Positions 1 to 35,833 of a stretch of DNA of 35,833 nt are shown here, in pieces (within the stretch, counting starts at the first letter, position 1; each line of letters opens with the position of its first letter). Origin of the DNA: a virus; IMG/VR virus record IMGVR_UViG_3300034096_000045, positions 1 to 35,833 of that record, one strand, 5' to 3'. The notes below the pieces were generated by a model. The model saw only the letters and a list, made by a program, of their open reading frames with translations. It was not told the origin of the DNA and did no database searches. The position numbers were made by a program, and so were the translations under genes.

Positions 1-200
1 GAGTGAACGAGTTACCGTTCAACAACATCGAAACAAGTACCTGTTGGAAGTGGTCGGTGCGTGACACACCGACTTCGGGCATGTCGAGCCATTCTGGTCG
101 TGGTCGGAATGGTCGGCGATCACCGTCAACACGGATGAACACATCGACTGGCAGAGTTGAGATAGAGTCTGCGATTAGTCGGACACACGCATACACGGTT
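1..200. repeat. terminal direct repeat, left copy
   Basis: These 200 bases recur at 35634-35833. The only difference I see is A at 128 versus G at 35761. The repeat lies inside the portal gene, and the reading frame continues across the junction, so it most likely marks closure of a circular assembly (circularly permuted, terminally redundant or concatemeric DNA) rather than a biological repeat. The mismatch is synonymous (a Val codon), as expected for population variation. Confidence 0.95.
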
Positions 201-337
201 CCGATCTTGAGAGAATCTTCTTGCGTGACTATCGTGCCGGCGTTGGTTGTGAATTGGAATGCGTCACCTGCGGCGAACAACGACTGATATGAGACTGCTC
301 TCTCTTCTTCTCTTGGGTTGAACAGTCTTGACAACAT
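1..337 (-). CDS. portal protein, N-terminal part (continues at the other window end)
   Basis: This is the 5' part of the portal gene, cut by the window edge. Translation from ATG at 337-335 begins MLSRLFNPREEERAV and runs without a stop into the YACVRLIADS segment encoded again at 35829 downward. Joined to 35633-34441 it gives a protein of about 509 residues, normal for an HK97-type portal. The start is supported by a TAATG overlap with the stop of the small membrane gene just upstream. The portal forms the dodecameric ring at the capsid vertex through which DNA is packaged and which anchors the tail. Confidence 0.9.
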   Translation of the reverse strand, partial: MLSRLFNPREEERAVSYQSLFAAGDAFQFTTNAGTIVTQEDSLKIGTVYACVRLIADSISTLPVDVFIRVDGDRRPFRPRPEWLDMPEVGVSRTDHFQQVLVSMLLNGNSFT

Positions 338-489
338 TAGTTTCTAGCCGCTTTCTTTGACCGCTCCCAAGCCAAGGTGAAGGCAAGCAGAGATGCGCCT
401 GTAAAGATTAGCCCAAGCGGAACCGCAATGTAAAATACGCCGACCGCAATCATCAAGATCGCGACCAGTTCCAATAACAATACAATCAT
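337..489 (-). CDS. small membrane protein between terL and portal
   Basis: A 50-residue ORF fills the gap between the large terminase and portal genes. It starts MIVLLLELVAILMIAV, is almost entirely hydrophobic for about 40 residues (one long or two short membrane segments) and ends with a basic tail, ERSKKAARN. A GGAGAAAG ribosome-binding site precedes the ATG, overlapping the end of terL, and the stop overlaps the portal start as TAATG. Such tight coupling argues that it is translated. I do not recognise a family. A role at the membrane, in lysis, or simply as a coupling peptide are all possible. Confidence 0.7.
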   Translation of the reverse strand: MIVLLLELVAILMIAVGVFYIAVPLGLIFTGASLLAFTLAWERSKKAARN

Positions 490-497
490 CTTTCTCC

Positions 498-1979
498 TCA
501 CACTACAAAGAACCCTGGTTGCTGAACACTCTCGACTCGTCTCGTTGCACGATCCACAGCCATCGCCAATGCTATCGCAGCGTCAATCTTGCGTTTTGAT
601 TTACCTTTAGACAAACGCCAACCCATGTCGGTTGAGCGTTGCGCCGCCGACAACACCTGATCGGTGAACACAGGATCACCGTTGTGTGAGAGACGACCGT
701 TCACGATGAACTCGTACAAAGTTCCGCAAGCAGGAACCATACGCGCAGTCGACTGGCTGAACTCAACCATCGTGAACCCTTCATCGGACATCGCTTCAGC
801 CGAGCGTTGAAAGAACGCTGGGTCATAAGCGAACTCTTGCACCGTGTATTCGCGACCAAGATCGCGGATGTGTTGCTCGACTGCCGAGACATCCATCGCA
901 CCGCCATCTGGATGCCAAATCTTTGCACGAACAACAACACGACCAGACTGCTGCGGTTGCGCAACGACAACCGCGATCGAGTCGTGCTTGAGTGCCATGT
1001 CAATGCCGACGAACACAGGAATGTTCGGATCAAGTTCATCCTCACTACGACACTGCTCCCACGCACCCTTCGGCAACCACGATTCACCATCGGTACGAAC
1101 CCACTGATTCAGTCTGAATCTTCGGTAAGAAACTTCGGCTGTCTGCATCATCGAAACTTCCATATCGCCGATATCGAGCAGACCTTCGGCGAGGTTAGGG
1201 TTGGCGGCGACCCATGCGTCACGGTCATGAATCTCGCAGTCCGCTGGTGCTTCCCACCACCAGAACCCGAATCGTTCATCTTGTTTTGTGCCTGAGATAA
1301 TTTCTTTGCCGTAGTTGTAAAGACGGCCGCACACGGTGTCTAGGTCGAAGCCTGCGGTTGAGATGGCAACGATCATCGGGTCTTTACGAGCACCGGAACC
1401 CAACGTGAGCGCATCCCACAAATCGTCGTTCGGTTGGACGTGAAGCTCATCGAATACGACCGTGGACGGGTTCAAGCCCTGCTGCAACTTTGCGTCGCTT
1501 GATAGCACACGATAGATCGCACCCGTTGACGGAACCTCGATGACATCTCGATACACCTTGCAGATACCAGACAGGGCAGATGATTGTGTGACCTGCCATT
1601 TGGCTTCGTTGAACACGACGCGGGCTTGTTGCCGGTCGCCTGCCGCCGAATAAACCTCAGCACCTGGCTCACCCTCGATCAAACCATACAGTGCGATGAG
1701 TGAACCGAGAAGCGATTTGCCGTTCTTACGGCCCAACCCGATCAGGCTGCGACGATACCGAAGCAACCCGTCAGGACGACGCTCATACAAATCGTTCAAC
1801 AAATTGCGTTGCCAACCAGTCAACGCCAAAGGCTTACCAGCGAGTTTGCCTTTGCTTACATGCAGAAAGGTTTCAGCAAAATCCGCTAACGACTCACCTT
1901 CAGTTTGGTTGTATATCGACGACGTTCTCCATGTTGGATCGGTTGTCAGCCTTGCGTTTTCTAAACTCTTCAAGTTCAT
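498..1979 (-). CDS. terL: terminase large subunit
   Basis: This is the packaging motor ATPase and headful/cos nuclease, 493 residues, normal for the HK97-like Terminase_1 type. Visible motifs: Walker A GLGRKNGKS at about residues 81-89, Walker B VVFDE at 174-178, the coupling motif STAG at 207-210, and a nuclease domain starting at GIDMALKHDS (acidic D327), with the late acidic motif in KIDAAIALA near 473. A GGAGGT sequence lies 11 nt before the ATG at 1979, inside the terS gene, so the 80-nt overlap with terS appears real. The small subunit upstream recognises DNA and hands it to this protein, which docks on the portal encoded next. Confidence 0.95.
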   Translation of the reverse strand: MNLKSLENARLTTDPTWRTSSIYNQTEGESLADFAETFLHVSKGKLAGKPLALTGWQRNLLNDLYERRPDGLLRYRRSLIGLGRKNGKSLLGSLIALYGLIEGEPGAEVYSAAGDRQQARVVFNEAKWQVTQSSALSGICKVYRDVIEVPSTGAIYRVLSSDAKLQQGLNPSTVVFDELHVQPNDDLWDALTLGSGARKDPMIVAISTAGFDLDTVCGRLYNYGKEIISGTKQDERFGFWWWEAPADCEIHDRDAWVAANPNLAEGLLDIGDMEVSMMQTAEVSYRRFRLNQWVRTDGESWLPKGAWEQCRSEDELDPNIPVFVGIDMALKHDSIAVVVAQPQQSGRVVVRAKIWHPDGGAMDVSAVEQHIRDLGREYTVQEFAYDPAFFQRSAEAMSDEGFTMVEFSQSTARMVPACGTLYEFIVNGRLSHNGDPVFTDQVLSAAQRSTDMGWRLSKGKSKRKIDAAIALAMAVDRATRRVESVQQPGFFVV

Positions 1980-2385
1980 TCTTGATCTTCACCTCCACGA
2001 AACCCAACCTGGCACGATCCACGGGAGTGAAACCGAGCAGGGATAAACAATCTAACACCTGAGCATCAAGCGACCGAAGCGCGGCACGATCACGCCAATC
2101 ATTCTGCTTCAACACACGCATTCGCAACGCGACCCGCTCATCAATCTGCTCAGCCACCACCTGCAACAACTCGATATCCATCTGCGGACTAATCCAAGTA
2201 AACCCAACCGACCACACCCGCTCCCAAAACTGTTGACCGGCAGGACCCAACGGACGGTGAGGAATAGGAACAGCAGGCGAAGTCGGTATCGCAATCGTCA
2301 CCTCAGGCAACGGACGTTTCCCAGGGTTGCCAGCCCGACGCTTCTGCTCGACAGGCTTCGGAGGACGGCCAACAGGTTTAGGCAT
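1900..2385 (-). CDS. terS: terminase small subunit, P27-like
   Basis: 161 residues. The N-terminus (PVGRPPKPVEQKRRAGNPGK) is the basic GRPPKP...GNPG signature of P27-type phage small terminases, followed by a helical region containing the conserved FWERVW element (about residues 53-58) and an acidic C-terminal helix. It would bind the packaging site and load TerL, encoded directly downstream with an 80-nt out-of-frame overlap. The ATG overlaps the last bases of the ParB-methyltransferase gene by 8 nt and has no strong ribosome-binding site, so translation is probably coupled. Confidence 0.85.
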   Translation of the reverse strand: MPKPVGRPPKPVEQKRRAGNPGKRPLPEVTIAIPTSPAVPIPHRPLGPAGQQFWERVWSVGFTWISPQMDIELLQVVAEQIDERVALRMRVLKQNDWRDRAALRSLDAQVLDCLSLLGFTPVDRARLGFVEVKIKNELEEFRKRKADNRSNMENVVDIQPN

Positions 2386-3649
2386 TAGCCGAGAAATCGT
2401 GCGCTAAACCATCCGACTCCAACACCGGCAAGATACCAGTCAGTTTCTGGAACCTTGCACAGATCACATCCACATAGTGCGGATCAAGTTCCATCAAATA
2501 AGCAACACGGTTCGTTTCATGTGCCGCAATCAAAGTTGAACCCGAACCACCAAATAGATCAAGAACTAATCCGTTTCTAGGACAAGAATTATTCATTGCT
2601 CGAATACCTAGATCAACTGGTTTCTGAGTTGGATGAAACTCATTTTTGCTTTCTCTAGCAATATCCCAAACACTGACTTCGTTTGTTGGACCATTCCAAT
2701 ACGGAGCCTTGCCAGACTTGAAAGCGTAAATACATGGTTCATGTTTGCTTTTATATTGAGCACCAATGGCACCAAATTGTGCAAGATTTTTATTCCAAAT
2801 CAAAGTGTTTCTAATTTCATATCCTGCGGAGATGACTGCGGAGATGACTGCGGAAGATTTGCTATCAGAGAACCATAAATACATGGCCGCTTCATTTTTG
2901 GATTCAGCAAAAAGTAATGGCAAGCATTTGCCATATATGTTTGCGTTATCATCATTAGCAAGTTTTTTTCTTCTTTTATTTTTGTCGGCATGACCACCGT
3001 CATAATCAACTCCGTATGGCGGATCGGTAAAAACCATGTCTGCTTTTTTTGCGTTCATTAATTTAGCAACATCGTTGGCATCAGTTGAATCGCCGCACAT
3101 GACTCGATGCTCACCCAACAACCACACATCACCCAACTTAGAAATCGTCGGAACATCCTCAGGCACCTCATCCACATCAACCGGCAACTCCGTCTGCATC
3201 TTGTCCAACAACTCCGACACCGACTCAGAATCCCAACCAGACGCCTCCAACAACTCAGGATCAAGCGCACCAACCTCACCAATCAAAGCAGCCAACGCAT
3301 CCTCGTCATAGTCACCAAGTTCCGCAGTTCGATTATCAGCCAACGCAAATGCCTTTGACATCGTGTCATCGTCATCAACCCACACGACCGCAATCTCCGA
3401 CCAACCCAAAGCCTGCGCCGCCTGCAAAGTGTGGTTACCGGCAATCACAACTTGGTCGGACTTGCGCACCACGATCGGTTTACGTTGCCCGAACTTCTCA
3501 AGACTTGCCTTCACCGCCTCGACATCACCGCGTCGCGGGTTGCCTGGTAAGAGAGAAAGTTTGTTGATTGGGCAGGCGAGTGGGAGCAGGTCTTTTTGGA
3601 TCATAGGAAACAGTCTAGTTTCGCGGGCGCACATCTCCGCCAACGGCAT
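2378..3649 (-). CDS. ParB-domain / DNA methyltransferase fusion
   Basis: 423 residues from the longest start. An N-terminal ParB/Srx-like domain (about residues 25-110: PINKLSLLPGNPRR, VIAGNHTLQAA, ADNRTAE) is followed by an amino-methyltransferase domain with DPPY at 209-212, target/linker segments, HPTQKP at 339-344 and the SAM-binding FGGSGST at 366-372. The DPPY-before-FGGSG order is that of the beta class, which methylates adenine N6 or cytosine N4. The start is uncertain: ATG codons at 3649, 3634 (GGAG abutting it) and 3604 are in frame, and none has an ideal leader. The gene abuts the terminase genes, as in many siphoviruses, so it may mark phage DNA against restriction or at packaging. 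Its central segment is unusually AT-rich. Confidence 0.92.
   Translation of the reverse strand: MPLAEMCARETRLFPMIQKDLLPLACPINKLSLLPGNPRRGDVEAVKASLEKFGQRKPIVVRKSDQVVIAGNHTLQAAQALGWSEIAVVWVDDDDTMSKAFALADNRTAELGDYDEDALAALIGEVGALDPELLEASGWDSESVSELLDKMQTELPVDVDEVPEDVPTISKLGDVWLLGEHRVMCGDSTDANDVAKLMNAKKADMVFTDPPYGVDYDGGHADKNKRRKKLANDDNANIYGKCLPLLFAESKNEAAMYLWFSDSKSSAVISAVISAGYEIRNTLIWNKNLAQFGAIGAQYKSKHEPCIYAFKSGKAPYWNGPTNEVSVWDIARESKNEFHPTQKPVDLGIRAMNNSCPRNGLVLDLFGGSGSTLIAAHETNRVAYLMELDPHYVDVICARFQKLTGILPVLESDGLAHDFSANA
2825..2854. repeat. 12-bp tandem duplication inside the methyltransferase gene
   Basis: TGCGGAGATGAC occurs at 2825-2836 and again at 2837-2848, followed by a partial third copy TGCGGA. 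It encodes the in-frame peptide repeat SAVISAVISA. Length divisible by three keeps the methyltransferase open; it may be a recent slippage event. Confidence 0.85.
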
Positions 3650-3707
3650 GGGTCATAGACGCCTGAGGTCGCAAACTTTTGACCCACCCTCCATCTCTAC
3701 ACCCGCC

Positions 3708-4007
3708 TCACTTCGCGTCGCCGCGTCGCGAGTTGCACGACCGATGCGCGGGAAGAAGTGGCGAATCTTTGTCGCCAGGTATGACGTGGTCCGCGGTCCA
3801 CGGGTCGTCGGGTCGTGCGCCTTCGAGACAGATCCAACAGTATTGAGCGGAGTCGCGGACTGCCTTGGCTCGTGCTTGGTAGTCGCCTGAGTAGTGAGGT
3901 CGGTGAGGCTTGGGATGGAGTCGGTTGTATGTGGTCTGGCAGTCTGGGCATCGGCGTGGGTTGGTGGTGAGTTGTCGGCAGGTTAGACATGGTCTAGAGA
4001 TGGTCAT
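3708..4007 (-). CDS. HNH endonuclease
   Basis: 99 residues. Two N-terminal zinc-ribbon cysteine pairs (CLTC at 7-10, CPDC at 20-23) precede an HNH core: CWIC at about 57-60, the catalytic TADHVIPG near 71-78, and HRSCNSRRG near the C-terminus. Small HNH nucleases next to terminase genes are a recurrent feature of HK97-like phages, where they stimulate the terminase during cos cleavage. Position immediately upstream of the methyltransferase-terS-terL block fits that role. The ATG at 4007 lacks a clear ribosome-binding site, so the exact start is less certain. Confidence 0.88.
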   Translation of the reverse strand: MTISRPCLTCRQLTTNPRRCPDCQTTYNRLHPKPHRPHYSGDYQARAKAVRDSAQYCWICLEGARPDDPWTADHVIPGDKDSPLLPAHRSCNSRRGDAK

Positions 4008-4026
4008 AAGTGTGCGCCAGGCATGG

Positions 4027-4220
4027 TCACGCCGTCACGCCAAGTAATACTTGGCGCGTGACGGCGTATGTGACAAATTGTGTTTCACGCCGTGTTTCAC
4101 GCCGTGGGTCGGACTCAATGAATATATGGGTTTTACGGCGAAAACGGCGTACGCCGTGGTCACGCCGTGTGTGGTCGGCGTGACGGCGTAAGCACCTGTT
4201 TCACGCCGTGTCACGCCGTG
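4027..4220. repeat. iteron-like CACGCCGT repeat field, candidate replication origin
   Basis: The octamer CACGCCGT or its complement recurs about ten times in 194 bp. Examples: a near-perfect hairpin 4029-4067 (ACGCCGTCAC against GTGACGGCGT), a tandem pair TTTCACGCCGTG at 4083-4094 and 4095-4106, a perfect 14-bp palindrome ACGGCGTACGCCGT at 4144-4157, an inverted copy at 4181-4189, and a tandem pair TCACGCCGTG at 4201-4210 and 4211-4220. It lies immediately downstream of the primase-helicase gene. Clustered direct and inverted repeats next to a replication gene suggest an origin or initiator-binding site; function is inferred. Confidence 0.65.
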
Positions 4221-4224
4221 TGGT

Positions 4225-6057
4225 TTAGAACTGTTCAAAAAGTGGATCATTCATCTGTTCTCGGCGTTGTGTGTGAGCTTGTCGGGCTGTCTTGCGAACT
4301 ACATGGTAGATGGTTTCGGCGCGTTCTTTGACTTCGGCCCACATGGCGTCAAGGCTGATGGTTGGGTCAATGTTGAGTTCTTCTAGCATCTTGAGTGCTT
4401 GGGTTAGTCGTTCGCCGCCTTGGATGTCTTGTGTGAACATTTTGTGTTGGTCGTGGATGATGAGGTTGATTCGTTCAGGTATCCAGGTGTGCCGGTGCTT
4501 TTGTCGGATCATGACTAGGCGTCCGTCTACTTTGGTCATTTGCCAGACTAGGTCGACGTCGTCGTTCTTGGCTGATGTGCCTCGTGCGCCTTTCTTGAGG
4601 TCTTTGCCTGCGTGGTCTATGCGCATGAGTGATCGGCCTTCTTGTTTGAGGTTGATGGCTGTCCAGCGGTAGAAGTTGCGGACGGTGTCGGCGTCGTTTT
4701 CTGCTCCTTCGACTGCTCGTGCGAAGGTGTCAATGATTACGAGTTCGGCTTGGCAGGCTCGTGCTAGGTCGCAGATTTGTTTGGCTCCTTCTGGTTTGTC
4801 GAGTGCGTCGATGGGTGGCAGTGAGGCGTAATGCAACCTTGATAGGTCTGTGTCTTTGTTGTAGCCCATTGCGGTGAGTCGTTCGTAGAGTACGGCTTGG
4901 GACATTTCGTAGTCCATGTAGAGGACGTTGGTTGGTGGTTTGGGTTCGGCGAATATCTCTTTGCCTGTGGCTAGTGCGGCTGCGATGTAGAGCGCGAGCA
5001 ACGATTTGCCTGTTCCGCCTGGTGCGAAGATGACTACGAGTTGGTTGCGTGGGATGATGGGTTCGATGAGCCAGTCTTCGGCTGGGAATGATTGGTTCCA
5101 GAAGTCTGTCCAGTTGATGAGGATGTTGTGGGTCTTTGATGGTTGCTCGACTGGTATTAATGCTTTGCCTTCTTGTAGGAGCTTCTTGGCGAACGCTGAT
5201 CGGTCGCCGTTGTGGTGCATGGCTGCGGTGTAGCCGAACCGTGTGTATGCGCCCGCAGGTAGCCCTGGGATTGATGTGGTGAATACTTTGAGGATGTCTT
5301 TGCCTTGCCAACCTGTGGTGGCTGAGGTGCCTTCTCTGATGTCTTTGCCTGGTCGCACCCAGTGTGATTCGCCTGATTGGTCGGTGTGTGCGAGTGTCCA
5401 GCCGTCTTGTCTTAGTAGTTCGGGCCATGTGGTTGCGGCGCAATAGCGGGATGCTGGTCCGTCTTCTTCGAGCAAGAGTGATGGTGGTGTGGCTGGTTGG
5501 GTTGGTGTCGCTGGTTCGGTCTTCGCTGTGAGCAATAGCACCATCCACAGTGGCATGTCTGCTGGTTTGTGGTCGGCAATCGAGCGTTCGTCTGTCCATT
5601 GGTATTCTTTGCCGTTCGGGTGAACTGTTGGTGGTGCGAGGACTTGTCCGCCTATGCCTCGGATGTCGATGCCTTGGCCGAGTTTGCCTGATGCTTCGTT
5701 GCGGATCGGTGCGTCTGTCAGGAAGTAGATGTGTCTTCCGCCGGAGCCTGTGATGACTTCGAGTGTGTCGGGTAGTTTGCCGTGTAATTGTTCTAGGTCG
5801 GCGAGTGTGTCCGAGCCTCGGTACTGTTCGCGATCATCGATGTCTACGACTATGAGGTATCGGTTGCGACATTCACCTGTTGCGATGCCAAGTCCGCAGT
5901 CTTTGAACTGTCCTTCGAACCATTGTCGGATTGTGGTCGGGTCGGTTGTGGCAGCGTTCTGCCATCCCGACATTGGTGGTCGTTTCTCGCCTTGTTTGAT
6001 TGGTATTACGCGCACACCTTTGTTGGCGTACGCGAGTGCAGTGGTTAACACGGACAT
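4225..6057 (-). CDS. bifunctional primase-polymerase / RecA-like helicase
   Basis: 610 residues, the main replication protein. The N-terminal prim-pol (AEP) domain spans about 1-175, with catalytic VVDIDD (D72, D74), GGRHIYF (H109) and GQGIDIRGIGGQVLAPP. A linker region follows. The C-terminal RecA/DnaB-like ATPase has Walker A FAPGGTGKS at 344-352, Walker B LVIIDTF near 439-445, and DHAGKD...GARGTSAKNDDVD at 481-502. The ATG at 6057 is preceded by AAGGAG. No DNA polymerase gene is present in the window, so this enzyme probably primes and unwinds while host polymerase extends. Iteron-like repeats lie just after the stop. Confidence 0.93.
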   Translation of the reverse strand: MSVLTTALAYANKGVRVIPIKQGEKRPPMSGWQNAATTDPTTIRQWFEGQFKDCGLGIATGECRNRYLIVVDIDDREQYRGSDTLADLEQLHGKLPDTLEVITGSGGRHIYFLTDAPIRNEASGKLGQGIDIRGIGGQVLAPPTVHPNGKEYQWTDERSIADHKPADMPLWMVLLLTAKTEPATPTQPATPPSLLLEEDGPASRYCAATTWPELLRQDGWTLAHTDQSGESHWVRPGKDIREGTSATTGWQGKDILKVFTTSIPGLPAGAYTRFGYTAAMHHNGDRSAFAKKLLQEGKALIPVEQPSKTHNILINWTDFWNQSFPAEDWLIEPIIPRNQLVVIFAPGGTGKSLLALYIAAALATGKEIFAEPKPPTNVLYMDYEMSQAVLYERLTAMGYNKDTDLSRLHYASLPPIDALDKPEGAKQICDLARACQAELVIIDTFARAVEGAENDADTVRNFYRWTAINLKQEGRSLMRIDHAGKDLKKGARGTSAKNDDVDLVWQMTKVDGRLVMIRQKHRHTWIPERINLIIHDQHKMFTQDIQGGERLTQALKMLEELNIDPTISLDAMWAEVKERAETIYHVVRKTARQAHTQRREQMNDPLFEQF

Positions 6058-6100
6058 GGTTCTCCTTAAGTGCAGGTCAGTCTAGTGAGACTGTCTGCGG

Positions 6101-6556
6101 TCACTTGTTTTGTTTGCGGATGTTGCCGATTATGTCGGCAGGTACTTCTCGGCCACGCAGGTCATATAGGAATGTGACGAATCCGATTTCGTCTACTTTC
6201 TCAACTTTGTTCTCCATGAATGCTGTGGCGAGTTGGTTGATTGGCCAGATGACGAACCATGGTTCGCTGTCTTCGGCGACTGGTCCCCACCAGCCGTCTT
6301 GTTTCGAGTGACCGTATTGCACGATGAACGATGGGATTTTTGCCATGTTGCCGAGCTGTGCGAGTGTTCGTGCGCCGACGTTGATTAGGTCTAGTACGGC
6401 GTGTTCGTGTTTGTAGTCAATGATTGCTTTCGGTACGCATTTGTCGTATTCGACCATGAGGAAGTCAATGTCCATCGCTGGTGTGTTGTAGCCCCAGCCG
6501 CGATGCCGTTGTGATAGCCATGCGTCCCGTTTGAAGTGTTGCTCATTGGATGTCAT
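6101..6556 (-). CDS. putative PD-(D/E)XK nuclease-like protein next to a cytosine methylase
   Basis: 151 residues from ATG at 6556, which overlaps the stop of the methyltransferase gene (ATGA) and has an AGAGGAG ribosome-binding site. The N-terminus contains an acidic pair in MDIDF (D29, D31), E36, and a strand ending IIDYKHE (D47-x-K49); the order D, E, then D-x-K fits the active site of PD-(D/E)XK nucleases. The remainder is rich in aromatic residues and I cannot assign it further. The tight coupling to a C5-methyltransferase suggests a restriction or repair partner, but this is inference; it could also be a non-catalytic protein of unknown function. Confidence 0.6.
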   Translation of the reverse strand: MTSNEQHFKRDAWLSQRHRGWGYNTPAMDIDFLMVEYDKCVPKAIIDYKHEHAVLDLINVGARTLAQLGNMAKIPSFIVQYGHSKQDGWWGPVAEDSEPWFVIWPINQLATAFMENKVEKVDEIGFVTFLYDLRGREVPADIIGNIRKQNK

Positions 6557-7947
6557 TGTTGCTCCTCTAGTTTGAGTAGATGTTTGGCGATCCATTGCGC
6601 TACTGGTGACGCAACTCCGTTGCCACATTGTTTGTAGCGGTGCGTGTCGGCTTGTTCGGTGCCGTCTGCTTTGTATCGGGTGTGGTCATCAGGCCAGCCC
6701 ATTAGCCGTTCGCACTCCAACGGTGTGAGTCGTCGGACTGCCATTGTTGGTTCGGCGTGAGATACTGCGTGAATATCGGTGCCAGTGAGTGTGAACATCG
6801 GGTCGCCTTCTTCGGTGTGTCCTTTGCCTGCTGGCCCGTTGTGATCTTGTCTGCCGATCATGCTGCCTTGAATACCGTAAGCGACTGATGGTGGTGCTTG
6901 GGATGATTTAAGTGTTGGTGCAACATTTTCGGTGACGTTCGCGTTGCTACCGAACTGTGTGTCAAAGGCGAGCATCGGTGTGTTGCCACCACCAGAACCC
7001 ATTTTTGCTGACAAGGTTTGTGTTACACCATCGTTTGCTATTCGTGCGCCATCACGATACGAGTTCTCAAACACGATGGCTGTTGTGGCTCGAACATCGC
7101 CCTGATCAAACGAGTTGAGTGTCGGGTTGACTGCGCCTTCTACCCAGGTTTCTGAGTCGTCTGCTGTTTGTGCGCGACTAGACTTCACGAACGGTTCTAC
7201 CACACATTTGTTCTCACGAACATACTGGCTGCTAATCATCTTGGCATCCGAAGTATTTAGTGAACCAACTATGTCTGATCCGAGGATGCCACCATCTGTT
7301 CCAACGCTCGTTGGAGTCTTGCTGGTAGCACTTTTCCTCGCCGGTTTGCCCTTCGCAAGATGCCCTGGCAAGCTTTCGGCGACAGGTAATAACGTTTCTG
7401 GACATCGTTCGGCGATTGCAGGATCGAAGATAGCGATGACGAACACGCGCCTTCGTCGTTGGGGTATTCCGAAATATTGCGCATCCAACACTGCCCATTC
7501 GATGACCATCGCGCCTGCTTCAGCCATTTCGTTGATGATGATCCCGAAGTCAGCGCCTCGGTTGGAGTTGAGTGCGCCGACGACGTTTTCCCAAATAGAG
7601 ATTCTTGGATATTGTCCATTGGTTTCCTTTCGTAGTTCTTTGATGATGCGTATACCTTCGTGGAATAGTCCTGATCGTTCGCCTTCTAGTCCGCTGCGTT
7701 TACCTGCAACCGACAGGTCTTGGCATGGTGATCCCCACGCAACGACATCTATGACGGGTGCGTGGGTGAGGATGTGTTTGCCTGTGAGGGTTGATACATC
7801 TTCCCATTTCGGGACATGTGGCCAATGTTTGTGCAGGATTGTGTTGGCGTGTTTATCCCATTCGCATTGGAATACGGTTTGCATTCCTGCGTTTTCTAAG
7901 CCCATGTCGAATCCGCCGACACCGCTGAACAGTGACAGCACTTTCAT
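6553..7947 (-). CDS. DNA (cytosine-5) methyltransferase
   Basis: 464 residues. Conserved C5-methyltransferase motifs are in order: motif I FSGVGGF (7-13), motif IV GSPCQDLS with catalytic Cys75, motif VI ENV (120-122), motif VIII QRRRRVF (163-169), a long target-recognition region (about 180-405) and C-terminal motifs IX-X (RRLTPLECERLMGWP, then YKQCGNGVASPVAQWI). It transfers a methyl group from SAM to C5 of cytosine and likely protects phage DNA against host restriction. The start overlaps the stop of the RHH gene (ATGA) and its stop overlaps the next gene, making a three-gene coupled unit. Confidence 0.96.
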   Translation of the reverse strand: MKVLSLFSGVGGFDMGLENAGMQTVFQCEWDKHANTILHKHWPHVPKWEDVSTLTGKHILTHAPVIDVVAWGSPCQDLSVAGKRSGLEGERSGLFHEGIRIIKELRKETNGQYPRISIWENVVGALNSNRGADFGIIINEMAEAGAMVIEWAVLDAQYFGIPQRRRRVFVIAIFDPAIAERCPETLLPVAESLPGHLAKGKPARKSATSKTPTSVGTDGGILGSDIVGSLNTSDAKMISSQYVRENKCVVEPFVKSSRAQTADDSETWVEGAVNPTLNSFDQGDVRATTAIVFENSYRDGARIANDGVTQTLSAKMGSGGGNTPMLAFDTQFGSNANVTENVAPTLKSSQAPPSVAYGIQGSMIGRQDHNGPAGKGHTEEGDPMFTLTGTDIHAVSHAEPTMAVRRLTPLECERLMGWPDDHTRYKADGTEQADTHRYKQCGNGVASPVAQWIAKHLLKLEEQQ

Positions 7948-8108
7948 TTAGGTTGCATCTCTCTGACATCTGCGAGGTTTTCTAGGTGGAAGGTGACGGC
8001 TTCTTTGATGAACTCGCTTGTGTTCATGCCACGCCGTTTCGCTTCTTTTCGGACTTGTTTGAGTAGTTTGTCATCACATCTGAATGACAGCATCGGATAT
8101 GTCTTCAC
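7944..8108 (-). CDS. ribbon-helix-helix (CopG/Arc-like) protein
   Basis: A small protein with a beta strand YPMLSFRCD followed by two helices, DKLLKQVRKEAKRRGMN and TSEFIKEAVTFHLENL, the ribbon-helix-helix arrangement of small DNA-binding regulators. I choose GTG at 8108 (54 residues), two bases after the stop of the previous ORF and about ten bases after GCAGG. ATG at 8093 and TTG at 8174 are alternatives. The stop overlaps the methyltransferase start by 4 nt. It may repress its own operon or the palindromic site upstream at 8568-8595; that link is inferred. Confidence 0.75.
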   Translation of the reverse strand: MKTYPMLSFRCDDKLLKQVRKEAKRRGMNTSEFIKEAVTFHLENLADVREMQPK

Positions 8109-8110
8109 TG

Positions 8111-8278
8111 TTAGAAACCTGCCAATACCATTTTGAAGTGGCTTTGAAACTGCTTTGTTGAAAACTCTGACCAATCAGGATGATCGCCTGTCTGATCCAT
8201 AAGTTGTATTAGATCTTCGGCTTGTTTGATGTCGCATCCAAGAACTTCTTGGATTGTCTTTAGTTGATATTTGCTCAT
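8111..8278 (-). CDS. small protein of unknown function (55 aa)
   Basis: A 55-residue ORF, beginning MSKYQLKTIQEVLGCDIKQA and ending FKMVLAGF, that sits between the RHH gene and the next small gene. A GGAG box precedes its ATG, and the RHH start follows the stop by two bases. The sequence is mixed, largely helical and soluble-looking. I do not recognise it. Its support comes from the ribosome-binding site, the packed operon context and the absence of any alternative ORF in this gap. Confidence 0.6.
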   Translation of the reverse strand: MSKYQLKTIQEVLGCDIKQAEDLIQLMDQTGDHPDWSEFSTKQFQSHFKMVLAGF

Positions 8279-8309
8279 TGTCTGTCTCCTTTATTGGTTT
8301 GTTTGGTTG

Positions 8310-8531
8310 TTAGTATCGGCAGGATTCGCAGATCGTGCCACCGTTGCAGTATTCGTTGCTGAGGTAGTTGACATCTTCTTGACTCATGATGCTCCACTTT
8401 GTCATTGATGTTGTGATTGTCTTGGCTTTTGGTCTCGCTTCGAGTATCGCTGATGCTTCAACTCCGATGTGCTTGTCGCATTCGCAGCGACCGTTGAGGT
8501 CGCTCCATATTCTCTGTGTTGCTGTCTTCAT
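8310..8531 (-). CDS. small cysteine-containing protein of unknown function
   Basis: 73 residues from ATG at 8531, which has a strong AAGGAGG ribosome-binding site. An N-terminal CECDKH motif (about residues 16-21) and a C-terminal YCNGG...CESCRY motif could coordinate zinc. It is the first gene after the operator-like palindrome and probable promoter at 8568-8603, so it may head the transcript that continues into the RHH, methylase and nuclease-like genes. Longer in-frame starts exist up to 8615 but would run across the promoter/operator, so I reject them. No family recognised. Confidence 0.65.
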   Translation of the reverse strand: MKTATQRIWSDLNGRCECDKHIGVEASAILEARPKAKTITTSMTKWSIMSQEDVNYLSNEYCNGGTICESCRY

Positions 8532-8567
8532 TTCTTTCCTCCTTGTTATGTAGGGCTTATTCCCTAT

Positions 8568-8595
8568 GTATGACAATGTAGTGGGTTTGTCATAC
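8568..8595. promoter_or_regulatory. perfect inverted repeat, operator candidate
   Basis: GTATGACAA at 8568-8576 is exactly complemented by TTGTCATAC at 8587-8595 around a 10-bp spacer. The centre-to-centre distance of 19 bp resembles operators for dimeric repressors. It overlaps the -10 element of a candidate minus-strand promoter and lies 37 bp upstream of a gene start, in an AT-rich gap. Confidence 0.7.
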
Positions 8596-8603
8596 AATTG
8601 CAA
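8575..8603 (-). promoter_or_regulatory. sigma70-like promoter candidate
   Basis: On the minus strand TTGCAA (8603-8598) is followed after 17 bp by TACATT (8580-8575), a partial match to both sigma70 boxes with ideal spacing. It would transcribe the genes from 8531 downward. The inverted repeat overlaps the -10 box and spacer, so a repressor bound there would block it. Confidence 0.45.
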
Positions 8604-8653
8604 GTCATTTGGCAAGATTCTTTGAAATGGCGTAAATTAGCCGTTTTATAGCC

Positions 8654-8911
8654 CTATTGCTCCTCATCTTGGTCAAATGGCGTGTCGTGGCTGTAGCCCA
8701 TGGTGGGATGGTTGGGTGAGCGTCGTGGTCGGCTGAGCCTGATACGAGGGTATTTGATGCCGTTGCGTAGTAGTTCGTGGTATGTGAGTGCTTCGAATGT
8801 GCGATCCATTCCGCCTTGGATTAGTGCGTCTGCTAATAGGTCGCAGCATTGCCGTTCTTTTTCTAGTTCGGATGTAAGTTTGATGAATAGTTCTTTTTCT
8901 TGTTTGTTCAT
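8654..8911 (-). CDS. small protein of unknown function (85 aa)
   Basis: 85 residues with a charged helical N-terminus (MNKQEKELFIKLTSELEKE), a cysteine pair, QCC, and a basic, proline-rich segment RLSRPRRSPNHP before an acidic end. The ATG is preceded by GGAG, and the spacer between the two is the motif ACCTGCAC seen in other leaders here. It ends before the promoter/operator region, so it is probably the last gene of the preceding transcript. No family recognised. Confidence 0.65.
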   Translation of the reverse strand: MNKQEKELFIKLTSELEKERQCCDLLADALIQGGMDRTFEALTYHELLRNGIKYPRIRLSRPRRSPNHPTMGYSHDTPFDQDEEQ

Positions 8912-8929
8912 GTGCAGGTCTCCTATTTC

Positions 8930-9175
8930 CTAATCGTCTTCGAGTAGCTGTCTTGCGATCCGAAGTTTCTCGGCAGCAGAAGCACTCTCCAATAGCCCGA
9001 TCGTAGTTGATGTGACCTGCTCAGGCGGGCATATCGTAAAAAACTTTTGTTCGGTCGTCACATAGTTCTGGATCGTGGCGACCAGCACATAGGCGGTGCA
9101 AACATTGTCGGCATCTACCTGTGATTCGATGAAGTATTTGATGCGGTCGTCAATCGGGTCTTCGCTCTCATTCAT
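8930..9175 (-). CDS. small protein of unknown function (81 aa)
   Basis: 81 residues, acidic at both ends (MNESEDPIDD and LLEDD), with a central hydrophobic helix VCTAYVLVATIQNYV and a second helix SASAAEKLRIARQL. The start overlaps the end of the 29-residue ORF upstream. I see no recognisable motif; the codon pattern, operon packing and lack of competing frames support it as real. Confidence 0.65.
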   Translation of the reverse strand: MNESEDPIDDRIKYFIESQVDADNVCTAYVLVATIQNYVTTEQKFFTICPPEQVTSTTIGLLESASAAEKLRIARQLLEDD

Positions 9176-9257
9176 CGTCGTCCTCTAGTTTCTCGCCGCA
9201 TACGGGTTTGCGTGGCAGGGTACGGATCGGTAGGCAGGCACAGAGTTTTGCTTTCAT
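9168..9257 (-). CDS. tiny cysteine-containing ORF (29 aa)
   Basis: A 29-codon ORF, MKAKLCACLPIRTLPRKPVC then GEKLEDDDE, fills the only gap between two neighbours. Its ATG overlaps the upstream stop (ATGA), and its own stop overlaps the downstream gene by 8 nt. The CxC...C pattern might bind a metal with a partner. Evidence is positional only; it could be spurious, its translation serving just to couple the flanking genes. Confidence 0.4.
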   Translation of the reverse strand: MKAKLCACLPIRTLPRKPVCGEKLEDDDE

Positions 9258-9571
9258 CGTTCCGCCACGGTGCGTGGGAACGGCAGGTCGTTGTAGGCCT
9301 GGTTGAGTAAGCCGAGATAGCCGAGTGCATCAGCGAGCGAATCGTGGTGGAGTCGGTTCTTGTCAAGGTTGGTGCGGAGTCGTGCCATCTTGACTGACAC
9401 CATGAACAGGAGTGCGTCGGCGAGGCTGAGTTTGATGCCGGTCAGTCCTTCGAAGATGTGGATGACTTTGCTGTAGTCGTCTACGACGTTGCCGTAGTCG
9501 TTGTTGCGTGGTCCTGTGACGAGTTGGTGTGCTTCGAGCAGGATGTCTGCTCCGACTGATTCTGTTTTCAT
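9254..9571 (-). CDS. DUF6378-like phage protein
   Basis: 105 residues. The N-terminal pattern ILLEAHQLVTGPRNNDYGNV followed by a long helical region (SLADALLFMVSVKMARL, then a DKNRLHHDSLADALGYLGLL segment) matches the layout I associate with the phage DUF6378 family: an EAxxLVxGpRxxdYG start and a DSLxDxxGY segment. Such all-helical proteins resemble MazG/dUTPase-type nucleotide folds, but no catalytic set is evident and the function is unknown. It lies in the small-gene run and overlaps the next upstream gene by 4 nt. Confidence 0.75.
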   Translation of the reverse strand: MKTESVGADILLEAHQLVTGPRNNDYGNVVDDYSKVIHIFEGLTGIKLSLADALLFMVSVKMARLRTNLDKNRLHHDSLADALGYLGLLNQAYNDLPFPRTVAER

Positions 9572-9756
9572 TGTGTCTCCTTGCAGATTTCATATTTGGA
9601 TTGGCTGAATGCGAGTAGCCGTCCGTTGGGTTCTATGCCGACCCATGTCGGTGCGTCTGGGTCACAGAGGCATCCTGCGATGCGGCGTGTGTCAAGTCGG
9701 ACTTCACCGCCGCACAGTTGACAGACGATGTATGTGTCGAGTCCGATCGTGATCAC
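9568..9756 (-). CDS. small zinc-ribbon-like protein
   Basis: 62 residues with CQLCGGEV at about 12-19 and a second pair CLCDPDAP at about 29-36, a treble-clef or zinc-ribbon spacing, followed by WVGIEPNGRLLAFS and a basic tail. It overlaps both neighbours by 4 nt. The fold would suit nucleic-acid or protein binding; no specific family is recognised. Confidence 0.65.
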   Translation of the reverse strand: MITIGLDTYIVCQLCGGEVRLDTRRIAGCLCDPDAPTWVGIEPNGRLLAFSQSKYEICKETQ

Positions 9757-9977
9757 AGTTCAACACCTTGTGCGATGTAGACGCGCAGACGGCTGACCGT
9801 CGCGTGTGCTTCACGCAGATGGGTCTTGGTCGCTTCAAGTTCTTGATGTAGTGATTCGGCTGCGTCAACTGCGTTGTCACGTTGTTCGGTGACACGTTCG
9901 AGTGCGACCGATAGTTCGGCGACACGGGTTTGCAACTCGACTATCTCTTGGCTCATCGCGTATGTATCGCCGGTCAT
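9753..9977 (-). CDS. short coiled-coil protein
   Basis: 74 residues that are nearly all one heptad-patterned helix: EIVELQTRVAELSVALERVT, then QRDNAVDAAESLHQELEATK and a further helix to VSRLRVYIAQG. It probably forms a dimeric coiled coil. ATG at 9977 overlaps the stop of the 43-residue gene (ATGA); a second in-frame ATG lies at residue 8. Function unknown. Confidence 0.65.
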   Translation of the reverse strand: MTGDTYAMSQEIVELQTRVAELSVALERVTEQRDNAVDAAESLHQELEATKTHLREAHATVSRLRVYIAQGVEL

Positions 9978-10105
9978 TTCTTGCTCCTTCTGTCTAGTTC
10001 TTGTTTGAGTGCTGCTATTACTTCAAAGAGTCGATCTTGTTCACCGACACCGACGAATTGTTTTTCAAGGAACGCGATTGCGTCTTGTATATCTTTCTTA
10101 GTCAT
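9974..10105 (-). CDS. small helical protein (43 aa)
   Basis: A 43-residue ORF, MTKKDIQDAIAFLEKQFVGV then GEQDRLFEVIAALKQELDRRSKK. It has an excellent ribosome-binding site (GGAGGT 4 nt before the ATG) and overlaps the next gene by ATGA. Two amphipathic helices flank a glycine turn. Small acidic/basic helical proteins of this kind are common in early phage operons; no function can be assigned. Confidence 0.7.
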   Translation of the reverse strand: MTKKDIQDAIAFLEKQFVGVGEQDRLFEVIAALKQELDRRSKK

Positions 10106-10129
10106 CTTGACCTCCGCTGGTTGGAACAA

Positions 10130-10171
10130 GAACCTTACTCTGCGTGTCCCTAGTGACGCAAAGTAAGGTTC
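10130..10171. terminator. strong 16-bp hairpin between operons
   Basis: Left arm 10130-10145 and right arm 10156-10171 pair over 16 positions with one G-U, around a 10-nt loop. It separates the stop of the ssDNA-binding-like gene (10188) from the start of the next gene (10105). There is no U-run after the stem in the minus-strand direction, so it may be an attenuator or RNA-stabilising hairpin rather than a classic terminator. Confidence 0.55.
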
Positions 10172-10187
10172 CAGTCCTATTGACTAC

Positions 10188-10586
10188 CTACCAACGGTCG
10201 TCGGTTGCAACCTTTTCTACCTTTGCCGCGAACAGCTTCGGTGCGTTGAACCCTGCCTTCTTTTCACCATCAGCCGAGTATTTGACCGAGATTTTGTTGC
10301 CGGTCAACTCTGTGACTGATGCTTGCTTCGCTGCTTCACGGATCGCGGTGATCATCGCACCACGCGCCCAAAGATTTGCGTCGCCTTCTTTTTCGGTTTT
10401 GATTGTGATGACATACACGAAACGTGGATCACCATTCGGCCATGTCTTAGCGACACCGGCTGGATCTCGGTCTTCCAATTTCTTGACGTCTGTGACGATG
10501 CCTGAGTGGACATCGCCGATCTTCTCGAACTTCAAACTTGGCAGTTTGGGTCCGCCTCCTGCTAGGAGATCTTGTTCATCTGACAT
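10188..10586 (-). CDS. possible single-stranded-DNA-binding-like protein
   Basis: 132 residues. After an acidic N-terminus (MSDEQDLL) come beta-rich segments: GDVHSGIVTDVKKLEDRDP, RFVYVITIKTE, a helix AMITAIREAAKQA, NKISVKYSADGEKK and LFAAKVEKV. The strand-helix-strand pattern and setting with RecB-like, resolvase and primase genes suggest an OB-fold ssDNA-binding protein of the kind phages use in place of SSB, but no diagnostic motif proves this. Start ATG 10586 overlaps the upstream gene by 11 nt. A strong hairpin follows its stop. Confidence 0.55.
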   Translation of the reverse strand: MSDEQDLLAGGGPKLPSLKFEKIGDVHSGIVTDVKKLEDRDPAGVAKTWPNGDPRFVYVITIKTEKEGDANLWARGAMITAIREAAKQASVTELTGNKISVKYSADGEKKAGFNAPKLFAAKVEKVATDDRW

Positions 10587-11022
10587 TGCTTACCTCATTT
10601 TCTTTGCTTGGGAATCCGAAGGAGTCCGTTGATATGTTCCATACGATGTCTTGTTCATCCCAACGTATTGCGCGACACAGAACAGCGAACTGTTCTGCAC
10701 ACGCCGCGTCAAGATGCCCTACGGCACCGCCTGCCGTTTTGAATAACACACCCTGAATCAAGTGGCAGAGACTCGTGATCAGGAGTTCGTCGCAGTTATC
10801 GGACATGATGAGGTCAACTAGACCTCGTCCTATCTGGTATCTGCGATGCGATTTGAGTTGATCTAGTGAGATCGAGTGACCATATTCGTTGCATTCGGTC
10901 GCGATCTTTTTCAGCATTGCCCGCTGGTGCGGGCGAAGCGAGTCAAAATCTGTTTGGAGTTGGAGTACGCAGGTTCGGTCTACGCCGGTGTCGTATGTTC
11001 GGCCTTCGAATATGTCGGTCAT
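10576..11022 (-). CDS. protein of unknown function in recombination module
   Basis: 148 residues, soluble and mostly helical, with several cysteines (TCVLQL, ATECNEY, DNCDELL, ACAEQF) but no metal-binding spacing I recognise. It overlaps the RecB-like gene by ATGA and the ssDNA-binding-like gene by 11 nt, so the three are probably made together. The N-terminus (DIFEGRTYDTGVDRTCVLQL) is beta-like and the middle helical. No family assigned. Confidence 0.7.
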   Translation of the reverse strand: MTDIFEGRTYDTGVDRTCVLQLQTDFDSLRPHQRAMLKKIATECNEYGHSISLDQLKSHRRYQIGRGLVDLIMSDNCDELLITSLCHLIQGVLFKTAGGAVGHLDAACAEQFAVLCRAIRWDEQDIVWNISTDSFGFPSKENEVSNVR

Positions 11023-12068
11023 TTCTTCGCCTTCTTGCGTGTCAGTTTCAACGCTGGGTCTGTCTCAAAGAATTGGACATCGTTCTCGGCTTCGAGCAAG
11101 CCAACAATCTTGATGAGTAGGTCTATTTGCTCGTTATCGGCTTCACCGAGTTTCGGCACATCGACAGGCCAGAGTGAACGCAACATCTTCTGTGCCTTGT
11201 CTGGTAGGTGTTTGATTCGTGCTGTCATCCAGTCACGGCGTTTGTCAAGACTTGGTTCTAGTTGAATAATTTTGGCTGATTCGAATCGTTCGTGTAGGTC
11301 GTTGCGTTTACGCCAAGCACGAACATCAAGCGCAAGTTTCAATCCTTCACGACCAGCGTTGAGGTCTACCCAATAGAGGTCGCAGCGTCCTTCGCCTGCT
11401 GGTAGATGGAACACGATTGCTCGGTCCTTCTCAATCATTGGCAGGCTTGTGCGTTCAGCGGTCTGATAGTTGTAGATGTGTTGAGCGTCGGCGTATGCAG
11501 CCAACTGGATTGCGATTGCCCGCCACGAGTAGGTGAGATCGGTGCCAGTTTTCAAGTCGGCGATGTACATTCGGCCATTGACTTCTACGATGCGATCTAA
11601 TGTGCCGGCATATTCGGATTCGTCGTTGATGACTACCGACTCGATGTAGTTCGGCATGATATGAACACCATACTTTTGCAAGGTTGATACATAGGCGTCA
11701 AGGTCTGCTTGCAAGCCTGGGAGGATTGCTGGTTTCTTGCCTAAGTCAATTAGTTCGGTTAGTGAGTGAAGTGCTGTGCCGAGGTTCGCTCGATGACTGC
11801 CACCGCCTGCGGTGATTGCTTCTTCAGCAATTTTGTTGAGCGCGTTCTTGTCGTCAAGTTTTGTGGATGCTTGCGCAAGTAGGTCGGAGCGTTGGATGAG
11901 TCCTGTGATGACCATTCTGTTCGCCCACGATTTGAGTGCAGCTTCGTCGTCTGGTGCTTTGGCGATTGTGGTGACACGGGTGTAGCCGCGTTGTTTGCCG
12001 TTTGGTGTTGTGACGAGGTATCGACCCCACCGATCTTTCGGTGCTTCTTGTCGTGTTTCTTCAAGCAT
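11019..12068 (-). CDS. RecB/Cas4-like PD-(D/E)XK exonuclease
   Basis: 349 residues. The nuclease signature is complete: the GTALHSLTE helix with H101, YAGTLDRIV with D158, YIADLKTG with D171-x-K173, and QLAAYADA (Q188) as the RecB-family motif QxxxY. These residues form the metal site of RecB/Cas4-type 5'-3' or lambda-exonuclease-like enzymes. It likely works in recombination or DNA processing with the resolvase-like and ssDNA-binding-like proteins encoded alongside. AAGGAG precedes ATG 12068, and the spacer between them is the leader motif CCTGCAC. Confidence 0.88.
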   Translation of the reverse strand: MLEETRQEAPKDRWGRYLVTTPNGKQRGYTRVTTIAKAPDDEAALKSWANRMVITGLIQRSDLLAQASTKLDDKNALNKIAEEAITAGGGSHRANLGTALHSLTELIDLGKKPAILPGLQADLDAYVSTLQKYGVHIMPNYIESVVINDESEYAGTLDRIVEVNGRMYIADLKTGTDLTYSWRAIAIQLAAYADAQHIYNYQTAERTSLPMIEKDRAIVFHLPAGEGRCDLYWVDLNAGREGLKLALDVRAWRKRNDLHERFESAKIIQLEPSLDKRRDWMTARIKHLPDKAQKMLRSLWPVDVPKLGEADNEQIDLLIKIVGLLEAENDVQFFETDPALKLTRKKAKK

Positions 12069-12110
12069 GTGCAGGCTCCTTGTTTTCTTGGGAATCTATG
12101 TCGGTGTCAA

Positions 12111-12488
12111 CTATATCGGATCGGTGTTCGCGGAAGCGGGACCATCAACAATGTTTTTGTAGGCGTTCCAAAGTTTAAGAAACTCGGTCATTGTCATGAT
12201 CGCATACCAAGTGTCCACTTCGACTGCGCCTTGTTTCTTCACGGCACAAACACCGTGATTCGTGCCACGGTTCTTTTGCTCGATCTCTAGTTCTTTCAAC
12301 CAGCATCCGATGTCGTGTCGGCGTTGGTCTTTGACTTCTACGGTTAGATCTTCGACGCCGTCTATGTCGCCGCGATCATCTGTCCAGCCTGACCTTGATC
12401 GTTCAGCTCTTGGATGTCCGTGGTCTTGGAAGAACTTCGCCACCATCAATTCGGCGCGCGTACCTTTTCTTCGTTGTGGATTTGACAT
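12111..12488 (-). CDS. PD-(D/E)XK resolvase-like nuclease
   Basis: 125 residues from ATG at 12488 (AGGA before it; a further in-frame start lies at 12533). The core RKGTRAELMVAKFFQDHG, RSRSGWTDDRGDIDGV and LTVEVKDQRR supplies E, D and E-x-K residues typical of Holliday-junction-resolvase-like PD-(D/E)XK nucleases. It may cleave branched DNA before packaging. The gene overlaps the 3' end of the whiB gene by 86 nt out of frame, and because the conserved core begins inside this overlap the overlap must be genuine on this side. Confidence 0.78.
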   Translation of the reverse strand: MSNPQRRKGTRAELMVAKFFQDHGHPRAERSRSGWTDDRGDIDGVEDLTVEVKDQRRHDIGCWLKELEIEQKNRGTNHGVCAVKKQGAVEVDTWYAIMTMTEFLKLWNAYKNIVDGPASANTDPI

Positions 12489-12777
12489 GAGTTCCTGCTC
12501 TCCTTCGTCGTCGGATTTCGTTCCTTCGTTCAACTGTTGTCAGTCCGCCCCACACGCCGACACAATCGTTCGCTATCGCAAAGTCTAGACACTTTTGACG
12601 CACCACGCAGATGTCGCAAAGTTTCTTCGCTTCACGCACCGCATGCAAATATCTTTCGTGGAAGAAGATGTCGGTGCCTTCGCCTCGACATGTTCCGTAT
12701 TGTTGCCATTCTGGTCGGAGTAGTTCAAATACATTCTTGGACTCCGACCAGACGTCAACGATTCCGTAGTCGGCCAT
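12403..12777 (-). CDS. whiB: WhiB-family transcription regulator
   Basis: 124 residues with the WhiB signature: Cys30, Cys54, Cys57 and Cys63 (C-x23-C-x2-C-x5-C) to hold a [4Fe-4S] cluster, then the GVWGG turn (74-78) and a basic C-terminal tail RRRRRAG for DNA contact. WhiB proteins exist only in Actinobacteria and their phages and bind the host sigma factor region 4 to redirect transcription. A phage copy probably modulates host or early phage promoters, as WhiB-like TM4 gp49 does. The start overlaps the upstream stop (TAATG), and its 3' end overlaps the resolvase-like gene. Confidence 0.93.
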   Translation of the reverse strand: MADYGIVDVWSESKNVFELLRPEWQQYGTCRGEGTDIFFHERYLHAVREAKKLCDICVVRQKCLDFAIANDCVGVWGGLTTVERRNEIRRRRRAGTHVKSTTKKRYARRIDGGEVLPRPRTSKS

Positions 12778-12959
12778 TATTTGATTTCTTTAGTCCAGCG
12801 ACGAACATGGAACATTGCATAGAAGTTGACAACTGCATAGATGAATATCTCTACGCCGTTCGCCGGACTTTCTTGCGGCAACCTTGGCATGAATAACAGC
12901 ATCATCCATCCCACGATTATGAACGCCAATGTGAACATTATTTTCTCTTGCGGTTTCAT
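12777..12959 (-). CDS. small membrane protein
   Basis: 60 residues with two hydrophobic segments, IMFTLAFIIVGWMMLLFM (about 7-24) and VEIFIYAVVNFYAMF (about 36-50), and a basic C-terminus RRWTKEIK. A strong AAGGAGG precedes the ATG. It sits just after the lysozyme-like gene and ahead of whiB, with whose start its stop overlaps. It might be an extra holin or spanin-like component of the lysis module or an early membrane protein; the sequence does not decide. Confidence 0.7.
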   Translation of the reverse strand: MKPQEKIMFTLAFIIVGWMMLLFMPRLPQESPANGVEIFIYAVVNFYAMFHVRRWTKEIK

Positions 12960-13004
12960 TTTTCCTCCTTGGTTTAGTAACTTGCCTGTATCAGTTATAG
13001 GACA

Positions 13005-13577
13005 TTACGGCACAGATGTGGTGGATGCTTTGCAAACCCGCCAATTACAAGGATTCCACGGCTCGAAGCCTGAGATTCGGTACAGCACCAGCCCAGCCTT
13101 CAAGTTGGTGAGCGGGTCGAGTAGTGGTTCTTGAGTGCAGATGTTCATCTCTCGGCACACCGCAGCCCACTTGTTCCGAGACTTGTCATAGTTGACGCCG
13201 TTGATCTGCAACAAGCCTGTATCGGAACGATGGTTCCATTCGGATACACCTGTGATGTTGCAGTCTTTGTCGACGATGTCTCCACCTTTTCGGTTTGGGC
13301 AGGCTCCGCTTTCGCGTAGCACCAGTTCGGTCAATTTCGGTATCGCATGGTCAGGCCAGCCTGCTTGCTTGGCGAGTGACGGTAGCCAGGACACGTCTCC
13401 GTGGCGAAATCTGATGGGTTGGATTGGGTCGAGCCTGTCAGCGACTGGTGGTTGCCAGAGTGGCTGTAATGCGTTTACAGCGTCGCTGGTGCGGGCTGGT
13501 GCGGAGGCTGCCTGTGCTATGCCGAGGCTCATGGTCAGTGTGGCGAGTGTTGCCATGATTGCGGAGAGTATGCGCAT
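13005..13577 (-). CDS. secreted lysozyme/transglycosylase-like protein
   Basis: 190 residues. A signal peptide (MRILSAIMATLATLTMSLGI, cut near residue 23-26) is followed by a lysozyme-like fold: LVLRESG with probable catalytic Glu89, NHRSDTGLLQINGVNYDKSR (GLLQIN 121-126), then the helix LTNLKAGLVLYRISGFEPWN. Six cysteines (93, 106, 141, 147, 177, 182) could form three disulfides, fitting an exported enzyme. It probably cleaves the glycan strand of peptidoglycan at lysis or infection. The ribosome-binding site is AAAGGA. The leader contains the anti-Shine-Dalgarno-like hairpin described below. Confidence 0.85.
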   Translation of the reverse strand: MRILSAIMATLATLTMSLGIAQAASAPARTSDAVNALQPLWQPPVADRLDPIQPIRFRHGDVSWLPSLAKQAGWPDHAIPKLTELVLRESGACPNRKGGDIVDKDCNITGVSEWNHRSDTGLLQINGVNYDKSRNKWAAVCREMNICTQEPLLDPLTNLKAGLVLYRISGFEPWNPCNWRVCKASTTSVP

Positions 13578-13607
13578 CGTGGTCCTTTCGATATGTGCAG
13601 GTCATGA

Positions 13608-13637
13608 CGCAACTCAGAAGGAGGTGACTGAGTTGCG
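13608..13637 (-). ncRNA. hairpin displaying an anti-Shine-Dalgarno loop
   Basis: In the minus-strand transcript CGCAACTCAG (13637-13628) pairs perfectly with CTGAGTTGCG (13617-13608). The 10-nt loop between them, TCACCTCCTT, is identical to the conserved 3' end of bacterial 16S rRNA that recognises ribosome-binding sites. It lies 30 nt before the lysozyme-like start codon, in a 129-bp gap. A TAGGGT -10-like box at 13654-13649 would start an RNA a few nucleotides before the stem. It is either a regulatory leader element or a separate small RNA; function is inferred. Confidence 0.5.
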
Positions 13638-13648
13638 GTGCTACATCA

Positions 13649-13654
13649 ACCCTA
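13649..13654 (-). promoter_or_regulatory. -10-like element upstream of the anti-SD hairpin
   Basis: TAGGGT on the minus strand fits the actinobacterial TANNNT -10 consensus. TTGAAA at 13674-13669 lies 14 bp further upstream, too close for a standard -35 box. Flanking GGTGC and GCACC could instead pair, making this part of a longer RNA structure; the two readings are alternatives. Confidence 0.3.
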
Positions 13655-13706
13655 GTGGGGAGCGCACCTTTCAACCTTAGCCGATGGCACCCGATTTTCG
13701 CTAGTT

Positions 13707-13970
13707 TTAGCGGTCTTGGGAATTAATTTCTAGATCCATCAACACTTTGATACTGACAACCATCTTCACAGGTATGTGCAGAACGTGGTCAATGTTGTCT
13801 TCGTTGCGTGACTGGTAGATGGTGACGTGGTCAGGTTTACCGCCATCGGATGTGGCGAGCAGGAAGCCGACTGTTTGGACGATGGCTGGGTCGAGGTCTA
13901 GGTCTTTGATATTGACCCATGATTCGGATCCGCTGTGCGCATCATGCCAGGTGACGAGTACGGCGGTCAC
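13707..13970 (-). CDS. small phage protein of unknown function (87 aa)
   Basis: 87 residues starting at GTG 13970, which overlaps the upstream stop (GTGA). Motifs TAVLVTWHDAHSGSESWVNI and HVLHIPVKMVVSIKVL recall a small beta-rich protein type seen next to lysis genes in many phages: a WxDAH start and an IPxxMV end around a short ATSDGG turn. Its role is unknown. The anti-SD hairpin and probable promoter follow its stop. Confidence 0.65.
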   Translation of the reverse strand: MTAVLVTWHDAHSGSESWVNIKDLDLDPAIVQTVGFLLATSDGGKPDHVTIYQSRNEDNIDHVLHIPVKMVVSIKVLMDLEINSQDR

Positions 13971-14224
13971 TTCTTCTTGCGTGTCGCAACCTGCTTGACC
14001 TTTAGGTCTTTGCTCGGCTCCTTGGTTACATGCCAGTCGAGGTGACTGGTTAGTTTTGCACCTTGTTTGGCGACCATGTCAATCAGGTTGTCTAGTCGCT
14101 TTTGAACGATGGCGTGGTCGTTTCGGTTTTCTGTGGCGAGGTTCTTCATTTGGATGATGGCGACGATGATTCCGCCGAGTGCTGCGACTACTGCGGCGAA
14201 GACGGCTGCAAGTCCAGCATCCAT
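13967..14224 (-). CDS. holin-like membrane protein with coiled coil
   Basis: 85 residues from ATG 14224 (AAGG about 9 nt upstream; a TTG at 14248 is less likely). One N-terminal membrane segment, GLAAVFAAVVAALGGIIVAI, is followed by a coiled coil (RNDHAIVQKRLDNLIDMVAK) and a basic tail ATRKKK. This single-span, amphipathic-helix architecture matches small class III-type holins or holin-associated proteins, and the gene directly follows the endolysin, overlapping its end region. Confidence 0.65.
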   Translation of the reverse strand: MDAGLAAVFAAVVAALGGIIVAIIQMKNLATENRNDHAIVQKRLDNLIDMVAKQGAKLTSHLDWHVTKEPSKDLKVKQVATRKKK

Positions 14225-14225
14225 G

Positions 14226-14777
14226 TCACACGGCCTTCTTGCGGTCAAGCCATGCTTGAACAGCTGGTGGCACGTTGTCGCCTGCGGTGTATCGAAGATG
14301 CCATGGTTCTTCTGGTACGACTTCCCATGAGAAGCCGAAGTCGAGTGCGTTGGCGAGCATCCATTCGAAGCGTTTACCAGACGCTGACCAGATGTCGACT
14401 GCGATGCCGAGGTTGTGTTGAGATGTGCCAGGTGCAGCGAGTGACGCCAATGTCGGTGACTTCTTGTACCACTTCACACCTTCCCAAGTGCGGGTTTGCG
14501 CACCAGCGATCGGTTGCTTCTGGTATCGCTGAAGGAACACTGTGGTTTGCATCCCGAGTGATCGGTAGGTGTCGCCTGCCGAGGTTGGTTTGAATGGTTT
14601 GATTCCGTCGGCTAACGCTTTGTCGCGCATCGCATGATATGCGTCGGCTGCCCGCCAATGAAGTTTGCCTTCAGGTTGAACATCACGCAACAGATGCGCA
14701 GGTACCTCGCCAGGCTTCACGCCTTTCAAATCTGCCGGCAATGTGACCTTGACGATCGGCCAGTTCTTTACGTTCAT
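14226..14777 (-). CDS. VanY/D-alanyl-D-alanine carboxypeptidase-type endolysin
   Basis: 183 residues. The zinc site of the VanY-like peptidase family is visible: SQHNLGIAVDIW gives H121 and D128, and VPEEPWHLRY gives E157 and H160. The preceding region (TSAGDTYRSLGMQTTVFLQR) carries the conserved SxGxYRS-like segment. It should hydrolyse peptide cross-links in actinobacterial peptidoglycan; no separate wall-binding domain is seen. No signal peptide, so it depends on holins encoded next to it. It overlaps the upstream holin-like gene by 4 nt. Confidence 0.88.
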   Translation of the reverse strand: MNVKNWPIVKVTLPADLKGVKPGEVPAHLLRDVQPEGKLHWRAADAYHAMRDKALADGIKPFKPTSAGDTYRSLGMQTTVFLQRYQKQPIAGAQTRTWEGVKWYKKSPTLASLAAPGTSQHNLGIAVDIWSASGKRFEWMLANALDFGFSWEVVPEEPWHLRYTAGDNVPPAVQAWLDRKKAV

Positions 14778-15043
14778 TTCTTTTTCTTCGCGCCTGAGAA
14801 TGCTTCTTTGATTTCTTCGGACGACAGTTCACCATCGACGGATGCTTCGGCGAGTGCGGACACAACTTTGATGACAGCCATCGCACCAGCCATGATCGCA
14901 GCCTTACCGACCGAGATACCGATGACGGCACCTGTGGTGATTGCTGGTAGTGCGTTGGCGAGGAACAGTGAGATGAGTCTTTGTCCGAGGTCAAGAAACT
15001 TGGCGACTGTTGCGTTCTGTTTAATGTTCATGCTCTGTTCCAT
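14774..15043 (-). CDS. putative holin
   Basis: 89 residues, ATG 15043 with AAGGAG 9 nt upstream. A hydrophobic stretch from SLFLANALPAITTGAVIGI through AAIMAGAMAVIKVVSAL gives one long or two short membrane segments, followed by an acidic helix and a KKKK tail. Length and layout resemble r1t-type actinophage holins encoded next to endolysin genes, as here, where a 4-nt overlap leads into the VanY-type gene. It overlaps the other small membrane gene upstream by 23 nt. Confidence 0.7.
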   Translation of the reverse strand: MEQSMNIKQNATVAKFLDLGQRLISLFLANALPAITTGAVIGISVGKAAIMAGAMAVIKVVSALAEASVDGELSSEEIKEAFSGAKKKK

Positions 15044-15212
15044 TTTCTTCTCCTTTGTCGGTTAATACTCCTGCCAAGTGTAGTGCGAGGGACATGAACG
15101 TGAATATCAATGCCCATGTTTGCAGGCTTCCAGACAGGGTCATGATGGTAATCGCGGACGCGCCGAGGGTAAACCCTAAGGCGAATATCTCTTTGCGTAA
15201 TTTGGCGAACAT
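15021..15212 (-). CDS. small two-span membrane protein, second holin candidate
   Basis: 63 residues with two clear membrane helices, IFALGFTLGASAITIMTLSG and TWALIFTFMSLALHLAGVL, a basic N-terminus and an acidic C-terminus (TDKGEENGTEHEH). This is the layout of actinophage LysB-associated or class II holins. It begins one base after the stop of the PA14 gene and overlaps the next holin-like gene. Pairs of adjacent membrane proteins often act as holin and antiholin; which is which cannot be told from sequence. Confidence 0.65.
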   Translation of the reverse strand: MFAKLRKEIFALGFTLGASAITIMTLSGSLQTWALIFTFMSLALHLAGVLTDKGEENGTEHEH

Positions 15213-15213
15213 T

Positions 15214-16707
15214 CTAATTTTCTCTTCTGCGCAGGCTTGCTCCTACGGCAACAAGTGTATTGGATACAGCGACCAGCGTTCTACGCTCACCAACAGGTAT
15301 GGTCTGCCCGACCATCTGGAACGAATCGAAGACGCCTGCGAACACATTGATTGTGTCTTGGAACGCTTTCTTGACTTTCGTTGGTGCTTCGTTCAGGACT
15401 GCCACGAGTTCGTCTGCTTGTTCAACTGTAATTTCTTCTACGACTAGTTCTTCGAATATCTGTTCGGCTTGGTCTTGGGTTATTGCCGCCAACACCTCAG
15501 GACTTGACGCGATGCTGACCGCCTGATCCGAAGATAGTGCGGTTGTCAAGATTTGCTTGATGGCTGCGACGACCTGTGCCGGTGAAGCATCCTTCAACTC
15601 GTCCAACACCTCGGCGACCTTCTCGTCGGTGATCGGTTGCTTAGGCTCGATGTCAAGTAGCGTGGTCGTTGATGAAATCTCTGTTGTTGGTGTTGTCGTT
15701 TGTGGGATATCTGTTTCTTGCGTCGGCTCTGATGTTGGCACACTTGTTTCGACGGGCAGAGTCAGAGGCGGAACAGAAGAAGTCAGATCAGTTGTATTGG
15801 GATCAGGTAAGGAAGGATCGGTTGTAGATGTTTCGAGAATCGTGGTGGATGTTGTGGATTCGGGTTCAAGCAAAACGGTTGTGGTCGTTGTACTTGAAGT
15901 TGTTGTCGCGACTGGTTCGCTAGTCGTCGTAGTTTGAGGAGGAGTGTATGGTGCTTGCGTTGTTGACGGAGCTGGTGCAGTTGTTGTGGACTGCGGTTGA
16001 GTGGTACTTGTCGTTGATGTGGTTGTGTCTAACTGAGTTGTGGTCGTGGTGCTGGGAAGGATTGTTGTAGATGTTGAAGTCGTCGAAGAAGAAGTTGAGG
16101 TCGTGGTCGTGGTTTCTTCAACTGTGGTTGATGTGGTTGGTGTACTTGATGTGGTTGTTGTCGTTGTTGGCGAGATGATCTCAGCCTGAGTTGTAAACGC
16201 CGAGTCTGGAATCATCTCCCAGCCTTGACCGTTAATGTTCCACGCGAGCATTATGCAGGTGCCTCCGCCGTTCTCGTACATCCACAATTCGAGTGGGACA
16301 CTTTCGGCGTCTAGTTGTAGTGGCCCTGATTCGGTTGCTGAACAACCCTGATCCCACCAAACACCGAATGTGTTGCCGTCAATCGTTATCTCACCGCCGT
16401 CATCTGACGCCAACCAGAACTCAATCGTGTTGTGAACTGGGATCGTGATGTAGCCGGTCATGTGAACCATGAACAGATCGCCTGTGCAATCTTCGTATGG
16501 TTCACCGTCATAGGAACGGTTGATATTGTTCTCTGTCTCTGATCCGCACACAGGATATTCGGATGTTGACTGGACTGGCGGGATCTCGTCAATCGTGTAG
16601 TAAGTCGTGTTCAACCCTGGTTGAACTTCGGCTTGAACCGTGGTCGGCCAGAACGCAAACAGGATTGCTGGTAGCGGTATCAGCCACCTAGTTAAATAGC
16701 GACCCAC
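15214..16707 (-). CDS. secreted PA14-domain, Thr-rich surface protein
   Basis: 497 residues from GTG 16707. A signal peptide (MGRYLTRWLIPLPAILFAFW, cleaved after about TVQA at residue 26) precedes a PA14-like beta domain (about 30-175: LNTTYYTIDEIP, TGYITIPVHNTIEFWLASDD, GGEITIDGNTFGVWWDQGC). A low-complexity Thr/Ser/Pro stalk (about 180-345) and a helical C-terminal region (ASPAQVVAAIKQILTTALS, TQDQAEQIFEEL, PVGERRTLVAVS) follow. The stalk and C-terminal region resemble cell-surface proteins of environmental actinobacteria, suggesting host origin. Sugar binding is known for PA14 domains. It could alter the host surface or form a virion appendage. Confidence 0.78.
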   Translation of the reverse strand: MGRYLTRWLIPLPAILFAFWPTTVQAEVQPGLNTTYYTIDEIPPVQSTSEYPVCGSETENNINRSYDGEPYEDCTGDLFMVHMTGYITIPVHNTIEFWLASDDGGEITIDGNTFGVWWDQGCSATESGPLQLDAESVPLELWMYENGGGTCIMLAWNINGQGWEMIPDSAFTTQAEIISPTTTTTTSSTPTTSTTVEETTTTTSTSSSTTSTSTTILPSTTTTTQLDTTTSTTSTTQPQSTTTAPAPSTTQAPYTPPQTTTTSEPVATTTSSTTTTTVLLEPESTTSTTILETSTTDPSLPDPNTTDLTSSVPPLTLPVETSVPTSEPTQETDIPQTTTPTTEISSTTTLLDIEPKQPITDEKVAEVLDELKDASPAQVVAAIKQILTTALSSDQAVSIASSPEVLAAITQDQAEQIFEELVVEEITVEQADELVAVLNEAPTKVKKAFQDTINVFAGVFDSFQMVGQTIPVGERRTLVAVSNTLVAVGASLRRREN

Positions 16708-17036
16708 TCAAGTTCTGCTTCGTTCCAGATATAGTCGCCATCAGGTTTCGGTGTAGGCGGTTGCCAGTCATAGTCATCATCAAGAGACCATGATGGATAC
16801 GGTCGCGGTGCGATAAACACATCGGCATCATCATCGTATGTGAAACCGATGCCTGCATATTGCTTGCGAAAGTTGTTATTCACTGAAGTCTGTACCCACT
16901 CACCAGTCAGACCAATACTGGCTATAAACTGCTTTCCTTTTTCTTCACTCTCTACCCCATGAGCGAGCAGTTCGTTGTTATGCACGACGATAACAGTCTT
17001 GACTACACCGTTGATAACTTTTGCAAAATGTGCCAT
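16692..17036 (-). CDS. phage tail-fibre-associated small protein
   Basis: 114 residues from ATG 17036 (MAHFAKVINGVVKTVIVVHN), chosen because MAHFAKV is the usual start of this family and because it overlaps the preceding stop as TGATG. The pattern VQTSVNNNFRKQYAGIGFTY, then RPYPSWSLDDDYDWQPPTP and a final WNEAELEWV, is common in aquatic phage genomes near tail-fibre genes. It probably assists in fibre assembly or forms part of the tail tip; the exact role is unknown. It overlaps the PA14 gene by 16 nt. Confidence 0.78.
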   Translation of the reverse strand: MAHFAKVINGVVKTVIVVHNNELLAHGVESEEKGKQFIASIGLTGEWVQTSVNNNFRKQYAGIGFTYDDDADVFIAPRPYPSWSLDDDYDWQPPTPKPDGDYIWNEAELEWVAI

Positions 17037-17821
17037 CAGATTGTTATGCTCCCGCTTCCAGTCCATTGATAAATACGGTATCCACCAGACGTTGTGATCG
17101 ACGGTGAACCTGTCGTTGATGTCGCAGCAGGATATGTGTCTAGATATCTAATGACAACCACGCCTGCTGAGCCTGTGCCTGTGCCTTGATTACCACCACT
17201 ACCACGATTTGCGGTAACTGATGAACCGCTGCCACCGCCATTTGAGTAGGTCAAAGAACTTCCAGTAATTGAATTTGCTATGCCGTTTCCGCCAGCAGCA
17301 TAGTTGTTATCTGCGCCACCGTTTGCACCAGCAGAACCAGCACCACCACCGCCACCAAAACTTCTGTAGGTTGATTCGTTAGTCGTTCCACTACCACCAT
17401 CAAAACCTTGTCCAGCAGTACCAGCACCGCCGGGTTGAGTGCCACCTTCACCACGAGCCCCACCACCGCAGCCACCAGAATTACCATCACCACCGCCACC
17501 ACCACCGCCACCTAACGAAGTGATCGTACTAAACACAGAATCAGAACCATTGACAGATCCAGTTGCACCAGCACCGATAGTCACTGTGTAGGTCACGCTT
17601 GATACAAGATTCAGTTGTGACTCTAAAGAACTGTTGCGACCTGAGAAAGTGCCGACTGTCGTGCGATAACCACCGCCACCACCACCAGCAACATTGTTGC
17701 CACCACCGCCGCCGCCGCCGACGACTAGATAATCAACTGGTACTACTACTAGTTCATCGCCTGTCGGCATCCACGCCGAGACTGCAGTGCTGACTCGTGT
17801 GCGCTGACCAAATCTAGACAT
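17036..17821 (-). CDS. glycine-rich tail adhesin/fibre protein
   Basis: 261 residues. After YLVVGGGGGGGNNVAGGGGG the protein is dominated by glycine blocks (up to eight consecutive Gly) interspersed with conserved VTYTVTIGAGATGS, and ends in GVVVIRYLDTYPA followed by YRIYQWTGSGSITI. Such Gly-rich cores form polyglycine-II sandwiches in T-even gp38-type adhesins, while the VTVGAGG and FTGSGT-like ends are typical of environmental phage receptor-binding proteins. It is likely the distal receptor-binding tip. Gly-rich repeats recombine easily and may vary among relatives. Confidence 0.8.
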   Translation of the reverse strand: MSRFGQRTRVSTAVSAWMPTGDELVVVPVDYLVVGGGGGGGNNVAGGGGGGYRTTVGTFSGRNSSLESQLNLVSSVTYTVTIGAGATGSVNGSDSVFSTITSLGGGGGGGGDGNSGGCGGGARGEGGTQPGGAGTAGQGFDGGSGTTNESTYRSFGGGGGAGSAGANGGADNNYAAGGNGIANSITGSSLTYSNGGGSGSSVTANRGSGGNQGTGTGSAGVVVIRYLDTYPAATSTTGSPSITTSGGYRIYQWTGSGSITI

Positions 17822-17830
17822 CGCTGAACC

Positions 17831-18193
17831 TTACGCCGTGATTCGGTTTACATAACCTGCAATGTTTACAACATTGGCTGTTGCTGCAAACGCACGCACT
17901 ATGAGTGCTGTCGCGTTGCCTTTGATAATCAAACCCGGCGTGATCAGATAGAGACCTGATTCTGCAGGAATAGTCAGTTCGATCAAGTCATCTGGTGATG
18001 TCACACCGCCCCACTCGATAGTCAGTTTGCGTGCAGTCGTGTCACTGTTCACTGCATACAGCCATATTTCATCGAAAGTCGTCGCAGTCGTTGAGCCTGT
18101 ATGAATCGTTGTACCTGCAGTCGCTGTCGCAGCCACCTTTATCATGCGGCCATCTGTTGAGCCTGAGAGTGCGATTTTACTAAATGTTGCCAT
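17831..18193 (-). CDS. virion structural protein, tail-tip region
   Basis: 120 residues, beta-rich: MATFSKIALSGSTDGRMIKV, then HTGSTTATTFDEIWLYAVNS, LTIEWGGVTSPDDLIELTIP and ALIVRAFAATANVVNIAGYV. This arrangement recurs in environmental siphovirus tails between minor tail and fibre genes. It probably forms a baseplate or fibre-base element. No enzyme motif is present. Confidence 0.65.
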   Translation of the reverse strand: MATFSKIALSGSTDGRMIKVAATATAGTTIHTGSTTATTFDEIWLYAVNSDTTARKLTIEWGGVTSPDDLIELTIPAESGLYLITPGLIIKGNATALIVRAFAATANVVNIAGYVNRITA

Positions 18194-18205
18194 GATGTTC
18201 CTTTG

Positions 18206-18484
18206 CTATCCGAAGACTTGTGTGCCTAAGACTATCTGATCACTGTCACCGCTTGCACCGAACTGACCCCAAGATGCTCCGTCATAGTAATAAACAGAAT
18301 TATCTGCATCGATGTAGGCGAACATGCCTTCTGCCAAGGTTGCTTCACCTGCACCACCGAAGGCTGCATCTCTCGCTGCTGTAGTAGCGAATCGCATGAT
18401 GCTTTGATCCATTAGATATGTGTTTACTTCGGCGGCTGTGAGAACACTGCCACTGGTAAAAAGTTTTGAGCCTGCGCCTGCCAT
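18206..18484 (-). CDS. small virion protein, tail-tip region
   Basis: 92 residues. The N-terminus KLFTSGSVLTAAEVNTYLMD with the following RFATTAARDAAFG and a late YYYDGASWGQFG matches a widespread small phage protein found near tail fibres, in which the V-L-T-A-A-E-V-N-T-Y-L element is the hallmark. AGGA precedes the ATG. It is presumably a fibre-base or trimerisation module; no enzymatic role is apparent. Confidence 0.72.
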   Translation of the reverse strand: MAGAGSKLFTSGSVLTAAEVNTYLMDQSIMRFATTAARDAAFGGAGEATLAEGMFAYIDADNSVYYYDGASWGQFGASGDSDQIVLGTQVFG

Positions 18485-18492
18485 ATTGATTC

Positions 18493-19737
18493 CTATCCTA
18501 GCCCAACATCGACATCGTCAAGTTGAGAATCATCCAGTATAAATACAGTCAAGAGTTGTGCTTGACCTAACCCGAATCTTATCCGATGGTCAGAGGTTGT
18601 AATGTCGTGGTTGACGGACTCGATAAACACCGAATCGGTGCGGGTTAGCGGTAGACCTGTTGTGTAGGTTTTGGTGACATTGATGACATCGCCGACATCG
18701 AGTGCCAGAACGGTAGGCCATAGTGCTGAACCGCAAGCGTTCAGGCTGGTTGAGATTTCGTTGAAGCGGATGATTGGTTCTTTGTACTTGTCCAATAGGT
18801 TTTGTGCCAATGCCGACCCAGCCGCCAAATCATTCAACGGCACATTTGAGAATGACAAAGTTTGCACACCATACTTGCCTTGGCTTGTCGAATCGGCTGC
18901 GACCTGTGCTGCGGTACCACCTTCGACATCTACCTGTACACGGTTGAACAATGTTTCTTGACCGTATGCGACACCGATAGACAGGATCGGTATCTCGTTG
19001 GTGGCTGTGCCACCGAATGATGCGATGGCGGTAGAGAACGTGAAATCTATTCTCGGATCAAACACAATCTGGTTTTTTCGATTCGCAAAGAGCCTGCCGT
19101 CCTCTGCGACTGCGACCGCCTGTAACGCCGTCAAAGTGTTTGTGTTGTCCGCATAGGCGACGGTGCCACATGTTGCGACACCTGTGGAGATGTCACGCAA
19201 TGCCGTTGAGTAGGCGACCTCGGCTCGATCCAAGATCGCTGACACTCGCGCCGAGGTTAATTGTGACGATGGTGTGAAGGCAGTCAGGCTGGTTCGGCTC
19301 AACTCGTACAAACCATCGGCTGCGATGATTGAGGCGAACGACAAGTTTGGCATCTCGTAGGTGATGTCGAGATCGGTGATTGCTCCGACGAACAGTTCGG
19401 CTGTGCCGGCAAGAACCTTGATTGCGCGTCTTGGTGCCAGATCAAAGTTGCCTTCATACCAGGTTGAGGCGGTATTGGCTGGGTCGAAGAGTCTGCCTGA
19501 TGCGCGATCGTCAGCCAGGATGCGGCAGGTGCCTGGTTGGAATTGTTCGGTTTGTGCGCCACGGCCACGCTGAACCGATACGGCGAGAATGTATTCGGTT
19601 GCGTCCACAAAGTCTGTTGAACCGTCCAACACATCTGTCCCATTAAGAAGTGATGAGTCGAGTATGAATGCGTCAGCGATCGCACCGACATCCAACAGAA
19701 CTGAATACTCTTGACCCCACTTGAGTGTCTTAGGCAT
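18493..19737 (-). CDS. minor tail protein (tail hub-like)
   Basis: 414 residues, directly after the tape measure gene, the usual position of the distal tail/hub protein. The body is beta-rich (ATEYILAVSVQRGRGAQTEQ, FVGAITDLDITYE, ADGLYELSRTSL, DVGDVINVTKTY, FIESVNHDITTSD). The short motif FILDSSLLNGTDVLDG near the N-terminus and FILDDSQLDDVDVGLG at the extreme C-terminus also occur in the 249-residue virion protein at 33301-34050. It probably joins the tube to the adhesin. Stop and neighbouring start lie within a few bases of each other. Confidence 0.82.
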   Translation of the reverse strand: MPKTLKWGQEYSVLLDVGAIADAFILDSSLLNGTDVLDGSTDFVDATEYILAVSVQRGRGAQTEQFQPGTCRILADDRASGRLFDPANTASTWYEGNFDLAPRRAIKVLAGTAELFVGAITDLDITYEMPNLSFASIIAADGLYELSRTSLTAFTPSSQLTSARVSAILDRAEVAYSTALRDISTGVATCGTVAYADNTNTLTALQAVAVAEDGRLFANRKNQIVFDPRIDFTFSTAIASFGGTATNEIPILSIGVAYGQETLFNRVQVDVEGGTAAQVAADSTSQGKYGVQTLSFSNVPLNDLAAGSALAQNLLDKYKEPIIRFNEISTSLNACGSALWPTVLALDVGDVINVTKTYTTGLPLTRTDSVFIESVNHDITTSDHRIRFGLGQAQLLTVFILDDSQLDDVDVGLG

Positions 19738-19739
19738 AA

Positions 19740-21830
19740 TTACGCAACCGCGAACTCTAAGAAGTTCCCGCCAGCGATCCGACTATATTGCTGCAACACC
19801 TCAACAATCTGACGCCCAGCCTCAACACCATTCGTGCCGATACCCGTATTGATATTGATGTTCGTACCTGCGCCACCTGTGGCAGATGTTCCGCCACCAG
19901 CAGCCATGCCAGGTGTTGGAACAGTCGGCAATGAAGGGATGGTTAGATTGCGGTTCGGCATAGTTGCAGCAGCCTCAGCCACCTTCTTAATCGCCTCAGC
20001 AAGTGCTTCGTATGCTTCAGTCTCACGCTCGACAGCATCAGTCAAACGATCCGAGGCTTCCTTCTCTTTGACTTTTGCATCATTGACCGCGTCAAGAAGT
20101 TTGTTGTAGGTATCTGAACCGATGATCGCACCGCTCACCGCTTCGTTCAAAACAAGTTGAGCGTCTTTCAGTTTGTTTGTTGCTTCAAACTCCGAGTCGC
20201 TTGCGTCAGCAACAGCCAACTTTGCTTGCGCCAAATCAATCTCGGCCTGGCGAATAGCCTGCGCACTTGATTGAGGGTCGGCGCGAAGTTCGGCAAGTGC
20301 CTTTTCAGCGTCAGTGACAGCGAATACCGCTTCTTCGACACGGAATCCAGCCTGCGCTACATTGCGTTGAGCCGCCGACAGTTCTCGCTGAGCCTTCTTA
20401 GCCTGATCAGAATCAGCACCGAACCCATTGACCGCATCATTCAACGCCTTCTGTTTGGCGGCAACATCATCTTGCGCGGCTTTCAAATTGTCGGCAGCCT
20501 GCGCACTACCCTTCTGCGCATTGTTAAACGCCTTCTGTGCAGATGTCGAAGACTTCAACGCATCCGTGTACTTCTCAAACTTTTGTTTGGCTGTCTCAAC
20601 CGTCTTGGCTGCGCCACCTGTTTTCTTGTCAAGATCTGACAGCGATGTTGACCAGTCATCGGTTGACTCTTTGGCTTTCGGTAGAACTTTGGTTCCTAGT
20701 CTGTCGGTCTGGTCAATCAACGGTGAGATCTTATTGCCGGACAGATTCAATGCTGCGGTCGTGTTAAGAATTGATAATCGCAACTTGTCGAAGCGATCTG
20801 TGACCGCTTCGGTTCGGTCAATGAGCATTTGCTCGACTGTGATGATTCCGTCGCCACCCGTAACGGAATCACCGATGGCCCGAAGAATGTCTATAAACGC
20901 GAACCCTGGTTTGAAGAAGTTGACGATCGCTTGTTCAAACTCGATCACCGAAAGAATCATTCTTTCGATTGCGTCAATGACTATGAACGATGCTGGACCC
21001 ATTGCGGCGGCAAAGTATTTGACCGCACCAGCCAAACCTTCATCTTTGAACCCGTCAACCGCAGCCCTCAACGCTGGGATGATTCGCTTCTGTAAGAACT
21101 CCACGATCTTCTCGAATGCTGGTAGGAGTAGGAAGCCGATTGTTTCTACTACTTCGCCGAATGATGTGCGGAGTATCTTTACTCGTCCGGCGAATGTGTC
21201 GGCTGCGGTTGCGGCAGCACCACCGAACTGTTGTTCCAAAGTATTGAGCGCGGCACCAAAGTCTTTGCTTTTCTTAGTGTTCTCATCGAGCGGTATGCCG
21301 AGTCGAGTCAAAGCGGAAATGTTGCCTGTTGCCGCACGACCCAAACCGAGTGTGACTGCTTCTAAGTCCCGACCTGTGGCTGCGCTGATGTCAAGCGCAA
21401 GATTGAAGAGTCGTTGAGATTTTTCTAGATCGCCTGTTGCTCTGACAAGATTTCCGAATGCTGGTCGAAGTTCATCGTCGGCGATACCTGTCGCCAACAT
21501 CGCCTTCTCAATGAACGCTTCGGTTGCTTGAACCTGTGCTTGTGTTGCAGCAGCTGAACGGATCAACTGTGCTTCAAGACTTTTCTGTGATGCTTCGTCG
21601 GCTGCCGCTGCCGCAACCGCAGCCGCTGCCGCACCACCAACTGCGGTCAACGCACCGAGCGCAACGAACGCACCCTTTTTTACAAAGTCGAATGCTTTGC
21701 CAAGTCCGGCACCGATTGACTGCACCTTTTCGATTGATTGCTGTCCTTCGCGGGCAAGGTTCTTGAACGCCGTGATAGCACTGTCGGCGTTGCCGAGAAT
21801 CTTTACAATGAATGTGCGTTCACCTGCCAT
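19740..21830 (-). CDS. tape measure protein
   Basis: 696 residues, the longest protein encoded here and placed between the gpG/GT-major tail genes and the minor tail gene. It starts RTFIVKILGNADSAITAFKN, has a hydrophobic segment (GAFVALGALTAVGGAAAAAV, about 53-72), further amphipathic membrane-like helices in the middle, and long coiled coils with heptads from about 400 to 620 (AQDDVAAKQKALNDAVNGFG, AEKALAELRADPQS). At roughly 0.15 nm per residue the tail would be about 100 nm. No lysozyme or peptidase domain is evident. Confidence 0.92.
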   Translation of the reverse strand: MAGERTFIVKILGNADSAITAFKNLAREGQQSIEKVQSIGAGLGKAFDFVKKGAFVALGALTAVGGAAAAAVAAAAADEASQKSLEAQLIRSAAATQAQVQATEAFIEKAMLATGIADDELRPAFGNLVRATGDLEKSQRLFNLALDISAATGRDLEAVTLGLGRAATGNISALTRLGIPLDENTKKSKDFGAALNTLEQQFGGAAATAADTFAGRVKILRTSFGEVVETIGFLLLPAFEKIVEFLQKRIIPALRAAVDGFKDEGLAGAVKYFAAAMGPASFIVIDAIERMILSVIEFEQAIVNFFKPGFAFIDILRAIGDSVTGGDGIITVEQMLIDRTEAVTDRFDKLRLSILNTTAALNLSGNKISPLIDQTDRLGTKVLPKAKESTDDWSTSLSDLDKKTGGAAKTVETAKQKFEKYTDALKSSTSAQKAFNNAQKGSAQAADNLKAAQDDVAAKQKALNDAVNGFGADSDQAKKAQRELSAAQRNVAQAGFRVEEAVFAVTDAEKALAELRADPQSSAQAIRQAEIDLAQAKLAVADASDSEFEATNKLKDAQLVLNEAVSGAIIGSDTYNKLLDAVNDAKVKEKEASDRLTDAVERETEAYEALAEAIKKVAEAAATMPNRNLTIPSLPTVPTPGMAAGGGTSATGGAGTNININTGIGTNGVEAGRQIVEVLQQYSRIAGGNFLEFAVA

Positions 21831-21846
21831 GGTGAAGCAATTCTAC

Positions 21847-22560
21847 TCAGTTAGCAGCCATCCGTTTACGCAGCTCAGCCCACTCACGTTGCATCTCTCT
21901 ATGTATCTCTGATTGTGTCATGCCTTCATACTCTGACAAATCGATTGGTGCATCCCACCACTTCGGGTCAAGAACACAACGCATCGGATTACCACGACGC
22001 GGCTGACGAGTCGAACGAATGCTTGGTGTAGAGAATGTGCGTGTCGGTGCTGCGATATCGGTGATGGTCGGGTCAAGGAATCGCCAACCTGAATGATGTG
22101 TACGGAATGGCTGACCTGCTTCGTGCTGTGGCAGATAGAAGATACGGGCAGCGTCTTTGGTTGCTGGGTCGCCTTTGAGACGAAGACGCTCATGTGTCTC
22201 ATACCAGACTTCTTCCCAATTCTGTACCGGTACAGCCTGCTCAAATGGAACAACAACATGCCAGTGCGGATTGTCTTCACGATGTGACCAGGTTGTGTAG
22301 GCGAAGTGTATATACGATCCGAGATCAGCCTGCTCGAATGCTTCGCCGTCAAGGTCGGCGACTAACGCCCAAACATGTGACACGTTGCGATTCCCACGGG
22401 TTGTGTGTTCACGGTATGTGACTGGCGAATACAACTTGCCGTCAGACTTCTGTTCACGTTCTTGATGGTCGCCGAGTATTGCGGCGAAATCCATCCAAGA
22501 TGTAGCGATGGTCTTTGGATAGATGGATTTGACGGACGGGAAACCGACGACTTCAAACAT
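21847..22560 (-). CDS. orphan primase-like (AEP) protein in the tail module
   Basis: 237 residues. VWALVADLDGEAFEQ (D69, D71), FAYTTWSHREDNPHWHVVVP (S92, H99/H101) and TKDAARIFYLPQHEAGQPF follow the D-x-D, SxH and basic-motif order of RepB/AEP-type primases used by plasmids and phages for replication initiation. The ATPase/helicase half is absent. The gene sits alone between the tail connector and the tape measure gene, an odd place for replication functions, and has its own ribosome-binding site (AGGAGGT). It may be an acquired moron, an ancestral remnant, or a protein with a different job. Confidence 0.65.
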   Translation of the reverse strand: MFEVVGFPSVKSIYPKTIATSWMDFAAILGDHQEREQKSDGKLYSPVTYREHTTRGNRNVSHVWALVADLDGEAFEQADLGSYIHFAYTTWSHREDNPHWHVVVPFEQAVPVQNWEEVWYETHERLRLKGDPATKDAARIFYLPQHEAGQPFRTHHSGWRFLDPTITDIAAPTRTFSTPSIRSTRQPRRGNPMRCVLDPKWWDAPIDLSEYEGMTQSEIHREMQREWAELRKRMAAN

Positions 22561-22612
22561 TGTGCAGAACCTCCTAGGTTCAGGATAGCGAATCCTGAGC
22601 CGAATGCAAGTA

Positions 22613-23161
22613 TCAGCCGATGCCTAGTTCTTTGACCACACGGTCCATGCCATCTAGGTATTCCTTGGCGATCGCGTTCTTGCGCTTGCGGACGGTCGGC
22701 CAGAAGAAGTAACCAGACTGCCCTCGATGTCTCAAGAACTGTTTCGTGGTCGGTCTAGCACCACCACCGAACTCTGCACCGAAGAACACATCGGCACGAG
22801 TTACTTTCGTTTTGCGCTTACTATTCGGACGAGTCTTAGATACGAACGATTCTTTGCCACGCAACTTGATGGTCGGGATGCGATCATTGCTTGCTCGTAA
22901 ACCTTTAGCAACTTGTATTGCCTGACTGGCTCGACTCACCGTGGTTGCTTCTAGTTTCACTTTTGATTCAAGATCTCTGGCGATTGTGTAAGCGATTTTG
23001 CGCATCTCTTTATTGAACTGTGGACTTGCCTTCTGGAACTTGCGCAAAGTTTCAAACAAGTCTTTGACGATGACAGTGTTACCTGCGACGGCTGCGGTGC
23101 CGGCACGACCAAGAGTTGAGCCTGTGTCACCTTGCACACTTGGAAATGCTGAGAATGCCAT
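22613..23161 (-). CDS. HK97 gp10-like tail completion protein
   Basis: 182 residues from ATG 23161 (AAGGA upstream; GTG at 23164 is adjacent). VKDLFETLRKFQKASPQFNK with a following RKIAYTIARDLESKVK gives the helical N-terminal part, and ADVFFGAEFGGGARPTTKQF with GYFFWPTVRKRKNAIAKEY is the conserved C-terminal half of HK97 gp10-like proteins. These join the head-tail interface. The stop of the gpGT frame overlaps the start (TGATG). Its place after the frameshift gene rather than among the connectors is a departure from lambda order. Confidence 0.72.
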   Translation of the reverse strand: MAFSAFPSVQGDTGSTLGRAGTAAVAGNTVIVKDLFETLRKFQKASPQFNKEMRKIAYTIARDLESKVKLEATTVSRASQAIQVAKGLRASNDRIPTIKLRGKESFVSKTRPNSKRKTKVTRADVFFGAEFGGGARPTTKQFLRHRGQSGYFFWPTVRKRKNAIAKEYLDGMDRVVKELGIG

Positions 23162-23579
23162 CACTGAATCCTTTGTGGTGGGTTGGATTTGACGCTCTTC
23201 CAGCGCAGATAGCCGAGCATCGTGTAGAGCATTCTAGGTGATTCTTGTAGTAGCACCGATGGTGCGATGTGTGTCTCGCAGGCGAGATATGCGATCAGCC
23301 AGTGGGCTGAGTTTTCTCCAAAGGGACGATCACCGCAGAATCGGTTCCAACCTCCACACTCTCAACTGTTTCAATCCATTCTTCAAACTTCATCGCGGTC
23401 TTCTTCGTGCGCTTGGTTGCATGCCAAGCCAACCAGGCAAGATCGGTGAGGCGTAGTTCTGTTTGGAAGTTCGCAACCGAACGATTCTTCTCGCCTTCGA
23501 ATGCGATAAAGTCGGCGAATTGTGCGGTCACTTTTGTGGTGACGTTGTCTAGCGTCGTGACTTCTAGGTTGATTTTCAT
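23161..23579 (-). CDS. gpGT-like tail assembly chaperone (frameshift product)
   Basis: Predicted longer product of about 139 residues, made when ribosomes slip back one base at CCCTTTG (23325-23319) near the end of gpG. After the slip the frame reads GENSAHWLIAYLACETHIAP and ends WKSVKSNPPQRIQ at a TGA that overlaps the next gene. The post-slip part has no start codon of its own in a sensible place, but is clearly coding-like. In lambda-type tails gpG and gpGT coat the tape measure protein during tube assembly. Confidence 0.72.
23295..23579 (-). CDS. gpG-like tail assembly chaperone
   Basis: 94 residues, start ATG 23579 with AGGAGGT. It begins MKINLEVTTLDNVTTKVTAQ, contains TDLAWLAWHATKR, and ends LEKTQPTG. 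Length and location, between the major tail protein and the tape measure gene, are those of lambda gpG-type chaperones, which bind the tape measure protein during tail assembly. A slippery heptamer lies 8 codons before its stop, giving the longer gpGT product. Confidence 0.78.
   Translation of the reverse strand: MKINLEVTTLDNVTTKVTAQFADFIAFEGEKNRSVANFQTELRLTDLAWLAWHATKRTKKTAMKFEEWIETVESVEVGTDSAVIVPLEKTQPTG
23319..23325 (-). other. -1 programmed ribosomal frameshift site
   Basis: CCCTTTG in minus orientation is an X XXY YYZ heptamer in the correct frame (C CCT TTG). A -1 slip here joins gpG to the overlapping downstream frame, as in most lambda-like tails. No strong downstream stem was obvious by eye. 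Confidence 0.65.
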
Positions 23580-23607
23580 TCTTACCTCCTGATTGTTTTG
23601 TTAAGAA

Positions 23608-24018
23608 CTATGCGACTGCTTTTGTGATTGTTCCGCTGATCGGCCAAGTTACATCGGCTGTGTTCAATTCACCGACAGCACCGTTCACTGGCGACCATTC
23701 GGTTACAAGTACCGAGAAGGTGTAGTGAGGTGAAGCTGTGCCTGCTGCGGCTGTGCCGGCTGGTTTGATAACCATCGTCACGGCTGTCGAGCCAACAAGA
23801 GGATAGATCAAGCCTTCAACTGACGAGTATTCGTTGTGAAGCGAGAGTGTTACCGAGTTGTCGATCAGGCCTGCGACGCGAGTTACTGCACCACCACTGC
23901 CGAAGTTTGTTGTTGGTACCTCTGCTGCTGTAGTGCTTAGCGTAATTGCTGCCACGTCACTGGAAATATCTGTGCCGTTGAGTGTGACTACTGAGTTTGT
24001 GAGAACTAACTTTGCCAT
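23608..24018 (-). CDS. major tail protein
   Basis: 136 residues. MAKLVLTNSVVTLNGTDISS and repeated strands (AAITLSTTAAEVPTTNFGSG, NSVTLSLHNEYSS, TFSVLVTEWSP, ADVTWPISGTITKAVA) make an all-beta protein typical of short siphovirus tube proteins, which polymerise into hexameric rings. Position just ahead of the gpG/gpGT chaperones confirms it. A GGAG box, within the end of the small gene upstream, serves its start. Confidence 0.88.
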   Translation of the reverse strand: MAKLVLTNSVVTLNGTDISSDVAAITLSTTAAEVPTTNFGSGGAVTRVAGLIDNSVTLSLHNEYSSVEGLIYPLVGSTAVTMVIKPAGTAAAGTASPHYTFSVLVTEWSPVNGAVGELNTADVTWPISGTITKAVA

Positions 24019-24020
24019 GA

Positions 24021-24188
24021 TTATTTATCTCCTGCCTTGTCGGCGATAGAAGTTGATTTTTCTGCCACCAGAACAATGCGACCCGATGCCAGTAGAGAGT
24101 CTAGATGGTCAACTTCGTTGCCATCAATAGTGGCTGGATATTGTTTGTCTAGAACCGTGAAGCCTTCGACCACCTGATATTTCGCCAT
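24021..24188 (-). CDS. small connector-region protein (55 aa)
   Basis: A 55-residue ORF, MAKYQVVEGFTVLDKQYPAT with the later LDSLLASGRIVLVAEKSTS, fills the gap between the tail terminator-like and major tail protein genes. Its beta start, a short acidic turn (GNEVDHLD) and an SGRI element recall small connector-region phage proteins. No ribosome-binding site is visible, but it starts four bases before the upstream stop codon is cleared and carries the GGAG box of the major tail gene in its last codons. Function unknown. Confidence 0.68.
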   Translation of the reverse strand: MAKYQVVEGFTVLDKQYPATIDGNEVDHLDSLLASGRIVLVAEKSTSIADKAGDK

Positions 24189-24191
24189 ATG

Positions 24192-24602
24192 TTAAGCGTA
24201 CACCACGACACGAAAATCGACTGTCAGATAGGTTGTGTCGTTCGCGTCAACTGTTGAGATGTTGGATGCTTCTTCGACGATGAGTGTTCTGGCGTATCCG
24301 CCGAGTGTTGTGTCGGCTTCGATCGCGGCACGAATGCCATTGTCATAAGACAGATAGGTGTCCATAAGGTTTTGTGCTGTTCGCTCGGCTGCGCGACCGA
24401 CGATCACACTGACTGTGAAGACATGTGTGACCAAGCCTGCCCGCATCGCACCGTGGTAGGTGATCGACTCCAAGGTCGGCCATGCGATACCGCCGACCGA
24501 AGGGTTTACTTGATCGGGTTGTTGTGCGTAGGCGCGAAGGTTCGTGATTGTTTCAAGCCGAGTCTTGATGCCGTTCTTTAGTTCGGTGACTGTTGCGCTC
24601 AT
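24192..24602 (-). CDS. tail terminator/completion-like protein
   Basis: 136 residues. VTELKNGIKTRLETITNLRA is the N-terminal helix typical of phage tail completion proteins, followed by beta segments SITYHGAMRAGLVTHVFTVS and a final TTYLTVDFRVVVYA. These proteins cap the tail tube and connect it to the head. It overlaps the connector gene by 4 nt and precedes the major tail protein, the expected place. Confidence 0.78.
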   Translation of the reverse strand: MSATVTELKNGIKTRLETITNLRAYAQQPDQVNPSVGGIAWPTLESITYHGAMRAGLVTHVFTVSVIVGRAAERTAQNLMDTYLSYDNGIRAAIEADTTLGGYARTLIVEEASNISTVDANDTTYLTVDFRVVVYA

Positions 24603-25225
24603 GCGAACATCCGCATTCGGCGATATGGCTCGACAAGTTGTGCGACGTCTGGGTCGAGTGCGCGTGTCACTCGTATCGCACCCAAGTCTCCGAAGCCGGC
24701 AACGCCGAGCGGTGAATCGTAACGCTTAAAGATTCTTGAAGCCTGAATGATCACCGCTTGTGTGATTGGTTCAGGTACAGATGGCCAACCGTAGATGGCG
24801 GTCAGTCTGACCAATGCTTCTTGACCGAAGTTTGTGTTCAATGTTGGGAACAGGTAATCGCCGACTGCGCGGATCCGTGTGTACGGAACAGTCAATCCGT
24901 CCAAGATTCCGTTCACTGGTTCTAGTTGATAATCGGATGGCGACCAGGTGACATCGAAGTTGCCGTCTGCGTTTGTTTGACTTTGAAGTGTTAATGCTGT
25001 GCCTGCGATGTCATCTATTTCGCATACGAAAGAATCACCTGCGGTGAACACTCGTGTTGTCGCCGAACTGTAAGCCCAGAACTGTCGGTTTGCATAGCCG
25101 TCAATTAGTCGACTGGCAGCTCCGACACAGTTGTCTAAAAGTTCATCGTCCTGAGTGTCGGCAGTCCCGATACGAAGAGCAGCCTTAACCTGGTTGCGTG
25201 TGGCGTAGCCGTTCGTGATTGCCAT
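24599..25225 (-). CDS. head-tail connector (adaptor) protein
   Basis: 208 residues. TRNQVKAALRIGTADTQDDE with LLDNCVGAASRLIDGYANRQ is the N-terminal helical signature of HK97 gp6-like/gp15-like adaptors, which sit under the portal. The middle (TRVFTAGDSFVCEIDDIAG) is beta-rich, and EPITQAVIIQASRIFKRYDS restores helices. It is the first connector gene after the glycosylation cassette, which separates it from the capsid gene, an uncommon arrangement. Confidence 0.82.
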   Translation of the reverse strand: MAITNGYATRNQVKAALRIGTADTQDDELLDNCVGAASRLIDGYANRQFWAYSSATTRVFTAGDSFVCEIDDIAGTALTLQSQTNADGNFDVTWSPSDYQLEPVNGILDGLTVPYTRIRAVGDYLFPTLNTNFGQEALVRLTAIYGWPSVPEPITQAVIIQASRIFKRYDSPLGVAGFGDLGAIRVTRALDPDVAQLVEPYRRMRMFA

Positions 25226-25236
25226 AGATTCCTATC

Positions 25237-25857
25237 CTACTCAACAACCAACAACTCAAGTGATGGCTGAAGTCTGAAGAATCTTACTCCATACAATTCA
25301 CGCAACTTGTTGACGACGATCGGGAACCATTGACTCCAGCCTTCAGGGTTGATTGCTTTGCTGTCGCCATACTTGCCGAAGTTACTTATCCCACCTATCG
25401 ACCCGTTGTCAACGCCGACCAAATTGATTTGTGATGCACCCATGTAGCAGGCAAGGTGCATTGCGATGTGTGCTGAAGTGCCGCCAACAACCAACGCATC
25501 TGGGTCGGTTGGCCATCCGATGTCAGGTCGCCAGAATGGTGCGTGTGGTCGGAAGGTAACGTGATTACCTGAACCGACATGTGTTGCGGTCATGTCTGAT
25601 GCTTCTAAATCCATGTCTGGAGTGACGAATATGCGGTCAGGGTTTTCGTCAATTCGTTTGGCTGTAATCGGATTCGCTTTGGAATAATTTGACGCCGAAT
25701 AGAAGTCGGCGATACCGAACCAGAATCCGACATCGTTGATCGACACAACAACCTTGTCATTGAAGAATTGTGGTGTCACCCAATCCATACTCGGACCAGA
25801 GCCACACACCCAGATCTCTTCACCTTTGTGACGGTCTTTCAAGTCGAGCAGAATCAT
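25237..25857 (-). CDS. MptE-like / DUF115-type protein in glycan cassette
   Basis: 206 residues. EEIWVCGSGPSMDWVTPQFF carries the GSGPS nucleotide-binding-like loop of DUF115/MptE-like Rossmann proteins, with VVSINDVGFWFGIADFYSAS and INLVGVDNGSIGG as further core strands. Such proteins are found with glycosyltransferases in flagellin or capsule modification systems, sometimes transferring nonulosonic acids. Its overlap (ATGA) with the GT-like gene upstream places it in the cassette. The precise substrate cannot be read from sequence. Confidence 0.7.
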   Translation of the reverse strand: MILLDLKDRHKGEEIWVCGSGPSMDWVTPQFFNDKVVVSINDVGFWFGIADFYSASNYSKANPITAKRIDENPDRIFVTPDMDLEASDMTATHVGSGNHVTFRPHAPFWRPDIGWPTDPDALVVGGTSAHIAMHLACYMGASQINLVGVDNGSIGGISNFGKYGDSKAINPEGWSQWFPIVVNKLRELYGVRFFRLQPSLELLVVE

Positions 25858-26519
25858 TCAGCCAACTTCGGCGGCCAATCCTCACCAGGTATCACACGAC
25901 CAGATTCCAACAGTCTACGAAAATTGAACACTTCTTGTTCGGCTTGTTCGTCTCTTTGTGCAGTCAGTGCATCATCGTGTCGAACCCAAGTCCACACACA
26001 ACGCGAATCAAACGACGCTTCAACATTGTGTGACCGCATCTCGCACCAATGAATCCAATCAACATACTTGTGGGAACGGTACGGAATCTTCAACCAAGTC
26101 TTGCGACGAATCACCGCAAGACCTGGCATACCGTTGTTTTGTTGATTAAGGAGATTCTTATATTGCTCAGGTGTGCCGTAACACAATCCGCCATCCCACC
26201 GACCACGCACGTTCACCGCGTCACCTTGCAGAACAAGACCATCAAAGAAGTTCGGGTCCATAGTGTCGTCGACTGGAAGATGTGTACACCATTCCGCTGA
26301 CGCTTCACGCACACCCACATTCACACACGGCCAAATGCGATCATCCCAATATGGCACAACCTTCCACCAGGCAGGCACATCAACTCTGGCACGAGTCACA
26401 AGAATCACTTCCTGAGGCTTGACCGTCAACGCCTCAATGGACGCAATGAACCCTTCACCGAACCGATCCCAATAGTTCTGCTCGAATGGTGAGATTATTG
26501 CTACCGGCGCCGATACCAC
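25854..26519 (-). CDS. glycosyltransferase, GT2-like
   Basis: 221 residues. SAPVAIISPFEQNYWDRFGE, then SIEALTVKPQEVILVTRARV and TLPVDDTMDPNFF-like HLPVDDTMDPNFFDGL give a GT-A fold start and a D-D metal/UDP-site. GMPGLAVIRRKTWLKIPYRS resembles the acceptor-side region of GT2 enzymes. It lies second-last in the glycosylation cassette, overlapping its neighbours by 4 and 19 nt. It probably adds a sugar to a virion or host glycan. Confidence 0.72.
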   Translation of the reverse strand: MVSAPVAIISPFEQNYWDRFGEGFIASIEALTVKPQEVILVTRARVDVPAWWKVVPYWDDRIWPCVNVGVREASAEWCTHLPVDDTMDPNFFDGLVLQGDAVNVRGRWDGGLCYGTPEQYKNLLNQQNNGMPGLAVIRRKTWLKIPYRSHKYVDWIHWCEMRSHNVEASFDSRCVWTWVRHDDALTAQRDEQAEQEVFNFRRLLESGRVIPGEDWPPKLAE

Positions 26520-27235
26520 GACAACGGTGCCTTCCCTTCATAGATCCACGGAATCCACGAATCATCCATCTGTACTTCAATCAACTGTTCGCCGCGTATC
26601 GAGCGACCGATCCGATAGTTCTCAGCCATGAATCCTTCAGGGTCATCAACCATGAGTTCTTGGTGCGAGAACGAACGCATCTTGTTTGCAGCCCATTCAG
26701 GTCCACCCATCCAAGACACATGCCAACCTGACCGCAAGTTAGGTAGCCGTTCACGGTTGGATCGTAGATGTTGCGCACCACCAGCGCGTTGACCGTAAGG
26801 ACCTGCGACCATAGTGTGTTCATCCGATAGACGCCAATACGCGGACATCACCAGGCGTTTCATTAGATAGCCACGCCAACCTTCTTTCAGTATCTCGATG
26901 TCGGCTGGATTCCAGATCTCGTCACAGTCGGCAACGGTCACGATGTCGTCGGCTTCTGGCGCGAACTCTTGCAACGCGACAAACAGATGGTTGCGTTGTG
27001 CGTGTTCAGCCGCCCAACCTAACTGATGCGGGTTCGGTTCAAATGTTTCGTAGTGTATTTTGTCGCGCCACTTGTAGAACCTGTCAAGGTCAATGCCGTG
27101 TGGTTTGGGTTGACCCATGAAAGTCGTTGACGATTCGACAATGATCATCTTGTCTACGACATCGCCGATCTCTGACAGTCGACATTCGAGCATGTCGTGT
27201 TCTTGGTTGAATAGGATGCAGTCAAAGATCCTCAT
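26501..27235 (-). CDS. GT17-family N-acetylglucosaminyltransferase-like protein
   Basis: 244 residues. MRIFDCILFNQEHDMLECRL, VVDKMIIVESSTTFMGQPKP and DIVTVADCDEIWNPADIEIL are the three diagnostic blocks of glycosyltransferase family 17 (F-D-x-x-x-F-x-x-E-x-D-x-L-E-x-R, E-x-x-x-T-F-x-G and the D-x-D-E metal site). The family links GlcNAc in beta-1,4 to mannose in eukaryotes; bacterial and viral members have unknown acceptors. It overlaps the methyltransferase gene by 4 nt and the next GT gene by 19 nt. Confidence 0.86.
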   Translation of the reverse strand: MRIFDCILFNQEHDMLECRLSEIGDVVDKMIIVESSTTFMGQPKPHGIDLDRFYKWRDKIHYETFEPNPHQLGWAAEHAQRNHLFVALQEFAPEADDIVTVADCDEIWNPADIEILKEGWRGYLMKRLVMSAYWRLSDEHTMVAGPYGQRAGGAQHLRSNRERLPNLRSGWHVSWMGGPEWAANKMRSFSHQELMVDDPEGFMAENYRIGRSIRGEQLIEVQMDDSWIPWIYEGKAPLSWYRRR

Positions 27236-27810
27236 CGGTGTGTCTCGCCGATAAGCAATATGCGGTTGTCGTTCATCACAATCTTTGTGTCAATAGAACA
27301 ATGTTTCTCAAACTCGGTCTGCAAAGTGCTGATGTCAGGTATGTGCCAAGTCGTGTCGGCAGGAATATATTCAACAACTATCAGCCAGTCACATCTTGTT
27401 GATGCTTCTCGGATTACTTCTTGCCAGTTTTCTTGCATCACCAAAGTATGTGACATGACCGCGCAATCGTATTCACCTGACTTGGCTGCGGTCAGACCGT
27501 CACCGACACGGAAGTCGACGCCAGGGTATGACGCTTTTGCTTTGCGTATCGCGGTCGGTGAGATGTCGTAACCAACAACTTTGCGATTGCGTAACGCCAT
27601 CAGATGCGTCTGTGTACCTTTACCACAACCGATATCAAGAATGGTATTGAACGAATATGCACCCATTACGGTTGATAGCAGGCGGTATCCCATCGGTCGC
27701 ACATCGGACTGATACCACGCATCAAACTCTTGAACATCTTCGGCTTGGTACATCTCATCAAGTTTGAAACCGTCTTGCAAGTAGTCGTGATATTTAGCCA
27801 TCAATCCCAA
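27232..27810 (-). CDS. SAM-dependent methyltransferase (class I)
   Basis: 192 residues. The SAM-binding motif FNTILDIGCGKGTQTHLMAL is near residue 50-69, then VVGYDIS, DFRVGDGLTAAKSGEYDCAV and MQENWQEVIREASTRCDW as later core strands. The enzyme is a small-molecule or glycan O-methyltransferase by family; context in a glycosyltransferase cluster suggests it caps a sugar. It overlaps the GT2 gene by 10 nt. Confidence 0.83.
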   Translation of the reverse strand: MGLMAKYHDYLQDGFKLDEMYQAEDVQEFDAWYQSDVRPMGYRLLSTVMGAYSFNTILDIGCGKGTQTHLMALRNRKVVGYDISPTAIRKAKASYPGVDFRVGDGLTAAKSGEYDCAVMSHTLVMQENWQEVIREASTRCDWLIVVEYIPADTTWHIPDISTLQTEFEKHCSIDTKIVMNDNRILLIGETHR

Positions 27811-28454
27811 CTCAAATCAATACGCCGTTGCAAATCCCATTCACCAGCATCAAGACGCACATTGCGCAACTTGAACAACTCAAGGTTCGATTCGAAGGTT
27901 GCCTGATTCTTGGCGATGAATGTCGGGTCGGATTGCAATGTGGATGAGTTGTCGTGATAGACGATCGCCTGCGATCTGGTTATCTGTTTGCCCATCCGTA
28001 ATGCGCGACGCTCATAATCGTTGTCTTCGAAGTACGCCGGATGGAATGCTTCACAAAACAAGCCGACATCTTTGACTACTTGTGAGCCGATCCACGCACA
28101 GCACCAACCTGGTTGACCTGCTAAATGAATCTCGTCTGTGTGGCATTCACGGTAGAACTTTTGTAGTTCGCCGCGCTCAAAGAATGCGTCCGAGTTGAGC
28201 AGAATCCAACCTTGTGCGAACGGTGTCATCTTGATACCAAGATTCCAAGATGTCGCCACACCAAGATTGCTCGGCATATCCAAGACATATCGGTTCTCAA
28301 TGTTTGAGTTCTTCGGCAACGACAAACAATCCTTCTCAATCATTCCGCCATTGTCGATGATGATCAGATGCTTGACCGCATAGTCGATTGTTCTGATACA
28401 TCGTTCAAGTAGGTCATATCGGTTGAGTACGGGTATGACTATGACCGGCACCAT
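27801..28454 (-). CDS. glycosyltransferase family 2
   Basis: 217 residues from ATG 28454 (AAGGAG 7 nt upstream; the longer start at 28484 has no support). VPVIVIPVLNRYDLLERCIR is the N-terminal GT2 signature, SNLGVATSWNLGIK the acceptor/donor loop, and WILLNSDAFFERGEL carries N-S-D at the metal site. HPAYFEDNDYERRALRMGK is the conserved catalytic E-D-x-D-x-x-R-R region. It overlaps the GT-B gene by 16 nt. Together they likely build a glycan on a virion protein. Confidence 0.88.
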   Translation of the reverse strand: MVPVIVIPVLNRYDLLERCIRTIDYAVKHLIIIDNGGMIEKDCLSLPKNSNIENRYVLDMPSNLGVATSWNLGIKMTPFAQGWILLNSDAFFERGELQKFYRECHTDEIHLAGQPGWCCAWIGSQVVKDVGLFCEAFHPAYFEDNDYERRALRMGKQITRSQAIVYHDNSSTLQSDPTFIAKNQATFESNLELFKLRNVRLDAGEWDLQRRIDLSWD

Positions 28455-29734
28455 GCAGACAGCTCCTTCATTGCAGGCTTCCAAAACTGCTCAAAAACCT
28501 TGTCGGCTCCGTACCCTAGGGCATGGGTGATTGCGTCCTGAGAACGGCTTCTAGGCGCGTTATAGGCCATCTTCAAGGCATTGACGATGTCAGGTACGTT
28601 CGGTGTGAAGAACCATGAAGCCTGCGCCGCATCCCACCATGGCTGACCATCAACCGTCCAGCCGTCACCGACCAGTTCAGGTTGCGCAGTGAAGTTAGAA
28701 ACAATCACCCGCGTCCCACAAGCCTGTGCCTCAATGACAGGAATGCCGAAACCTTCACCCATCGAGCAGGCAAGAAGAACATCGGACGCCGTATACATCG
28801 CAGCCATCACATTCTGAGGCAACGAATGACGATACGCATACTGATCAACAACCTTGTATCTGTCCTTCGACACACCGACCGCATCCAACAATGTCGGCAA
28901 ACTAATCCCAGCCATCGCACCATCAGGTTCCGTGTACAGATACAGCACAGCATCAGGATGATCCTTGGCAAAGATAGAGAACGCAAGAATGTTCTCAGCC
29001 CAAGCCTTACGCGCAGGCTGACTACCTTTGTTCGTCGCAACCATAGACACCACGAACCTGTCCTCTTCCCAACCCATGAACTCTCGACCAGTCATCTTCC
29101 GACCATTGGCAAGCATCACAGAATCGGTTGGCTGGAACACAGGTTCGATTGCGTGAGGAACATACAAGTGTTCGACACCTGCCGTCTCCAACATTCGTGA
29201 ACCAAACTTCGACATCGCTATCGGACGCACATTGTCACGCTCACACCACCTCAACACATCTGGCGGTGTCGGCTGATGATCGATAGGAACCCACGATGCG
29301 ATGTTCTTCAAAGTTTTCAATGATTCAGATTTCAACACCCATACATCAAACAAAGTCATCAACAACGTCGGTGTAGACAGATCCTGATTCGCCCACTCCA
29401 TAGTGTGCGCGACAACGACATCATCGCTGTATGTTGCGAGTCCTTGCGGATAGATTTTGAAACCATTCCAAGTTGATGTCGCGCCTGACAGGCCGTACAT
29501 CGCGTGGACTGCTACTTGGTGATCTTCTTTCGCGAGCCTTTGGATGACTTGCGCGGTTTGCTGTCCGTATCCGGTGGAAGCCCATGGAGCGTTGGAATAC
29601 CAGACGACCCTGAGTCGGTCGGGATTGGTTGGTCGGACACCTCCAACGAGTGCGCTACGCCCGCTCGGAGCAAACGCTCCGCTAAGGCTCCTGGCATCTC
29701 CACTGGTATGCCTTTGACGATTACGGTCTGCCAC
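28439..29734 (-). CDS. glycosyltransferase, GT-B fold (GT4-like)
   Basis: 431 residues. Catalytic-domain features: VVWYSNAPWASTGYGQQTAQ start (about 43-62), VAHTMEWAN, WVPIDHQP, SKFGSRMLETAGVEHLYVPH, and the GT4 E-x7-E-like region LLACSMGEGFGIPVIEAQAC with G-E-G-F-G-I-P-V-I-E at about 328-337. The only in-frame start codon before the core is GTG 29734, which shares its AGGAGG box with ATG 29736 of the overlapping 74-residue gene. Residues 1-40 look like by-products of that other frame. Donor sugar is unknown. Confidence 0.85.
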   Translation of the reverse strand: MADRNRQRHTSGDARSLSGAFAPSGRSALVGGVRPTNPDRLRVVWYSNAPWASTGYGQQTAQVIQRLAKEDHQVAVHAMYGLSGATSTWNGFKIYPQGLATYSDDVVVAHTMEWANQDLSTPTLLMTLFDVWVLKSESLKTLKNIASWVPIDHQPTPPDVLRWCERDNVRPIAMSKFGSRMLETAGVEHLYVPHAIEPVFQPTDSVMLANGRKMTGREFMGWEEDRFVVSMVATNKGSQPARKAWAENILAFSIFAKDHPDAVLYLYTEPDGAMAGISLPTLLDAVGVSKDRYKVVDQYAYRHSLPQNVMAAMYTASDVLLACSMGEGFGIPVIEAQACGTRVIVSNFTAQPELVGDGWTVDGQPWWDAAQASWFFTPNVPDIVNALKMAYNAPRSRSQDAITHALGYGADKVFEQFWKPAMKELSAWCRS

Positions 29735-29736
29735 AT
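29512..29736 (-). CDS. small post-capsid protein overlapping the GT-B gene
   Basis: 74 residues from ATG 29736, AGGAGG 4 nt upstream. TVIVKGIPVEMPGALAERLL followed by RAGVAHSLEV matches small proteins often encoded just after the major capsid gene (a V-P-x-x-x-A-E-R-L-x-x-x-G-x-A pattern), and ends with a basic tail KPRKSSKGSRKKITK. It occupies the same 223 bp as the glycosyltransferase N-terminus in a different frame. Likely a capsid-associated or head-tail minor protein; function unproven. Confidence 0.65.
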   Translation of the reverse strand: MWQTVIVKGIPVEMPGALAERLLRAGVAHSLEVSDQPIPTDSGSSGIPTLHGLPPDTDSKPRKSSKGSRKKITK

Positions 29737-29765
29737 GATCCTCCTAAGTTTAGTGCAGAAATGGA

Positions 29766-29804
29766 AAGTCCACGGCCAACCCTGCACGAAATGGCCGTGG
29801 ACTT
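29766..29804 (-). terminator. hairpin terminator after the capsid gene
   Basis: AAGTCCACGGCCA (29766-29778) pairs perfectly with TGGCCGTGGACTT (29792-29804) around a 13-nt loop. On the minus strand the stem is followed by TTTCCATTTC, a moderately U-rich tail. It lies between the capsid gene and the small post-capsid gene and likely lowers expression of downstream glycosylation and tail genes relative to capsid. Confidence 0.7.
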
Positions 29805-29814
29805 AATCCTAGTC

Positions 29815-29832
29815 ACAGTCCTTGCGGACTGT
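29815..29832 (-). repeat. second hairpin after the capsid gene
   Basis: ACAGTCC (29815-29821) and GGACTGT (29826-29832) form a 7-bp stem with a 4-nt loop, just after the capsid stop and before the larger hairpin. There is no U-run; it may stabilise the capsid mRNA 3' end. Confidence 0.5.
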
Positions 29833-29856
29833 CATGTCTGTTTTCGGTTGCTCTAA

Positions 29857-31053
29857 TTAAGCAGCGTTACCGATGAAGTGTTTGACATGTGATGTTTGTG
29901 GCAAGTTGCCGTCGACACGCATTGTTGCGCGGAAGGTAACAAGGCCAGTGCTGAATGCGAAGTCATCGCTTCGATCCAGTTTGATGCCGCCAACTTGACG
30001 AACGAAGTATGAAGGAAGGTGTCCGAAGATTACCGACTTCGCGCTAGTTGCTGTGTCTGCCATTGCTGGGTTCTCGAATACTGGGTATCCAAGAAGCAAG
30101 TCATTCGCATCAGCGTTGAGTGCTGGTGAGAACACATAGTTGCCTGCGGTGTCCTTCAACGAACGCATCTTCGCGATTGAAGACGAGTTCATCTGGAAGC
30201 CCGAACCTGCAAGACGACGACCTGCTGTGTTTACCGAGTAAACAAGGCTGATCAAGTTGTCTGCTGTGAATGCACCAGATACACCCGTTCCGCCAGTTAC
30301 GCCGGCAGATGATGCTACGACGATGCCCTTTGGTTGGTTTGTGCCTGAGCCAGTTGTCAAAGCATCGTTCACACGGAAGCCAAGTTCGTTGCCGACTTCA
30401 GTTGCCAAGAATGACAAGATGTCAACACCGCTGTCTTCGATCAACTCTGATGAGAGTTGAACAAGGAACGAATATTTGTAAGCACCAAGAGTCACGAACT
30501 GATTAAAGACCGGATCACTCTCAGCGATTGCTGTGCCTTCACCTGTGATTGCTGCCGTTGAATACTGAGCAAGTGATGGAATCTGAAGGTTCTCGCCTGA
30601 TGCTGTGTTCAAGATCGTTGATGTTTGGAGCATTGGACCAACATGACGAGCAAGCATGATTACTTGGTCGTAGAACGATGTTGGTACTGGTGCGCCTGCT
30701 GATGTCTTTACAACATCACGCTTCTCAAACGAGTGCGAACGAATCTCGCCCTTCGCCATCGAGCGAATGACTTCTGCATCTGAACGAACACCGCGTGGTG
30801 CATCAGCGACTGGACGAACCTGGTCTGCGATGTCACGAGTTGCTGCTTCAAGACGAAGTTCACGGGCCTCATCGGCGCGGAGCTTCTCGATTGTTGCTTG
30901 GCGATCCTCAAGTTCTTTGCTGATGCGCTCATATGTCTGAGTCTCTTCTGCTGACAAGTCACGCTTCTCAGCGGTTGCAACATCAAGAATCTTTTTTGCG
31001 GCTTCCCACGCTGTTGCGCGTTGAGCCATTTGTTGTTCAATGAATTGTTTCAT
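29857..31053 (-). CDS. major capsid protein, HK97 fold
   Basis: 398 residues. The N-terminal about 110 residues form the coiled-coil scaffold (delta) domain (EQQMAQRATAWEAAKKILDV, LSAEETQTYERISKELEDRQ), removed by the prohead protease. The mature part has HK97 fold hallmarks: SAGAPVPTSFYDQVIMLARH, SLAQYSTAAITGEGTAIAES, FLVQLSSELIEDSGVDILSF and FRVNDALTTGSGTNQPKGIV. GGAG precedes the ATG. Two hairpins follow the stop. It is the shell subunit, expected to be the most abundant virion protein. Confidence 0.96.
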   Translation of the reverse strand: MKQFIEQQMAQRATAWEAAKKILDVATAEKRDLSAEETQTYERISKELEDRQATIEKLRADEARELRLEAATRDIADQVRPVADAPRGVRSDAEVIRSMAKGEIRSHSFEKRDVVKTSAGAPVPTSFYDQVIMLARHVGPMLQTSTILNTASGENLQIPSLAQYSTAAITGEGTAIAESDPVFNQFVTLGAYKYSFLVQLSSELIEDSGVDILSFLATEVGNELGFRVNDALTTGSGTNQPKGIVVASSAGVTGGTGVSGAFTADNLISLVYSVNTAGRRLAGSGFQMNSSSIAKMRSLKDTAGNYVFSPALNADANDLLLGYPVFENPAMADTATSAKSVIFGHLPSYFVRQVGGIKLDRSDDFAFSTGLVTFRATMRVDGNLPQTSHVKHFIGNAA

Positions 31054-31176
31054 GATTTCTCCATGATTGGTTAAGTTTGTGGATGCGCAGGAAGTTGTAT
31101 TCCGAATGGCGCGGAACGCTGACCAATCTCTAGTCGTAGCGGGACGCTTACCGACAGACCGAGTGTATATGAGAAA

Positions 31177-33027
31177 CTAGAAAGTTTTCAACAGTTCAAG
31201 ATGTTTCGCCAACAAGTTCACTGACGAAGGAACTTTGGCTGGTTCGGCTCGAAGTTTGCTGACCGCACCCGACAACAGATCGGCTGACTCATCCGACAAA
31301 GTGCCACCAGCCTCAAGGATCGTGATTGCTTCAGCGAGCTTGTCTGCGTCAACACCTGTGCGCTCGGCAAGAATGTCAAGAGAACGGATAGTGGCCGAAG
31401 TTGCCTTGTAAGCAGGGAACCCTGTCACAACCGAAACCTCATGCAAACGAACCTGACGCAGTTCGCGAGTCATGCCGTCATCTGACCATTTGTCTCCACC
31501 GGACGGAACCGAGAACCCGAACGACATCGAGTCAACATCGCCGCGCTTCATCAACACGCTGAGGTCACGACCGACGGTTGTGTCTGGCAGATCGGCGTTC
31601 ACCAACAAACCTCGTGAATCTTCTTCAAGACGCAAAGTCTTCGAACGTGTCGAAGCAAGAAGCATCGACGAATCATGATTCATGTACATCTTGATTGTGT
31701 TGCGACCCTTCAAAGATTTCTTGAATGCACCTGGCATGATTCGCTCGATGAACGGCAACGGTTCGGAATCAGAATTGAAGACTGCTGCGTATCCTGTGAA
31801 TGACATTCCGTCACCTGTTGGGCCTTCGCGTAGTTCGAAGTCGTTGATGTGAATGCGGCGTGTCTCTAATGATTCGCTCATGCCGTCAATCATAACAACA
31901 TTCACGGGCAAGGTTCTAGAGGAGCGAGGATGATCTTTGGGAAGTAGATCGTTGTCGGTGATGTACTTCGGATTCTCTGGACGACCGTTGCGCAACAGAT
32001 ACAAGAACGAGTTCACCCGCGCATACGCCCACTGATTCCTAGTCATACCTGGACGGTGAGAAGTCGAATACGCTCCGGCACCGCGACGGAACACGGTTCG
32101 CAACATGCCGACAGTTGCCCGCTTCCAAGACGGATCCGCGCCATCAAGTTTCTCGTTGTGTTCATCGGCCTTGTTCTTCAAGCCTTCTTCGATCGCTTCG
32201 GTCAATTCGATTGTGTCCGACCCAGCAGGAGCTTTCGCTGAACCTTTCGGATTCTTATCTGAACCGATGATCTGGTCTGATGGTGGTGCTGGTGCGCGTT
32301 CGGATTGGATTGCTTCAGATTTTCTTGCGAACCAATCTCGTGCCGGCTGAGGGTTCAATGGGTTGATGCCCCACAAATAGTGTGCGACCGCACCCGCACC
32401 AGGGAACTGGTCATCGGTTGAATCCGAGTTCTTTGGTGCTTGTAGGTCTACGGCGTGTCGTTGCGCCCAAGCGTTCGCTCGCACAACTTTGTCTTCGGTG
32501 ATGTCGCCTCGCGCCATATCTCGTGCCTCACGAACGGTTCTATCGACCAGCCCTTCACCCGCAAGACCTTGACCGTAGTAGTCCAATCCTTTTCTTGCTG
32601 CGGTACGAATGTAGACAGGTATCTCAAGAGATACCTGACGTACCGATTCTTCTTCTTCTTCTTCTTCTTCTTCCATCTCTTCTTCGTGTGGTTGCCATGC
32701 GTTGCAATAGAATCCGCCGTCAACATAAGCATCCCATCTTTCACACCAAGCCTTGAGGTTGTCTCCTTCACCTTGCACATTGTCTTCGTCGTAGAATTGG
32801 CAGTTCCCGCAAGCACGACCTTCAGGAACATCTGGTGCTAACGCTGGCCGATAGTTATCTGGCAACGCACGTTCGCCACCTGGTTCCATGTCTTCGGCAA
32901 TAGATACCGCAACCATCTGATCGACTGCATCTTGTTTCGTTGTGTGACAGCCGATGACTTCGCCATCTTCTTTGACGGTTGCCCAACCAGAACAATCTGG
33001 TGACTTGTCAGTAATAAAGTAAGGCAT
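31177..33027 (-). CDS. multidomain prohead protease with HiPIP-like N-terminus
   Basis: 616 residues, much longer than plain S78 proteases (about 200). Layout: an N-terminal DCSGWATVKEDGEVIGCH domain (1-45), a four-cysteine HiPIP-like region (C73, C76, C95, C108), a poly-Glu linker (117-127), a helical domain (about 135-240, VYIRTAARKGLDYYGQGLAG), another at 300-365 (DPSWKRATVGMLRTVFRRGA), and a C-terminal serine protease: GYAAVFNSD, MYMNHDSS with H451, DSMSFGFSV with S502, and RLHEVSVVTGFPAY. It should process the capsid delta domain. Confidence 0.85.
   Translation of the reverse strand: MPYFITDKSPDCSGWATVKEDGEVIGCHTTKQDAVDQMVAVSIAEDMEPGGERALPDNYRPALAPDVPEGRACGNCQFYDEDNVQGEGDNLKAWCERWDAYVDGGFYCNAWQPHEEEMEEEEEEEEESVRQVSLEIPVYIRTAARKGLDYYGQGLAGEGLVDRTVREARDMARGDITEDKVVRANAWAQRHAVDLQAPKNSDSTDDQFPGAGAVAHYLWGINPLNPQPARDWFARKSEAIQSERAPAPPSDQIIGSDKNPKGSAKAPAGSDTIELTEAIEEGLKNKADEHNEKLDGADPSWKRATVGMLRTVFRRGAGAYSTSHRPGMTRNQWAYARVNSFLYLLRNGRPENPKYITDNDLLPKDHPRSSRTLPVNVVMIDGMSESLETRRIHINDFELREGPTGDGMSFTGYAAVFNSDSEPLPFIERIMPGAFKKSLKGRNTIKMYMNHDSSMLLASTRSKTLRLEEDSRGLLVNADLPDTTVGRDLSVLMKRGDVDSMSFGFSVPSGGDKWSDDGMTRELRQVRLHEVSVVTGFPAYKATSATIRSLDILAERTGVDADKLAEAITILEAGGTLSDESADLLSGAVSKLRAEPAKVPSSVNLLAKHLELLKTF
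32647..32673. repeat. TTC trinucleotide run encoding poly-Glu
   Basis: Nine uninterrupted TTC units (GAA on the coding strand) encode most of the acidic linker of the protease fusion. Microsatellite slippage here would change the linker length in frame. Confidence 0.85.
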
Positions 33028-33290
33028 TATGGCGTGATGAGTGTGAACGCTACTGAGTGACCGGTTTTGGTTGATATTGCGTAGATGCTTTGACCTGGAT
33101 AGATATCGAAGTCTTCGGATGCGCTTTTCGGTAACGCATGACCAGCGTTCACGACAACTGTCGCGCCACCAATAAAGATTGTGTCGGTGTTGTCAATGTT
33201 GCTGATGTGCAAAGTCCCTGGGTTCACTCCAGCGTGACTGACAAGTGTTGCGGCTGTGCCGACTGCGATTGATCCGTTTGTGATTGGCAT
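33027..33290 (-). CDS. small beta-rich virion protein
   Basis: 87 residues, PITNGSIAVGTAATLVSHAG, TLHISNIDNTDTIFIGGATV, DFDIYPGQSIYAISTKTG and a hydrophobic end AFTLITP. The pattern of a G-T-A-x-x-L start, I-x-N-x-x-x-x-x-I-x-I-G-G and a P-G-Q-x-x-Y late motif is common in small phage decoration or head-tail beta-sandwich proteins. GAGGT precedes its ATG, and its stop overlaps the protease start by one base. Confidence 0.7.
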   Translation of the reverse strand: MPITNGSIAVGTAATLVSHAGVNPGTLHISNIDNTDTIFIGGATVVVNAGHALPKSASEDFDIYPGQSIYAISTKTGHSVAFTLITP

Positions 33291-33300
33291 GATTGTTACC

Positions 33301-34050
33301 TCAGAGCATCAATAGTAGTTCAGCATCATCTTCCAAGATGCTGAATGTGATCGTGCTTGTTGCTTGTGCTTGCATACCGTTCAAAGATGTTGAGACAACC
33401 GCGTAGCGTCGTTTCGGTTGGATGACAGGAATCTCGACCACTGGCTCGATGACGGGTTCAATCTTTTTGCGTGGTGTCGTTGAATAAACTCTGCGACCGC
33501 CAGACGGTGTAGGTGTCGGCTCAGGTTCTGGTGGTGTCGGTGCCGAATCAACTGTTGCGACTAGACCGCCGAGGGTTGCTGTTGCAACAGCGTTCTGTTC
33601 GACTGCCGTGATCGCCGAAGCGGCAAGACCGCCGAGGTTCGCTGATGCGGTTGCTGGTAGTGCGACTGTTGCAGTGGCCGAAGAAGTAAGACCGCCGAGA
33701 GTTGCTGAGGCTGTTGCTGGTAGGACAACTGTTGCGGTCGCTGTGGCGACAAGTCCGCCGAGTTCTGCTTCGCCTGTTGCATCCGTTGTGACGATGACTT
33801 GCGCAACCTCGGCAACAAGTTCACCGAGTTCGGCTGAAGCGGTCGCGAAGTGTGTGACAGTCGCTGTCGCTGTAGCCGACATTGCACCGAGTGTCGCTGC
33901 ACCTGTGGCTGTGGTTAGAAACTCTGCACCGTCAAGGACTCGTGTGCCGTTGAGTGTGCTGGTGTCGAGGATGAATGCAAGACCGCCATCGAGTCCTGTG
34001 GTGCTGTCGTTCAGTGTGCTTGTGTCAAGCACGAATCTTTTGACCGCCAT
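33301..34050 (-). CDS. repeat-bearing virion protein (head fibre/decoration-like)
   Basis: 249 residues. Two copies of a FVLDTSTLND/FILDTSTLNGTRVLDG motif open the protein. About six imperfect 21-22-residue repeats of the type ATASATLGGLTSSATATVAL span about 48-168 (33547-33909). A Pro-rich hinge (PTPPEPEPTPTP) and a basic C-terminal beta domain (PKRRYAVVSTSLNGMQAQAT) follow. It is probably a capsid-decoration or fibre protein; the repeat number could vary between relatives. Confidence 0.68.
   Translation of the reverse strand: MAVKRFVLDTSTLNDSTTGLDGGLAFILDTSTLNGTRVLDGAEFLTTATGAATLGAMSATATATVTHFATASAELGELVAEVAQVIVTTDATGEAELGGLVATATATVVLPATASATLGGLTSSATATVALPATASANLGGLAASAITAVEQNAVATATLGGLVATVDSAPTPPEPEPTPTPSGGRRVYSTTPRKKIEPVIEPVVEIPVIQPKRRYAVVSTSLNGMQAQATSTITFSILEDDAELLLML
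33547..33909. repeat. imperfect 63-66-bp tandem repeat
   Basis: Six imperfect DNA units encoding A-T-x-x-A-x-L-G-G-L-x-A-x-A-T-A-T-V-x-x-x form the central part of the virion protein. Recurrent coding-strand GGCGGTCT/GGCGGACT blocks (CCGCC plus flanking bases on the plus strand) mark each unit. Confidence 0.7.
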
Positions 34051-34057
34051 GGCGGTA

Positions 34058-34441
34058 CTAACTAGCGACGGTCAAAGATGCAGACAGATTGCCAGATGAA
34101 ATTGTGTAAGTGTCACCAGCTGTATAAGCGTTGCCTGTGATCGTCCCAGAGAACAAGAAGTTACCTGCCGAGATGTTGTCCCAAGCGGTGAAGTGTGTTG
34201 CGTCTTGCGAACCTGCGATGTTCGTCCACGAGATATCTGCATCCGATGCGATAGCACCAGTCGAAGCCGCACCGAACGAAACAGATTTGCGTGTCGTCTC
34301 AGTCGCAGCGTTCGATGTTCCTGCCGCGCCTGGATCGCCGACATGAAGTTTGATGTAGACCTGTGCGACGGCGTAAGAAGTGTTGTTGCCGAGCGCGTCG
34401 AGGAACGAGTTGCAAAGATAAGCCGATAAACCTGTAGCCAT
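34058..34441 (-). CDS. virion protein of the head/fibre type
   Basis: 127 residues. ATGLSAYLCNSFLDALGNNT, then YIKLHVGDPGAAGTSNAATE and FGAASTGAIASDADISWTNI match a widespread phage protein recognised by L-H-x-G-D-P-G-x-x-G-T-x-N-x-A and a final SGNLSASLTVAS. Often found with portal or tail fibre genes, likely a head or fibre accessory. Its ATG overlaps the portal stop (TAATG). Confidence 0.75.
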   Translation of the reverse strand: MATGLSAYLCNSFLDALGNNTSYAVAQVYIKLHVGDPGAAGTSNAATETTRKSVSFGAASTGAIASDADISWTNIAGSQDATHFTAWDNISAGNFLFSGTITGNAYTAGDTYTISSGNLSASLTVAS

Positions 34442-35833
34442 TACTCTTCAACCCTTTCGGTGATAGTCAAGATTCTACCTTCGGCATCGCGTTCAACTGT
34501 GCGAACAGTCGGCCTATTCTCTGGCACGTTCACACGCACCACAGTCTCAGGCACGTTGATGATCGGTGCAGCGACACTCACTTGTGCTGGTGGAACATTG
34601 ACAACCATTTCAGGCATCGTCACATTCACGTCACGCTGATTCACATCGTAGGTCGGTGCTGGTTCTGTTACCTGTTGCAACAAGACTGGTGCGACACCTG
34701 TGTGTGTGATCGGATCAATGTCGAGTGCTTTCAATACTGCGGCAGGTTCGAAACCTGCGTTGATAAGACGTTGAGCCATCATTGTTTTGCGGTCAAGTTC
34801 GGTGAGTCCTGCTGCACCAAGATCGACGTTCGCAAGTGGCACACGGTAAGTATCGCCGCCGTCAGCCGGTCGTAGGTCTTCAAATCGGCGAACATCGTTG
34901 ATTGATAACCAGCCTGCTTGTAGTCCTGATGAATAGCCTGCGACTCGTGAACCGAAGTCGCCGCGCATCAAACCATCAAGGTTGAACTTCAAGAACGCAC
35001 CACGGCCATCAATCAGTCTTGAATATCCATCCTCAATCTTGGTGACGTATGGTCGGAGTGTGTGCATCACAAAGTGAATGCCGTTCATTTCAACCGAAGC
35101 GTATGCTTGCGCACCTGACTGAATCACACCAGCCATCGAAGGCGGCACACGGAACGCACGAAGAATCTCTTCGACTGCGAACTGTCGTGATTGCAGGAAC
35201 TGTGAGTCGTCTGGTGCGACCGAAGTTGTCGTGTATTTCGCACCACCGAACAGAATGCCTGGGCGGTGTGCGCGACGCAAACCTTTGTGACCTTCTTCGA
35301 ATCCGTCAACAAGCGACTTTGCTTGTTCGCGGGTCAGGTTGCCTGGGAACTCGATGATGCCTGAAGTGTGCGAACCTTGACCGAAGAACCTCGCAGCAAA
35401 CTCTTCAAGAGCTTTCGACAATCCGAGGTTCTCTTTGATTAGTTCGATGCGTGAACGGCCACGAAGATCGCCAGGTAGACGCAACTCGGACAGATGAATC
35501 ATGTCCTCATGCTGGATGATGTCACGGTTGTCAAAGACGTAGACGATTCGGCGTGACTCGTCGCGTTTCACTTCAACTTTCAACGGATTCAAAACTGACA
35601 AACCTGCGACACCTTGATTGTCGCGGATGATACGAGTGAACGAGTTACCGTTCAACAACATCGAAACAAGTACCTGTTGGAAGTGGTCGGTGCGTGACAC
35701 ACCGACTTCGGGCATGTCGAGCCATTCTGGTCGTGGTCGGAATGGTCGGCGATCACCGTCGACACGGATGAACACATCGACTGGCAGAGTTGAGATAGAG
35801 TCTGCGATTAGTCGGACACACGCATACACGGTT
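34441..35833 (-). CDS. portal protein, main part (5' end at window start)
   Basis: This holds the body of the HK97-type portal. YACVRLIADSISTLPVDVFI, then LNGNSFTRIIRDNQGVAGLS, MIHLSELRLPGDLRGRSRIE, GSHTSGIIEFPGNLTREQAK and GILFGGAKYTTTSVAPDDSQ with EEILRAFRVPPSMAGV are in family order. A flexible tail of VNVPE-type repeats (AAPIINVPETVVRVNVPENR) ends the protein. The real start is ATG 337-335 in the left part of the window; 35634-35833 duplicates that end. Full length about 509 residues. Confidence 0.94.
   Translation of the reverse strand, partial: TVYACVRLIADSISTLPVDVFIRVDGDRRPFRPRPEWLDMPEVGVSRTDHFQQVLVSMLLNGNSFTRIIRDNQGVAGLSVLNPLKVEVKRDESRRIVYVFDNRDIIQHEDMIHLSELRLPGDLRGRSRIELIKENLGLSKALEEFAARFFGQGSHTSGIIEFPGNLTREQAKSLVDGFEEGHKGLRRAHRPGILFGGAKYTTTSVAPDDSQFLQSRQFAVEEILRAFRVPPSMAGVIQSGAQAYASVEMNGIHFVMHTLRPYVTKIEDGYSRLIDGRGAFLKFNLDGLMRGDFGSRVAGYSSGLQAGWLSINDVRRFEDLRPADGGDTYRVPLANVDLGAAGLTELDRKTMMAQRLINAGFEPAAVLKALDIDPITHTGVAPVLLQQVTEPAPTYDVNQRDVNVTMPEMVVNVPPAQVSVAAPIINVPETVVRVNVPENRPTVRTVERDAEGRILTITERVEE
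35634..35833. repeat. terminal direct repeat, right copy
   Basis: Identical to 1-200 except for G at 35761 instead of A at 128 (both give Val in the portal). It shows that the assembly wraps around, with a unique genome of about 35,633 bp. Confidence 0.95.

Follow-up and report, generated by a model that had tools for sequence, protein, structure and literature searches.

A phage leader hairpin whose loop equals the anti-Shine-Dalgarno end of 16S rRNA, with counterparts in related contigs and in a second phage lineage

Known RNAs with comparable loops

Leader pseudoknots and hairpins that sequester a Shine-Dalgarno (SD) sequence usually do so with sequences fitted to one particular SD. Host sRNAs already offer examples of hairpin loops carrying an anti-Shine-Dalgarno (aSD) sequence, and leader RNAs pairing with ribosome-binding sites are known from phages, c4 being one (PMC12197685). 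The former are the alpha-r14/NfeR1 ('cuckoo') sRNAs of Alphaproteobacteria, which combine an ultraconserved unpaired aSD motif with variable stems and bind translation initiation regions through their aSD seeds (PMC10746234). In c4 antisense RNA of phages P1 and P7, loops pair around the ribosome-binding site of the ant mRNA (PMC12197685). The 6C RNA of Actinobacteria consists of stem-loops with C-rich loops binding mRNAs, as described in PMC9569102 and in work cited there. The 16S rRNA tail itself reads GAUCACCUCCUUA in E. coli and GAUCACCUCCUUUCU in B. subtilis (PMC6107228).

The DNA analysed here (the window) is a viral stretch of 35,833 nucleotides. A reading of this DNA from the sequence alone had pointed out a perfect 10-bp stem with a 16S-tail loop on the minus strand, and this hairpin, P2, was confirmed at 13637-13608, which reads CGCAACUCAG UCACCUCCUU CUGAGUUGCG. 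The 10-nt loop is the core of both 16S tails given above. UCACCUCCUU occurs once in the window, and allowing one mismatch brought no second copy. Given the base composition, both strands of 35.8 kb together should contain about 0.07 exact 10-mers, and since a flush stem of 9-10 bp multiplies this value by about 4^-9, a chance origin of P2 is excluded. That P2 is real was settled by its conservation in relatives (see below).

Like the alpha-r14 RNAs, the family of the window displayed a constant aSD loop (21 aligned leaders, with one C-to-U) on five stem versions. Unlike alpha-r14, whose members are free-standing host trans-acting sRNAs with three hairpins and CCUCCUCCC, it presented one hairpin with the exact 16S tail in a phage leader; a CCUCCUCCC-type repeat over three hairpins was not encountered in the window, where the UCACCUCCUU loop is single. 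P2 also resembles c4, both being phage RNAs in which a loop faces a ribosome-binding site, but complementarity in c4 is target-specific whereas that of P2 is the generic 16S tail. Resemblance to 6C lies in the idea of an mRNA-binding C-rich stem-loop; 6C is a host gene with poly-C loops and an Rfam-modelled family. No Rfam family matched the element (13480-13760) at the gathering threshold or at E values up to 10, and this includes c4 antisense RNA and the 6C covariance model. Likewise, no phage hairpin carrying the 16S tail was found in the literature searched, which lay mostly outside subscription journals.

The leader and its conservation among relatives

P2 is located 31 nt upstream of the start of a gene for a secreted lysozyme-like protein without Pfam or PHROG match (Table 1). 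This gene is followed by a 60-aa ORF, WhiB and a RusA-like gene, and is apparently the first of an early operon. The hairpin is intergenic; on its other side the late/lysis region, with a VanY-type enzyme, a holin-like gene and an 87-aa ORF, comes to its end. All credible genes around it are on the minus strand. A collection of isolated phages contained neither DNA nor protein relatives of the window phage. Positions 2-337 and 34441-35832 of the window encode the same stretch of a portal-like protein, which indicates that the contig ends overlap and that the genome is probably circularly permuted or terminally redundant.

Table 1. Position and characteristics of the features discussed, in window coordinates or, for the second lineage, in those of each contig
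Feature	Position	Strand	Remarks
CTAAGGTTGA, candidate -10 promoter element (TAAGGT)	13671..13680	-	inferred
P1 hairpin GGUGC...GCACC	13637..13668	-	directly upstream of P2; covaries in relatives
CTAGGGTTGA, second candidate -10 copy (TAGGGT), inside P1	13646..13655	-	not at this place in L151
P2 hairpin, stem CGCAACTCAG/CTGAGTTGCG	13608..13637	-	pairing read in the window; five stem versions in relatives
P2 stem arms	13608-13617 and 13628-13637	-	flank loop 13618-13627
P2 loop UCACCUCCUU	13618..13627	-	identical to the 16S rRNA aSD decamer
CCUGCAC linker motif between P2 and SD	13595..13601	-	conserved
CGAAAGGACCACG, SD region of the lysozyme-like gene	13578..13590	-	AAGGA at 13583-13587
Secreted lysozyme-like protein, 190 aa	13005..13577	-	function by resemblance only
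aSD-loop hairpin in L354, L357, L359, L362, L363, L368, L369, L370 and L376	~1435-1503 in each		before the SD of the PHROG 11299 gene

The relatives were gathered from viral contigs in three ways, by querying with the lysozyme-like protein, by two DNA patterns and by a protein alignment. P2 was found at the same position in 31 further contigs, where the following gene, if present, always was the lysozyme-like one; a pattern search with the linker and SD added only the contig of L151 to the pattern matches. Five versions of the stem, differing in sequence or length, were encountered (CGCAACTCAG, CGCAACCAG, CGCAACCAAG, CGCATCAAG and CGCAACCAC), every one of them perfectly paired, and in L151 the loop-closing pair was flipped from G-C to C-G. 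Mapped on the lysozyme-like gene tree, stem types switched at least nine times; recombination may inflate this figure, for which the five types set a minimum of four. The eight alignable pairs were 100% paired with two compensatory changes, a score as high being reached by one of 500 shuffles. The loop was invariant across the 21 aligned leaders except for a C-to-U change at loop position 2 in L026, at an evolutionary distance where synonymous sites are saturated (third-position identity within conserved residues of 0.48 between the window and L151). The covarying stem, the invariant loop and the saturated synonymous sites together indicate that both loop sequence and stem pairing are under selection. 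The compensatory stem changes around an invariant CCUCC loop, which the sequence-only reading had named as the pattern to look for, were thus found, and its minus-strand hairpin stands with stem and aSD loop both selected. As the stem consisted only of Watson-Crick pairs in the window lineage, it does not discriminate between strands or types of molecule.

The remainder of the leader was less uniform. Both the -10-like TAGGGT and the GGTGC/GCACC stem noted upstream of P2 are there in the window, the latter as hairpin P1, whose outermost base, 13637, also belongs to the outermost pair of P2. P1 covaried to GUGUU/AACAC in L029, L059 and L070, was weak in L025 and was replaced by an unrelated hairpin at the same place in L151, the most divergent relative. 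CTAAGGTTGA holds a near-copy of TAGGGT, 25 nt upstream of it, and L151 displayed CTAGGGTTGA at the CTAAGGTTGA position; this upstream site is a plausible candidate for the -10 region. The interval originally assigned to the element (13600-13676) lies inside it, the whole being slightly wider (13578-13680). The self-complementary GTCATGAC was not conserved among relatives. No T-run, the signature of an intrinsic terminator, followed P2 in any member; TCATGACC, TTATTCC and similar sequences were there instead.

Conservation was high again downstream of P2, where CCUGCAC and CGAAAGGACCA were retained. The last 12 nt before the lysozyme-like start codon were 99% identical across 21 relatives, against 60-90% when 11 further genes of these phages were compared over the corresponding 12 nt, and the lysozyme-like protein was not more conserved than the products of those 11 genes. 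Hairpin and SD therefore seem to be kept together. The linker motif also occurs elsewhere: four of the five minus-strand copies of CCTGCAC in the window (13595-13601, 12069-12075, 8912-8918 and 6070-6076) stand shortly upstream of early-gene starts, and CTGCAC before the 11019-12068 gene was also kept in relatives; CCTGCAC is possibly a start-associated motif.

More distant relatives of the lysozyme-like gene were devoid of the aSD loop, and model R1 detected no element there. By eye, the leaders of L030, L034, L036, L167 and L180 seem to contain a hairpin without aSD loop and, past it, a UAUCC-type motif and then the SD. L026 and L027 displayed, far from P2, minus-strand hairpins of 9-11 bp with G-U pairs and loops containing GACCUCCG. 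A hairpin of L028 with loop CACCUCCGA, just after a lysozyme-like gene, was rejected as terminator-like, its flank being able to pair (GAGGUG/CACCUC). A scan of bacterial genomes for CAGTCACCTCCTTCTG gave 48 matches, the sole one with a long stem (L120) being inside a coding frame.

A similar design in a second phage lineage

A pattern match in an unrelated phage contig (L072) was also recorded. The scan for GGTTACCTCCTTCC yielded about 80 readable matches, of which 75 had closing stems of at most 5 bp, as by chance, and five had stems of 9-11 bp. All five were found at one place, between a tail-like gene and a PHROG 11299 gene, wherever the sequence was sufficient to tell. PHROG assigned no function to either gene; from gene order, they would be read as 'major tail protein' and 'tail assembly chaperone'. 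A family search brought together nine distinct leaders sharing the design (Table 1). Their stems were again diverse (GGGCGGUGG, GGGUGGCGG, GGGCGGCGG, GGGCAGCGG, GGGCGUUGG, GGGCAACGG and others), while their loops (UUACCUCCUU(C), CACCUCCU, UACCUCCUG, UCCACCUCCUU and UUCCUCCUUC) all hold CCUCCU. An AGGAGG SD followed 4-8 nt past the hairpin, with loop:SD pairing of -8 to -14 kcal/mol. The stem was 97.8% paired, and its covariation score was reached by none of 500 shuffles. It included G-U pairs on the mRNA strand, which makes the mRNA the most likely selected molecule. The same design is an independent acquisition in a phage group unrelated to that of the window. As aSD cores were no commoner in hairpin loops than control cores (1.39 Mb of other or random loci), the two lineages do not reflect a general background.

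Two kin of these leaders, L356 and L358 (~1416-1500), displayed a long hairpin with loop UCCUUCGUUUU. A complementarity of 11 nt links this loop to the SD region of the same leader, AAAACGAAGGG, and makes an SD-sequestering pseudoknot likely. Complementarity there reaches beyond the SD itself, compared with 5 bp in the window lineage. As in SD-sequestering leaders, access to the SD is proposed for P2 to be set by pairing within the leader; unlike in those leaders, the P2 loop is a complete 16S tail, conserved beyond pairing with its own SD. Several other close kin without aSD loop carried at the same place a small-loop hairpin and a T-run, resembling a terminator. Taken together, these leaders are most simply read as interchangeable devices at one position, all damping the downstream gene, the aSD loop doing so by SD pairing.

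Outside these families, the loop UUACCUCCUUCC was met on a perfect 14-bp stem in a single sequence (L259:1450-1500, minus strand), where the hairpin falls within the coding part of a further lysozyme-like ORF that lies upstream of WhiB.

Possible modes of action

Throttling in cis is the best supported mode of action, the main arguments being the conservation of the initiation region and the parallel in the second lineage. P1 and P2 would belong to a structured 5' leader of the likely early operon, with a probable transcription start shortly past CTAAGGTTGA. The transcript would fold into two adjacent hairpins, P1 then P2, and sequence and conservation show that P2 displays the complete aSD sequence in its loop. 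The loop may then pair with SDs on phage mRNA, at first that of the lysozyme-like gene (UCCUU:AAGGA), in a pseudoknot stacked on P2, and by competing with the 16S tail it would limit or time translation of the downstream gene. That the leader is such a cis element, its loop competing with the ribosome for SDs, appears to us about evenly balanced between true and false. At a more general level, comparison among phages speaks for an element acting locally in the leader, rather than for the broad repression or ribosome sponge that the sequence-only reading had suggested, since the initiation region is unusually conserved and the hairpin of the second lineage stands directly before a strong SD; the hairpin is probably a genuine brake on protein production.

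Some findings, pairing energies among them, weigh against the cis reading. By the c4 yardstick of a loop matching a ribosome-binding site of its own operon, the match was 5 nt long (UCCUU of the loop with AAGGA at 13583-13587), with a predicted -4.6 kcal/mol, and other genes of the phage matched more strongly (-10 to -15 kcal/mol). The 16S tail paired with the lysozyme-like SD at -9.5 kcal/mol, i.e. more strongly than the P2 loop, for which a value of -16.6 kcal/mol was predicted with an ideal SD. No evident partner within the leader was found for UCACC, the conserved 5' half of the loop. Since the loop and its own SD are both invariant, they cannot covary. The absence of the aSD loop from more distant relatives of the gene points the same way.

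Because the match between the loop and its own SD is no longer than 5 nt, an sRNA-like role in trans is the main rival, if rather doubtful: P1-P2 would be made as, or processed into, an antisense RNA whose loop binds many host SDs, phage SDs or both and stops SD-dependent translation. This would account for conservation of the whole decamer, for the affinity to an ideal SD and for the better targets among other phage genes, and the alpha-r14 sRNAs, which bear the same signature, silence mRNAs via aSD loops (PMC10746234). Yet neither a terminator nor a processing site was evident after P2, the early genes of the phage would themselves suffer, and both the conserved adjacent initiation region and the cis layout of the second lineage argue for a local role. 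A broader proposal, in which aSD-tail hairpins are recurrent, independently evolved phage RNA regulators and those of the window lineage also mask host SDs in trans early on, seems unlikely to us.

Two further roles were considered less likely than action in cis or in trans. P2 might mimic the 16S 3' end and act as a decoy for a protein or nuclease, such as the GTPase Era or a MazF-type aSD-cutting toxin. Era, an assembly GTPase, recognises GAUCACCUCC, a motif that occurs in the literature on this protein, and its contacts include GAUCACC of 16S rRNA. The invariant identity of the loop with the 16S tail over 10 nt is in line with mimicry, but the loop is devoid of the A that precedes UCACC in GAUCACC, and a hairpin loop is unlike a free 3' tail. 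An aSD-cutting toxin, MazF-mt3, was reported in actinobacteria (PMC5408214). The conserved SD and linker and the cis arrangement of the second lineage would be left unexplained, and we regard the decoy as improbable. An equally low rating was given to a palindrome acting at the DNA level (regulator site, cruciform or replication signal), whose arms would stay identical through template switching. The exclusively Watson-Crick stem of the window lineage and the frequent stem switches on the tree agree with it. A protein site would, however, keep its arms and vary its loop, and the reverse was observed; the G-U pairs on the mRNA strand of the second lineage and the identity of the loop with the aSD decamer are further arguments against it. 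Finally, a plus-strand ribosome-binding site, AAGGAGGTGA, serving an antisense peptide from a TTG start, which had been named as a possible refutation of the hairpin, is hardly credible despite ideal SD spacing (6-7 nt) and a 15-codon frame open in most members, since this frame is broken in four relatives that keep the hairpin and its loop (frameshifted in L003, interrupted by stops in L025 and L026, and replaced by other sequence in L151) and credible nearby genes are all on the minus strand.

If the cis reading is true, phages set the translation of particular genes with a loop-presented copy of the very sequence by which the ribosome recognises mRNA. Retention of the loop with rewriting of the stem in two unrelated lineages suggests a general control principle that is absent from Rfam. 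Should the hairpin act in trans, it would represent an RNA-based takeover of host translation.
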